From Weissella fangxianensis (lineage in GTDB: Bacteria > Bacillota > Bacilli > Lactobacillales > Lactobacillaceae): a stretch of 49,912 bases of DNA. The stretch spans positions 1 through 49,912 of the forward strand of contig NZ_JAMXDB010000011.1 of NCBI RefSeq assembly GCF_024718545.1. The letters run 5' to 3'. The notes below the pieces were generated by a model that searched no databases, was not told the origin of the DNA, and saw nothing but the letters and a program-made list of their open reading frames with translations. The position numbers and the translations under genes are program-made. Shown piece by piece: positions 1 to 49,912 of the stretch (positions are counted from its first letter, which is position 1; every line of letters starts with the position of its first letter).

Positions 1-75
1 TTTCCGTATTTTATAAGGCGGAATACCTTGTAGGTACATCGTGACTGCTTCAATTTGTACTTCTTTTGAAAACAT
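1..75 (-). CDS. IS3-family transposase OrfA, N-terminal fragment
   Basis: Twenty-five codons are visible from an ATG at 75 to the window edge, beginning MFSKEVQIEAV. They resemble the start of the helix-turn-helix OrfA protein of IS3-family elements, which binds the terminal repeats. No strong ribosome binding site is seen. The assignment is supported by the terminal repeat shared with the right-edge element, whose visible coding end is clearly IS3 OrfB. The gene is partial only because the window ends. Confidence 0.65.
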   Translation of the reverse strand, partial: MFSKEVQIEAVTMYLQGIPPYKIRK

Positions 76-80
76 AGTAA

Positions 81-120
81 AACCCCGTAAGTTTTGGAAA
101 TTACTCCAACTTACGGGGTT
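81..120 (-). other. Hairpin at the IS end, upstream of the transposase
   Basis: AACCCCGTAAGTT (81-93) and its exact complement (108-120) form a 13-bp stem with a 14-nt loop. On the minus strand it is followed by TTTT and then the transposase ATG. It could stop or mask transcripts that enter the IS from outside. That role is inferred from other IS elements, not shown here. Confidence 0.5.
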
Positions 121-127
121 CAGTTCA

Positions 128-148
128 GAACATTTTTTTGTTCCAACC
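128..148 (-). terminator. Half-destroyed terminator, cut by the IS
   Basis: On the plus strand GAACA (128-132), six T and TGTTCCAACC (139-148) form what looks like a GGTTGGAACA/TGTTCCAACC hairpin from which the outer half of one arm is missing. The break falls exactly at the IS boundary (127/128). Intact hairpins of the same design occur at 28244, 36673 and 39349. This was probably the terminator of the amidohydrolase transcript; only a 5-bp stem is left. Confidence 0.55.
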
Positions 149-160
149 TTTTTCATGTTA

Positions 161-1324
161 TTAATTAATTAATTTTCCAGACTTATAAACGGACTTCGGA
201 CCTTGTAGAGCCTTTATATTTGCTAATGGATCTTCATTCAAAACAATAAAATCAGCCATAAAATCAGGCGCTATTTCCCCAACATGGTCATCAATTCTTA
301 ACACTTTCGCGGCATTGCGAGTTGCTGCCAGAATAGCATCTTGGGGCGTTAAGCCGAGCGCTGTCATTTTTTCAAGCTCCTTCGTTGAACCATCACTAAA
401 GTTATTGAATGGTGTCCCCGCATCAGTACCCATAACGATTTCAACCCCTGCCTCAATGGCCTTTGCGATACTCTGACGATGAGCTAGCAAGACATCCTCA
501 TTTTTGTCATACATCCATGCAATGATGTCTTTTTTATGATCATGGATAGCATCTGGCGCAGAAAGCGTTGGCACAATTGGCGTACCGGTTTGTAGTAACA
601 TATCAATCGCCTCATCATCCAAATAAATCGCATGCTCGATTGAATCTACACCTGCCTTGATTGCATTTTTTATTCCTTGATTACCTTGCGCATGAGCAGC
701 TACTGGTATGCCATAATTATGCGCTTCTTCGACAGCTGTTGCTAACTCAGTAACACTGAATTGGACATTACCAGGTACTTCTTGATCATTACTCGTAACA
801 CCACCAGTTGCCATCAACTTGATGTTTTTAGCACCCTCTTTAATCAATTGACGCGTTGCTTTGCGGACCTCATCAGCACCATCTACTTCCTTACCAATAG
901 CCCCTGCCCCATGACCACCGGTAATCGTCAGTGCAGCCCCACTAGCGATAATATTTGGACCAGCAATCACATGTTGTTTAATCAATTTCGCTAATTTAAT
1001 ATCAATGTTATTTGCTGCGCCAACCTCTCTGATTGTCGTTACACCATCTGATAAAAATTCACGTAAATGTTTCGTTGCATAAATGGCCAGTTCCGTCTCA
1101 TTGGTAATGTTTGCCAGTTGCTTTTTATCACTAGTTGTTAAATCTGAAATATGTGTATGCGCATTAATTAATCCCGGAATGATAAACTTACCTGATAAAT
1201 CAACAACTCGAGCATCATCATCATTATCTATAAAATAGCCTGAGTCTGTATCAACCGTAAAAGCTGCTGTTTTAAATTCACCTGCGATAAAAATTGCGCC
1301 ATTAATAAATTTTACTTGTGTCAT
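161..1324 (-). CDS. Metal-dependent amidohydrolase (imidazolonepropionase/Xaa-Pro dipeptidase-like)
   Basis: This 387-residue protein is an amidohydrolase-superfamily TIM barrel that should hydrolyse an amide or peptide-like bond in the cytoplasm; no signal peptide is seen. Visible metal-site elements are H56-x-H58 (NAHTH), K169 as the likely carboxylated lysine (KLMATGG), H211 (AAHAQGN), H231 (SIEHA) and D301 (MGTDAG). The start has an AGGGG ribosome site. It lies 17 bp downstream of the OppA-like gene, so the two are probably co-transcribed, which hints that it processes something the binding protein captures. The substrate cannot be named; related enzymes include prolidase-like and N-acyl amino acid hydrolases. 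Confidence 0.85.
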   Translation of the reverse strand: MTQVKFINGAIFIAGEFKTAAFTVDTDSGYFIDNDDDARVVDLSGKFIIPGLINAHTHISDLTTSDKKQLANITNETELAIYATKHLREFLSDGVTTIREVGAANNIDIKLAKLIKQHVIAGPNIIASGAALTITGGHGAGAIGKEVDGADEVRKATRQLIKEGAKNIKLMATGGVTSNDQEVPGNVQFSVTELATAVEEAHNYGIPVAAHAQGNQGIKNAIKAGVDSIEHAIYLDDEAIDMLLQTGTPIVPTLSAPDAIHDHKKDIIAWMYDKNEDVLLAHRQSIAKAIEAGVEIVMGTDAGTPFNNFSDGSTKELEKMTALGLTPQDAILAATRNAAKVLRIDDHVGEIAPDFMADFIVLNEDPLANIKALQGPKSVYKSGKLIN

Positions 1325-1341
1325 TACTGATATTCCCCTAT

Positions 1342-2949
1342 TTATTTCTTGTAAGCTTCTTTAAAGTCAAACGTTGCGCCATAAGTATTCACTAACAATC
1401 CTTTAACATTTGGTCGAACCAATGATGGTGTCGACTGATGTCCTAAAGTAACAACTGGCAGTTCACTATGAATTCGTTGTTCAGCTTGTAGTAAATCCTG
1501 GTACCGTTTAGATGGCTTATTAACATCATTGCCATTAGCCCGTGCGAGCGCTGCATCATATTCTTTATCATTAAATTGTGCAATATTGATACCACTATCA
1601 CTTTGAACCATATTAAGAAAACTCATTGGATCTGCATATTCACCACCCCATGAAGTTAAGACAATGTCAAAATCATGTGATAATTGTGCTTTAACTCGCG
1701 CAGCCTTCGGTTGAAATTTAACCGTTAATTCAACACCAGGTAAATTCTTTTGTAACTGATTTTGCACATATTGTGCTTCAATCTTACTCTGATCATCGTT
1801 ATCGGCTAGTAAAGTTAGCTTTATTTTCTTCGTCTCACTCGCAGCTAAACTTTTCTTAGCGTCTTTTTTATTAAAGGCATATTTTTTACTGTTAGCCTCT
1901 TTACTAAAGTCACGCTGATTATCTGGATTCTTAATTGTATTCTCAGGCGTAAAGGCATTCCCGCTACGTTGAATACCCTTAAGCACCTTATTTGTCAGCC
2001 CTTTTGTATTAATAGCTTGCTTGATGGCAACTCGCACGTCTTTATTTTGTAAATATTTATTTTTCATATTTAATCCCAAAAAGTCAGTCCGACCATTTTT
2101 AATACTATGGTATGCGCGGTTATTTTCATTCGCTCGAACTTGATCAGCAGTTAATGGTGTATAGTCAGATTTCCCAGCTTTATATAAATTATAACCAGTC
2201 GTATTATCGGTCACGGTCTGGATATTAATTTTATTTGTGGCAACATTTTTCTTATCTTCATATTGACTATTTTTTACCAACTGATACGATTTATCCGAAC
2301 CATGCCAATTTTTTAGTATAAATGGCCCATTCGATAATGTTTTATCTGAGGATGTACCATATGCCTTACCCACCTTCGTAACAAATTTTTTAGGCTGCGG
2401 ATAAAATGCTGTGCCAGTCAGAATACTTTTAAAAGCAGGATCAGGATTATTCAAAGTGATTTTCAATGTCTGACTATCAAGTGCTTTAACACCAAGATCA
2501 TCAGCTGCTTTCTCACCGTTTGTTACTGCTGTCGCGTTCTTAATATTATTAGCTAAGGTAGCGCCATTAGACTTATTTTTCGGATCAACAGTCTGTTGCA
2601 TACCAAAGACATAATCATTTGCCGTCACTTTTTCGTGATTAGACCACTTTAGATCATCTTTTAAATGAAACACATATTCACGACCGTCTTTTGAAATATC
2701 AACCGACTTGGCATCAGCTAATTGCGGTTGATTATTTTTACCATATCGATATAACCCTTGCCCAGTTTGAGTGACTATTTCCGAACCAGTAGAATCATTA
2801 GCCTGCGATGGACTCATCGTCGTCAAAGCTGCCGATTCTGTCCAATTGATTGCTTGATCCGCAAAAGCTACTCTTTCCTGTGACAAACTTGCAATAGTTG
2901 CCGTCGTCATCCCCACTGACAATATGAATGATAATTTCTTTATTCTCAT
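1342..2949 (-). CDS. OppA-like extracellular peptide-binding protein (SBP family 5)
   Basis: This 535-residue solute-binding protein of the oligopeptide/nickel family (SBP_bac_5) would capture a peptide outside the cell for an ABC importer. An N-terminal signal peptide (basic MRIKK, hydrophobic core, likely cleavage after AFA near residue 30) is clear. No lipobox cysteine is present, so unlike typical Gram-positive OppA it does not look lipid-anchored. Motifs such as WSNHEKVTANDYVFG and the C-terminal LVNTYGATFDF are typical of the family. No permease or ATPase genes are adjacent, so it must use a transporter encoded elsewhere. The GGAG ribosome site sits just after an intrinsic terminator, and expression is probably controlled by the Trp-codon leader upstream. 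Confidence 0.9.
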   Translation of the reverse strand: MRIKKLSFILSVGMTTATIASLSQERVAFADQAINWTESAALTTMSPSQANDSTGSEIVTQTGQGLYRYGKNNQPQLADAKSVDISKDGREYVFHLKDDLKWSNHEKVTANDYVFGMQQTVDPKNKSNGATLANNIKNATAVTNGEKAADDLGVKALDSQTLKITLNNPDPAFKSILTGTAFYPQPKKFVTKVGKAYGTSSDKTLSNGPFILKNWHGSDKSYQLVKNSQYEDKKNVATNKINIQTVTDNTTGYNLYKAGKSDYTPLTADQVRANENNRAYHSIKNGRTDFLGLNMKNKYLQNKDVRVAIKQAINTKGLTNKVLKGIQRSGNAFTPENTIKNPDNQRDFSKEANSKKYAFNKKDAKKSLAASETKKIKLTLLADNDDQSKIEAQYVQNQLQKNLPGVELTVKFQPKAARVKAQLSHDFDIVLTSWGGEYADPMSFLNMVQSDSGINIAQFNDKEYDAALARANGNDVNKPSKRYQDLLQAEQRIHSELPVVTLGHQSTPSLVRPNVKGLLVNTYGATFDFKEAYKK

Positions 2950-2984
2950 AGCAATTCTCCATTAAATAATAATTAACTCAACAA

Positions 2985-3027
2985 ATAAAAAACGGCCAAT
3001 CAGCACATTATGTGCTAACTAGCCGTT
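2985..3027 (-). terminator. Attenuator terminator before the oppA-like gene
   Basis: On the minus strand the arms at 3027-3011 and 3007-2991 make a 17-bp stem (three G-U pairs) around a UAA loop, followed at once by a run of T. It ends about 35 bp before the oppA start, so unless it is prevented it should block the gene. Its 5' arm (3025-3014) can instead pair with the segment at 3069-3058. Confidence 0.9.
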
Positions 3028-3110
3028 GTCTTTTAAAATTGACAGGTTAATTTCTAGCGGCTAGCTATCGTTAATACTTAACTGATAGCTAGCCCACAAC
3101 AAATAGCCAA

Positions 3111-3185
3111 CTATCTCGTTGGCCACCACCATGAAATAGTTGCTGAGAATACAACTTGATTAATTTGTGAATTTATTAATAACAT
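3111..3185 (-). CDS. 24-residue leader peptide with Trp-Trp-Trp
   Basis: The ORF starts at ATG 3185 behind a strong AAGGAG site 8 nt upstream, and ends at TAG 3113-3111. The product begins MLLINSQINQ and ends SWWWPTR. Three consecutive TGG codons in a 24-codon ORF, placed between complementary RNA segments and before a terminator, are the mark of a ribosome-sensing leader. It lacks a normal signal peptide. The alternative is a small hydrophobic signalling peptide with a WW motif, which I judge less likely because of the hairpin arrangement. Confidence 0.8.
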   Translation of the reverse strand: MLLINSQINQVVFSATISWWWPTR

Positions 3186-3223
3186 GATGTTTTCTCCTTA
3201 CATGTCTTACTAGAATTTATTTA

Positions 3224-3251
3224 ATTATAACGCTAGTATGAGAAAAAGCAA
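3224..3251 (-). promoter_or_regulatory. Promoter of the leader-oppA transcript
   Basis: TTGCTT (3251-3246) and TATAAT (3229-3224) are separated by 16 bp, which puts the transcript start near 3217, about 30 nt before the leader ATG. Confidence 0.75.
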
Positions 3252-3293
3252 CCGTTAAATTAAAATAAGATTAAAAAACTGTTTGGCTGGTTT

Positions 3294-3992
3294 TTAATTT
3301 TCAAAATTTGCAATCAATACTCGGTTCCCTGCCGACTGTTTTGTTGGGTCAGCCTGGCCGAATGCTGCCTGTGTCAAATGAAGTTTCGCAACTTCGACAC
3401 CAAAATAATCTTGAATTAAATTTTGTAAAAACAACAGCAATGCTTGTGAATCAATTTCCGTTTCGTGAATTAATACGGGACCCTTATTTTTAAACACAGC
3501 TGAATTCCGTAAATTATCAACCTTCTTTTCTAGCGCTGGTAATCCAGCCACTAAATGATAGACCACATGATTTTCGTGAACCCACTTTGTTAAATGGACA
3601 ACATGACGCAAATCAGTGAAACCAATTGGTAAAATCATATCTGCAGCAACTGCTGTTAATTGCATTGGTTCTTGCGTTTGCTTTTGAATAGTACTTTTTA
3701 GTGCGGTTGTATCTAAAGTAAAGCGACCATTATAGTCCAACATAGCCTGACCAAGCAACATTTCAACACGCGTCACATAGCCAATCCGATCAAACTGTTC
3801 ATTATGCTGTAATTCTTGTGCTAAGTGTTGTCGAAAAATATCCGGTGCGCGCCAGTCAAGTCGTAATTTCGCCTGATTTAACTGAATATCATCGCCCTCT
3901 GCGTGAAATGTAATCAAGGTATACCCCATGGTACCCGGTATTTCATTGAGGACAGCTTGTCTATCATCTGAAAAAAAGTGACTATTATACAT
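3294..3992 (-). CDS. Unrecognised protein, last gene of the aro operon
   Basis: I do not recognise this 232-residue protein. It has no signal peptide, membrane segment or Cys cluster, and looks soluble and cytoplasmic. Its ATG overlaps the end of aroD by 8 bp (3985-3992), so it is translationally coupled to the chorismate pathway and was presumably kept for a related purpose. No terminator is evident between its stop and the promoter at 3251-3224. It could be a regulator or an accessory enzyme of aromatic metabolism, but nothing in the sequence decides this. Confidence 0.75.
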   Translation of the reverse strand: MYNSHFFSDDRQAVLNEIPGTMGYTLITFHAEGDDIQLNQAKLRLDWRAPDIFRQHLAQELQHNEQFDRIGYVTRVEMLLGQAMLDYNGRFTLDTTALKSTIQKQTQEPMQLTAVAADMILPIGFTDLRHVVHLTKWVHENHVVYHLVAGLPALEKKVDNLRNSAVFKNKGPVLIHETEIDSQALLLFLQNLIQDYFGVEVAKLHLTQAAFGQADPTKQSAGNRVLIANFEN

Positions 3993-4716
3993 CTGATTCT
4001 CCCCATTTATGTAATAGTGTTGCGAGTGTCATTTGGCCTGGTGCTGATGCTGCTTTCCCACTTGCAAAAGTTAACTGTGACCCATACTGATAGCCAACCT
4101 CGCGTGATTTCATTCCCAACGCCCCCATCGACATCGTAATCAGCGGTAAATCACTGTCTGCAGCAACAATCGCAGTCGCCTGCAATACGCGGTCAACATC
4201 CATTGCTACTTTTGGCATGACCGCTAACTTTACAACATCAATAGGTAGCCTGGTCATCTCCATTAAAAGACTAACTAAATGATTAGGGGTTGCGTCAAAG
4301 TTATGCTTAGAACCGATAACTTTAACATTTTCAGGCACTAGTTTCAAAAGTGCTTGTTGATCTGCTAGTAGCGCAACCTCAATATCAATGGCATCAACGC
4401 CTGCTTTTAGCGCCCGTTGATAAACCATTTGGTAGCTATCATGATGATAGTTTAATTGTCCCCCTTCACTGGCAGTTCGCCAAGTAAATAACAAGGGTTT
4501 ATTAAGTATCTCATGAACCTGACGAATATTACTAACCGTTAACTCACAGAAATCTGATAAGTAATCAACCCGCCATTCGACGACGTCGGCAGCCGTTTGG
4601 CTGAGCATCCGTGCCGTCTGTCTCACATCTGCCATCGTCTCATCAACCATGGGTACAGCGACAAGTGGTCGTTGTTCAGTTGCACTCGCATTACCTATTT
4701 TCAGTCGTTTCATCAT
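3985..4716 (-). CDS. aroD: Type I 3-dehydroquinate dehydratase
   Basis: Converts 3-dehydroquinate to 3-dehydroshikimate, step 3 of the shikimate pathway, through a Schiff base. The 243 residues match the type I class: EWRVDYL near the N-terminus (substrate binding), the catalytic His in GSKHNF and the Schiff-base Lys in VVKLAVMP. The gene overlaps the end of aroK by 26 bp and the next gene by 8 bp, so translation is tightly coupled. Two adjacent ATGs (4716, 4713) are possible starts; the ribosome site inside aroK is weak. Confidence 0.95.
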   Translation of the reverse strand: MMKRLKIGNASATEQRPLVAVPMVDETMADVRQTARMLSQTAADVVEWRVDYLSDFCELTVSNIRQVHEILNKPLLFTWRTASEGGQLNYHHDSYQMVYQRALKAGVDAIDIEVALLADQQALLKLVPENVKVIGSKHNFDATPNHLVSLLMEMTRLPIDVVKLAVMPKVAMDVDRVLQATAIVAADSDLPLITMSMGALGMKSREVGYQYGSQLTFASGKAASAPGQMTLATLLHKWGESDV

Positions 4717-5218
4717 TAAAAGCTCTCATATATTGCAATACTTCTTCAGCAACCTGGTCAGCAGTCTTGTTATCAGTATAAATAACCTCTGTTGCAATAC
4801 TTGAATACTTTTTGAGACGTTGCTCCCAAAGTTCAGCCAGTTCCAATAAAGATTTATTACGGACGATTGGCCGTGTATTATCTTTTACCAACCTTTCGAC
4901 TGTTTGACCAAAGGAACCAGATAAGTAAATAACTGGTACTGGACTACTTTTTAACAGTTGTCGATTTTGCTCTAATTCAATAATGCCACCACCGGTAGCC
5001 ATAATCCCAGATTTTGTCAGATTTTCTTGCAGGATAGTTTGTTCTAACTGTCGAAAACCTAATTCACCAACAATTGCAAAAATTTCTCCAGGTGTCTGAC
5101 CAGTCTGTGTGACAATCAGTTGATCTGTATCAAAAAATGGCAACGTCGTTTTTTCAGCCAGTAATTGTCCAACTGTTGTTTTACCAGCTCCCATGAAGCC
5201 AATTAAAATCACTTTCAT
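4691..5218 (-). CDS. aroK: Shikimate kinase
   Basis: Phosphorylates shikimate to shikimate 3-phosphate with ATP. The 175-residue protein has the P-loop GFMGAGKTT at residues 7-15, the DTDQLI element that binds Mg and substrate, GFRQLE and the glycine-rich TGGGIIE shikimate-binding segment, and the lid region with NTRPIV. The start lies 1 bp after the aroA stop. The 3' end overlaps aroD by 26 bp in another frame. Confidence 0.95.
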   Translation of the reverse strand: MKVILIGFMGAGKTTVGQLLAEKTTLPFFDTDQLIVTQTGQTPGEIFAIVGELGFRQLEQTILQENLTKSGIMATGGGIIELEQNRQLLKSSPVPVIYLSGSFGQTVERLVKDNTRPIVRNKSLLELAELWEQRLKKYSSIATEVIYTDNKTADQVAEEVLQYMRAFNDETTENR

Positions 5219-5219
5219 A

Positions 5220-6512
5220 TTAATCTATGACCTCACTTAAATCACTAAAAAAGTTGGGATACGAAATATTCACTGCTTCTGCATTGGCAAGTGATACATC
5301 CCCTGTTGTTATTAAGGCCGCAATGGTCAACATCATCCCCACGCGGTGGTCACCACAAGAATCGATGATTGTTGGTTGCTTAACTTGTAATGGTGTCCCA
5401 CCATGAATATAAAAGCCATCTTCTCTAGGCTCAATATCAGCTCCTAATTTATTTAACTGGGTAGTGACAGTGGCAATCCGATCACTTTCTTTCACATGTA
5501 ATTCACTAGCACCCGAGATAACTGTATCGCCTTGTGCTTGTGTCGCAGCGAGCACAACTAGTGGCATTTCATCAATCATAGCTGGGACGTCAACTGCTGT
5601 AATCGTTGTGCCATGTAATGATTGCGATTGCACTTGGATATCAGCCATTGGTTCTCCATCAGCTGACTCATTATCAAATGTAAATTTAGCACCCATTCGT
5701 TGCAAAATTTTCATGATACCTGTACGAGTTGGGTTAATTCCAACCTGTTTGAGAGTAAGCGCACTTTTCGGAACCAGCACACCAGCCACAATCCAAAAAG
5801 CGGCTGACGAAATATCGCCAGGGACGCGAATAGTGGTCGCAGTTAAATGCGTCTGTGGTGTAATTTTAATTTGATGGTCCTCGCGCACCAAATGTACGCC
5901 AAATGCTGCTAACATTCGTTCAGTATGGTCACGAGTCGCAATTGGCTCAATAATTGTCGTTGGCGTTTTTGCTTGCAGTGCCGCTAAGATAATGGCACTT
6001 TTTACTTGGGCAGACGCCACTGGCAATTCATAAACGAGGCCTGCCAGTTCGTGTGTACCAAGTTTAGTGACTGGTAAATGGTCATTCTTTGTCACAAAAC
6101 TGACGCCCATGGCGATCAATGGTTTAATGACCCGCGCAAATGGTCGTTTTGATAAACTTTTGTCACCACGAAATGTTACCGCAAATGGTTGATTCGCTAA
6201 TAACCCCATTAATAAACGGGCCGTCGTTCCTGAATTTCCCATATCTAACATTTGACTTGGCTCAACGAGTTCATTCAATGACCTGCCATGAATAATTAAA
6301 TCATGATTGTCAGTACTAAATGTCACCCCTAAATTTGACATTGCCGTCACTGTATGACGAACATCTTCGGAATCCAAAAGATGTTGTACCCGCGTATCAC
6401 CTGACGCAATACTTCCCAACATAACTGCTCGATGTGAAATACTTTTATCACCAGGCATCGTTAAAGTTCCCCGCAGTTTTTTCCCCGCTGTTTGTAACTT
6501 AATCTTGCCCAT
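5220..6512 (-). CDS. aroA: EPSP synthase (3-phosphoshikimate 1-carboxyvinyltransferase)
   Basis: Condenses shikimate 3-phosphate and phosphoenolpyruvate to EPSP. At 430 residues it has the usual two-domain length. Recognisable signatures are PGDKSISHRAV near residue 20, DMGNSGTTARLL near 90, RDHTERML and the C-terminal LHVKESDRIA. It lies between aroC (25 bp gap) and aroK (1 bp gap). Confidence 0.96.
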   Translation of the reverse strand: MGKIKLQTAGKKLRGTLTMPGDKSISHRAVMLGSIASGDTRVQHLLDSEDVRHTVTAMSNLGVTFSTDNHDLIIHGRSLNELVEPSQMLDMGNSGTTARLLMGLLANQPFAVTFRGDKSLSKRPFARVIKPLIAMGVSFVTKNDHLPVTKLGTHELAGLVYELPVASAQVKSAIILAALQAKTPTTIIEPIATRDHTERMLAAFGVHLVREDHQIKITPQTHLTATTIRVPGDISSAAFWIVAGVLVPKSALTLKQVGINPTRTGIMKILQRMGAKFTFDNESADGEPMADIQVQSQSLHGTTITAVDVPAMIDEMPLVVLAATQAQGDTVISGASELHVKESDRIATVTTQLNKLGADIEPREDGFYIHGGTPLQVKQPTIIDSCGDHRVGMMLTIAALITTGDVSLANAEAVNISYPNFFSDLSEVID

Positions 6513-6537
6513 TATTTAACCTACAATTCTTTTCCAA

Positions 6538-7716
6538 TTAAAAATGTTTGATTTCTTCACGATAAGCTGCCACTTGTTCTTGTAAACGTGACAAACTATC
6601 AGTATCAAATTTATCTAGGATGGCTTTTGCAAGTTCAATTGCCACCATAGCCTCAGCAATAACTGCTGCTGCTGTTACTGCCGTCGTATCTGATCTTTCT
6701 GTTGATGCACGGTGATCTTCATGAGTGTCGATATCAACACTCTGCATTGGTTGGTATAGTGTTGGAATCGGCTTAACAAGACCACGGACAACAATCATTT
6801 CACCAGTTGTCATACCGCCTTCAAAGCCACCCAGATGGTTAGCGCCACGATAAAAGCCACGCTCAGCTGACCAATAGATTTCATCCATCAGTTCACTACC
6901 ATATTTTGTCGCATTCGCAAAACCACCACCGAATTCAACACCTTTAAAGGCATTAATGCCCACCATTGCACGGGCAATCTTCGCATCTAATTTTTCATCT
7001 GCTGATACATACGATCCTAACCCAGCTGGTACACCAGTGGCCATGACTTGCACCGTACCACCAACAGTATCTCGATTGCGTTTTGTTTGATCAATCACTT
7101 CACGCATTGCTTCATCATCCGCAGCAGTCAATGCACGTGTTGGCAAACTTTCAGTGACCGCACGTAATTCCGCTAAGGTTTTATATTGCGTTAGTTGTGT
7201 CAAATCCGAACTAGCGGGACCGATATTCATCACAAAACCATGAACATCAATATCGAGCGCTGCCAATAGTTTTTTAGCAACTGCGCCCACAGCCACACGC
7301 ATCACTGTCTCACGAGCCGATGAACGTTCTAGGACATTTCGCAAATCATGCTGATGACGATATTTCATGCCACCAACTAAATCGGCGTGACCCGGTCTTG
7401 GTCGCATGACTTTACGCATACTATTCTCAACAGTCGCGGGGATATTTGGGTCCATAATTTTTGACCAATGATTGTGATCATCATTATGAACATTTAAAGC
7501 AATGGGTGATCCTAAAGTGACTTGGTGACGGACACCAGACATAATCGTTACGGTATCTGTTTCAATAACTTGACGTTGACCACGCCCATAACCATGTTGG
7601 CGCCGAGCCAGTTGTTCATTAATATCATTTGTTGTAATTGTCAGGCCCGCCGGAATGCCTTCAATAATGGCAACCTCTTCTGGACCATGACTTTCTCCTG
7701 CTGTCATATATCGCAT
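6538..7716 (-). CDS. aroC: Chorismate synthase
   Basis: Makes chorismate from EPSP using reduced FMN; it is the last common step to Phe, Tyr, Trp and folate. The 392 residues carry the family signatures ESHGPE at the N-terminus, RRQHGYGRGQRQ, the RPGHADLVGGMKY segment and the late HRASTERSDTT. The start is 3 bp after aroB. Confidence 0.96.
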   Translation of the reverse strand: MRYMTAGESHGPEEVAIIEGIPAGLTITTNDINEQLARRQHGYGRGQRQVIETDTVTIMSGVRHQVTLGSPIALNVHNDDHNHWSKIMDPNIPATVENSMRKVMRPRPGHADLVGGMKYRHQHDLRNVLERSSARETVMRVAVGAVAKKLLAALDIDVHGFVMNIGPASSDLTQLTQYKTLAELRAVTESLPTRALTAADDEAMREVIDQTKRNRDTVGGTVQVMATGVPAGLGSYVSADEKLDAKIARAMVGINAFKGVEFGGGFANATKYGSELMDEIYWSAERGFYRGANHLGGFEGGMTTGEMIVVRGLVKPIPTLYQPMQSVDIDTHEDHRASTERSDTTAVTAAAVIAEAMVAIELAKAILDKFDTDSLSRLQEQVAAYREEIKHF

Positions 7717-7719
7717 AGG

Positions 7720-8784
7720 TTAAGATGCTCCTTCAATAAATTCTGTCATCTCTGCCAATGACTTTTTGATAATTGCTGGTTGACCAGGTTCTTTAACTGC
7801 GACTAGCTGTAAGACACCTGAAAGGTTCTTTTTATCGTGCGCCAACTGTTCAATTGTCGCTGGCTGGCGAATCAAAGCAGAATCCACCGGCAAACCAACT
7901 AGCTGTAAGCGCCGATTTAACGCCTGTAAAAATTCAGACGAACTAATGTTTTCAGCCACAAAACGTTCTGTGATTGCTATCATACCAATTGCCACTGCTT
8001 CTCCATGCCTGAGGCCACCTTCAGCCAGTAATTCTATCGCATGGCCAATCGTATGCCCAAAATTAAGATACTTGCGAATTCCTGCTTCACGTTCATCTTG
8101 CATTACAATATCAGCTTTATATTGTACAGATTGGGTAATCAGATCGGATGATCTAGTCAAAATATCATTAACCGTCCGAATCGTACCAGTCAATTGCCAA
8201 AAATCGCCACCTGCTAAGGCACTACATTTAATCACTTCAGCGTAGCCTTCAACTAAATCACGAATGGCTAGCGTCTTAAGATAGGTTGGATCAATCAATA
8301 CCAAATCAGGTTGGTAAAATGTTCCCATAATATTCTTTGTCTGACCTAAATTGATGGCTGTTTTACCACCCACACTTGAATCAACTTGGGCGGTTAGCGA
8401 TGTTGCAATTTGAATGAATGCAATACCACGCATATATGTGGCGGCTGTTAAACCTGCTAAATCACCAACTACCCCACCACCTAAAGCAATTACACCATCC
8501 GCACGAGTGAATTGATGTTCAGCTAAACAAGAAATGGCTTTTTCAAGACTTGCCAATGACTTTGAACGTTCACCTGCTGGCAGTACCAGCGTGGCAACGT
8601 GGTAACCTGCTGATTGCAGTTGTACCACTGTATCAGATAAATACAGATCAGCCACATTTTTATCAGTAATCACTAATATCTGTCGTGGTGACCATACTTG
8701 TCGAATTTTTTTACCAATTTCATGGCGCAAACCGTCTAAAACTTGCACTTGATAAGTTTTATCAGGAACAGAAACTGTCACCAT
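7720..8784 (-). CDS. aroB: 3-dehydroquinate synthase
   Basis: Converts DAHP to 3-dehydroquinate with NAD and a divalent metal. GGGVVGDLAG (NAD/substrate region), KTAINLGQTKN and the metal-site FGHTIGHAIE are present. I place the start at ATG 8784 (MVTVSVPDK) because GAGGTG lies 8 nt upstream. An in-frame ATG 14 codons earlier lies inside aroF and has no such site. The resulting protein is 354 residues. The ribosome site overlaps the aroF stop, so translation is probably coupled. Confidence 0.95.
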   Translation of the reverse strand: MVTVSVPDKTYQVQVLDGLRHEIGKKIRQVWSPRQILVITDKNVADLYLSDTVVQLQSAGYHVATLVLPAGERSKSLASLEKAISCLAEHQFTRADGVIALGGGVVGDLAGLTAATYMRGIAFIQIATSLTAQVDSSVGGKTAINLGQTKNIMGTFYQPDLVLIDPTYLKTLAIRDLVEGYAEVIKCSALAGGDFWQLTGTIRTVNDILTRSSDLITQSVQYKADIVMQDEREAGIRKYLNFGHTIGHAIELLAEGGLRHGEAVAIGMIAITERFVAENISSSEFLQALNRRLQLVGLPVDSALIRQPATIEQLAHDKKNLSGVLQLVAVKEPGQPAIIKKSLAEMTEFIEGAS

Positions 8785-8794
8785 ATTATTCACC

Positions 8795-9775
8795 TCATAG
8801 TTCATGAATAGCATTTGCTTTTGCAAATAAATTCGTCATCTGATCAGGCGTCAATGCTTGTTTGCCATCCACCCAGGCCTTTGCTGGTTGATCATGAATT
8901 TCAAGCATTAGCCCTTGCGCACCAGCCGCAACCGCAGCTAATCCAATTGGCGTCACATGTTCAGAAACCCCAGCAGCATGTGATGGATCGGCCAAAACAG
9001 GTAAATGAGTCAACTTTTGCAAGACCGGGATCACACTAACATCCATTGTATTCCGTAAATATTTTTGATCAAAACTACGAATACCCCGCTCCATCAAAAT
9101 GATTTGTCGATTCCCTTCAGATGCAATATACTCTGCTGCACTTAAAAACTCATCAACTGTCGCACTCATACCGCGCTTTAACAACACTGGTTTATTTTGA
9201 CGACCGACAGCTTTTAGTAAGGAAAAATTTTGCATGTTACGTGTGCCGATTTGGAAAATATCTGTGTATTTACCAACTAAATCAACATCCGCAGGGCTCA
9301 TGATTTCTGTCATCATGTCCATACCTAAAGCATCTGCCGCTGCACGATGCCAAATAAGTCCTTGTTCACCAAGTCCTTGAAAACTATATGGGCTCGTACG
9401 TGGTTTATAAGATCCCCCACGTAAAATCGTTGCGCCAGCTGCCTTGGCAGCTTGACCCATCGCTAAAACATGTTCGGCAGATTCAATAGCATCCGGTCCA
9501 GCAATTAAACTAAAGTTCTGACCACCAATTGTTGAATGAGGTGTCTGAATCACCGTATCAGTTGGATGAAAGGCCCGGCTAACTTGCATTGCTCCCGGAT
9601 GATCCGTAATAACATCTACGACTTGCTGCTCATTAATAAATGGAACATCGTCAATGTCCTTTAAACCAGCAAAACCAACACGATTTTCAGAGGCATAAAC
9701 ATGCTCTATATGATTAGCCTTGGCCTCCGCTAAAGTTTTTTGTGCTGCAGACTCATCTGCCATGATAACAATCAT
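8795..9775 (-). CDS. aroF: DAHP synthase, type I-beta with N-terminal regulatory domain
   Basis: Condenses PEP and erythrose 4-phosphate, the entry step of the pathway. Residues 1-65 look like the small ferredoxin-like domain that gives feedback control in the I-beta subgroup; the catalytic barrel follows. LRGGSYKPRTSPYSFQG is intact, as are the metal ligands H266 (DPSHAAG), E292 (MLEIHD) and D303 (VDGKQAL). The fourth ligand, normally Cys in AGPC, is Asp95 here (IAGPDAIES), and the codon is plainly GAT. The gene lies 4 bp after aroE. The symbol aroF is used in the Gram-positive sense. Confidence 0.92.
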   Translation of the reverse strand: MIVIMADESAAQKTLAEAKANHIEHVYASENRVGFAGLKDIDDVPFINEQQVVDVITDHPGAMQVSRAFHPTDTVIQTPHSTIGGQNFSLIAGPDAIESAEHVLAMGQAAKAAGATILRGGSYKPRTSPYSFQGLGEQGLIWHRAAADALGMDMMTEIMSPADVDLVGKYTDIFQIGTRNMQNFSLLKAVGRQNKPVLLKRGMSATVDEFLSAAEYIASEGNRQIILMERGIRSFDQKYLRNTMDVSVIPVLQKLTHLPVLADPSHAAGVSEHVTPIGLAAVAAGAQGLMLEIHDQPAKAWVDGKQALTPDQMTNLFAKANAIHEL

Positions 9776-9779
9776 TTTA

Positions 9780-10589
9780 TTATCTTCCTTCTCTTAAAAT
9801 CGCTGTCAACATTGCGTTTTGATCAGGTTGGATGCCTGTCCATCTTTCAAAACTCAATGCACCTTGCCCTACTAACATGGCGAGACCATCGGTTGCTTGT
9901 CGATTGGCCTGTTTGGCAGCTGCTACAAATGGTGTATCAGTCAACTTATAAATATTATCAACAACTTGCGCATGGTTTGGCGTAATGGCAAATTGTCTTG
10001 GTGAAAGAAGCGATTGATTATTTTGCATCCCCACATTTGTTGCATTAATAATCAAATCTGCTTCTAATAAAAACTGATCCACATAGGCAATATTATGTAA
10101 TGGTTCATCCAATAATGGTGCTAACATGGCTGCTTTCTTATCAAATTCTGGCGTCATGCGATTAAAGACATGTAACTGACTTTCACTAGGTGCACTGGCA
10201 ATAATGGCGCGTGCCGCACCACCAGTGCCTAAAACAACAACATGCTTTGGTACCTGTTGAATTGTTGCCCAAAAGCCAATGCCGTCCGTAATGTCACCAA
10301 ATACCTGGCCATCTTGCACAGTAATCGTGTTAACCACTCCTAATTTTTTCGATAACGCAGACATTTCATCTATATAAGGAATAATTGCTTGCTTAAAAGG
10401 CATCGTGACATTCAGACCACGTATACCACTGGTAACCAATTCATGAAATTTTTCCCCTAAATTTTCTGGCTCAATAGCAAATAACTGATAGTCAGCATCA
10501 ACATTAGACAACCGAAAGGCTTCATTTTGCATAATTGGTGATTTGGATTGTTGTACCGGATAACCAATTAGCCCGTAATGATCTGTCAT
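9780..10589 (-). CDS. aroE: Shikimate dehydrogenase
   Basis: Reduces 3-dehydroshikimate to shikimate with NADPH. The 269-residue protein has the substrate-binding SKSPIMQNEAF, the catalytic Lys in NVTMPFKQ, the dinucleotide-binding GTGGAARA and NATNVGM. It is the first gene of the aro cluster and starts 109 bp after the VIT gene stop, with a terminator between. Its ribosome site is GGAG. Confidence 0.95.
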   Translation of the reverse strand: MTDHYGLIGYPVQQSKSPIMQNEAFRLSNVDADYQLFAIEPENLGEKFHELVTSGIRGLNVTMPFKQAIIPYIDEMSALSKKLGVVNTITVQDGQVFGDITDGIGFWATIQQVPKHVVVLGTGGAARAIIASAPSESQLHVFNRMTPEFDKKAAMLAPLLDEPLHNIAYVDQFLLEADLIINATNVGMQNNQSLLSPRQFAITPNHAQVVDNIYKLTDTPFVAAAKQANRQATDGLAMLVGQGALSFERWTGIQPDQNAMLTAILREGR

Positions 10590-10621
10590 TATTATCTCCA
10601 GGAATATATATTTTTAGCAAT

Positions 10622-10652
10622 AAAAAAGAGACCGAAAAGTACAGCCTCTCGA
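10622..10652 (-). terminator. Terminator between the VIT pair and the aro operon
   Basis: On the minus strand GAGGCTG and CGGTCTC form a 7-bp stem with two G-U pairs, followed by TTTTTTATT. A wider perfect 10-bp pairing, TTTAGCAATA with TATTGCTAAA, encloses it. It most simply ends the VIT transcript, but it also lies in the aroE leader and might attenuate the aro operon. Confidence 0.7.
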
Positions 10653-10698
10653 GTGACATGATATTGCTAAACTCTTCTCTCTGTTTAGTGTACTAAAA

Positions 10699-11376
10699 TC
10701 AAAAGAGCTTTCCAATACCATAGTGAATAGTAATTGTAATTATCCCAATAATTATATTTCTAATAATTGCACGCTTTGGGAAACCATTTCCCAACCGCGC
10801 ACTTAATAAGCCTGTCAAAGCAACCGCAATGACCGTTGCGCCAATTGTGGCTAAGAATTGCCACTTAACTGGCGCCATATACATGGCAATTAATGGTAAA
10901 AAGCCACCCAAAGCTGCACAGAATAAGGAAGAAAATGCTGCAGACCAAGGACCAACATAATGGCCCAATGAAACATCATATTTTACCTTCAAAATTGTTG
11001 CCAGCGGGTTTTTACGCATTAATTCATTAGCAATTTTGTCTGCAGTTGTTTCACTTAGTCCTTGTTCATGGTAAAAGTTATAAATATCTTGTTGCACACT
11101 ATTAGGATTAACCTGAATTCGATCCTGCTCAAGCGCGACCACAACCTTTTCTGCATCCGCTTGTGAGCTAACTGAGGCATACTCACCAGATGCCATTGAC
11201 AAGGCACACGCCATTAAATCTGCTAATCCAGCTATTAAAATTGTAAACTGATTAGTTGTCGCTGCACCTACTGAAAAAAGAACACCAACAACTGTCAAAA
11301 TGCCATCATTTGATCCTAATACACCTGCACGAATCGTGTTCAATTTTTCAGACATCGTTGTTTGTGAGTCCTGCAT
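10699..11376 (-). CDS. VIT1/CCC1-family membrane protein (second copy)
   Basis: This 225-residue membrane protein belongs to the VIT1/CCC1 family, whose members move Fe2+ or Mn2+ out of the cytosol. RAGVLGSNDGILTVVGV in the first membrane segment, ASGEYASVSSQADAE and a cytoplasmic acidic helical region (about residues 75-125) are diagnostic. Three or so C-terminal hydrophobic segments complete the five-helix fold. It follows its paralogue by 4 bp. The two are clearly related but diverged, which would allow a heterodimer. Confidence 0.88.
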   Translation of the reverse strand: MQDSQTTMSEKLNTIRAGVLGSNDGILTVVGVLFSVGAATTNQFTILIAGLADLMACALSMASGEYASVSSQADAEKVVVALEQDRIQVNPNSVQQDIYNFYHEQGLSETTADKIANELMRKNPLATILKVKYDVSLGHYVGPWSAAFSSLFCAALGGFLPLIAMYMAPVKWQFLATIGATVIAVALTGLLSARLGNGFPKRAIIRNIIIGIITITIHYGIGKLF

Positions 11377-11380
11377 AATT

Positions 11381-12061
11381 TCACGCTCCTATTAATGTTC
11401 CGACAAAATATGTCACAATCATTGTAAAAATACCTGCGATAACATTACGGCCAGTTGCCTTATATTCATTTGCTCCTGATAAATGAGCAGCTGAAAAACC
11501 AGTAATTGCTAAGGCAATCAACACAGCAAGCGCTGTTGCAGGAATACGTAAATGAACTGGTAATAATGTAATTGCTAGCATCGGTAACAATGAACCTAAT
11601 GGAAATGAAATCATTGATGCTAAGGCTGCCGCTAAAGCAGATATTTCATGATGCTGCGTAAAGCCATACCGTTCACGAATCGTCGTTTCTAATGGATCAC
11701 GGGCCATCAATTCTGACGTGGCCGTTTGCGCCAAATCTGCTGATATACCTTGTGCCATATATTGCTTTTTCACAAAGTCAAATTCTTGTTCATAATGGTT
11801 TGTCAATGCTGCTTTCTGAGTTGCCACGGCCTTGCTTTGCGCATCATTTTCTGAATGCACTGAAACATATTCACCCATCGCCATCGAAACTGTACCGGCC
11901 AGTGCACCGGCAAAACCAGCAATAAAAATTGCAAAAGAATTTGTTGTTGCCCCCGCAACACCGATAACAATACCTGATACGGATAAAATACCATCATTAG
12001 CTCCCATAACAGCAGCCCGAATAATATTATTCCTTTGTGCCAAATCTTTACCTATCGTCAT
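11381..12061 (-). CDS. VIT1/CCC1-family membrane protein (first copy)
   Basis: This 226-residue paralogue of the next gene has RAAVMGANDGILSVSGI, AMGEYVSVHSENDAQ, a hydrophilic metal-binding helical region and a hydrophobic C-terminal half. The family acts as a dimeric Fe2+/Mn2+ transporter. The GAGGAG ribosome site and the ATG at 12061 agree. No metal-regulator site is evident upstream. Confidence 0.88.
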   Translation of the reverse strand: MTIGKDLAQRNNIIRAAVMGANDGILSVSGIVIGVAGATTNSFAIFIAGFAGALAGTVSMAMGEYVSVHSENDAQSKAVATQKAALTNHYEQEFDFVKKQYMAQGISADLAQTATSELMARDPLETTIRERYGFTQHHEISALAAALASMISFPLGSLLPMLAITLLPVHLRIPATALAVLIALAITGFSAAHLSGANEYKATGRNVIAGIFTMIVTYFVGTLIGA

Positions 12062-12141
12062 ATGCTTTCTCCTCTTTTCTTATTATACACCAGATAAAAA
12101 TAAAAAGTTTTTGTTACGATAAAATTTCAAAAAATAGCCGT

Positions 12142-12190
12142 AAAAAAACAGGTAACGTTCATGAGTGTTGTTACTCGCTGTCGTTACCTG
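12142..12190 (-). terminator. Terminator after the ECF S-component gene
   Basis: CAGGTAACG (12149-12157) and CGTTACCTG (12182-12190) form a perfect 9-bp stem. On the minus strand it is followed by seven T. It ends the 12239-12856 transcript. Confidence 0.85.
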
Positions 12191-12238
12191 ATTAAATAAA
12201 CCAGGTTAATACGTCGATTTAATTGTTTGGTCTGCATA

Positions 12239-12856
12239 CTACGCCAGACGATTTTTAAAATAGGTCATGATTGGTAAGCCAATCAGTGGTACTAAAATGG
12301 CCCCTGCGATAATTTCAAAAATCCCATTAAAACCAGCAATCGAAACGATCAACCACTGCGCTAAATTAGTGTTTGGAATACCGGTAAAAGAAGTATCCAT
12401 CACAGTAAAACTGAGCCATGTTATTAATAAGACCAACGTTGTATTAATAACAGCTGACAAACTACCTAAGATAGCTAAGCCAGGCCCCTGCTTTTTTAAC
12501 TCATATTGTTGCACAAATTTTTGATATAAATAACCAGTCAATAATCCAACCATAATCCTTGGTACCAATGCTGTGATGGGATTACGGAAAATCAAGGCGC
12601 CAATGCTTGGGACACTAGCCCATGCATGCCATAAAGAATAGGCACCCCAAACAAAACCTAATAAAGCTCCCGTTTTAGGTCCAAGAACCATCGCACCAAT
12701 GGCGACCGTATAAGTAATAATCGTTACTGCTGCACCGACCGCAAAAGCACCTAAAGGTAACGTGCCGAGCCATGGCACAATTGATTGTAGTAAGATAATC
12801 GCTATAAACAGCGCTGTTAAGACTAAATGTCGACTTTTGTTTACACGCGTTTGCAT
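12239..12856 (-). CDS. ECF transporter S component, substrate uncertain
   Basis: This 205-residue, very hydrophobic protein has about six membrane segments and the small-residue-rich N-terminal helix ([14 protein letters not shown]) typical of substrate-binding S components of energy-coupling-factor vitamin importers. It would work with a shared EcfAA'T module encoded elsewhere. The sequence brings to mind the pantothenate-type group, but no ligand-binding signature lets me be sure. No riboswitch is visible in its short leader. It is monocistronic, with its own promoter and terminator. Confidence 0.8.
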
Positions 12857-12910
12857 CGCGTTCCTCCAAATTTATCATAAAGTTATTAAACACTCTAAGC
12901 TGCATTGTTT

Positions 12911-12938
12911 ATTATATACCAAAAAATGGATGCGACAA
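12911..12938 (-). promoter_or_regulatory. Promoter of the ECF S-component gene
   Basis: TTGTCG (12938-12933) and TATAAT (12916-12911) are 16 bp apart, about 55 bp upstream of the start codon. Confidence 0.6.
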
Positions 12939-12968
12939 ACGATGTTTTGAAACCGCTATGTAAATTTT

Positions 12969-14161
12969 TTAGGCGTTAACGTTAGCTCTTTTGGCAGCGA
13001 AGAAAGCTGACATACGACGCACCGCTTCTTGCAAATCTTCATCTGAAGCAGCGTATGAAATACGCACATACTCCGGCGTGTATTCAGAAAAGGCTGCTCC
13101 AGGAATCATCGCAACATGACCATTCTCTGCTAAGTCCAAGGCAAAAGCCTCGCTATCATGCCCCATATCCTCAGGAATCTTAGCAAAAATATAAAAGGCT
13201 CCCTCAGGGTTAACAACTTCAAACCCAAATTCTTCTAAATGTGGTACTAACCAGTCACGACGACGCTTGTAAATATCACGCATGTCATCAGCAACATCAG
13301 CAGCCGTCGTTAAGGCCACCTTAGCACCATCCTGAATAAATTTTGGCAATGCGAATGTCAATGCTTGGTGCACCTTTTGTGCTTCATCAATAAAGGCTTG
13401 ATCAGCAATAATGAACCCAATGCGATAACCAGTCATGGCATGTGACTTTGATAGTCCGGTCATCAAAATCGATTGCTCAGGTAATAGGCTACTTAACGAC
13501 ACATGGTCTTGGTCATACGTCAATTGTGCATAAATCTCATCGGAAATCACCCATAAGTGATAACGTTTAAACACATCGGCCAGGGCTTCTAACTCATCAC
13601 GAGTATAAGTGACTCCAGTTGGGTTTGATGGGTAATTAAATAGAATGGCCTTTACTGGTACATTAGATTGCTCTACGGCATCAGCTACCAACTCCGGGGT
13701 TAATTTAAAGTCTGTTGGCCGGGTATTAATGGTAATTTTTGTACCATGTGCCAAGTCCAACGATGTTGTGTATGGTGTGTATGCGGGTTCAGGAATAATC
13801 AATCCTTCATTTTCATTCAACAGTGTCATAAAGATAACATTGATTGCCTCAGAAGCGCCGACGGTTACAATCACATTGTCTTCACTCTCGAAAGGTAAAT
13901 CATAGCGAGATGCATAATACTTTACAGCTGCTTGACGTAAATCACGTTCCCCTTGGGCATCACTATAATGTGAATTATTGTTGGCAACTGATGAAATGAC
14001 GGCGTTCTTAATTGCATCATCTACGTTGAAACCAGGTTCACCGAATGTTAAACGTAACAAATCAGGAATATCGCGAACTTTTTTTGAAAGCCGATGAGGC
14101 CATCAGCAGCTAAGCTTGTGACCTTTGGATTAAGTGGTTGTACAAATTCATTTTTGGTCAT
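12969..14161 (-). pseudogene. Class I aminotransferase, one-base frameshift near the N-terminus
   Basis: This is a PLP aminotransferase of the aspartate/PatA type. FNYPSNPTGVTY, SDEIYAQL and the PLP-lysine segment TGLSKSHAMTGYRIGF are intact. The natural start is ATG 14161 (MTKNEFVQPLNPKV), but that frame stops after about 37 codons. The main frame (from about 14078 down) begins VRDIPDLL and runs to 12969. The two meet at a run of seven A (14085-14079) where eight would keep the frame. The run reads A-AAA-AAG in the zero frame, a classical -1 slippery heptamer, and a -1 slip restores the reading exactly. It may therefore be a pseudogene, a homopolymer error or a low-level frameshifted gene. 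A full-length paralogue (patA) lies at 16302. Confidence 0.8.
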
Positions 14162-14295
14162 TTTAATTCACTCACATTTCTTTTTATTTTTTAATTGAAT
14201 ATCATTATAATATAAAATCCGATTTTCAGGAAAGCATTTACTTCTGTAAAAAGAATACTTTTATTTTACACTCTTTGTGCGTTTTTTAACAACCA

Positions 14296-14328
14296 TAAAG
14301 CGGTTTCATTAAACCGAATTCATGGTAA
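14296..14328. promoter_or_regulatory. Dyad symmetry upstream of the dipeptidase gene
   Basis: CGGTTT-CATT-AAACCG is a perfect 6-bp inverted repeat, flanked further out by CCAT and ATGG. A TAAAAT sequence that could be a -10 follows immediately. It could be an operator or an RNA hairpin; there is no further evidence for either. Confidence 0.35.
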
Positions 14329-14388
14329 AATAGGGCTAAGACGTACTAATAAATTGACATAATTTTTTAATTATCAAGGAGGCATTAG

Positions 14389-15126
14389 ATGTTAGATTTC
14401 ACTGACACGCCAATTGAAACACCAGTTACAAACTGGGACTGGTCTCCCATTCGTGAGGTTCCTATTCGGGAGAATAACGAGCCACTCGTTTCTTTAAGCT
14501 ATTTACCAGAAAAGATGGTCGTTAGTCCACAATACTTTATTCAAAATCTGCCAGGCAGCTACCCTGACTTGTATACACGTGCTGGCGTTCAAGAAAAGCT
14601 CATTGCAGCAACTCGCAAGCTACCCTATGGGTATAAATTTGTGATTTTTGATACATGGCGCAGCATTCCAACGCAACAAGCTTTATTTGATCAAATGAAG
14701 CGCTTTGTAAAGCAGGAGCATCCTGATTATTCTGAATCAGAAATCCAGCAAGCAGCCCTTCGTATTGTTGCCTTGCCATCAACTGATGCAACGAAGCCAT
14801 CCCCTCATAACACGGGTGGATCAATCGATTTATCAATTGTTGATGAGAATGGTCGCTTGTTAGATATGGGTAGTCCGTTTGATGATATCAGCCAACGAGC
14901 AAAAACGACCTATTACGAAACAGAAGAGACTGATCCGAAATACGACGCTGTACGTCAAAACCGACGCTTGTTATACCATGTCATGACCCAAGTCGGGTTC
15001 ACGAATTATAGTGAAGAATGGTGGCATTTTGATTACGGTAATCAAAACTGGGCTAGTCTGACTAACAATGGTTTTGCCATCTATGGTGCCACAAAGCCTG
15101 AATTCCCATGGGTTGAAGCTTATTAA
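14389..15126 (+). CDS. D-Ala-D-Ala dipeptidase (VanX/DdpX family)
   Basis: This zinc peptidase of family M15D would cleave D-Ala-D-Ala. Zinc and catalytic motifs are intact: SPHNTGGSIDLSI (His and Asp ligands) and EEWWHFDYG (catalytic Glu, His ligand). The 245 residues show no signal peptide, so it should be cytoplasmic like VanX. In bacteria whose wall precursors end in D-Ala-D-Lac, as in vancomycin-resistant lactic acid bacteria, it would remove residual D-Ala-D-Ala; otherwise it could recycle wall dipeptide. AAGGAGG precedes the ATG. It is one of the few plus-strand genes here. Confidence 0.88.
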   Translation: MLDFTDTPIETPVTNWDWSPIREVPIRENNEPLVSLSYLPEKMVVSPQYFIQNLPGSYPDLYTRAGVQEKLIAATRKLPYGYKFVIFDTWRSIPTQQALFDQMKRFVKQEHPDYSESEIQQAALRIVALPSTDATKPSPHNTGGSIDLSIVDENGRLLDMGSPFDDISQRAKTTYYETEETDPKYDAVRQNRRLLYHVMTQVGFTNYSEEWWHFDYGNQNWASLTNNGFAIYGATKPEFPWVEAY

Positions 15127-15135
15127 CAATTGCAA

Positions 15136-15194
15136 ATACTAAAAAAGGTGCGACAAAACGTTTTGAAACTGTTTTGTCACACCTTTTTAGTATT
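15136..15194. terminator. Bidirectional terminator between dipeptidase and asd
   Basis: The long inverted repeat ACTAAAAAAGGTG-GACAAAAC ... GTTTTGTC-CACCTTTTTAGT has A-rich and T-rich flanks on both sides. It serves the two convergent transcripts. Confidence 0.85.
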
Positions 15195-16268
15195 TTATTT
15201 AGCCTGACTATGAATCAAGTCGCGCTTTACAAGTTCTTCAGCAATTTGCACGGTATTCCATGCAGCACCTTTCAACAAGTTATCTGACACGACCCATAAG
15301 TTAAAGCTGCCCGGATTTTCACTGTCAGCACGGACACGACCAACAAATGTCTCACGCTTACCAACCGCTTTGATTGGTTGTGGATATACTTGGTTAGCTG
15401 GATCATCTTCTAGGATTACCCCTGGTGCACTAGCTAAGATATGTTGGACATCCTCTCGCGTTGCTGATTCATCAGCTACAGAAACATACACTGATTCACC
15501 ATGACCAATTGGGACCGGTACACGTACGGCAGTTGCCGTAACTTTTACCTCACTTGACTTAGGATCACCAAACAAGATTTTCTTAGTTTCTTGCATCATC
15601 TTTTGTTCTTCAAAAGAATAGCCATCATCTTGGAAAACATCGATTTGTGGCAATAAGTTAAAGGCCAATGGGAAATGTTTTTTATCCCCCTTAGTTGGCA
15701 AAATGTCAGCCGTTTCAGTTTCCCCATCTAAGTGTTGTTGTGCTTCATGCAATAACTCATCCCATGCCCGTTGACCAGCACCTGAAGCAGCTTGATAAGT
15801 CGACACAATCACCTGATTCAAGCCGTAAGCTTTACGTAATGGCTCCAAGGCAACAACCATTTGAATTGTTGAACAATTAGGATTAGCAATAATTCCTTGA
15901 TGATTTGCCAAGGTCTCCGGATTAACTTCTGGTACCACAAGTGGTACATTAGAATCCATACGCCAGCGTGATGAATTATCAACTGCCACAGCCCCACGCT
16001 TAACAGCTTCTGGTAATAATTTACCTGCTAAACTACCACCAGCAGATGCTAATACCAAATCAACCCCATCAAATGAATCTGGCGTTGCTTCTTCAACAAC
16101 AATATCTTGTCCTCTAAACTGGCGGATCTGGCCAGCTGAACGAACAGACGCTAGCAATTTCAGTGATTTAACTGGAATCGTTGACTGTTCTAACTGCGCT
16201 AAAATTCGGGTACCAACGGCACCAGTAGCTCCCAAAATAGCTACATCGTAACCTGCTTCATTCGTCAT
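15195..16268 (-). CDS. asd: Aspartate-semialdehyde dehydrogenase
   Basis: Reduces aspartyl phosphate to aspartate semialdehyde with NADPH, the branch point for lysine, threonine and methionine. The 357 residues show GATGAVGTRIL at the N-terminus (NADP site), the catalytic Cys in NPNCSTIQM, and the catalytic-domain His in the PIGHGESVYV region. It is the last gene of the lysine operon, 33 bp after patA, and has a GGGGGAG ribosome site. Confidence 0.95.
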   Translation of the reverse strand: MTNEAGYDVAILGATGAVGTRILAQLEQSTIPVKSLKLLASVRSAGQIRQFRGQDIVVEEATPDSFDGVDLVLASAGGSLAGKLLPEAVKRGAVAVDNSSRWRMDSNVPLVVPEVNPETLANHQGIIANPNCSTIQMVVALEPLRKAYGLNQVIVSTYQAASGAGQRAWDELLHEAQQHLDGETETADILPTKGDKKHFPLAFNLLPQIDVFQDDGYSFEEQKMMQETKKILFGDPKSSEVKVTATAVRVPVPIGHGESVYVSVADESATREDVQHILASAPGVILEDDPANQVYPQPIKAVGKRETFVGRVRADSENPGSFNLWVVSDNLLKGAAWNTVQIAEELVKRDLIHSQAK

Positions 16269-16301
16269 CTGATTTTCTCCCCCATTTCACTAGTTATAAA
16301 T

Positions 16302-17483
16302 TTATTTTTTTAAATCAACATAGTGTTTTAAACGGGTAATAGCTGATTCCAAATCTTCAGTTGATGCGGGGTAAGAAATACGAATATAACCTTCACCACC
16401 AGCACCGAAAATTGAACCAGGTGCAACTCCCAATTTGACAGCATCTGCCAAGTCATAAACAAATTCAATATCATTAGTATTCAAAAATTCTGGAATCTTC
16501 GCAAAAATGTAGAAAGCCCCACCAGGTCGAGCCGCCGTAAAGCCAGCTTCTGACAAGCCTTTCAAAACTAAATCACGACGCTCTTCATAAACAGCACGCA
16601 TCTTAACAGGGTCTTCACGACCATTACGCAAGGCTTCTAAAGCACCGGCCATCATAGGACCTGGTGCGGTAGCAATCATTGATTGATGCGCTTTACCAAC
16701 CTGCTTCATCAATTTAGCTGGTCCAACAGCATAACCAATTCGATATCCAGTCATCGCATGTGACTTTGAGACGCCACTGATCAATACTGTTTGCTCTGGC
16801 AAAAGACGAGCCATTGAAGTATGCTTGGCATCGTAAACCAACTCAGCATAAATTTCATCAGCAATTACTAATAATTGATGGTCCCGCAAAATAGCGACTA
16901 ATTCTTTTAATTCGTCTTCAGAATAAGTGACCCCGGTTGGATTTGATGGGTAGTTAAGCAAAATGGCTTTGGCATTTGGATGCTCAGCTAAGACATGCTT
17001 TAACTTTTCAGGTGTCACAATAAAATCAGGGGCTGTATTTAGACCGACTACTTTAATGTCTGACGTTTGAGCAACCGACTCATATAATGGGAAAGTTGGC
17101 GTTGGAATAATCAATTCATCCCCAGGATTAAACAAAGCTTGAAATGCCGCATTGATTGCTTCAGCAGCCCCCACTGTTACACTGATCTCAGTAGCTGGAT
17201 CATATCTTGGTGTATCAAAACGTTCAACTAAGTAATCTGAGATTGCTTCACGCAATGGCATGATACCTTGTGAAGGTGAATAATGTGAATCATTCGCTTG
17301 TACATCACGAATAATTGCTTGTTTAATATGTTCTGGCGCCGCAAAATCAGGCTCACCTAGTGTTAATTTTAAAATACCATCAATTTGTGAAAACTTTTCA
17401 TCGACCACACGAATTGGCGAAGGTACCGTCGCCGCTAATACTTTGTTGCACTGTCCTTCTAACGCTGCACTTAATTCAACCAT
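16302..17483 (-). CDS. patA: N-acetyl-LL-diaminopimelate aminotransferase (PatA-like)
   Basis: This 393-residue class I PLP aminotransferase has LTLGEPDF, LNYPSNPTGVTY, ADEIYAEL and the PLP lysine in SGVSKSHAMTGYRIGY. Its place between dapB and asd in the acetylase-branch operon points to transamination of N-acetyl-2-amino-6-oxopimelate. It is clearly related to the frameshifted gene at 12969, which shares most of these motifs. Confidence 0.92.
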   Translation of the reverse strand: MVELSAALEGQCNKVLAATVPSPIRVVDEKFSQIDGILKLTLGEPDFAAPEHIKQAIIRDVQANDSHYSPSQGIMPLREAISDYLVERFDTPRYDPATEISVTVGAAEAINAAFQALFNPGDELIIPTPTFPLYESVAQTSDIKVVGLNTAPDFIVTPEKLKHVLAEHPNAKAILLNYPSNPTGVTYSEDELKELVAILRDHQLLVIADEIYAELVYDAKHTSMARLLPEQTVLISGVSKSHAMTGYRIGYAVGPAKLMKQVGKAHQSMIATAPGPMMAGALEALRNGREDPVKMRAVYEERRDLVLKGLSEAGFTAARPGGAFYIFAKIPEFLNTNDIEFVYDLADAVKLGVAPGSIFGAGGEGYIRISYPASTEDLESAITRLKHYVDLKK

Positions 17484-17521
17484 TTTTAACTCCCCTTGGC
17501 TCCTTGCCTACTTTTTAATAT

Positions 17522-18262
17522 CTATAATACCTTTTCTAACCCAATTTGTAATCCTGTAATGGTGTTAACCTGGCGGATAGCCAATCCGACCCCACCCATA
17601 AACGACTCACGAGTAAACGATGTTTGTTTGATACGCAAAGTTTCACCTGGTGCGCCAAATACAACTTCTTCTTCGGCGACATATCCAGGTAACCGCATGG
17701 CATGAACATCAACACCATCAATCTGATCACCGCGTGCTGGATCTGCTGTATTCGTTGCCACTGGTGCTTGTTGGCGTGCTTTAGCAATTGCTTGCGCAGT
17801 CGCACGCGCTGTCCCAGAGGGTGCATCAATTTTCTTAGGATTATGAATTTCCAAAATTTCTGCATCAGGTAAATACTTAGCTGCTTGCGCGGCGAACTGC
17901 ATCAATAAAACCCCCGACAATGAAAAATTAGGCACAATCAAAGTTGAATGCTGTTCTTTCTCACTTAATGTTTTTAAGGTCGTAATTTGTTCAGATTGTA
18001 ATCCACTGGTCCCAACAACTAGCTGAAATCCATGCGTTAGCGCATATTGTCCATTAGCAAAAGCTGCATCTGGTTGGGTAACGTCAACCCAAACATCTGC
18101 TGTCACGTCTATATCTGCTAATGATGTAAAAACAGGTAATTCACTGTCATGTGATGATCTTGATAATAGACCAACTAATTCTAAATCAGCGGCATCTTGA
18201 ATCATCTGCTGAATGGCACGGCCCATTTTACCGAAACCACCAGCTAAAAATACGGTTGTCAT
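17522..18262 (-). CDS. dapB: 4-hydroxy-tetrahydrodipicolinate reductase
   Basis: Reduces the DapA product to tetrahydrodipicolinate with NAD(P)H. GGFGKMGRAI is the nucleotide-binding loop, and KKIDAPSGTA carries the catalytic Lys and the substrate-binding Ser-Gly-Thr. The motif usually reads HH-x-x-K; here it is HNPKK, so the second His is Asn. I start it at ATG 18262 (MTTVFLAGG, AAGGAA upstream), which gives 246 residues. An ATG 7 codons earlier lies inside dapA. The gap to dapA is 4 bp. Confidence 0.94.
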   Translation of the reverse strand: MTTVFLAGGFGKMGRAIQQMIQDAADLELVGLLSRSSHDSELPVFTSLADIDVTADVWVDVTQPDAAFANGQYALTHGFQLVVGTSGLQSEQITTLKTLSEKEQHSTLIVPNFSLSGVLLMQFAAQAAKYLPDAEILEIHNPKKIDAPSGTARATAQAIAKARQQAPVATNTADPARGDQIDGVDVHAMRLPGYVAEEEVVFGAPGETLRIKQTSFTRESFMGGVGLAIRQVNTITGLQIGLEKVL

Positions 18263-18266
18263 ATCA

Positions 18267-19142
18267 TTATTCCTTCCGATCAAGTTTTGCTAATACATCT
18301 GCTGTCTCTGCGTTATCTAATGACATAATTGGCAAACGAGTCACGTTTTTGACCTCACCTTGATGCGCAAGCACCGCTTTTACTGGTGCTGGGGATGGGT
18401 AACTAAACAGAGCTGACATACGTGGCGTTAACCAACGTTGTTGTGCACCAGCCTTTGCCACATCTCCTTCGGCAAGTGCTTGGAACAAATCAGTCATTTC
18501 CTTACTATATAAGTGTGCAGCCACTGAAATCGTTCCGGCTGCCCCCACTGCCTTAGCAGCTAATGTTTGTGAATCTTCACCAGTATAAACTTTAAATCCG
18601 TCAGGTGCATGATCAACCAGATAGGCTAAGTCATCAATACTTGTTACTTGCTTCACCGCATTGATATTAGGGTGTTCGGCCAATGCCAAAACACTTTCAT
18701 TATCCAATCCAACCACGGTACGACCGGGGATATTATAAATCATAACGGGAACATTCGATGCATCGTCAATAGCCTTGAAATGCGCAATCATTCCCTTTTG
18801 ATTAGGCTTACTATAGTATGGTGTTACTGCCAACACCGCATCAACACCAGAAATCTCGCTGACTTCTTTGGCAAATGCAACGGAATGGGCGGTATTATTA
18901 TCACCTACGTTCGCAATGACTGGACTCCGGTCACCAACTTTCGCTGCAAAATAAGCATATAGCGAAATTTTTTCGTCATGGGTTAATGTTGGCGACTCAC
19001 CAGTCGTACCACCAATAACAAATCCTTGGGTTCCTTCGGCAATCAATCGTTCAGTTAATGAATCTAATGCTGGATAATCGATTGTATTATCATTAGTAAA
19101 TGGTGTAATAATTGCTGTAATTAAAGAAATATCTTCGTACAT
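18267..19142 (-). CDS. dapA: 4-hydroxy-tetrahydrodipicolinate synthase
   Basis: Condenses pyruvate and aspartate semialdehyde. The TIM-barrel signatures are present: GGTTGESPTL (substrate carboxylate site), YNIPGRT (catalytic Tyr) and the Schiff-base Lys in INAVKQV. The start chosen is ATG 19142 (MYEDISLITA, AGAAAGTG upstream), 291 residues. An in-frame ATG 11 codons further out overlaps the deacetylase gene and is less likely. Confidence 0.95.
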   Translation of the reverse strand: MYEDISLITAIITPFTNDNTIDYPALDSLTERLIAEGTQGFVIGGTTGESPTLTHDEKISLYAYFAAKVGDRSPVIANVGDNNTAHSVAFAKEVSEISGVDAVLAVTPYYSKPNQKGMIAHFKAIDDASNVPVMIYNIPGRTVVGLDNESVLALAEHPNINAVKQVTSIDDLAYLVDHAPDGFKVYTGEDSQTLAAKAVGAAGTISVAAHLYSKEMTDLFQALAEGDVAKAGAQQRWLTPRMSALFSYPSPAPVKAVLAHQGEVKNVTRLPIMSLDNAETADVLAKLDRKE

Positions 19143-19156
19143 TTTATTCACACTTT

Positions 19157-20308
19157 CTATGCTGACATCCGCCAAGACAAATACTTAATAATTGACTTAA
19201 CTCCTGCTTCAATCGCTGTTTCATCCGGACTTAATCGACTGTCATGTAAACTATGGTCAACATCGCCGACCCCTAGCCAAAACATCGTTCCTGGAATCTG
19301 GTTAATAATATACCCAAAATCTTCTCCCGTCATAGCTGGTTCACAAGTTGTAAAATCAATCTCATCATCATTTGCCATGTACTGAATAAACTCACGGGTA
19401 ATATCGGAATTATTATTAACAGGCCAATAACCACCTTGTTCTAATTGTAAATCAAATGCCACACCATACACAGCTGCCAACCCTTGTGCAATTTCTCTGA
19501 CGCGTTGTTGCATCATTTCTAATTCTGACTGGTCAAACGCGCGAATCGTCCCTGCTAGCTTTGCCTCGTTTGGAATGACATTCCCAATGTTACCAGCCTG
19601 TACCATACCAATCGTTACCACGCCACCATGAACTGGATCAACATTACGCGAGACGATTGTCTGAACTTGCATGATAAAAGCCGCTGCAGCAACAATCACA
19701 TCCTGTGATCGATGTGGAAAGGCAGCATGGCCACCCTGTCCTTTAATCGTTAAGTGAATTTCTGCACTACCGGCAAATAAAGTGCCTTGACGAGTAGCAA
19801 TCTGGCCAGCTGGCATAGCAGGCTGATCATGTAAGGCATAAAACTCATCTGGCCGCCATTCATCAACAAATGTGCCTAATTCATAAAGTTGTTTACCGCC
19901 AGCGTGTTCTTCTTCAGCTGGTTGGAACAAAAAGACCATATTATCTTCTGGTTGTTGTTCAGCAAAATGGGCTAAAACTCCCAGGGCAACAGTCATATGA
20001 ATATCGTGCCCACATGCATGCATGACTCCGGCACGCTTTGACGAGAAAGGTAGGCCCGTCTCTTCTGTAATAGGTAGTGCATCAATATCTGTTCGATAAC
20101 CAATCGTTCGTTTAGGATGCTTACCGGTCAATCGTACCAATAGGGCTGTCGGTAACGCTGGTATTTCTCGAATCGTCAACCAAGGAGATTGCCAAGCTGT
20201 CACAATATTTTTTAAATAACGCTGTGTCTCGAACTCCTCCAGTGACAATTCCGGGTGTGCATGTAAATGGCGACGAATATCAATTAAATTTAAATCTGTA
20301 ATCGTCAT
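19157..20308 (-). CDS. N-acetyldiaminopimelate deacetylase (M20 peptidase family)
   Basis: This 383-residue di-metal hydrolase of family M20D, position-specific to the acetylase branch, should free LL-diaminopimelate from its N-acetyl form. Metal-site elements include the Cys/His of MHACGHDIHMT, the catalytic Glu pair in FQPAEEEHAGG, and the late His in DHSLHDSR. The assignment rests on the family and on the dapH-dapA-dapB-patA context; alone it could be any amidohydrolase of this group. The GGAGG ribosome site is 4 nt from the ATG. Confidence 0.92.
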   Translation of the reverse strand: MTITDLNLIDIRRHLHAHPELSLEEFETQRYLKNIVTAWQSPWLTIREIPALPTALLVRLTGKHPKRTIGYRTDIDALPITEETGLPFSSKRAGVMHACGHDIHMTVALGVLAHFAEQQPEDNMVFLFQPAEEEHAGGKQLYELGTFVDEWRPDEFYALHDQPAMPAGQIATRQGTLFAGSAEIHLTIKGQGGHAAFPHRSQDVIVAAAAFIMQVQTIVSRNVDPVHGGVVTIGMVQAGNIGNVIPNEAKLAGTIRAFDQSELEMMQQRVREIAQGLAAVYGVAFDLQLEQGGYWPVNNNSDITREFIQYMANDDEIDFTTCEPAMTGEDFGYIINQIPGTMFWLGVGDVDHSLHDSRLSPDETAIEAGVKSIIKYLSWRMSA

Positions 20309-20320
20309 ATCTACCTCCGT

Positions 20321-21031
20321 TTATAGCGATCTTAGGGCATCAACTAACGCCGTTTTTGCCTGGGTCTTTTCATCCATTTCCTTGATTACTTTAGCCGGAA
20401 CACCAGCAACTACCGTGTTTGCTGGTACATCCTTGGTAACAATTGCACCAGCTGCAATAACCGCATTATCACCAACTTGAACCCCTTCAATAACTACTGC
20501 ATTGGCACCAATCAATACATTATCACCAATCGTCACTGGTGTTGCTGAAGCTGGTTCAACGACCCCCGCAAGCACGGCTCCCGCACCAATATGACTGTGT
20601 TGACCAACAGTTGCACGGCCACCAAGAACTGCGCCCATATCAATCATCGTACCAGCGCCAATCTCAGCACCGATATTAATAACCGCTCCCATCATCACCA
20701 CAGCATTCTCACCGATTGCCACCTGATCACGAATAATGGCACCTGGCTCAATTCGTGCAGCAACATTTTCATAGTTCAACAATGGGACACCACTATTTCG
20801 CGCCAATAATTCCACATGATAATCCGATATCTGATCCGCTGCTGCGGCAAGGACAGGTTGGATATCTTGGTAGTCACCAATGACCGTACCGGTTTTGGTT
20901 TCAATAAAAGCCTGCACCGTTGTCGGCCATTCAATATCGGCTAAATCTCCTGCTAAAGTTACCCTTGCTGGCGTCTTTTTAGGGGCAGTTGCAATATAAT
21001 TGATAATTTCTTGTGCATCTAAATTATTCAT
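20321..21031 (-). CDS. dapH: Tetrahydrodipicolinate N-acetyltransferase
   Basis: Acetylates tetrahydrodipicolinate, which sets this organism in the acetylase variant of the lysine pathway. After an N-terminal alpha/beta domain (about residues 1-80) come many hexapeptide repeats of a left-handed beta helix, such as [16 protein letters not shown], ending in the typical [22 protein letters not shown]. The 236-residue length is normal for DapH. Confidence 0.95.
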
Positions 21032-21061
21032 CTTGATTTGTCTCCTACTTGCAATTATTTT

Positions 21062-22348
21062 TTATTGATAATGCTTGTCTAAGCGAAGCATGTCAGCATA
21101 TGTTTCTCGTTCAACAACTAATTGTGAGTGGCCATCCTCCACAAAGACAACTGCTGGTCGTGGATTACGATTGTAGTTAGATGCCATTGAATAGCCATAC
21201 GCACCAGTCGCTAAGACAGCTAGGACATCCCCAGGTTTCGTTTTTGGTAATTCTTGTTGCCAAACCAAGACATCCCCCGATTCGCAATATTTACCAGCAA
21301 CCCGAACTACTTGTTCCGTGGATGCTTGTGGATTATTTGCCAAGACCGCTTCATATTTTGCTTCATATAAAGCTGGCCGAATATTATCGCCCATCCCACC
21401 ATCAACTGATAGATACGTTCGAATGCCAGGTACGTCTTTCTTGGCACCAATTGTATATAAGTTATAACCAGCTGGACCAACAATTGCTCGTCCTGGTTCG
21501 ATCCAAATAGCCGGCATCGCCATTCCATATGACGTCGTTTTCTCCGTAATCGTATCAATAATAGCTTCAACAAATTCAGTTGCTGGTAATGGTTTGTCAT
21601 CTTCTGTATATCGGATACCAAAGCCACCACCGGTATTGATAACTTGTGGATCAAAGCCCCATTCATGTACTAAGTCGACCAACTTTGCAGCTGCCATCTG
21701 GAAACCCGTCACATCAAATATCTGTGAACCAATATGGGCCGAAACACCTAGTACATTCAGATATGGATCAGCAATTGCTTTTTGAAGCGCTGTATAAGCT
21801 TGACCACTTGCAACATCAAAGCCAAATTTACTATCAGTTTGACCAGTAGAAATGTAATCATGGGTATGTGCTTCAACTCCTGGCGTGATTCTTAATAGGA
21901 CATTTTGCTTTTTGTCACGTTCACTCAACACATCATGTAAAATATCTAATTCATAAAAATTATCAAGGATAATCGTGCCGAGACCACTATCAACTGCCAT
22001 TTCCAGCTCAGCAACCGACTTATTATTACCATTAAAAGATACATGATTCATTGGATAATTTGCCGCTAGGGCTGTTTGAATCTCACCGCCTGAGACAACA
22101 TCCAAATGGACATCTTCTTGTGCAGCGACTTCATACATAGCAACTGTCGCAAAGGCTTTAGATGCGTATGAAACTGCATAATCAAGTTTCCTCTTCATAA
22201 ACACGGCCTTGAAAGCTCGCATTTGCTGGCGCATATGATTTACATCATACACATAAAGTGGTGTCTGATACTGTGAAGCTAATTCTGTCGCTGTAACGCC
22301 ACCAATTGTTAATTCACCGTCCTGATTGACTTTATATGGTTTTGACAT
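21062..22348 (-). CDS. lysA: Diaminopimelate decarboxylase
   Basis: Decarboxylates meso-DAP to lysine, the last step. This PLP fold-III enzyme of 428 residues has K64 in SYASKAF as the PLP lysine, HIGSQIFD, NTGGGFG and the second-subunit Cys in KYCESGDVL. No diaminopimelate epimerase gene is seen in the window, so dapF must lie elsewhere or be replaced. The gap from alr is 18 bp. Confidence 0.95.
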   Translation of the reverse strand: MSKPYKVNQDGELTIGGVTATELASQYQTPLYVYDVNHMRQQMRAFKAVFMKRKLDYAVSYASKAFATVAMYEVAAQEDVHLDVVSGGEIQTALAANYPMNHVSFNGNNKSVAELEMAVDSGLGTIILDNFYELDILHDVLSERDKKQNVLLRITPGVEAHTHDYISTGQTDSKFGFDVASGQAYTALQKAIADPYLNVLGVSAHIGSQIFDVTGFQMAAAKLVDLVHEWGFDPQVINTGGGFGIRYTEDDKPLPATEFVEAIIDTITEKTTSYGMAMPAIWIEPGRAIVGPAGYNLYTIGAKKDVPGIRTYLSVDGGMGDNIRPALYEAKYEAVLANNPQASTEQVVRVAGKYCESGDVLVWQQELPKTKPGDVLAVLATGAYGYSMASNYNRNPRPAVVFVEDGHSQLVVERETYADMLRLDKHYQ

Positions 22349-22366
22349 ATTTACTATTTCTCCCTT

Positions 22367-23482
22367 TTAATCAACAAGCACACGCATCAGTCGATCTTGT
22401 AATCCTGTAGCAACGACCCAAGGGGCTAGTCCCACATGTTGCGCAACATCTTCAATTGTATTTTCATATTGTCCTTGCTTACCAATAATCGTCACGACGG
22501 TACCCACTGGTAACTCTTCCGGTAATGAAATCATCATTTGGTCCATTGCTATTTGTCCAATAATAGGTGCCTTTTTGCCATTTACTAATACTTCAAATCC
22601 TTGAATTGGTCGTGGCAAACCATCGGCATAACCGATTGGTAGCGTACCAACCCATTCACCTTCATATGTGTAGTACGTATGACCATAACTAATCCCCACA
22701 TCGGCGGGCATTTTTTTCACAAAAACAAGTTCTGTTTCCAAAGTTAGGACAGGTTTTAAATAATTATCTGGCAAAACCTCACCACGTGATGGTTCAATAC
22801 CATACACGACTGTCCCTGCACGAATATAATCAGTTGGTAATTCATCGGCATGATACATCGCGGCACCAGAATTCGCTAAATGAACCATCGGCGGCATTGG
22901 TAAGTCATCCGTTAAGCGATGCCAATTTGCCAGCTGCTTTTGAAAGTAATCTGTGGCTAATGAATCAGATTCTGAAAAATGGGTCATGATACTTTGATAT
23001 TTAAAGAAACTCGCATGCGATTGTAAGTACGTAATTGCTTCAGATAACGTTTCGCGACTACGAAAACCAATTCTCCCCATACCAGTATCGACCCCTAAAT
23101 TAACTTGCAAAGTCGCCTGATGTTCATCCAAATTTTCCTGAGCTAATTGTAACCAAGCCAAATCACTAACCGTCGCAATTAAATTATTATCAGCTATCAA
23201 CTTGGCATATTGTGGCAACGTAATTCCCAAGATAAGAATTGGTACCGTAATGCCTGCTTGTCGTAACGCTAAGGCCTCATCTAACACGGCAACCGCTAAG
23301 CCATCAACCCCCGCTTTGACCGCGGCTTGTGCCATTGGTATCAAACCAAATCCATAAGCGTTGGCTTTTACGGCTAAAAACATAAACTTCGCACCGCTGG
23401 CCTGACGAGTAACGGCCACATTATGTGTGACTGCCACTTGTGATATTTTAATTCTTGTTGGTCTTGTTGCTGCTACTACCAT
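22367..23482 (-). CDS. alr: Alanine racemase
   Basis: Interconverts L- and D-alanine for peptidoglycan. In this 371-residue protein K39 in AVKANAYGFG is the PLP lysine, and SYGHTYYT and the late GQIAMDQMMI segment are also typical. It is the first gene after the lysine riboswitch, so D-Ala supply is tied to lysine level unless another promoter or racemase exists. An AAGGGG ribosome site precedes the ATG. Confidence 0.95.
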   Translation of the reverse strand: MVVAATRPTRIKISQVAVTHNVAVTRQASGAKFMFLAVKANAYGFGLIPMAQAAVKAGVDGLAVAVLDEALALRQAGITVPILILGITLPQYAKLIADNNLIATVSDLAWLQLAQENLDEHQATLQVNLGVDTGMGRIGFRSRETLSEAITYLQSHASFFKYQSIMTHFSESDSLATDYFQKQLANWHRLTDDLPMPPMVHLANSGAAMYHADELPTDYIRAGTVVYGIEPSRGEVLPDNYLKPVLTLETELVFVKKMPADVGISYGHTYYTYEGEWVGTLPIGYADGLPRPIQGFEVLVNGKKAPIIGQIAMDQMMISLPEELPVGTVVTIIGKQGQYENTIEDVAQHVGLAPWVVATGLQDRLMRVLVD

Positions 23483-23516
23483 GATAATGGCCCCTTTGCT
23501 GTTAAATTTATTGCAT

Positions 23517-23555
23517 AAAAAAACCGATTGACAGTACTATTGCACTGTCAATCGG
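23517..23555 (-). terminator. Riboswitch-linked terminator upstream of alr
   Basis: The perfect 12-bp stem CCGATTGACAGT/ACTGTCAATCGG (23524-23535 with 23544-23555) is followed on the minus strand by seven T. It lies between the lysine aptamer and alr, as expected for transcriptional control. Confidence 0.92.
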
Positions 23556-23583
23556 ACACATTTCTATTCCTTAAGACCGTGAC

Positions 23584-23747
23584 AATAGCTCCCCGCTTAT
23601 TCAGCGACAGTCTAATAGTTTTTCGCTATTAGCCCAACGATACGAGTTACACAATCTGTATCATTTCGGCAACCGCCCCTTTTACTTAGTATCATTGTCT
23701 GTGTGAACTCCACTAAGTGACTGTTGTTGGTTGCAACCTCTATTAAT
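23584..23747 (-). promoter_or_regulatory. Lysine riboswitch (L box)
   Basis: On the minus strand the sequence shows the L-box landmarks in order: AATAGAGGTTGC at the 5' side of P1, GGGGCGGTTGCCGAA, a hairpin arm ending in TTGGGCTAATAG, ACTGTCGCTGAA, and GCGGGGAGCTATT closing P1 against AATAG. The terminator follows. Lysine binding should stop transcription of the alr-lysA-dap-asd operon. The divergent lysC has no such element. Confidence 0.93.
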
Positions 23748-23762
23748 CATTAACGTAACATT

Positions 23763-23791
23763 AGAATATATTAATCTTATGGCTATGTCAA
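23763..23791 (-). promoter_or_regulatory. Promoter of the lysine operon
   Basis: TTGACA (23791-23786) and TATTCT (23768-23763) are spaced by 17 bp, about 20 bp upstream of the L-box aptamer. Confidence 0.75.
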
Positions 23792-23794
23792 TAC

Positions 23795-23823
23795 TTGACA
23801 TTAATCTTTTTTTCACTTTTAAT
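23795..23823 (+). promoter_or_regulatory. Promoter of lysC
   Basis: TTGACA (23795-23800) is followed after 17 bp by TTTAAT (23818-23823). It diverges from the lysine-operon promoter. Confidence 0.55.
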
Positions 23824-23859
23824 TAGTGCCAATTAGGAATTCAATTGGAGGCAGAAACA

Positions 23860-25215
23860 ATGAAAGTCGTAAAATTTGGTGGTTCATCCCTGGCGACAGG
23901 CGCACAATTCCAAAAAGTTTTGGATATTATTACAGCAGATCATGATCGTCGGGTCGTTGTCGTATCAGCTCCGGGCAAGCGTTTTGATAGTGACATCAAA
24001 GTGACCGACTTACTAAAAACCTACGCTGATCAAACAATTGCTGGTGCCAACACCGATGAAATTATGACAACAATATTAGCGCGTTATCAAGAAATTGCTC
24101 AACATTTTTCGTTAGAAGATAATAAGATTATTTCACAGATTAAGCAACAACTCGTTCACCTAAACCGAGTGCACTATCCATCATTTAATCATCTCTACGC
24201 CGCTTTCATGGTACATGGTGAGCTATTAAACGCCCAATTACTAGCAGCAATTATGCAAGAAAAAGGCATGCTAGCTAACTTTGTTTCACCAGCTGAATTA
24301 GGACTTACTGTGACTGGTTCGCCACGCGCTGCCCGCTTAGATCCAGAAAGTTATCATGCAATCAATCAGTATCAATTCGATGACTCGAGTCTCCTCATTG
24401 TTCCTGGATTTATCGCCTATACCAATGATGGTTATGCTGCAACGTTTAGCCGCGGTGGTTCTGATATTACTGGCGCAATTTTGGCAAGAGGCCTGCAAGC
24501 TGACTTGTATGAAAATTTTACTGACGTATCAGCAATTTACTCGGCTAACCCAAAGATTGTCGCCCATCCACAACCAATCTCAAAAATGACTTATCGTGAA
24601 ATGCGTGAATTATCATATGCCGGCTTTGCTGTTTTCCATGATGAGGCAATTATCCCGGTTATTGAAGCGAATATACCAATTAATGTCAAAAACACCAATG
24701 ATCCACAAGCTCCTGGTACAATGATCATGCCTAATCATGCGATTGATCCAAAAAATCCTGTTACAGGTATCGCCAATGACAATCGCTTTGCTTCCCTGTA
24801 CTTACATCGCTATTTGCTGAACCGTGAAGTCGGTTTTACCTTAAAAATTTTACAAATTTTAGCAACATATAATGTCAGCTATGAACATATGCCTTCCGGA
24901 ATCGATGATATGACTATCATCTTTGATAAAGCACAATTAACACCTGAGATCAAAGCGCATATTAGTCATGATCTTTACGCCATCATTGCCCCAGATGAAC
25001 TAGATTGGTTAGACGACTATGCCATCATTATGATTGTCGGTGAAGGTATGCAACAACACATTGGTACATTTAGCAAAATAACTTCGGCATTAGCTGAAGC
25101 TGGTATCAATCTACCAATGATAAATCAAGGCGCATCACAAATTTCAACAATGATTGGTGTCCCTGTCGATCGCATGAACGAAGCCGTACAAGTCATATAT
25201 AACGCCGTTTTCTAA
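23860..25215 (+). CDS. lysC: Aspartate kinase
   Basis: Phosphorylates aspartate, the first step towards lysine, threonine and methionine. KFGGSSLATG opens the kinase domain, FSRGGSDITGA is the nucleotide/substrate loop, and the C-terminal third (GFTLKILQIL, AEAGINLPMINQG) holds two ACT domains for amino acid feedback. I start at ATG 23860 (MKVVKFGG) because GGAGG lies 7 nt upstream; the in-frame start 5 codons earlier precedes that site. The protein is 451 residues. Confidence 0.95.
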   Translation: MKVVKFGGSSLATGAQFQKVLDIITADHDRRVVVVSAPGKRFDSDIKVTDLLKTYADQTIAGANTDEIMTTILARYQEIAQHFSLEDNKIISQIKQQLVHLNRVHYPSFNHLYAAFMVHGELLNAQLLAAIMQEKGMLANFVSPAELGLTVTGSPRAARLDPESYHAINQYQFDDSSLLIVPGFIAYTNDGYAATFSRGGSDITGAILARGLQADLYENFTDVSAIYSANPKIVAHPQPISKMTYREMRELSYAGFAVFHDEAIIPVIEANIPINVKNTNDPQAPGTMIMPNHAIDPKNPVTGIANDNRFASLYLHRYLLNREVGFTLKILQILATYNVSYEHMPSGIDDMTIIFDKAQLTPEIKAHISHDLYAIIAPDELDWLDDYAIIMIVGEGMQQHIGTFSKITSALAEAGINLPMINQGASQISTMIGVPVDRMNEAVQVIYNAVF

Positions 25216-25229
25216 CGTTAACATACAAA

Positions 25230-25262
25230 TAACCCCCTCGTTGCAGTTCAACGAGGGGGTTA
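25230..25262. terminator. Bidirectional terminator after lysC
   Basis: TAACCCCCTCGTTG and CAACGAGGGGGTTA form a perfect 14-bp stem with a 5-nt loop between two convergent genes. Confidence 0.85.
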
Positions 25263-25269
25263 CATCTAT

Positions 25270-26292
25270 TTAAAATTGCTTTTTCGCATAATTACGTAAA
25301 TCTGATTCAAGTCCAGCGTAACGATTGGCTGGCTTTACATCTAATGACTGGTGGATTGGACCACCAGCATTTGCATAATTGGTTGATTCCGTATTGGCAA
25401 TCATCTGTAGTTCAGCTAATGAGTAATCGTCTGGTACTTCTGAAAAAGTAAGCACGCCATATTCATCAACCGTCTGATGAGCCTCTAAGGCCTCCCACAT
25501 CGATACCAAATGACCTTGATTATTAAAAATCAATTCCAGATGATAACCTGGTAATGCCATCTTGACATTATCCTGCTTCGCAACCCCACGATTATGAAAG
25601 GCGACATTAGGATAAGACACTGGCGTACCAGTCAACTGTAAGGTTTCCTCAGCAACGTCTTCCTGACGCCAATTATTGCGTAAAATAAAATCCACAATTG
25701 GCTTGCTGAGATAGTATCGCAATTGATTGTCCATGATCGTACTTAATTGTCGACTAGTTTCATACTTTGAACGAATACCATTCCAAGCATGATGCTTTAG
25801 CCGTACCATAAAGGCGATTTGTTTAACGAATTCAAAATAATCTTGCACCTCATCAACCGTTTCGAGATGCAAATAATACATGTCTACATCCTTAATTTTG
25901 TCTTTTGAGTCCCAATCACCTAACCGTGACATTCTCACAAAATTAGTTGGACTAACTGTCATACCCAGCAATTTGTATAGCACGTCAAGGCGGTCAGCTG
26001 CGGGTACACCACCACGATGAAACCCAGCTGTAAACATGGTTGTAAAAAGCGACGACCCAATCCGATGTGCTTCGCCCCACTTTTCCGATAAGATTTGATT
26101 CATTGTTTGGTCGTTCAATTGCTCATTATTAACAATATCGTCAACATAAGCAGCGATTGACTTTGGCACCCAACCATCATTCATAAGATGTGTTACTTGG
26201 GTCGATAAGGCTGCTGACATAATGGTCTGGCGCTTATCGACTCCTATTGGTGACTTTATTAGTTCGCGTGTTCGTTTGAACAATCCTGTCAT
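25270..26292 (-). CDS. Unrecognised 340-residue protein
   Basis: I cannot place this protein. It is soluble-looking, has no signal peptide or membrane segment, and begins with a basic stretch (MTGLFKRTRELIKSP). Aromatic and charged residues (YYLHLETVDEVQDYFEF, HHAWNGIRSKY) suggest a helical cytoplasmic protein. It stands alone behind an AGGAGG site 10 nt from the ATG and shares only its convergent terminator with lysC. The upstream LacI-type regulator is transcribed the same way, 38 bp away, and could be co-transcribed. Confidence 0.75.
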   Translation of the reverse strand: MTGLFKRTRELIKSPIGVDKRQTIMSAALSTQVTHLMNDGWVPKSIAAYVDDIVNNEQLNDQTMNQILSEKWGEAHRIGSSLFTTMFTAGFHRGGVPAADRLDVLYKLLGMTVSPTNFVRMSRLGDWDSKDKIKDVDMYYLHLETVDEVQDYFEFVKQIAFMVRLKHHAWNGIRSKYETSRQLSTIMDNQLRYYLSKPIVDFILRNNWRQEDVAEETLQLTGTPVSYPNVAFHNRGVAKQDNVKMALPGYHLELIFNNQGHLVSMWEALEAHQTVDEYGVLTFSEVPDDYSLAELQMIANTESTNYANAGGPIHQSLDVKPANRYAGLESDLRNYAKKQF

Positions 26293-26330
26293 TATAAAAT
26301 GACCTCCTTGTTACACTTACCTTACCATAT

Positions 26331-27323
26331 CTATGATAGTGATGCAGTTGATTCTCTAACAATTAATTTCGTATCAAATGCAGCCACTTGTCGTTCCGCA
26401 TCAGGATGATTAATACGTGCCACCACCGTTTTCATGGCCGCTTCAGCAATTAACCAAAGTGGCTGTTCAACAGTCGTTAATGCAGGTCTGAAAAATTCAG
26501 CATAGTCAGTATCATCATAGCCAATAACCGACATATCTTTAGGTACCTGAATACCATGTGCATTAAGTCCAGCAATTAAGCCGATAGCAAGTTCATCATT
26601 TAATGCAAATGCTGCTGTTGCTTGTGTAATCGAAACAGCCATTGCAGCTGCACGGCCAGCATGCTTTGTCAAATTACGTGTTGCAACCTCACTAACTTTC
26701 GCCCCTGCAGCTAACATCGTCTCTTTAAACGCTGCTGTTCGATATTGCAGGTTATCAGTATAAACTTGATTTCCTAACAGCACAACGTGTTTATGACCGA
26801 GAGCTAACAGGTGTTCAGCCACCAGGTGACCACCCATTTTATCAGAAGCATAAACAGCATCTGCATCAACTAATCCGTCATGATTCTCAAGAACCACTAA
26901 GGCTATGCCACGCTTTTTCAAACTACTAGCAATAGCAACAGGTTGTGCCAATTGACCTGCCATAATAATACCATGAACGCCTGAATTAACCAACATTTCA
27001 ACCGTTTGATCAGCCTGACCAGCTCCTGCCGTCATAATTGATAATGAGACATTATCAGGAATATTTTCTTGCATGTGTTGCACCAAATCACCAAAGAACG
27101 GGTTACGTAAACTTGGCACGACGACACCAATTAGCATCGTAGCCCCTTGTTTTAAACTACGGGCACTTGCATTTGGTACATAGCCAATTTCATCACGGGC
27201 CGCCAAAACTTTCGCTTTCGTTTTTTCAGAAAAACGAGTCCCTTTGCCATTTAATACTTGTGATACTGTCGCGATTGATACGCCCGCTAAACTAGCAACA
27301 TCTCTAATTGAAACTTTTCCCAT
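26331..27323 (-). CDS. LacI/GalR-family transcriptional regulator
   Basis: The N-terminal helix-turn-helix SIRDVASLAGVSIATVSQVL and hinge helix (VPNASARSLKQG) bind DNA. The periplasmic-binding-protein-like core (GVVVPSLRNPFF, VIGYDDTDYAEFF, LTTVEQPL) would bind a small effector, usually a sugar or nucleoside. At 330 residues it is full length. No sugar genes are adjacent, so the target is unknown. AAGGGG precedes the ATG. Confidence 0.9.
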   Translation of the reverse strand: MGKVSIRDVASLAGVSIATVSQVLNGKGTRFSEKTKAKVLAARDEIGYVPNASARSLKQGATMLIGVVVPSLRNPFFGDLVQHMQENIPDNVSLSIMTAGAGQADQTVEMLVNSGVHGIIMAGQLAQPVAIASSLKKRGIALVVLENHDGLVDADAVYASDKMGGHLVAEHLLALGHKHVVLLGNQVYTDNLQYRTAAFKETMLAAGAKVSEVATRNLTKHAGRAAAMAVSITQATAAFALNDELAIGLIAGLNAHGIQVPKDMSVIGYDDTDYAEFFRPALTTVEQPLWLIAEAAMKTVVARINHPDAERQVAAFDTKLIVRESTASLS

Positions 27324-27444
27324 ATCCGGCCCCTTTGTAGACAGTCTTCATTTTTATATCCATGAATTATCCTTATTAAAACATTTTACCAACTTTTTAA
27401 ACATTTTAAACCCTTGACGTTTGTTTTGCTTTTTAGAAATTCAT

Positions 27445-27472
27445 TTTACTTTTAAATTCTTTGCAGTATAAT
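27445..27472 (+). promoter_or_regulatory. Promoter of folT
   Basis: TTTACT (27445-27450) and TATAAT (27467-27472) are 16 bp apart, just before the THF aptamer. Confidence 0.6.
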
Positions 27473-27489
27473 ATAAATTTGTTAGATGC

Positions 27490-27610
27490 ACAGGGTAGAT
27501 CAAGATGCGTTAAGTGCCATGGAAACGGAATGTGGGCCATGGACGAAGGATTACCGCGATGTCTTGGTCACATTCACTGTAATAAGTGAAACCCTCCAAA
27601 AGAAGGAGGT
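27490..27610 (+). promoter_or_regulatory. Tetrahydrofolate riboswitch with a Shine-Dalgarno-masking hairpin
   Basis: Conserved THF-riboswitch elements occur in order: GGTAGATC, GCGTTAAGTG, GAAACGGAATGTGG, GGACGAAGGATTACCGCG and TTGGTCACATTCACTG. The outer helix is ACAG/CTGT (27490-27493, 27577-27580). Downstream, TTCACT can pair with AGTGAA (27573-27578 with 27585-27590), competing with that helix. CCTCC (27593-27597) is complementary to the ribosome site GGAGG (27605-27609), so control is probably translational. Confidence 0.9.
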
Positions 27611-27618
27611 GTTTTCAA

Positions 27619-28158
27619 ATGAAAACATTAGAATATGGTTTACCACGTTTACGTACAAAACAATTGGCTATGTTGGGTATTTTAATCGCCCTACAGTTAG
27701 TCATCAGTCGCTTCTCATTAGGAACTGCCACAATTAAAGTTGGTTTTACTTTTTTAATCGTTGGCATGATTGCAAAATGGTATGGTCCTGCCTGGGGAAT
27801 GCTAGTTGCGATTTTTACTGATGTGATCAGTAGCTTGCTCAATGGTTACGGTTATTTTTGGGGATTTACCTTATCTGCTGTCCTAGCAGCTGCCATTTAC
27901 GGTTTTTCCTTCTATAAGCAACAAACGTTATCTTGGCTTCGAATCATCGTAACAGTAAGTATTGTCCTTGTAATCGTCAACGTCCTATGCAATACATTAT
28001 GGGTCGTGATAATTGGTAATATTCATAATAACGAAACTATTATGTCTTTGTTATGGGTACGAGTGATTAAACAACTTGTCTTTTTACCTATCCAAAGTAT
28101 TTTGTTATATTTTTTGCTTAACAATCAAACAATTGAGCAGCTACACCAAAAAATATAA
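27619..28158 (+). CDS. folT: Folate-specific ECF transporter S component
   Basis: This 179-residue membrane protein has about six hydrophobic segments. RTKQLAMLGILIALQLVISRF opens the fold, and VGFTFLIVGMIAKWYGPAWG with the following FTDVISSLL matches the FolT group. The THF riboswitch in front gives the substrate: reduced folate or folate. It needs an EcfAA'T module encoded elsewhere. The start is ATG 27619, with GGAGG 9 nt before it; the longer in-frame start lies inside the riboswitch. Confidence 0.93.
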   Translation: MKTLEYGLPRLRTKQLAMLGILIALQLVISRFSLGTATIKVGFTFLIVGMIAKWYGPAWGMLVAIFTDVISSLLNGYGYFWGFTLSAVLAAAIYGFSFYKQQTLSWLRIIVTVSIVLVIVNVLCNTLWVVIIGNIHNNETIMSLLWVRVIKQLVFLPIQSILLYFLLNNQTIEQLHQKI

Positions 28159-28223
28159 AACAATTACGTTGGTTTAAGGACTGACAAATAAAAAACGTTT
28201 ATAATTAGAGTTTATAAACTTAT

Positions 28224-28281
28224 GATTAATGTATTTTAAGCATAAAGGGGGTTGGGACAAATAAATGTCCCAACCCCCTTT
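28224..28281 (+). repeat. Dispersed terminator repeat, copy R1 (after folT)
   Basis: GATTAATGTATTTTAAGCATAAAG leads into a perfect 16-bp stem (28244-28259 with 28266-28281) of the GGTTGGGACA/TGTCCCAACC type. It terminates folT. Related lead-in sequences occur at 32973, 36703-36722 and 39388-39407, so more than the hairpin is conserved. Confidence 0.85.
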
Positions 28282-28382
28282 GAACTCATGCCTCACTACT
28301 TTATAGTACCAGGCTGTCATATTCATAATTATCCATCCAAATGACTAATTATAGAAATTAGAAAGTAGTTTTTAACCTATTA

Positions 28383-28697
28383 TTAGTAACTTCGATGAAC
28401 ACGCAACCCGACCTCATGACAAGCAGCCTCAAATGAACTGGCAAACTTATTACGGACATCCGGTGTGGCAAATTTTAATTTTGTTTCCGAGTAAACGGAA
28501 CCACAACCGATTCTGTAGACACAACTATCATATACCTGACCAACAAAAACTTCTTGTTGGCAATCACGCGTCGCCTCTAGCAATTCAACTAATTGATGAA
28601 CAGTCTGCTCAGAAATGTCACGCGAGCTTTGCAATAATTGCCGAATCACGGCACATCCAACTAACTTGTTCTCTTGGCGCATCTTTGTTTCCTGCAT
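28383..28697 (-). CDS. Small unrecognised protein (104 residues)
   Basis: No family can be assigned. The protein has four Cys (near residues 15, 46, 59 and 65) plus one late Cys-His pair (AACHEVGLRVH), but no regular zinc-ribbon spacing. No signal peptide or membrane helix is evident. It is supported by a GGAGG ribosome site 6 nt before ATG 28697. It is a single-gene unit that diverges from the DtxR-like regulator. Confidence 0.65.
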   Translation of the reverse strand: MQETKMRQENKLVGCAVIRQLLQSSRDISEQTVHQLVELLEATRDCQQEVFVGQVYDSCVYRIGCGSVYSETKLKFATPDVRNKFASSFEAACHEVGLRVHRSY

Positions 28698-28718
28698 ATC
28701 TAGCCTCCAAAACTTGTT

Positions 28719-28734
28719 ACTGACTGTCGTCAGT
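28719..28734. promoter_or_regulatory. Palindrome upstream of the 104-residue gene
   Basis: ACTGAC-TGTC-GTCAGT is a perfect 6-4-6 inverted repeat 22 bp before the 28697 start codon. It could be an operator or a 5'-UTR hairpin. Confidence 0.35.
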
Positions 28735-28885
28735 TGCTAATTTAATTTTCCATAATTATGATAACCTATCCTAAATATTTTATCAAACGTATTATTTTTT
28801 TAATCATATAAAAAACACAATTGTCTTTTCCGTGATATAATTAACAGCATTAACTATTACACAACAAACGAGGAATTTTTACATT

Positions 28886-29542
28886 ATGCCTGAATCTATT
28901 TCTAAAACCCAGTATTTACAAACCATCCTAGAATTAAGTGTTGGCGATGAATCAACAAAAATTTCAAATAACCAAATTGCTGAACATTTAAATGTCACTC
29001 CCTCATCAGTTTCAAATATGTTAGCAAAACTGCAAGAAGCTGGTGAAGTTGACGTAGTACCTTATTATGGTGTCACTTTAACAAAACCCGGTCGTGCAAC
29101 TGCCCTTCGTTTAATCCGATCACATCGTTTGATTGAAACATTTGGTGCAACCAAACTTGGCTTATCAATTTCAGAAGCGCATTCTAATGCTGATCATCTG
29201 GACCATGATGCAAATGATCAATTTATCAACGCACTAGATAAATATTTGGGATTCCCAGAATTGAGTCCTCATGGGCTTGTCATTCCCGACATTGACCATC
29301 ACTACCACCCAAAATCATTACGAGCATTGCGTGAAGCGAACGATAACGAAACTGTTACTATCAATAGTTTCACTGAAGACTTAGAACTATTACAATATAC
29401 CGAGACTTTGCAACTAGACCTGAATAGCACGTGGACAATTAAAGAGCGGCTACCATTTGATGGTCCCTTAGTATTAATTTCTGGTGATAGAAAGCTCCAA
29501 GTTACACAACATGCTGCAGACTTCATTTATATTAACGATTAA
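28886..29542 (+). CDS. DtxR/MntR-family metal-dependent regulator
   Basis: This 218-residue regulator has an N-terminal winged helix (ISNNQIAEHLNVTPSSVSNMLAKL, residues 26-50) and a dimerisation domain with the metal-ligand pattern (RSHRLIET, then EAHSNADHLDHD). Its C-terminal domain from about residue 145 looks like the SH3/FeoA-like domain of the long DtxR group. It would repress Mn or Fe uptake when metal is plentiful. No transporter gene is adjacent. An extended -10, TGATATAAT, lies upstream. Confidence 0.88.
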   Translation: MPESISKTQYLQTILELSVGDESTKISNNQIAEHLNVTPSSVSNMLAKLQEAGEVDVVPYYGVTLTKPGRATALRLIRSHRLIETFGATKLGLSISEAHSNADHLDHDANDQFINALDKYLGFPELSPHGLVIPDIDHHYHPKSLRALREANDNETVTINSFTEDLELLQYTETLQLDLNSTWTIKERLPFDGPLVLISGDRKLQVTQHAADFIYIND

Positions 29543-29586
29543 CATCAGACGAGACGAAAGTCATCTTGAAGCTGATTTTAAGAGAA

Positions 29587-29620
29587 AAGGGGTTACGACT
29601 AGAATCTGTCGTAACCCCTT
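29587..29620. terminator. Terminator between the DtxR-like gene and rex
   Basis: AAGGGGTTACGAC and GTCGTAACCCCTT form a perfect 13-bp stem with an 8-nt loop, lying between convergent genes and serving both. Confidence 0.88.
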
Positions 29621-29655
29621 CTTTATTTATAATTAATTATAATTTTGGTAAAAAC

Positions 29656-30291
29656 CTACTTTTCACCGAAATTATTTATAAAATACAAAAGCGTTTGTAG
29701 CTCATTAGTTAAGTCCACGTTCTGAACACGAATTGACTTTGGTACATCCAAACGCAATGGTGTGAAATTCAAAATACCACGCACACCTGCAGTAGCTAAA
29801 CGCTTAGCAACATCTTGTGCGACATCAGCAGGTACCGTTACAATTGCAACATCAATGCGCTGATCCGTAATTTGTTTCTCTAAATCATCTAGACTGTACA
29901 CTGGAATTCCTGACTGAATGGTATTAACAATATCAGGATTAACATCAAATGCTGCTGCAATACGTGCATTTGAGCTTTGATGGAAATTGAAATTCAACAA
30001 AGCTTGACCTAAGTTTCCTACTCCAACTAACGCAACAGAAGCTAACGTATCTTGATTAAGAATTTCACCAAAGAACGTCATCAAGGCTTCGACATCATAA
30101 CCGTATCCACGCTTACCTAATGCGCCAAAGTAAGAAAAATCACGTCGAATTGTTGCCGCATCAAACTTTACTGCATCAGATAACTCATTTGATGAAACGC
30201 GGACAGTCCCAGAGTCTAACAACAGTTTTAAGTAGCGATAGTATATTGGCAATCGCTTTGCCGTTGCTCTAGGAATATCATGTTCAACCAT
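29656..30291 (-). CDS. rex: Redox-sensing repressor Rex
   Basis: Senses the NADH/NAD ratio and represses fermentative and respiratory genes. In this 211-residue protein the N-terminal winged helix ([29 protein letters not shown]) binds DNA, and the Rossmann domain starting at [16 protein letters not shown] binds NAD(H). The C-terminal helix ([12 protein letters not shown]) swaps into the dimer partner. A half-matching Rex site lies about 100 bp upstream. Confidence 0.95.
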
Positions 30292-30389
30292 TTATTTCGA
30301 CCTCTTTTTCAAAATTTACCTATTTTCACAATCTATCTCAAATATTGTGAATCTCTCATTACCTATTATCGTAACATATACAGCGTTTT

Positions 30390-30407
30390 TTGTGAATGAA
30401 ATAACAA
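30390..30407. promoter_or_regulatory. Candidate Rex operator
   Basis: TTGTGAATGAAATAACAA fits the Rex consensus TTGTGAA-N4-TTCACAA with a perfect left half and 5 of 7 matches in the right half. It would allow rex to repress itself. Confidence 0.4.
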
Positions 30408-30465
30408 TTTTTTATTCACAAACAGACAATTTGTGAAAACGTTTCCTGAATAGTGGATTGCTCAT

Positions 30466-30505
30466 AAAAAAAGAGCGAAATATTTGATTTTATCTCGTTC
30501 TCAAT
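30466..30505 (-). terminator. Terminator after the DEAD-box gene
   Basis: On the minus strand, inverted arms around GAACGA/TCGCTC (6 bp, one G-U) are followed by TTTTTTTA, just after the helicase stop. Confidence 0.6.
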
Positions 30506-30512
30506 CCACTTA

Positions 30513-31805
30513 TTAATTATGTTTTGGCTTACCTTTATTTTTACGATGCTTACGTTTGGCACGCTTTTCTTTAGCAAAACGCTCTTGACGTGAAATACTG
30601 TCGGTAGTTGCTACTTTCTTTTTTCTAGGCTGGTCAACCTTTGATGACTTTGATTTCGGACGGGTCACAGACGTCTCATTTTGATTTTTATGAGCCGCTT
30701 TTTCAGTAATTGTTGCTTTCTCAGCCTTTGGTAACCCTTTACCACCAGAAATGGCCTGAATATCAATAGCAACCATTTTCTTCAAATCGCGGAAATCATG
30801 ATCATTTCCGAAAGAAATTACAGTACCGACTTTCCCCATACGACCAGTTCTACCGGCACGATGTGTGTAAGTCTCCCCATCACGTGGTAAGTCGAAATTT
30901 ATTACTGCTGGCAAATCGGGAATATCAAGTCCCCTTGCCGCAACATCAGTGGTTAACAAAAATTTTGCTTTACCCTGGCGGAAATTAGTAAGTGATTTTG
31001 CCCTTGTGGTACTTGAATCACCGCGTACCAAAGTCGCCATCGCCACATGTTCATGTGCCAAAAAGCTGGCTGTAATCTTTAATTGTTTTGTTGTATTAAA
31101 GAATACAATCGCTTGAAAACGCCTTTCTGTCGCTAATTGACGCAATCTTTTTTGTCGTTGATCACGTGCTGTTAACCAAAACTCATGCTTAATTGCTGTT
31201 GGAATGCTAACCTGTCGTTGATCAATCCGCGAAAATTCACGATTAAATAGACCGCTAGCCGTTGACTGATCAACTTCCGTCGCACCAAATAATGCAACTT
31301 GTACGTCATCGTCATCAATTGAATCCCAAATAAGATCAATTTGATTTGCTGTATCATCGCGCAACAACTCATCAGCTTCATCTAAAATTAACGTTCTTAA
31401 TCTTTTTAATTTTAGTTTACCGTTATTAATCAACTCACTGACCCGTCCAGGCGTTCCAATCAAAATTTCTGGGTGCTTTTTTAAACGATCCAATTGATGC
31501 TTGATATTTGCACCACCAGTTAGTGACAACACTTTTAATGACAGTACGTTCGCCCAATCACGGACAACCCGTGTTGTTTGCATAGCTAATTCTTGTGACG
31601 GCGCTAATATTAATAATTGTTCGCCATCTTCAGGCACCAATTTAGGTAACAGTGGCCAGGTAAAGGCCAGTGTTTTTCCTGTCCCTGTTGGTGCAAGTGC
31701 ATCAATTGATTGACCATTTGCCAAGGGTTCAGCAACAGCTGATTGAATTGGCGTTAGCGTGGTAAACCCAACACTTGTTAAACGTTCTTCAAAACGGGAA
31801 TCCAT
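30513..31805 (-). CDS. DEAD-box RNA helicase (CshB-like)
   Basis: This 430-residue ATP-dependent RNA helicase shows a Q motif (TPIQSA), Walker A (APTGTGKT, residues 38-45), PTREL-type APSQELA, GTPGRV, DEAD, TTDVAARGLD and HRAGRTGR in order. Motif III reads GAT in place of SAT. The C-terminal 80 residues are Lys/Arg-rich (KEKRAKRKHRKNK), as in cold-shock or ribosome-assembly helicases. The gene is monocistronic with a GGAG site. Confidence 0.93.
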   Translation of the reverse strand: MDSRFEERLTSVGFTTLTPIQSAVAEPLANGQSIDALAPTGTGKTLAFTWPLLPKLVPEDGEQLLILAPSQELAMQTTRVVRDWANVLSLKVLSLTGGANIKHQLDRLKKHPEILIGTPGRVSELINNGKLKLKRLRTLILDEADELLRDDTANQIDLIWDSIDDDDVQVALFGATEVDQSTASGLFNREFSRIDQRQVSIPTAIKHEFWLTARDQRQKRLRQLATERRFQAIVFFNTTKQLKITASFLAHEHVAMATLVRGDSSTTRAKSLTNFRQGKAKFLLTTDVAARGLDIPDLPAVINFDLPRDGETYTHRAGRTGRMGKVGTVISFGNDHDFRDLKKMVAIDIQAISGGKGLPKAEKATITEKAAHKNQNETSVTRPKSKSSKVDQPRKKKVATTDSISRQERFAKEKRAKRKHRKNKGKPKHN

Positions 31806-31833
31806 TTTATCTCCTTCATATTATGTTTCATTG

Positions 31834-32826
31834 TTATTTATCAGCAGGAAATACAATCCCAGCATCTTGACGTAAATCAAATAGTACCTGGTTTACTGTT
31901 TTACTTAAGGCTAATAATTCTTGATAAGCTTCCGCAGTATCGACCGGATTTGTCATCATATCAGCAAATTTTACCGCTTCATCAATCATCGGATTTTCTA
32001 ATGGTTCTTGACTCAATCGATGGGCAGCACCTTCGTTATCATAATAAGTTACATCAAGTACTTCAGCAATATCACCGATTACTAGGGTGTCCCGTCGACC
32101 TAGAATTTCAGATGGTAAATGACTATTAGATCCCTTTCCAAACTCGATTGTTACATCAAAATCATCATAACGTAGAATAGCTATGCCACGACCATCAGCA
32201 CCATTACGTAATGGTGTCGCAAAATAACGACTTTGTTTTGGTGCACCAAACAGTTTAATAGCGGCATAAATTGGGTACACACCTAAATCTGTCAATGCTC
32301 CCGCACTAAAACGACGACTGAGTACATTAGGTTCGTTACCTGCTAGATAGTCATCAAAGCGTGATGAGTACTTTTCATAAACAAAAGTTGCCCCAGAAAT
32401 TTTTTCCATTTGGGCCACTTGTTGTTCAATAACTTTAAAATTAGGCTGCTGGATATGACGGGCTGCTTCAAATAAACGTACATTGGGATGATCATGTAGT
32501 AGTTCTAAAATCGCAGCATACTCCGTTGGGTTAGAAAAAGCAGTTTTTTCCACAATCACATGAATATCATGGCTTATCGCAGCTTTAACCTGTTCAAAGT
32601 GCACACTATTAGGTGATGCAATGTAAACAACATTGATACCACTATTATAGAAAGTTTCCAAATCAGTATAAACATCATCAACATTAAATGGTTGAGCAAA
32701 TTGCTTACCAGTATCTTCATGACGTGAATATACTGCCTTTAGCACATATTGACCTGATTCGTGAGCCGCTTGTACGAATTGTTTTGTAATCCAATTGGTG
32801 CCAATGATTCCAAGTTTGTATGCCAT
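31834..32826 (-). CDS. Gfo/Idh/MocA-family oxidoreductase
   Basis: This 330-residue NAD(P)-dependent dehydrogenase has a Rossmann start (KLGIIGTNWITKQFV), the EKTAFSN segment (equivalent to EKP, with the catalytic Lys), and ALTDLGVYPI, where the usual His of the DxGxH-type motif is not obvious. The substrate is probably a sugar or cyclitol but cannot be named. It lies 28 bp upstream of the helicase gene and may be co-transcribed with it. AAGGGG precedes the ATG. Confidence 0.88.
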   Translation of the reverse strand: MAYKLGIIGTNWITKQFVQAAHESGQYVLKAVYSRHEDTGKQFAQPFNVDDVYTDLETFYNSGINVVYIASPNSVHFEQVKAAISHDIHVIVEKTAFSNPTEYAAILELLHDHPNVRLFEAARHIQQPNFKVIEQQVAQMEKISGATFVYEKYSSRFDDYLAGNEPNVLSRRFSAGALTDLGVYPIYAAIKLFGAPKQSRYFATPLRNGADGRGIAILRYDDFDVTIEFGKGSNSHLPSEILGRRDTLVIGDIAEVLDVTYYDNEGAAHRLSQEPLENPMIDEAVKFADMMTNPVDTAEAYQELLALSKTVNQVLFDLRQDAGIVFPADK

Positions 32827-32972
32827 AATTAGTTCCCCTTGTGTACTACTTATACGTTTAGTTAATATTAATTATATCATCATCAACAATAAAATTAGCT
32901 ATCTCTCAGCTGATAAATTATTCTAAAATAAATTTGACACGTGTTTATGCTGTAAAAATTGTTGATTTACAA

Positions 32973-33026
32973 TTGATACATTTTAAGCATAAAGCAGGCT
33001 GTGGCATCCAGTTGCCTCAGCCTGCT
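32973..33026. repeat. Dispersed terminator repeat, copy R2 (after rlmD)
   Basis: TTGATACATTTTAAGCATAAAG precedes the stem AGCAGGCTG-GGCA/TGCC-CAGCCTGCT (32993-33006 with 33013-33026, one mismatch). The lead-in is on the plus strand although the gene served (rlmD) is on the minus strand. A box TTTGACACGTGTTTATGCT (32933-32951) upstream is shared in part with the elements at 34505 and 39426. Confidence 0.75.
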
Positions 33027-33053
33027 CTTCATTCATGCTTTTAAAAATAATTA

Positions 33054-34421
33054 TTAATCACGCTCAAGTACAGTTACTGACTCAATATGCGTTGTTTGTG
33101 GGAATTGGTCAACTGGTTGCACATCACCTTTAATCGTGTAACCATTTTCTTCGAATTGCACAATATCACGTACTAAGGTTGCTGGATTACAGCTAATGTA
33201 CACAATTTTCTTTGGTGCCATTGCCGAAGCCGCATCAATTAACTCGGGGGTCAATCCCTTACGTGGTGGATCCACAAAGATAACATCTGGTTGTAGGCCA
33301 TCTTGTTGCCATGCGACCATCTTTTCTTCAGCCTTACCTAATTCAAATTTAACATTATGAACATTGTTTAAATCTGCATTACGCTTAGCATCATCAATAG
33401 CTGCTGGCACAACTTCCACACCAAGTACTGACTTTACCTTATCAGCAATCGTCAATGAAATCGTTCCAATACCTGAGTAAGCATCAATAACTGTTTCATT
33501 ACCAGTTAATTCAGCCTTATCAGCTGCTAACTTATAAAGCACTTCGGTTGTTTGTGGATTAACTTGATAGAATGAATTTGGTCCAATCGCAAAAGTCTTA
33601 TCAAACAAAGTATCCTTAATCACTTTGTTTCCCCACAATACATGGTTAACATCACCCAAAATAACATTTGTCTTATCTTGGTTAACGTTTTGAATAATCG
33701 AAGTCACTTCTGGCAGCGCTTCTTTAATTTGTGGAATGATAATGTTTGCACCAGGAATACGCTTTGAACGTGTAACTAACACAACCATCATTTCGTGTGA
33801 ATAATAACCACGACGAACCATAATATTACGAATAACCCCCTTATGATGAACTTCATCATAAGCGGCAATATGGAACTTCCGTAAAATATCACGAATAATA
33901 ACAATGGCTTTGTCAATTTCAGGATCTTGAATATAAAAATCCTCAATTGGCATCAACCGGTGTGAACCACGGCGGAAGAATCCAGTCGTTAATTGTCCTT
34001 TAATTTCACGAGCTGGAATTTGTGCTTTGTTACGGTAACCCGTTGGATTTTCCATACCAATAGTAGGTGCTACATTAACATCAACATGTTGCTTATTGAA
34101 TAATTCGGCAATCTGTTGTTGCTTGAATTTCAATTGTGCATCATATTTTAGGTGTGCTAATGGTGCAATACCAGTTGTTAAAGCAGCTGTATTAACCATA
34201 TGATTACGGTTTGGTGATGACTCAATTGTCTTTACCACCCGTCCAAAGGCATAATTACTAGTAACTTTTGTAATACCCACGCGAATCTTTTCGCCAGGAA
34301 CTGCATTCGTCACAAATACCGGAAAATCATCAACTTTAACAACACCATTTCCTTGGTAAGTTAAGTCGATTACTTCAGCATCAAATTCTTGATTCTTAAC
34401 CACTGGGGCTTTCTTTTTCAT
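33054..34421 (-). CDS. rlmD: 23S rRNA (uracil-5-)-methyltransferase RlmD/RumA type
   Basis: Methylates a uridine of 23S rRNA (or tRNA) with SAM. An N-terminal TRAM domain (VIDLTYQGNGVVKVDDFPVFV) precedes the methyltransferase core with DAYSGIGTISL (SAM site), VDPPRKGL and the catalytic Cys in ISCNPATLVRD. No Fe-S cysteine cluster is seen, as is usual in Firmicute members. Two adjacent ATGs exist; 34421 is 6 nt from GGAG, 34424 only 3 nt. Confidence 0.92.
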   Translation of the reverse strand: MKKKAPVVKNQEFDAEVIDLTYQGNGVVKVDDFPVFVTNAVPGEKIRVGITKVTSNYAFGRVVKTIESSPNRNHMVNTAALTTGIAPLAHLKYDAQLKFKQQQIAELFNKQHVDVNVAPTIGMENPTGYRNKAQIPAREIKGQLTTGFFRRGSHRLMPIEDFYIQDPEIDKAIVIIRDILRKFHIAAYDEVHHKGVIRNIMVRRGYYSHEMMVVLVTRSKRIPGANIIIPQIKEALPEVTSIIQNVNQDKTNVILGDVNHVLWGNKVIKDTLFDKTFAIGPNSFYQVNPQTTEVLYKLAADKAELTGNETVIDAYSGIGTISLTIADKVKSVLGVEVVPAAIDDAKRNADLNNVHNVKFELGKAEEKMVAWQQDGLQPDVIFVDPPRKGLTPELIDAASAMAPKKIVYISCNPATLVRDIVQFEENGYTIKGDVQPVDQFPQTTHIESVTVLERD

Positions 34422-34504
34422 CATTTTCTCCTTCTTTTGGCCTTTTCGACGACCAACAATTCTTTCATTGTATCACAGCGTATTCAAAAGCCAAAAGAAA
34501 AAAG

Positions 34505-34548
34505 CATAAACATGTGGCAAAAGACTGATCTTTCAATGTCACGCGATT
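34505..34548. repeat. Dispersed 44-bp repeat, copy A
   Basis: An ungapped 44-base segment matches 39426-39469 at 32 of 44 positions. It lies inside a larger structure whose arms, AAGCATAAACAT and ATGTTTATGCTT, are about 70 bp apart and are followed on the minus strand by TTTTTT. The stretch probably ends the htpX transcript. Confidence 0.6.
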
Positions 34549-34607
34549 TACTCTGACTTTAAAATATCTTTTGTCTATTAATGTTTATGCTTAAAATATA
34601 TTCATCT

Positions 34608-35495
34608 TCACATTTTTTGTAATGCTGAAATTCTTTCAGACATTGGTGGGTGTGTTGAAAATAGATTGGTTAATTTTTTTGTTTGTAATGGGTTAGAAAT
34701 ATACAATGCGGCACTTTCTGGTGAAACATTTTCATCAGACATTGGTTCACTATTAGAAATTTTATTCAAGGCATTGATCAGTCCCTGCGGATTACGCGTC
34801 AATTCCACTGCACCGGCATCTGCCAAAAATTCTCGATTTCGTGAAATTGCTAATTGGACTAACGTTGCCGCAATTGGTGCCAACACAAGCACAGCAATCG
34901 AAGCAATTAACGCAATAACGTTGCCTTCTTTATTATCACGATTACGACTACCACCAAAGTACCAAAAATGGGTTCCAAAGTTGGCCAACATGGCAATTGC
35001 TGATGTCAAAGCAACGGCAATTGTTTGCAGTCGAATATCATAGTTACGAACATGCGTCATCTCGTGTGCCATGACACCTTCTAATTCTTCACGTGTTAAT
35101 ACTGACATGATGCCAGAAGTCGCTGCTACCGCTGCATGTTCAGGGTCATTACCCGTTGCAAAAGCATTAGGACTTGGATCATCAATAATAAATACACGTG
35201 GCATTGGCACATTTGCGACTAGCGCCATATCTTCTACGATATGCCATAAGTCAGGCGCCTGGTCCGCATTCGTGATTTCCTGGGCATGATTCATTCCCAT
35301 TACGACATCTGTTGATTGACCAAACATATAGACAGCGTAAACAATTCCTGTTACGACCGCTATAATTACACCTGCTACCCATTCACCAAACATGCAATAC
35401 CCTAACGCTGCACCAACAATTCCCATGAACAAAAAGAAACCAACAAACAACACAATTGTCTTGCGTTTATTTTTTGCAATTTGTTCAAATAACAT
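34608..35495 (-). CDS. htpX: Membrane zinc metalloprotease HtpX
   Basis: A quality-control protease of the cytoplasmic membrane. The HEMTH zinc motif (AHEMTHVRNYD), two N-terminal membrane helices, two more in the middle, and the FLADAGAVEL segment with the third zinc ligand are present. The start is ATG 35495 (MLFEQIAKNK) with AGAGGTG 7 nt upstream, giving 295 residues. It is the second gene of the lemA-htpX pair. Confidence 0.94.
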   Translation of the reverse strand: MLFEQIAKNKRKTIVLFVGFFLFMGIVGAALGYCMFGEWVAGVIIAVVTGIVYAVYMFGQSTDVVMGMNHAQEITNADQAPDLWHIVEDMALVANVPMPRVFIIDDPSPNAFATGNDPEHAAVAATSGIMSVLTREELEGVMAHEMTHVRNYDIRLQTIAVALTSAIAMLANFGTHFWYFGGSRNRDNKEGNVIALIASIAVLVLAPIAATLVQLAISRNREFLADAGAVELTRNPQGLINALNKISNSEPMSDENVSPESAALYISNPLQTKKLTNLFSTHPPMSERISALQKM

Positions 35496-35508
35496 GGTCA
35501 ATCACCTC

Positions 35509-36078
35509 TTAAAGGCCACGTTCATCAAATGAGACGTTGACCATTTCTCGTTCTTCTGCTGGTGTTTCCAAGAATTCACTAGGTTTGAAGCTATGAATCT
35601 TAGCAACAAAGTTTGTTGGGAACGACTGCAATTTTGTATTGTATGTGGCAGTTGTGGTATTAAATAACTGACGTGAATAAGCAATTTTATTTTCTGTATT
35701 CGTCAATTCTTCCATCAACTTATTATATTGATTTGATGCTTTCAAATCGGGATACGATTCAGCAACTGCAAAAACTGACTTCAAAGAGTTGGTCAGTTGG
35801 TCTGATAGGGCCATTGTTTTCTGATGGTCATCAGTTGGTGTTTGTGTTAATGCATTACGCAGACTAACAACTTTCTCTAAAGTTCCTTGTTCGAATTTAG
35901 CTGAGCCCTTGACTGTCTCCACCAAATTTGGAATCAAATCGTTTCGTCGCTTTAACTGTACGTCAATCTGACTCCATGACTCTTGTGTACGCATACGTGC
36001 CTGTACAAGGCCGTTATAAATTCCTACCCATAATAAAGCCAAGACAACCACGATACCGACAATAATCCATCCAATCAT
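35509..36078 (-). CDS. lemA: LemA-family membrane protein
   Basis: A single N-terminal membrane helix (MIGWIIVGIVVVLALLWVGI) is followed by NGLVQARMRTQESWSQIDVQLKRRNDLIPNLV, the family signature, and a helical-bundle domain. The role is unclear; in Gram-positives the family is often encoded next to htpX, as here. Of two adjacent ATGs I prefer 36078 (GGAG 7 nt before); 36081 is the alternative. The protein is 189 residues. Confidence 0.9.
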   Translation of the reverse strand: MIGWIIVGIVVVLALLWVGIYNGLVQARMRTQESWSQIDVQLKRRNDLIPNLVETVKGSAKFEQGTLEKVVSLRNALTQTPTDDHQKTMALSDQLTNSLKSVFAVAESYPDLKASNQYNKLMEELTNTENKIAYSRQLFNTTTATYNTKLQSFPTNFVAKIHSFKPSEFLETPAEEREMVNVSFDERGL

Positions 36079-36218
36079 CATTTTCTCCAATCTTTATGAA
36101 CTAATAATCATAAGATACTTTCTAGTCTACTATCCTACATTGTAACATGCCCAAAAATATCCATCGCCTAATATTTATTTTTTTATAATATGCGTGTGGC
36201 ATAACAACCCTTTATTGA

Positions 36219-36226
36219 TAAAAAAG
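36219..36226. repeat. Target-site duplication, left copy
   Basis: TAAAAAAG directly before the left ISL3 end is identical to 36667-36674 directly after the right end. Eight bp is the duplication length known for ISL3-family elements. Confidence 0.8.
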
Positions 36227-36313
36227 GGTTCTACAATTTTGGGTACTGATAGCTAATCATTCAGATTAGTCATCGGTACCTTTTTATTTGTTTCTGTATA
36301 ATTTACGATAAAT

Positions 36314-36343
36314 AAAAAAACAGACCAGCTGTAACTAGTCTGT
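36314..36343 (-). terminator. Terminator-like hairpin inside the ISL3 remnant
   Basis: ACAGAC (36320-36325) and GTCTGT (36338-36343) form a 6-bp stem, followed on the minus strand by six T. Confidence 0.5.
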
Positions 36344-36611
36344 CCAACAAAAAATCCCTCTAGATATGAAAAAGGCTCGGCTGACTCTAAAAAAGCATCT
36401 ATCAGAAATTGAAAACAGTTTTACCTATAAGTTCTCTAATGGTCCCGTTGAGAGGGCTAATAATAAAATTAAAGCCATTAAGCGTACTGCATACGGTTTT
36501 CGCAATTTCAAACTATTCCGTTTGCGTATATTAATTGCTTTTAAAGACAGTTTCTACTCACAAAACTATACACAAAAAGCAGCCAAATTCATGAAGAATT
36601 CAGCTGCTTAG
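36339..36611 (+). pseudogene. ISL3-family transposase, C-terminal fragment
   Basis: The frame is open from 36339 (after an in-frame TAG) to TAA 36609-36611. FSNGPVERANNKIKAIKRTAYGFRNF is the ISL3 signature around the last catalytic Glu of the DDE domain, followed by KLFRLRILIAF. The N-terminal DNA-binding part and the first two acidic residues are gone. The apparent start (ATG 36366) has no ribosome site and is probably just an internal Met. Confidence 0.9.
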
Positions 36612-36666
36612 CGCTTAAGCTATTCAATTAAATAATTCTGCTATCAGTACCATTTGACGAATAACC

Positions 36667-36674
36667 TAAAAAAG
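36667..36674. repeat. Target-site duplication, right copy
   Basis: TAAAAAAG, identical to 36219-36226. It overlaps the T-tract of the pgcA terminator. Confidence 0.8.
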
Positions 36675-36722
36675 GTTGGGACACAAGAAAATGTTCCAAC
36701 CTCTTATACTTAAAATGCATTA
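36667..36722 (-). repeat. Dispersed terminator repeat, copy R3 (after pgcA)
   Basis: On the minus strand TTAATGCATTTTAAGTATAAG, starting in the pgcA stop codon, leads into AGGTTGGAACA/TGTCCCAACCT (36702-36692 with 36683-36673, one G-U) and then a T-tract. The ISL3 remnant begins at the end of that tract. Confidence 0.85.
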
Positions 36723-38444
36723 ATCAACATAATCAGTAATTGATTGCTGAATAGCTGTTAATTTATCATCAGCCGCTTGTTGTGTTGCACCTTTAGTACC
36801 AACATATAGTTTGATTTTTGGTTCAGTACCAGATGGACGCACAGCTACCCATGAGCCATCAGCCAACCAATACTTCAATACATTTGCCTTTGGTAATGTC
36901 ATTGGGGTCGTCACACCTGTCTGCGTATCAGTCTCTGTTTGTAACGTAAAGTCCGCAAACTTTGTGACCGCAATGTCACCAAATGAAGTTGGTTGCTCAG
37001 CACGGAATTTCGCCATTAATGCTGCAATCTTCTCCGCACCATCGATTCCCTTAAATGTTAGTGATTGTGTATTTTCAACAAAATAACCATATGTCTTGAA
37101 CAAGTCTTGCAAACCGTCATACAGCGTCTTACCTAATGACTTGTAATAAGCTGCTACTTCCGCTAACAAAACAGTTGCTTGAACAGAATCTTTATCACGA
37201 GCAAATGGTTTAACAAGGTAACCATATGATTCTTCAAAGCCAAACAAGAAAGTGTGCTCATGCGTTGATTCATAGTTTTGAATCTGTTCAGCAATATACT
37301 TGAAGCCCGTTAACACGTTAACAGTTTCAATATCAAAACTCTTTGCGATATCTGCCGCAAACTCTGATGAAACAATTGATTTAACAAGCACACCATTTGC
37401 TGGTAACGTACCAGCTGTTTGCTTAGCAGTTAGTAAGTAGTGCAGTAAAATGGCTCCAATTTGATTACCTGTTAATAATTGATATTCACCTGATGGTAGT
37501 CGGACCGCTGTTCCCATCCGATCAGCATCTGGATCCACACCAATCACCACATCAGCACCTTGTTGCTTAGCCAAATCAATCCCCATGGCCAATGCTGCTG
37601 GGTCTTCCGGATTTGGCAAAGTAACTGTTGGAAAATCACCATCTGGCTGTGCTTGTTCTGGTACGATCGTCACATTCTTAAAGCCAGCATTAGCCAACGC
37701 TTGGCCGGCAATCAAAGCGCCCGTTCCATGAAGTGGTGAATAGACCAACTTCATATCACGGCCTTCTTTATTAACCAATTCTTGATCCACCGTAACCGTC
37801 TTGATTTCAGACAAATAGTCATCATCAACATCCTTACCAATGGTTACCAACAAACCGGCAGATTCTAGCTCCGTTTGCGGCTTTACTGGTACCGTAAACA
37901 TGTCGGCTTCACGGATTGATGCTGTAATAATATCCGATTCCTTTGGTGGCATCTGGCCACCATCTTCACCGTAAATTTTATAACCATTGTATTCTTTTGG
38001 ATTGTGCGAAGCTGTAATCATAATCCCTGCATAAGCATTAAGATGACGCACAGTAAAAGATAGCTCTGGTGTTGGGCGTAGTGATTCAAAGACATAGGCC
38101 TTAATACCATGGGCACCCAAAACCTTGGCTGATTCAAAAGCAAATTCTTGTGAGAAATGACGTGAATCATATGAAATCGCAACACCGCGCTTTTTCACAT
38201 CTTCAGATAATGAATCCATCAAACGAGCTAATCCCTCTGTAGCTTGTCGGACCGTGTAAATGTTCATACGATTGATTCCTGCACCTAACAGGCCTCGCAT
38301 ACCAGCAGTTCCAAATGACAATGGTTGATAAAAAGCATCTTCTGCTTGTTGTTCATCTATTGCCAACTCATCCATGTCATTTTTTAAATATTCTGGTAAA
38401 TCATTGTGTTTTGTCCATAATTGAAAATTATCTTGCCAAGTCAT
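36720..38444 (-). CDS. pgcA: Phosphoglucomutase/phosphomannomutase
   Basis: Interconverts glucose 1- and 6-phosphate (or mannose phosphates). ITASHNPKEYNGYK holds the phosphoserine, DPDADRMG the Mg site, FGFEESYGY the sugar-binding loop and VRPSGTEPKIK the phosphate-binding C-terminal domain. The start chosen is ATG 38444 (MTWQDN), 10 nt after GGAG; an ATG 3 codons earlier almost touches the ribosome site. The protein is 574 residues, the usual long Firmicute form. Confidence 0.93.
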   Translation of the reverse strand: MTWQDNFQLWTKHNDLPEYLKNDMDELAIDEQQAEDAFYQPLSFGTAGMRGLLGAGINRMNIYTVRQATEGLARLMDSLSEDVKKRGVAISYDSRHFSQEFAFESAKVLGAHGIKAYVFESLRPTPELSFTVRHLNAYAGIMITASHNPKEYNGYKIYGEDGGQMPPKESDIITASIREADMFTVPVKPQTELESAGLLVTIGKDVDDDYLSEIKTVTVDQELVNKEGRDMKLVYSPLHGTGALIAGQALANAGFKNVTIVPEQAQPDGDFPTVTLPNPEDPAALAMGIDLAKQQGADVVIGVDPDADRMGTAVRLPSGEYQLLTGNQIGAILLHYLLTAKQTAGTLPANGVLVKSIVSSEFAADIAKSFDIETVNVLTGFKYIAEQIQNYESTHEHTFLFGFEESYGYLVKPFARDKDSVQATVLLAEVAAYYKSLGKTLYDGLQDLFKTYGYFVENTQSLTFKGIDGAEKIAALMAKFRAEQPTSFGDIAVTKFADFTLQTETDTQTGVTTPMTLPKANVLKYWLADGSWVAVRPSGTEPKIKLYVGTKGATQQAADDKLTAIQQSITDYVD

Positions 38445-38522
38445 TTCTGTCATTCTCCTTTGTTATTGTGTTCCCCAATACAACTAATCTCATTGTACCA
38501 TAGGATTATGGCGTTATTTAGT

Positions 38523-39221
38523 CTAACATGATGGCTTTGTATTAGAAATTAATGTCGGTTGATTGCCGCCAATAATAACCTCATCGACTATATTCAAAAA
38601 TAACCCATGTTCAACGACCCCAATCGTTTGTTCCAAAAAATACGCTAAACTTGTAGGATGCGTAATGTGGTTTAAGTGCAAATCAATAATGTAATTACCT
38701 GCATCAGTGGTTACCCGTTCGCCTGTCGTCGTTCGTCGAAAAGTCGGATTCATATCTGCTGCCAAAAACTTTTGCAACAGATGATGACTGCCATAAGGCA
38801 CCACTTCAACGGGTAATGGAAATTGACCAATCACCTCATGATATTTTGATTCATCAATAATCCAAATATTTTTCTCTGAATTTAACGCAACAATTTTTTC
38901 AAACAGCAGAGCTGCACCCCCACCCTTGATGCCATTTAATTGGTGGTCGACTTCATCAGCACCATCAATCGTTAAATCAATTTTGGGTACTTCATCAACT
39001 GAAGCTAACTTGATTCCCCATGACTTGGCTAATGAAGATGTTTTATTAGATGTTGTGACACCAATAATATCCAATCCTTCACTATTAATTCTGGCCGCCA
39101 ATGCTTCAATAAAAAAACGTACAGTTGAACCGGTCCCTAGACCAACAATCATGCCATCTGCAATCAACGTCGCCGCAAATTCTCCAGCTTGTTGCTTTTG
39201 CACCATTTGCCTATCAGTCAC
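38523..39221 (-). CDS. rpiA: Ribose-5-phosphate isomerase A
   Basis: Interconverts ribulose 5- and ribose 5-phosphate in the pentose phosphate pathway. In this 232-residue protein GLGTGSTVRFFIEAL, TIDGADEVD, KGGGAALLFEK (catalytic Glu) and DESKYHEVIG are clear. It starts with GTG at 39221 behind GAGGAGG, 8 nt away. Its neighbour pgcA is also sugar-phosphate related. Confidence 0.95.
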   Translation of the reverse strand: MTDRQMVQKQQAGEFAATLIADGMIVGLGTGSTVRFFIEALAARINSEGLDIIGVTTSNKTSSLAKSWGIKLASVDEVPKIDLTIDGADEVDHQLNGIKGGGAALLFEKIVALNSEKNIWIIDESKYHEVIGQFPLPVEVVPYGSHHLLQKFLAADMNPTFRRTTTGERVTTDAGNYIIDLHLNHITHPTSLAYFLEQTIGVVEHGLFLNIVDEVIIGGNQPTLISNTKPSC

Positions 39222-39348
39222 TGTATATTCCTCCTCATCCCCCTAATATTAAGTTTATTCTACCGGGAAAAATTGAAAAAAGATAGAAAAAAGACGGGGA
39301 TGGCAGAAATCAACATGACACGATGGGCTAATTCCTCTAAATGATAAG

Positions 39349-39407
39349 AAAAGTGGCTGGAACAAAATAAATGTTCCAGCCACTTTTACTAAAAATATAT
39401 TAATTTA
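39349..39407 (-). repeat. Dispersed terminator repeat, copy R4 (after accA)
   Basis: A perfect 16-bp stem, AAAAGTGGCTGGAACA/TGTTCCAGCCACTTTT (39349-39364 with 39372-39387), is preceded on the minus strand by ATTAATATATTTTTAGT. It ends the fatty acid operon. Confidence 0.85.
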
Positions 39408-39425
39408 CGTCTGTAACTTTGATAG

Positions 39426-39469
39426 TATAAACGCGTGTCAAAAGTCTGAAGCCTCAATGTAACACAATT
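39426..39469. repeat. Dispersed 44-bp repeat, copy B
   Basis: This is 32/44 identical to 34505-34548 with no gaps. It lies between accA and copy R4 of the terminator repeat. The rest of the 39222-39518 gap holds nothing else I recognise. Confidence 0.6.
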
Positions 39470-39518
39470 CACGTCACACACCGGCTTCAAAACAACTTTT
39501 ATCTCGCTCCCTTTATAA

Positions 39519-40304
39519 TTAAAATTTACGAAAACGCGCCCGTCGTTGGGCAATCAATTTATCCGTTGGCATATTAGCCAATGTTTGAATTTCCTCAGTC
39601 AATTTTGCACGAATCAGTGAAAAGACACGTGAATGTGAACGACTTTCAGGTATGATGTACTCAATGACATGATTATCTAGCAAATCATTAGGCGTTAAGC
39701 CCATCACTGCCGCTGCTTCATCATGACGTTTTGCATCCTTCCATAGAATAGATGCAAATCCTTCAGGTGAAAGAACCGAATAAGTTGAATTCTGGAACAT
39801 CCACACTTGATCAGCTGTTGCCAATGCAAGCGCTCCACCAGAACCACCTTCACCATAAACAATGGCAATCATTGGTACTGGTAATTTCAGACTCTCCAAA
39901 ATACTTTGCGCAATCGCTTCACCTTGCCCCTGATCCTCAGCGGTTTTTCCTGGAAAAGCTCCGGGTGTATTAATGAACGTAATAATTGGTCGGCCAAACT
40001 TAGCTGCCTGTTTCATTAAACGAATTGCCTTACGATAACCGTATGGTTCAGGTGAACCATTACGTTTAGCTAACTTATCATTGATATCTGAACCTTTGTC
40101 AATCACAATCACCGTCACTGGTTCACCGTTAAGGTTTGCGAGACCACCAATCACGCTTTTATCATCACCAGCATAACGATCACCATGTAGCTCAAAGAAA
40201 TCAGTAAACACGCCTGAAATAATTTCACGGGCCATAAACCGGTCCTCACGCGCACGTTTAACGATTTGGACGGGGGTTAATTCACGTCTAAATAAACTCA
40301 CCAT
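39519..40304 (-). CDS. accA: Acetyl-CoA carboxylase carboxyltransferase, alpha subunit
   Basis: With AccD it transfers CO2 from biotin to acetyl-CoA, making malonyl-CoA. In this 261-residue protein GDRYAGDDKSVIGGLA, NTPGAFPGKTAEDQGQ and YGEGGSGGALAL are typical. It is the last gene of the operon. Its GGAGGT site sits in the 2-bp gap region after accD. Confidence 0.95.
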   Translation of the reverse strand: MVSLFRRELTPVQIVKRAREDRFMAREIISGVFTDFFELHGDRYAGDDKSVIGGLANLNGEPVTVIVIDKGSDINDKLAKRNGSPEPYGYRKAIRLMKQAAKFGRPIITFINTPGAFPGKTAEDQGQGEAIAQSILESLKLPVPMIAIVYGEGGSGGALALATADQVWMFQNSTYSVLSPEGFASILWKDAKRHDEAAAVMGLTPNDLLDNHVIEYIIPESRSHSRVFSLIRAKLTEEIQTLANMPTDKLIAQRRARFRKF

Positions 40305-40306
40305 GA

Positions 40307-41152
40307 TTAACGACCTCCTTGTGGTTGATGGAATTTAACGAGTTGTGCCAAAACCTTTGGCAATTCTTTACGTTGCACAACTGCATCAATGAACCCATTT
40401 TCCAACACTGTTTCCGCACGCTGGAAATCTTTAGGTACTTTCTCATGGATGGTTTGCTCAATCACACGCTTACCGGCAAAGCCAACTAACGCATGTGGTT
40501 CAGCTAATGTAACATCCCCTTGCATTGCAAATGAAGCAGTCACACCACCAGTTGTTGGATCAGTTAATACCACAAAGTATGGCAATCCGGCTTCCTGATG
40601 TGCGGCTACTGCTGCCGATACCTTAGCCATCTGCATCAAAGAGTTGATACCCTCCTGCATACGGGCACCACCAGAGGCAGTGAATAATATAACTGGTAAC
40701 TGTTGCGTGGTTGCTTTTTCAAACAAGCGCGTAATTTTCTCGCCAGTCACAGTTCCTAATGACCCCATCATAAAGTAAGAATCCATAATTCCCAGTGCAA
40801 CCGTCTCATTTTCAATAACCGCTTGACCAGTCAAAACTGATTCCTTCAGTTTAGTTTGTGATTTTGCGCGACTTAGCTTTTCTGCATAACCAGGAAAGTC
40901 TGTCGTTTCTAGTGTTAAGTCTGCATCCCACTCTTCAAATGCCGTTGTCATTAAATGAACACGCTCATATGCTTGCAAACGAAATCCGTAACCACAAGTT
41001 GGACAAACGCGATGTTCTCCCAATTGCTTAGAATATAATTGTGCGCCACAATATGGACATGCTAAAAATAAACCATCCGGAATTTGAGCATCAACATGCG
41101 CATCCTTTTTAATTTTAGGCAATTTGGCATTTGGTTTATTAAATAAATCCAT
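40307..41152 (-). CDS. accD: Acetyl-CoA carboxylase carboxyltransferase, beta subunit
   Basis: The N-terminal zinc ribbon (CPYCG-AQL ... CPTCGYG, residues 32-54) and the crotonase-fold core (FTASGGARMQEG, TDPTTGGVTASFAMQGD, PHALVGFAGKRVIEQT) identify it. I start at ATG 41152 (MDLFNKPNAK) because the AGGAGG site lies inside the first codons of the longer in-frame ORF that begins at 41170. The protein is 281 residues. Confidence 0.95.
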   Translation of the reverse strand: MDLFNKPNAKLPKIKKDAHVDAQIPDGLFLACPYCGAQLYSKQLGEHRVCPTCGYGFRLQAYERVHLMTTAFEEWDADLTLETTDFPGYAEKLSRAKSQTKLKESVLTGQAVIENETVALGIMDSYFMMGSLGTVTGEKITRLFEKATTQQLPVILFTASGGARMQEGINSLMQMAKVSAAVAAHQEAGLPYFVVLTDPTTGGVTASFAMQGDVTLAEPHALVGFAGKRVIEQTIHEKVPKDFQRAETVLENGFIDAVVQRKELPKVLAQLVKFHQPQGGR

Positions 41153-41162
41153 TATTTGCCTC

Positions 41163-42539
41163 CTATTCACCTGTTGTTAAACTTTTTTGCCATGTTGGTA
41201 AAAAGTCATGCTCAAGGTACTGAGTCGTAAACAATCCTTTGGCGACAACCTCGTCATTCAACAACGCTTCTTGGAAATCCGCATTCGTATTGACACCATC
41301 AATGACCAGCTCATCTAAAATACGTTTCATCTTAATAACTGCTTCACTACGGTCATCACCATGCACCAGTAGCTTACCAATCATGGAATCGTAGAATGGC
41401 TGAATAATGTCACCTGAGTAAATCGCAGAATCGATACGAATACCTGGTCCACCAGTTGGTAAAAAGGCAAAATTAATCTTACCAGCACTTGGAGCAAAGT
41501 TACGCTCTGGTTGTTCAGCATTTAATCGCACCTCGATTGCGTGCCCATTAACTTTAATCTCTGCCTGTTGCATGGTTAATGTCTCACCAGCTGCCACCTG
41601 TACCTGCATCTTTATTAAATCAACGCCAGTAACTAATTCAGTAACTGGGTGCTCAACTTGAATTCGAGTATTCATTTCCATGAAGTAGAAATTACCTTCA
41701 TGATCTTCCAAAAACTCAAGTGTTCCGGTATTTTCATAATCTAATGCATTGACGGCTTTGGTTGCGATAGCTCCCAATTCATCACGCATTGCTTGTGTCA
41801 CACCAACCGCTGGGCTTTCTTCCATAACTTTTTGGTTATTACGTTGTAATGAGCAATTTCGTTCTGGGAAATATAGCACATTGCCTTGTTGGTCACGAAT
41901 AATTTGCATCTCGATATGACGCACATTAGTCATGACCTTCTCAACATACATATGACCATCCCCAAAAGCGGCTTTCGCCTCATGTTGGGCATCATCAAAT
42001 TTGTCAGCTAATTCGGTTTCCTCATAAACAAATCGCATCCCTTTACCACCACCACCAGCGGCGGCTTTTAGCAACAAAGGATAACCGATTCGCTCAGCAA
42101 CCTTTTTCGCTTCACTTGCATTATGGATAAAGCCTTCAGATCCTGGAATGACTGGTACACCAGCTTCACGCATTGACTCACGCGCGTTCGCTTTGTTTCC
42201 CATCAATTCCAATACCTTAGGACTTGGTCCAATCCACTTTAGACCAACTGCACCCACCATCTCAGCGAAGGCTTCATTTTCAGATAAGAAACCATAGCCC
42301 GGATGGATAGCCTCAGCACCAGTCAATACAGCAGCACTCAAAATATTTTTCATATTTAAATAGCTGTCTTTTGACCTTGGTCCACCAACGGCAATTGCTT
42401 CATCTGCTAATCGCACATGAAGACTATCCGCATCGGCTGAAGAATAAATAGCGACAGATTTAATGCCCATTTCCTTCAGTGTACGAATGATACGAACCGC
42501 AATTTCTCCTCGATTCGCCACTAAAACTTTTTTGAACAT
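41163..42539 (-). CDS. accC: Biotin carboxylase subunit of acetyl-CoA carboxylase
   Basis: Carboxylates the biotin on AccB with ATP and bicarbonate. In this 458-residue ATP-grasp enzyme KVLVANRGEIAVRIIR, the glycine-rich LKAAAGGGGKGMR loop, EFLEDHEGNFYFMEMNTRIQVEHPVTE and GHAIEVRLNAE are all present. It lies 2 bp after fabZ. Confidence 0.96.
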   Translation of the reverse strand: MFKKVLVANRGEIAVRIIRTLKEMGIKSVAIYSSADADSLHVRLADEAIAVGGPRSKDSYLNMKNILSAAVLTGAEAIHPGYGFLSENEAFAEMVGAVGLKWIGPSPKVLELMGNKANARESMREAGVPVIPGSEGFIHNASEAKKVAERIGYPLLLKAAAGGGGKGMRFVYEETELADKFDDAQHEAKAAFGDGHMYVEKVMTNVRHIEMQIIRDQQGNVLYFPERNCSLQRNNQKVMEESPAVGVTQAMRDELGAIATKAVNALDYENTGTLEFLEDHEGNFYFMEMNTRIQVEHPVTELVTGVDLIKMQVQVAAGETLTMQQAEIKVNGHAIEVRLNAEQPERNFAPSAGKINFAFLPTGGPGIRIDSAIYSGDIIQPFYDSMIGKLLVHGDDRSEAVIKMKRILDELVIDGVNTNADFQEALLNDEVVAKGLFTTQYLEHDFLPTWQKSLTTGE

Positions 42540-42541
42540 AT

Positions 42542-42973
42542 TTAATCTCCAACAATAAATGTTAAGTCAGCCGTGGTGACACGCTTGCCATCCACATAGG
42601 CTGTTCCCTTACCTTCCCCGATAGGGCCACGTAAACGGGTCAACTTAACTTCTAATCTCACTTGATCACCAGGGCGAACCATTTTACGGAAACGAGCCTT
42701 TTTAATACCACCGAAATAAGCCGTTTTCCCTTTGTATTCAGGCATTGATAACAAAACGACTGCGCCAGTTTGGGCTAAAGCCTCAATTGTTAAATTACCT
42801 GGAAATGTTGGATTGCCTGGAAAATGCCCCTGGAAAATTTCTTCATTGACCGTTACATTTTTAATCGCAACTGCGCTTTCGCCAGGTACCAATTCTTCTA
42901 CGGTATCCAACATTAGCATTGGGTAACGATGTGGCAAAATTTCTTGAATTTGTTGTGTATTTAATACTGACAT
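42542..42973 (-). CDS. fabZ: 3-hydroxyacyl-ACP dehydratase FabZ (canonical)
   Basis: Removes water from 3-hydroxyacyl-ACP. The catalytic His is in ILPHRYPMLMLD (about residue 16) and the catalytic Glu in TFPGNLTIEALAQ; GHFPGNP is intact. The protein is 143 residues. It is the second FabZ-type gene in the operon; the first (49164) has Asn in place of the His. AGGAGG lies upstream. Confidence 0.95.
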   Translation of the reverse strand: MSVLNTQQIQEILPHRYPMLMLDTVEELVPGESAVAIKNVTVNEEIFQGHFPGNPTFPGNLTIEALAQTGAVVLLSMPEYKGKTAYFGGIKKARFRKMVRPGDQVRLEVKLTRLRGPIGEGKGTAYVDGKRVTTADLTFIVGD

Positions 42974-42984
42974 ATCAAATCCTC

Positions 42985-43449
42985 CTAGTCATCCGGTTGG
43001 ACACGGAACAAAGCATGTCCGTAATCAACAACATCTTCTTCTTCAACCAAGATTTCTTTAATCACACCTGTCACTTCACTTTTAACGGGGGTCATTAATT
43101 TCATTGCTTCAATAATAGCAACTTGTTCACCAACTTGCACATGATCGCCAACCTCTTTAAAAGGAGCGGCATCTGGCTTTGGCTTCAAGTAAACCGTTCC
43201 AACCAAAGGTGCTTCAACTAAGACGCTATTATCAGCGCCCAAGTCATCAGTTCCTTCAGCTACTTTCTTATCAGTTGTCACAGCTTGCTCAGTTGTTTCT
43301 GGCTGAGCAGGTGTTGTGACAACTGGCTGTGTCATCTCATTCTTACTTAAATGTAAGCTAAAATCTTCTGATTGTAATGAAAATTCACGCAATGAGCTTT
43401 TTTCTAAGTCTTGCATTAACGTTCGAATTTCGTCTAATTGCAAACCCAT
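42985..43449 (-). CDS. accB: Biotin carboxyl carrier protein
   Basis: Carries the biotin of acetyl-CoA carboxylase. An N-terminal helical segment (LDEIRTLMQDLEKSSLREFSL) is joined by an Ala/Pro/Thr-rich linker (about 55-80) to the biotinyl domain with EAMKLMTPV, whose Lys is biotinylated. The protein is 154 residues. Its ATG overlaps the fabF stop (TAATG). Confidence 0.95.
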   Translation of the reverse strand: MGLQLDEIRTLMQDLEKSSLREFSLQSEDFSLHLSKNEMTQPVVTTPAQPETTEQAVTTDKKVAEGTDDLGADNSVLVEAPLVGTVYLKPKPDAAPFKEVGDHVQVGEQVAIIEAMKLMTPVKSEVTGVIKEILVEEEDVVDYGHALFRVQPDD

Positions 43450-44684
43450 TACTTTTCACTCCATTTCTTAAAAATAACCACCGCATTATGACCACCAAAC
43501 CCATAATTTGCTGATAGCACATAATTTGGTGCAACATGCCTATTATCATCATTGACTAGAGTCACACCAGCAGTTTCAGGATCTTGTTCAGTAAGGCCAA
43601 CATTAACTGGCAATTCTTCACGAACAAGCGCACCAATAGCTGCAATGGCTTCAATCGCCCCAGCGGCACCTAATAGATGACCGGTCATTCCCTTAGTTGA
43701 AGACACCAAAACACCATTCTTACCAAAGATAGCTTCCATTGCCTTTGATTCAGCTGCATCATTTGCACCAGTAGCTGTTCCATGGGCATTTACATAATCG
43801 ATATCTTCTGGTTGAATGCCAGCATCATCCAATGCTAATTTAACTGAGCCAGCAGGTCCTGAACCATCAGGGGTTGGGCTCGTTAAGTGATAAGCATCAG
43901 CATTTGAACCATAACCAACAATTTCAGCAATAATATTGGCACCGCGTGCTTGAGCGTGCTCCAATGATTCAAGGATCAATACACCTGAACCTTCTCCTAA
44001 TACAAATCCATGACGGTTAACATCAAATGGTGTTGAAGCTTTTAATGGATCTGGTTCAGTTGACAAAGCTGTTAAAGCGGCGAATCCTGAAATCCCCATC
44101 TCATTAACTGAAGCTTCTGCCCCACCAGTAATCATGACGTCCATCTTACCAGATTGGATACGCCAGAAAGCCTCACCAATCGCATTTGTGGCACTGGCAC
44201 ATGCTGTAGAAACCGTATAGTTAATTCCTTTAGCACCGTAACGCATTGAAACGTTACCAGAAACCATATTAGGAATAGCATTAGGTACAAACATTGGGCT
44301 TACACGCTTTGGCCCTTTATCATGCATCTTAATAACTTGTTGCTCGATAGTTGTTAAACCACCAATACCAGTTCCCATAATCACACCAAAACGGTCTGGA
44401 TTATCAACGCCATCAGCTAAATCTGCTTGTTCAAGTGCTTCACCAGCCGCATGAACAGCATATTGTGAAAATAGATCCATCTTACGTGATTCACGCTTAC
44501 CAACGCGTGCAGAAGGATCAAAGTCTTTAACTTCACCAGCAACAGTCACACCTGTTTCTGTTGCATCAAATTTTGTGATTGGTGCAATACCAACTTCACC
44601 GTTAAAAATACCATTCCAAAAGTCTTCAGTACTATTTCCAACGGGTGTAACAGCACCCAAACCTGTAATAACAACTCGTGTCAT
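43449..44684 (-). CDS. fabF: Beta-ketoacyl-ACP synthase II
   Basis: Elongates acyl-ACP with malonyl-ACP. The catalytic Cys is in STACASATNAIG, and the His pair in NAHGTATGAND and GMTGHLLGAAGAIEA. The length of 411 residues is standard. It is separated from fabG by 87 bp, the widest gap in the operon, which holds only a weak hairpin. AAAGGAG precedes the ATG. Confidence 0.96.
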   Translation of the reverse strand: MTRVVITGLGAVTPVGNSTEDFWNGIFNGEVGIAPITKFDATETGVTVAGEVKDFDPSARVGKRESRKMDLFSQYAVHAAGEALEQADLADGVDNPDRFGVIMGTGIGGLTTIEQQVIKMHDKGPKRVSPMFVPNAIPNMVSGNVSMRYGAKGINYTVSTACASATNAIGEAFWRIQSGKMDVMITGGAEASVNEMGISGFAALTALSTEPDPLKASTPFDVNRHGFVLGEGSGVLILESLEHAQARGANIIAEIVGYGSNADAYHLTSPTPDGSGPAGSVKLALDDAGIQPEDIDYVNAHGTATGANDAAESKAMEAIFGKNGVLVSSTKGMTGHLLGAAGAIEAIAAIGALVREELPVNVGLTEQDPETAGVTLVNDDNRHVAPNYVLSANYGFGGHNAVVIFKKWSEK

Positions 44685-44771
44685 CTTGTTCTCCTTTATG
44701 TTTTAGCAATTCTATACGTACGAAAAAAGTCAATAAAAATAAATAAGTGCAAAAGCGCACGTATGCGTTGC

Positions 44772-45494
44772 TTAAATATATAATCCACCATCGACCGTAA
44801 TTGTTTGGCCGGTAATGTAATCGTTTTGAGCCAAGAAAACAGCTGTATGTGCAATTTCAGTTGCTTCACCAAACCGTTTTAATGGTACTGCTTCCAGCAC
44901 TTGATTTTTCACTTTATCTGATAAGGCATTCGTCATATCTGAGTCGATCATACCTGGTGCAATGGCGTTCACACGAATACCACGCATTGCACCTTCCTTA
45001 GCAAGAGACTTGGTTAATCCAACGATACCTGCCTTAGAAGCAGCGTAATTGGCCTGACCAACATTGCCCATCAAACCAACAACAGAAGCCATGTTAATAA
45101 TCTGTCCAGTACGGGCACGCAACATCTTCTTAAACACAGGTTGCGTGACATTGAATGTCCCATTTAAGTTAGTATTTACAACCTGTGCGAAATCTGCTGA
45201 CTTCATTCCCATTGTGAGTTTGTCATTCACAATTCCAGCATTGTTAACCAGAATGTCAATCCCTTTAATTTCAGCGAATAACCCATCTAATGCTGTTTTA
45301 ACACTCGCATCGTCGGCAATATCTGCTGTAATCGCCATTGTATCTTCACTAAATTTAGCTAATACCTCTGCTTTGGGAGCTGAACGGCCGTGCAAAATGA
45401 CACGTGCGCCAGCTTTATCAAAAGCTTGGGCAATGGCCAAACCAATACCACGGGTTGACCCTGTAACTAAGACTGTTTTCCCTTCGAGATTCAT
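44772..45494 (-). CDS. fabG: 3-oxoacyl-ACP reductase
   Basis: NADPH-dependent short-chain dehydrogenase: VTGSTRGIGLAIA (cofactor loop), NNAGI, the catalytic Ser in MASVVGLMG and YAASKAG (Tyr, Lys). The start is ATG 45494 with AGGAG 8 nt before; the preceding in-frame GTG is too close. The protein is 240 residues. Confidence 0.96.
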   Translation of the reverse strand: MNLEGKTVLVTGSTRGIGLAIAQAFDKAGARVILHGRSAPKAEVLAKFSEDTMAITADIADDASVKTALDGLFAEIKGIDILVNNAGIVNDKLTMGMKSADFAQVVNTNLNGTFNVTQPVFKKMLRARTGQIINMASVVGLMGNVGQANYAASKAGIVGLTKSLAKEGAMRGIRVNAIAPGMIDSDMTNALSDKVKNQVLEAVPLKRFGEATEIAHTAVFLAQNDYITGQTITVDGGLYI

Positions 45495-45505
45495 CACTTC
45501 GTCTC

Positions 45506-46435
45506 CTATTCTGCTGCTAGCATGTTCCGCACTTCTTGATACGTCTTGAAATTAGTGACCTTATAACGTTTGATATCTTTACCAACAATTTTACGAGCAA
45601 ATTTATAAAGCGTATCACTTGGACCAAATTCAATTAATGTATCAACACCATCATCGACCATTGCTTGCAATGCTTGTGCAAAGTAAGTTGGTGAAACAAT
45701 CTGATCTAATAATGTCGCTTTAACATCTGAAAACTTCTCACCTGTCGTATTTGAATAAACATCAAATGCCATCGGTGCAAAGTTTTCATCTGCGATACGC
45801 GTTGTCAATTGATCAGCTGCTGATTGCATCAATGGTGTGTGGAACGGTCCTGAAACCGGCAACGCAACCATTCGTTCAATGCCTGCATCTGTCAATGCCG
45901 CTACTGCAGCATCCACATCTGCCTCAACACCACCAATAACTAGTTGATTAAATGTATTATAATTTGCTGGATAAACACGTTTACCAGCTGCTTGTAACTT
46001 TTTAATCGTTGCAATGACCAAATCTTGATCATCTGTCATAACGGCAACCATCTTACCAGGATTATCTTCACCAGCTTGTTGCATATAAGCGCCACGATCT
46101 TTGATAATCCGCATTGCTTGATCAAAAGTTAATACATCAGCTGCTACCAAAGCACTATACTCACCTAGACTCAAGCCAAGAGTTGCTTGTGGTTTTGGCA
46201 TAACATCAGCTAGTGCTCGGTATATACCAGTACTCATCGCTAGAATTGCTGGTTGGGTATACTTTGTCTGTTTAACATTTTCTTCATCATTAACAATAGT
46301 TGACATGATGTCATAACCTAGCACATGACTAGCTTCATCAATGGTTTCTTTATAAGCAGGAACTTGCTCGTATAAATCAGCACCCATGCCAACTTTTTGA
46401 GCCCCTTGTCCACTCATTAAAATGCCAATTTTCAT
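45506..46435 (-). CDS. fabD: Malonyl-CoA:ACP transacylase
   Basis: Loads malonyl groups on ACP. In this 309-residue protein GQGAQKVGMG, the nucleophile Ser in GLSLGEYSAL and the His in VSGPFHTPLM are present. It lies 16 bp after fabK, with GGAGG 4 nt before the ATG. Confidence 0.95.
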   Translation of the reverse strand: MKIGILMSGQGAQKVGMGADLYEQVPAYKETIDEASHVLGYDIMSTIVNDEENVKQTKYTQPAILAMSTGIYRALADVMPKPQATLGLSLGEYSALVAADVLTFDQAMRIIKDRGAYMQQAGEDNPGKMVAVMTDDQDLVIATIKKLQAAGKRVYPANYNTFNQLVIGGVEADVDAAVAALTDAGIERMVALPVSGPFHTPLMQSAADQLTTRIADENFAPMAFDVYSNTTGEKFSDVKATLLDQIVSPTYFAQALQAMVDDGVDTLIEFGPSDTLYKFARKIVGKDIKRYKVTNFKTYQEVRNMLAAE

Positions 46436-46451
46436 ATGTCCTCCAATATTG

Positions 46452-47399
46452 TTACTTCAAAAGATTCTCTGCCTGAGACCAGGTCTCTGACAAAATTTGT
46501 GACACTGGCTTTAATTCTTTAATCAATCCAGAAACTTGTCCAGCCATGAAAGCACCAGTAGTTTTATCACCATCAATCACCGCACGGCGTAGTGAACCGT
46601 TTTCCAAATCCTCAATAGCGTCAGCATCTGGCTTGGGCTTTTGAATTTCAACTCGTTCTTGCTTAACAAAGTTCTTTGACATCTTTGTCTTTAGCACACG
46701 AGCACGGTTTCCCATAATTTCACCAGTCACTAATGTATCAATATCCTTAGCTTTCACAACTGCGTTCTTAAAGTTTTCATGGACCTCTGATTCTTCAGAT
46801 GCTAAGAAACGCGTTCCCATTTGCACACCGGATGCACCAAGCATGAAGGCGGCTGCAACACCACGTCCATCCCCGATTCCACCAGCAGCAATAACTGGAA
46901 TATCAACAGCATCGACAACTTGAGGTATCAGCGTCATTGTCGTCAAACTACCAATGTGGCCACCAGATTCCATACCTTCGGCAACAACGGCATCAACGCC
47001 CTTCTTTTCCATCATTTTGGCAAGTCCAACGGATGGAACAACCGGAATGACTAAAATACCATGACTGTGCAACTCATCAATAAAAGGTGATGGATCGCCG
47101 GCACCAGTAGCAACGACTTTCACACCTTCCTCAATCACAACATCGAATACTTCACGAATATGACGTGACAATAGCATCACGTTAACCCCAAAAGGTTTAT
47201 CCGTTACTTCACGAGCACGGTGAATCTCTTCACGTACTTTGTCAGCCTTCCAATATCCAGTTCCGATAATACCTAATCCACCAGCCTCTGAAACCGATCC
47301 AGCCAAATGACCAGTTCCAGCCCAAGCCATACCGCCTTGGATAATAGGATACTTCATGCCCAACTTTTCAAAAAGTGGATTATTTAGCTCAAAGCTCAT
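46452..47399 (-). CDS. fabK: Enoyl-ACP reductase FabK (flavoprotein)
   Basis: FMN-dependent enoyl-ACP reductase of the 2-nitropropane dioxygenase-like fold; it replaces FabI, and no fabI is seen here. PIIQGGMAWAGTGHLAGSVSEAGGLGIIG, AEGMESGGHIG and AAGGIGDGRGVAAAFMLGASGVQMGTRF (FMN phosphate site) fit well. The protein is 315 residues. Confidence 0.94.
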   Translation of the reverse strand: MSFELNNPLFEKLGMKYPIIQGGMAWAGTGHLAGSVSEAGGLGIIGTGYWKADKVREEIHRAREVTDKPFGVNVMLLSRHIREVFDVVIEEGVKVVATGAGDPSPFIDELHSHGILVIPVVPSVGLAKMMEKKGVDAVVAEGMESGGHIGSLTTMTLIPQVVDAVDIPVIAAGGIGDGRGVAAAFMLGASGVQMGTRFLASEESEVHENFKNAVVKAKDIDTLVTGEIMGNRARVLKTKMSKNFVKQERVEIQKPKPDADAIEDLENGSLRRAVIDGDKTTGAFMAGQVSGLIKELKPVSQILSETWSQAENLLK

Positions 47400-47429
47400 A
47401 ATATCGTCCCTTCTAACTACGTCGACTAC

Positions 47430-47669
47430 TTAGGCGTTTACTTGTTCTGCTACCTTGTTAACCAAATCTTGTACCGTTTGAATTTCTTCAGCAACAGCCA
47501 ACTTAATATCAAATTCATCTTCAACACGGTTCAAAACTTCGAACAAATCAAGTGAATCTGCATCAATATCTTCGCTTAAGTTAGTTGTTAGTTTAATTTC
47601 ATCATCTTCTAAATCAAATTGGTCAACCAAGATTTCGCTTACTTTGTTAAAAATTTCTGTTTCAGTCAT
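47430..47669 (-). CDS. acpP: Acyl carrier protein
   Basis: This acidic 79-residue protein has the phosphopantetheine Ser in DIDADSLDLFEVL. It carries the growing acyl chain for all Fab enzymes in the operon. The four-helix ACP pattern is clear. The gap to fabH is 50 bp. Confidence 0.96.
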   Translation of the reverse strand: MTETEIFNKVSEILVDQFDLEDDEIKLTTNLSEDIDADSLDLFEVLNRVEDEFDIKLAVAEEIQTVQDLVNKVAEQVNA

Positions 47670-47719
47670 GTTCTTTTCCTCTTTTTCGTTTATTAAAATA
47701 GTAAATTAATTGTTATAAA

Positions 47720-48691
47720 TTATAACTGGATAATTAGGGCACCTGCAGTCAGGCCACCACCAAAACCAGCTAAAGCAATCCTTTGTCCTTGATGAACCAC
47801 ACCATTTGTCCGTAGTTCATCAAGCAATATACCAATACTTGCTGCACTGGTATTACCATAGTCGGTCACATTTATTGGGAATTTCTCAATCGGTTGACCA
47901 AACCTTTTTGCAATGCTGGCAATAATTCGGGCATTTGCTTGATGTAGTACATACACATCAATGTCATTTGCCGTTAATTGTGCTTTCTCCAATGCCTCGG
48001 ATAAAACAACCGGTACTTGGCGAGTTGCGAAGTTATAAACTTCACGTCCGTTCATATGAAAATAGGGATCTGCTGTCACAATGTTACCAACAAAATGATT
48101 CGTATTTTGCTGACGACCCGCTGTCAAGAACTCTGATTGATTACCATAGGTTTTTAGCGATTCTGCTAATAAACCAGTCTCTGTTGAAGCCTGCTGTAAC
48201 AAAACGCCTGAAGCACCATCTCCAAAAAGAACGGCTGTCGAACGGTCTTCCCAATCTACTAGCTTACTTAGCACTTCAGCACCAATGACCAAACCACGTT
48301 GATAATTAGTTGCTAGTAACTTACTAGCCATACTAAGCGTATACACAAAGCCCGAACAAGCCGCTGACAAATCAAATGCAAAAGCATTCGTTGCCCCAAT
48401 CCGACCTTGAACTTGTTGCGCAACACTTGGTGTTAGGTGGTCTGGTGACATTGTCCCAACAACAATAAAATCTAGTTGATCTGCTGATAAATCAGCTTGT
48501 GCCAAGAGCTTGTTAGCAACGGCTGTTGCCAAATCGCTAGTATTCTCATTTGACACAATATGCCGTTGGTGAATACCTGTTCGTGAATGAATCCATTCGT
48601 CTGACGTATCCATAAACGTTGCCAATTCATCGTTTGTAACAATACGTTCAGGTACCACGTGAGCGGACTCAACAATTGTAAATCGTTCCAT
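47720..48691 (-). CDS. fabH: Beta-ketoacyl-ACP synthase III
   Basis: Starts chains from acyl-CoA and malonyl-ACP. The catalytic Cys is in SAACSGFVYTL, the His in VLHQANARI and the Asn in DYGNTSAAS. At 323 residues it is a full-length protein. It starts 11 bp after fabT. Confidence 0.96.
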   Translation of the reverse strand: MERFTIVESAHVVPERIVTNDELATFMDTSDEWIHSRTGIHQRHIVSNENTSDLATAVANKLLAQADLSADQLDFIVVGTMSPDHLTPSVAQQVQGRIGATNAFAFDLSAACSGFVYTLSMASKLLATNYQRGLVIGAEVLSKLVDWEDRSTAVLFGDGASGVLLQQASTETGLLAESLKTYGNQSEFLTAGRQQNTNHFVGNIVTADPYFHMNGREVYNFATRQVPVVLSEALEKAQLTANDIDVYVLHQANARIIASIAKRFGQPIEKFPINVTDYGNTSAASIGILLDELRTNGVVHQGQRIALAGFGGGLTAGALIIQL

Positions 48692-48702
48692 AATGTCCTC
48701 AA

Positions 48703-49161
48703 TTAAAACTGTATTAGCTCATGAAGATAATCTTGTAAGTCACCAACGGCCTTTTCAACCACGGGTGCTTCACCTTCCTCTAATGAATCAAACAATGAAT
48801 GGGCCATGCCACGATGAAAGGCCTCATGAGCACGAAAAACAGTACGTCCTTTATGCGTCAATCCGATTCGAACAACACGTCGATCCTTGCTATCACGAGT
48901 ACGAACCACATAACCCTTTTTTTCAAGCTTATCAATCACACTAGTCATTGCACTAGGTGTTAGATGCATCGTTTGCGATAATTGTGAAGCGGTCCGTGTG
49001 TCATACATCGTGATCGCCGCAATCGTATGCATATCCTTAATAGAAATATCCTTAAAACGTGACTTACGCAGTGACGCTTCTTCAATCCACATCACATTAT
49101 TAAAGACATCTACTAAGGATTCATTCATTTTTTCAAAAGAGTCTTCTTCATGTGCGGTCAT
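48703..49161 (-). CDS. fabT: MarR-family fatty acid regulator FabT
   Basis: This 152-residue MarR protein has its winged helix in TASQLSQTMHLTPSAMTSVIDKLEKKGYVVR, with the RDSKDRRVVRIGLT wing. Position between fabZ1 and fabH at the head of a Fab operon is the hallmark of FabT, which represses the operon with acyl-ACP as corepressor. Two candidate binding palindromes cover the operon start (49648-49679). Confidence 0.92.
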   Translation of the reverse strand: MTAHEEDSFEKMNESLVDVFNNVMWIEEASLRKSRFKDISIKDMHTIAAITMYDTRTASQLSQTMHLTPSAMTSVIDKLEKKGYVVRTRDSKDRRVVRIGLTHKGRTVFRAHEAFHRGMAHSLFDSLEEGEAPVVEKAVGDLQDYLHELIQF

Positions 49162-49163
49162 AC

Positions 49164-49625
49164 TTATTTCTCCGTGTCACTGGCTGACTTATCTTCAGGT
49201 GAAACGACAAACATTAGTTCAGCGCTAGTAGCCAACTTACCATCAACCACTGCTTTAACCTGCACTGTTCCCATATTTTCACGTAAGTTACCAAATTCAA
49301 CGTGTAATTTCACTGTATCACCTGGTTTAACCATTCTCTTAAACTTCGCGTTATCGATTCCAGTCATATAAGCTGTTTTACCAACAAATTGTGGTGACGA
49401 TAAAATTAAAATCGAAGCTGCTTGCGCTAATGATTCAATAATTAGCACTCCTGGCATCACTGGATTACCTGGGAAATGTCCTTGGAAAAATTGTTCATTA
49501 ATTGTGACGTTTTTCGTTGCAACTAATGATTCTCCTGGAGTCATCTCGTCAACATAATCCATATACAAGATAGGATAACGATTTGGAATTAAATCCATAA
49601 TCTCTGTCGTAGATAGAACTGCCAC
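49164..49625 (-). CDS. FabZ-type dehydratase paralogue (possible FabN-like), Asn at the catalytic His
   Basis: First gene of the operon, with the hot-dog fold: GHFPGNPVMPGVLIIESLAQ includes the catalytic Glu. The His of the family motif (HRYP) is Asn here: LIPNRYPILYMD. I start it at GTG 49625 (AVLSTTEIMD), 8 nt after AAGGAG; the in-frame ATG at 49658 would overlap the operators and lacks a ribosome site. The protein is 153 residues. No fabM is seen, so this paralogue could be the isomerase/dehydratase for unsaturated chains, as FabN is in Enterococcus; this is inference. Confidence 0.85.
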   Translation of the reverse strand: MAVLSTTEIMDLIPNRYPILYMDYVDEMTPGESLVATKNVTINEQFFQGHFPGNPVMPGVLIIESLAQAASILILSSPQFVGKTAYMTGIDNAKFKRMVKPGDTVKLHVEFGNLRENMGTVQVKAVVDGKLATSAELMFVVSPEDKSASDTEK

Positions 49626-49647
49626 AGTTGTGCTCCTTCCAAAATTT

Positions 49648-49679
49648 ATTTCGAACATCGAAATATTCGATATTCAAAT
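49648..49679. promoter_or_regulatory. Two candidate FabT operators
   Basis: ATTTCGA-ACA-TCGAAAT (49648-49664) is a perfect 17-bp palindrome. ATTCGA-TAT-TCAAAT (49665-49679) is an imperfect copy directly beside it. Together they cover the expected transcript start, which suits repression. Confidence 0.6.
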
Positions 49680-49706
49680 GTTATTGCTTTTTTTCTAAAA
49701 TGTCAA
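49678..49706 (-). promoter_or_regulatory. Promoter of the fatty acid operon
   Basis: TTGACA (49706-49701) and TAACAT (49683-49678) are 17 bp apart on the minus strand, immediately upstream of the palindromes. A second possible -10, TATAAT preceded by GTG, lies further out. Confidence 0.6.
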
Positions 49707-49785
49707 CTTATTATACACATTCGGCGAATTTATCTAATATTTTATTAAAATTATCGTGATTATATTTAATAATAAAAAGCGACCA

Positions 49786-49912
49786 TGAACTGAACCCCAA
49801 AAATTGGAGAGAAGTTTAAGCAACTAGCTGGTCGGAAAGATTTCGGTATTGAACCGGAGTTTTTCCGGCCAGTTTTGTTTTAATCCGTTTATTATTGTAG
49901 TAATAGATATAA
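49786..49912 (-). mobile_element. IS3-family element, 3' end only
   Basis: The terminal sequence TGAACTGAACCCC starts at 49786, and the body continues beyond the right edge. It has the same orientation and the same terminal bases as the element at 1-127. The visible stub is again exactly 127 bases. Confidence 0.88.
49816..49912 (-). CDS. IS3-family transposase OrfB, C-terminal fragment
   Basis: The last 31 codons are visible, ending at TAA 49818-49816. YIYYYNNKRIKTKLAGKTPV followed by QYR is the typical C-terminus of the IS3 integrase domain, just after the catalytic Glu region. The gene is cut only by the window edge. Confidence 0.9.
   Translation of the reverse strand, partial: YIYYYNNKRIKTKLAGKTPVQYRNLSDQLVA

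Follow-up and report, generated by a model that had tools for sequence, protein, structure and literature searches.

Leader-peptide attenuation is a textbook control of amino acid making. The E. coli leaders trpL, hisL and thrL combine an SD-led short ORF, a run of one or a few kinds of codon, alternative hairpins and an intrinsic terminator, and we describe here a leader of the same build from Weissella, a genus of food bacteria. It lies in a 49,912-nucleotide stretch of Weissella fangxianensis DNA (contig NZ_JAMXDB010000011.1; hereafter the window) and differs from the E. coli leaders in that the genes behind it encode a peptide-binding protein and a peptidase-like enzyme and not a biosynthetic pathway, in its Gram-positive host, and in having six pairing segments with a very stable 3:4 hairpin and a weaker equilibrium contrast. 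Most likely, this tiny leader gene with three Trp codons switches on peptide-scavenging genes when Trp is short.

An earlier note on this DNA had assigned leader attenuation mainly to Gram-negatives and actinobacteria, which is too narrow, as three papers also place it in Firmicutes (PMC5794164; PMC9413887; PMC2965389). The ilv-leu operon of S. aureus has a leucine-rich leader-peptide attenuator backed by mutations and reporters, and the excerpt that describes it also cites predicted leader attenuators in L. lactis and streptococci (PMC5794164). That system resembles the Weissella leader as a case of leader-peptide attenuation in Firmicutes, but it is biosynthetic and concerned with branched-chain amino acids, and the excerpt notes no codon exchange between orthologous operons. 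His leader attenuators also occur in Firmicutes, although the histidine genes of Lactobacillales are most often under T-box control (PMC9413887), and in bacilli they precede hisZ/hisS* genes, with T-boxes and leader peptides exchanged on related genes (PMC2965389). Such leaders share with ours the regulatory codon runs before attenuator hairpins and the exchange with T-boxes; they differ, as far as these excerpts go, in being limited to histidine and in standing on his biosynthesis and hisS-type genes. The Trp T-box (RF00230) is a likeness of another sort, because it reads tRNA-Trp charging (as judged from its specifier column) and in one Weissella genome stands before the same gene pair, but it binds tRNA directly, has no leader ORF and is an unrelated RNA. 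Among the matches listed in our search of the open-access literature, titles and abstract openings mention no leader peptide before a peptide-binding protein gene and none in Weissella. Leader-peptide attenuation is a known kind of control; the peptide-scavenging target and the exchanged codons are new as far as we have searched.

Leader anatomy, regulated genes and conservation

The leader and the genes behind it lie on the minus strand. A probable promoter (3224..3251) has a weak -35 hexamer, TTGCTT (3251-3246; TTGATT in the related genome G018), a 16-nt spacer and a perfect -10 hexamer, TATAAT (3229-3224); it was missed by a consensus scan of the window that required four of six matches in each hexamer. 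The ribosome-binding site AAGGAG (3194..3199, also present in G018) stands 8 nt upstream of the ATG (3185-3183) of a 24-codon ORF (3111..3185) that reads MLLINSQINQVVFSATISWWWPTR and stops at a TAG (3113-3111). Three adjacent TGG codons (3123..3131), taken as the regulatory codons, end 9 nt (three codons) ahead of this stop and are invariant in the window genome (G000), G023 and G018; the ORF is open in G000 and conserved in G018 as a short ORF with a ribosome-binding site, from which translation is predicted. Within and behind the ORF we placed by hand the boundaries of six segments: segment 1 (3133..3143), which pairs with 2; segment 2 (3105..3117), which contains the stop codon and pairs with 1, 3 or 5; segment 3 (3084..3095), which pairs with 2 or 4; segment 4 (3057..3069), which pairs with 3 or 5; and segments 5 (3027-3011) and 6 (3007-2991), which make up the terminator hairpin (2991..3027; 17 pairs, -25.7 kcal/mol). 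The T-run after its stem (2992-2987) begins 43 nt upstream of the oppA ATG, and this intrinsic terminator, which precedes the first gene oppA, is retained in G018.

The earlier note had reported a promoter, an AAGGAG site and a 24-codon ORF with three adjacent Trp codons before an oppA-like gene, and re-reading at 3251-3111 finds them all; segment 1 (3143-3133) indeed lies just before the Trp codons and the stop (3113-3111) inside segment 2 (3117-3105). The leader-peptide anatomy is thereby confirmed as real. A leader scan (ATG, AGGAG or GGAGG, 15-35 codons, a run of three or more identical residues towards the end, and a terminator 60-180 nt downstream), its criteria fixed only after leaders had been seen, gives the ORF at 3185-3111 as the sole match on both strands of the window. 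A looser first version of the scan also gave ORFs of another kind, e.g. LICVICCC and LRWASISMSSYLLWVC, which were set aside.

The first gene (1342..2949, minus strand) encodes an OppA-type peptide-binding protein of 535 aa (SBP_bac_5, PF00496, 221.9 bits); the solved proteins closest to it in sequence, e.g. 6npo and PrgZ (4faj), bind oligopeptides. The second (161..1324, minus strand), 17 nt behind it, encodes a 387-aa amidohydrolase (PF01979) of dipeptidase/carboxypeptidase type; its best NCBIfam match is Xaa-Pro dipeptidase (286.9 bits, below the cut-off of 500), and among its nearest solved relatives are an arginine carboxypeptidase (3be7) and an Xaa-Pro dipeptidase (2qs8). The pair is conserved in relatives, and a peptide-binding protein together with a dipeptidase-like enzyme would fit genes that serve the amino acid sensed. 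No cysteine occurs in the first 40 residues of the OppA-type protein and no lipobox was seen; the leader-controlled relatives whose N-termini were inspected, in an unsystematic comparison, also lack the cysteine (the start at L125 is doubtful).

Upstream, the leader's neighbour is a gene that ends an aro (shikimate) cluster, as named from ORF translations. The 232-residue ORF at this cluster end (3294-3992) has no Pfam or NCBIfam match; a clear relative occurs in seven of 28 genus genomes and a weak one in two more. In G018 the gene pair is followed by convergent genes resembling an ECF/ABC cluster (named by eye). The pre-leader gene also has orthologs in G001, G012 and G019, which run straight into ECF/ABC-like convergent genes with neither leader nor pair between, and in G003, where another ORF comes next. 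The leader and its two genes thus look like one block that was gained, or lost, together.

We found the Trp leader in three of 28 Weissella genomes: the window genome, G023 (which matches Weissella thailandensis JCM 10695), where it is identical, and G018. Some OppA-type relative is present in 23 of the 28, and a close one (87-100%) in three, all three with the Trp leader. In G018 the OppA-type protein is 87% identical and the leader peptide reads MLLIHSEINQVVLSATISWWWPAR; the Trp codons and the pairings are kept there and identical in G023, which is the conservation that the earlier note had proposed to look for. Between G000 and G018, identity is 93.3% in the leader ORF and 95.2% in the stretch behind it, and it is lower outside the leader, at 82.4% and 83.8% for the two flanking genes and 80.4% for the spacer upstream of the promoter. 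Five codons of the ORF have changed, four with a change of residue, and the Trp codons are untouched, as expected if only those codons matter. The G018 terminator stem carries two base changes with pairing preserved (by eye), and its hairpin 3:4 has lost one loop-side pair.

By DNA homologue search, the leader DNA is present once in the window genome. When 397 genomes of the family were searched with a covariance model of the Trp leader (R1), the three known copies and five weak hits (E 4.7e-4 to 8.7e-4) were returned; WW ORFs lie near two of the weak hits (L078, L080), none has WWW or an AGGAG-type site, and all five were rejected. A WWW pattern matches in 19 of the 28 genus genomes, in the Trp frame (judged by eye) only in the three with the Trp leader. 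Its order-wide counterpart gave six matches in 133 genomes, none in the Trp frame by eye, with an ORF too short to fit the window's own leader, so that it is uninformative on longer leaders.

Sister leaders and a T-box in the genus

Before OppA-type genes of other Weissella the same leader geometry recurs with the codons exchanged for Phe (five places), Ile (eight) or Leu (one). These come from a leader scan of 78 oppA upstream regions, a set that includes repeats and omits some weak or fragmentary OppA hits (e.g. G007:C65 and most G008 fragments). The scan matches 23 regions, seven of them repeat fetches, leaving 16 distinct places besides the window, where two further Trp leaders join the other types; with the window there are 17, in 12 of 28 genomes (hand count). 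Shuffled controls match in none of 7800 regions (78 regions x 100), and a scan of 615,470 bases of loci, overlaps included, yields 46 ORFs, all among the 12 peptides of this leader set. All four types of leader (Trp, Phe, Ile and Leu) have their stop codon within segment 2 or at its border, and a segment 1 that directly precedes the codon run or overlaps it.

The oppA-amidohydrolase pair itself was seen 12 times in the genus, window included, and is preceded by a Trp leader in three cases, a Phe leader in five, an Ile leader in two and a T-box in one (G020); upstream of the remaining pair (L130 / L009, G021:C11) we found neither leader peptide nor T-box. The Phe leader MNNSVHTTAYSVNAFTSFAFFFFKKR and its small variants precede the pair in G005, G006, G007, G008 and G010, and the Ile leaders MKHVLVEKLNVMTLVAPIIIAIIISQ and MKNVSVEKLNVMTLVAPIIIAIIIISQ in G019 and G010. 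Further Ile leaders stand before other OppA-type genes in G003, G005, G006, G007 and G010, and G020 carries a sequence-divergent one, again on another OppA-type gene. The leader at L152:421-657 (G021:C60), which reads MMKSRVQMNIKADAVTTALLSDRLLLK, has TTG codons near its end and a full ladder and precedes an OppA-type gene, is a probable Leu attenuator. The more distant operons of the pair extend the conservation check in a particular way: geometry is kept, sequences and amino acids differ, and one operon has a Trp T-box.

When 39 OppA-type proteins are placed in a tree, the Trp group, the Phe group and each of two Ile groups form one clade, and the amidohydrolase-linked SBPs fall in a 12-row clade (100/99) that also holds one SBP without an amidohydrolase. 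Leader-bearing SBPs are confined to one half of the tree, a split that is weakly supported (85/71); in the other half, 12 of 20 SBPs are followed by an OppB permease-like gene (by eye). Outside the amidohydrolase clade, four Ile-type SBPs have a proline-iminopeptidase-like gene behind them (331.8 and 319.9 bits in the two tested, cut-off 167.65), so a peptide binder is found more than once together with a peptidase-like gene. At L175 (G006:C1:723400-727500) the peptidase-like gene behind the Ile-type SBP is present only as shorter ORFs; it is one ORF in G010, G005, G003 and G007. A covariance model of ten Trp, Phe, Ile and Leu leaders (R2), run on the 397 family genomes, returned 14 Weissella places, which are model members or near copies (G005 and G008 are outside the sample), and two weak hits, where by eye there is no such leader. 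At the sensitivity of R1 and R2, no member of the leader set was found outside Weissella among these genomes.

The G020 pair is preceded by a T-box (L125:851-1111; G020:C1 about 423,150-423,410) that scores 94.2 bits, the gathering score being 93. Its specifier column in the Rfam alignment is UGG (Trp), and UGG also stands in that column in two control T-boxes, which precede trp genes in G023 and G001; the Trp identity is our inference from that alignment column. Because the G020 T-box reads UGG and the Trp genomes carry the leader, the oppA-amidohydrolase pair appears, from sequence, to be tied to tRNA-Trp by two unrelated devices. Besides L125, a T-box was found in one of 60 other SBP loci (L140:451-715, G003:C45), where it has an AUG (Met) specifier and precedes another OppA-type gene. 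In the window, 2985-3251 has no match to a T-box or other Rfam family at the gathering threshold, and the window's two matches lie elsewhere. A lysine riboswitch is found at 23578-23750 (minus strand) and a THF riboswitch at 27489-27581 (plus strand). We did not find trpA, the sole trp gene searched, in the window genome; it is present in two of 28 genomes (G001 and G023). G000 is likely a Trp auxotroph by this sign, which fits a dependence on Trp from outside the cell.

We lean, with only modest confidence, towards a single attenuator family that descends from a common leader and whose codon run was exchanged (Trp, Phe, Ile, Leu) while copies of an operon for a peptide-binding protein and a peptidase each became matched to another amino acid; in one species a Trp T-box would stand in for the leader.

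Pairing ladder and folding states

The earlier note had proposed that the segments pair either as 1:2, 3:4 and 5:6 or as 2:3 and 4:5, and the duplex energies of these pairings beat nearly all shuffles. For 1:2, 2:3, 3:4, 4:5 and 5:6 they are -11.3, -14.6, -20.0, -16.5 and -26.4 kcal/mol, and shuffling the letters of one arm gave as strong a duplex once in 500 for 1:2 and never in 500 for each of the others (computed on L003, the identical leader of G023). Randomised stems of equal letter content matched neither 2:3 nor 4:5 of the Trp leader in 1000 trials each, and the leader as a whole folds with a z-score of -8.2, with none of 200 shuffles as low. Because shuffles and random stems almost never match its pairings, the ladder is real and no by-product of two hairpins. 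In all seven leaders tested, the joint 2:3 and 4:5 pairing was matched by at most one of 1000 random stems; 4:5 by itself is only moderate in two Ile leaders (28 and 24 of 1000). In an alignment of ten leaders, ten pairs of stem 3:4 form in all ten rows, seven of them with changes on both sides. MAFFT fails to align the Phe segments with the other leaders and places segments beyond hairpin 3:4 poorly, and covariation was therefore scored on the alignment for 3:4 alone. In a control that crossed arms between leaders, a leader's own pairing was stronger on average, and crossed arms equalled the weakest own pair in 18, 6, 0, 15 and 11 of 38 cases (1:2 to 5:6); we ascribe the strong crossed arms to a CTAG core common to the arms.

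If the ribosome is stalled on a Trp codon and the transcript stops short of segment 6, the best fold is not the ladder's but a 2:5 pairing around an intact 3:4 (-36.0). Forcing 2:3, and with it 4:5, costs the ensemble about 5.4 kcal/mol in stability. The antiterminator pairings of the earlier note are thus real, but its 2:3 plus 4:5 form is not the favoured one at equilibrium, and antitermination probably does not rely on the 2:3/4:5 ladder alone. In these models either form (2:3 with 4:5, or 2:5) holds the 5' arm of the terminator.

We then expressed the switch as the equilibrium cost of freeing the terminator 5' arm in the stalled state versus the stop state, with a 13-nt ribosome footprint. 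For the whole arm, the E. coli controls separate sharply in trp (8.4-9.3 vs 0.0 kcal/mol) and thr (7.1-13.4 vs 0.0) and less so in his (2.7-8.2 vs 3.6), while the Trp leader gives about equal costs (6.8-8.3 vs 6.9 kcal/mol). When only the arm's first nine bases are to be freed, the cost for the Trp leader is 6.3-7.9 vs 3.7 kcal/mol, a separation of 2.6-4.2. It is 5.3-8.1 vs 2.8 for the Phe leader (at four of six codons) and 7.5-12.2 vs 2.0 for the Leu leader (at four of five). Among the Ile leaders, by the same nine-base measure, those of G003 and G020 barely separate the two states and those of G006 and G019 are reversed (2.1-3.5 vs 7.4-8.1). The mean pairing probability of the terminator arm leaves the two states of the Trp leader unseparated (0.76 vs 0.68). 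Folding in both states, another check that the earlier note had put forward, hence has a mixed outcome: equilibrium antitermination is clear for the Phe and Leu leaders, weak for Trp and unsupported for four Ile leaders. In the Trp and Ile leaders, folding kinetics during transcription would have to do the work.

The proposed switch and its rivals

Region 3185-2985 is, in our judgement, very probably a ribosome-mediated transcription attenuator of oppA and the amidohydrolase gene. When charged tRNA-Trp is scarce, the first ribosome would stall on the three Trp codons and cover segment 1, leaving segment 2 free to pair with 3 (4:5 following) or with 5 around the 3:4 hairpin. The terminator 5' arm would then be held, and RNA polymerase would continue into oppA and the amidohydrolase gene. 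With ample Trp, the ribosome would reach the stop codon and cover segment 2, so that 3:4 and the terminator 5:6 form; with no translation, 1:2, 3:4 and 5:6 would form. The operon would collect and split peptides, returning Trp to a Trp-poor cell, if the binding protein and the putative peptidase act on suitable substrates and if transcription and translation keep the required time. Counting against the attenuator are the weak Trp and failed Ile fold contrast, the G021 pair without a leader, and the presence of the Trp leader in three genomes, two of them with identical copies.

Several of the findings above bear on other explanations. The leader could sense slowed or blocked translation in general (antibiotic, stress), in erm- or bmrB-like fashion, with the Trp codons merely slowing the ribosome. 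Leader-peptide attenuators of such a kind are reported in Firmicutes (PMC4191407, PMC6851288), but we regard this as very unlikely here, because sister leaders show a clean swap of the codon run for Phe, Ile or Leu codons, the genes are for peptide binding and peptidase-like functions and not for drug efflux or ribosome protection, and the same pair is under a Trp-specifier T-box in G020. It is likewise quite improbable that Weissella transcription outpaces the ribosome, the hairpins being a constitutive terminator plus a relic and the ladder never switching: the leader is better conserved than the surrounding genes, and five sequence-divergent types (Trp, Phe, two Ile, Leu) retain the five pairings and the stop-codon position. 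What speaks for runaway transcription is the weak or reversed equilibrium contrast in the Trp and Ile leaders and a B. subtilis RNA polymerase that outruns the ribosome (PMC9226507), which would defeat attenuation if true in Weissella.

Two further rivals concern the molecule that acts. The 24-residue peptide might itself be a small protein or a trans-acting signal, given that one from a trp leader of Sinorhizobium is reported to act in trans (PMC7298713). Since four of the five codon changes between G000 and G018 alter the residue, and since the Trp, Phe, Ile and Leu peptides have by eye no evident common sequence, we hold this to be extremely unlikely. We give practically no credence to the idea that the leader RNA binds tRNA or Trp directly, in the fashion of a T-box or riboswitch; T-boxes are abundant in the window genome (24 matches at E<=0.001), but the leader stretch gave no Rfam match at the gathering threshold and has a conserved SD-led ORF instead. 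Ribosome-mediated attenuation remains the reading that we prefer, and the interpretation in the earlier note is supported: the conserved attenuator before peptide-scavenging genes, one of a set with exchanged specificity, is real, and its mechanism is likely as proposed.

The Weissella leader would govern amino acid scavenging from peptides, and would do so in bacteria that have many T-boxes. With leaders for Trp, Phe, Ile and Leu and one Trp T-box, the related operons offer a natural experiment on how specificity changes by codon swap. The leader set also probes transcription-translation coupling in a lactic acid bacterium, a pointed matter since the B. subtilis polymerase outruns the ribosome. 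If the single-family account is true, timing between ribosome and RNA polymerase would be tight enough for leader peptides in this Gram-positive lineage, and the peptide uptake of an auxotroph would be split into separately sensed amino-acid channels.
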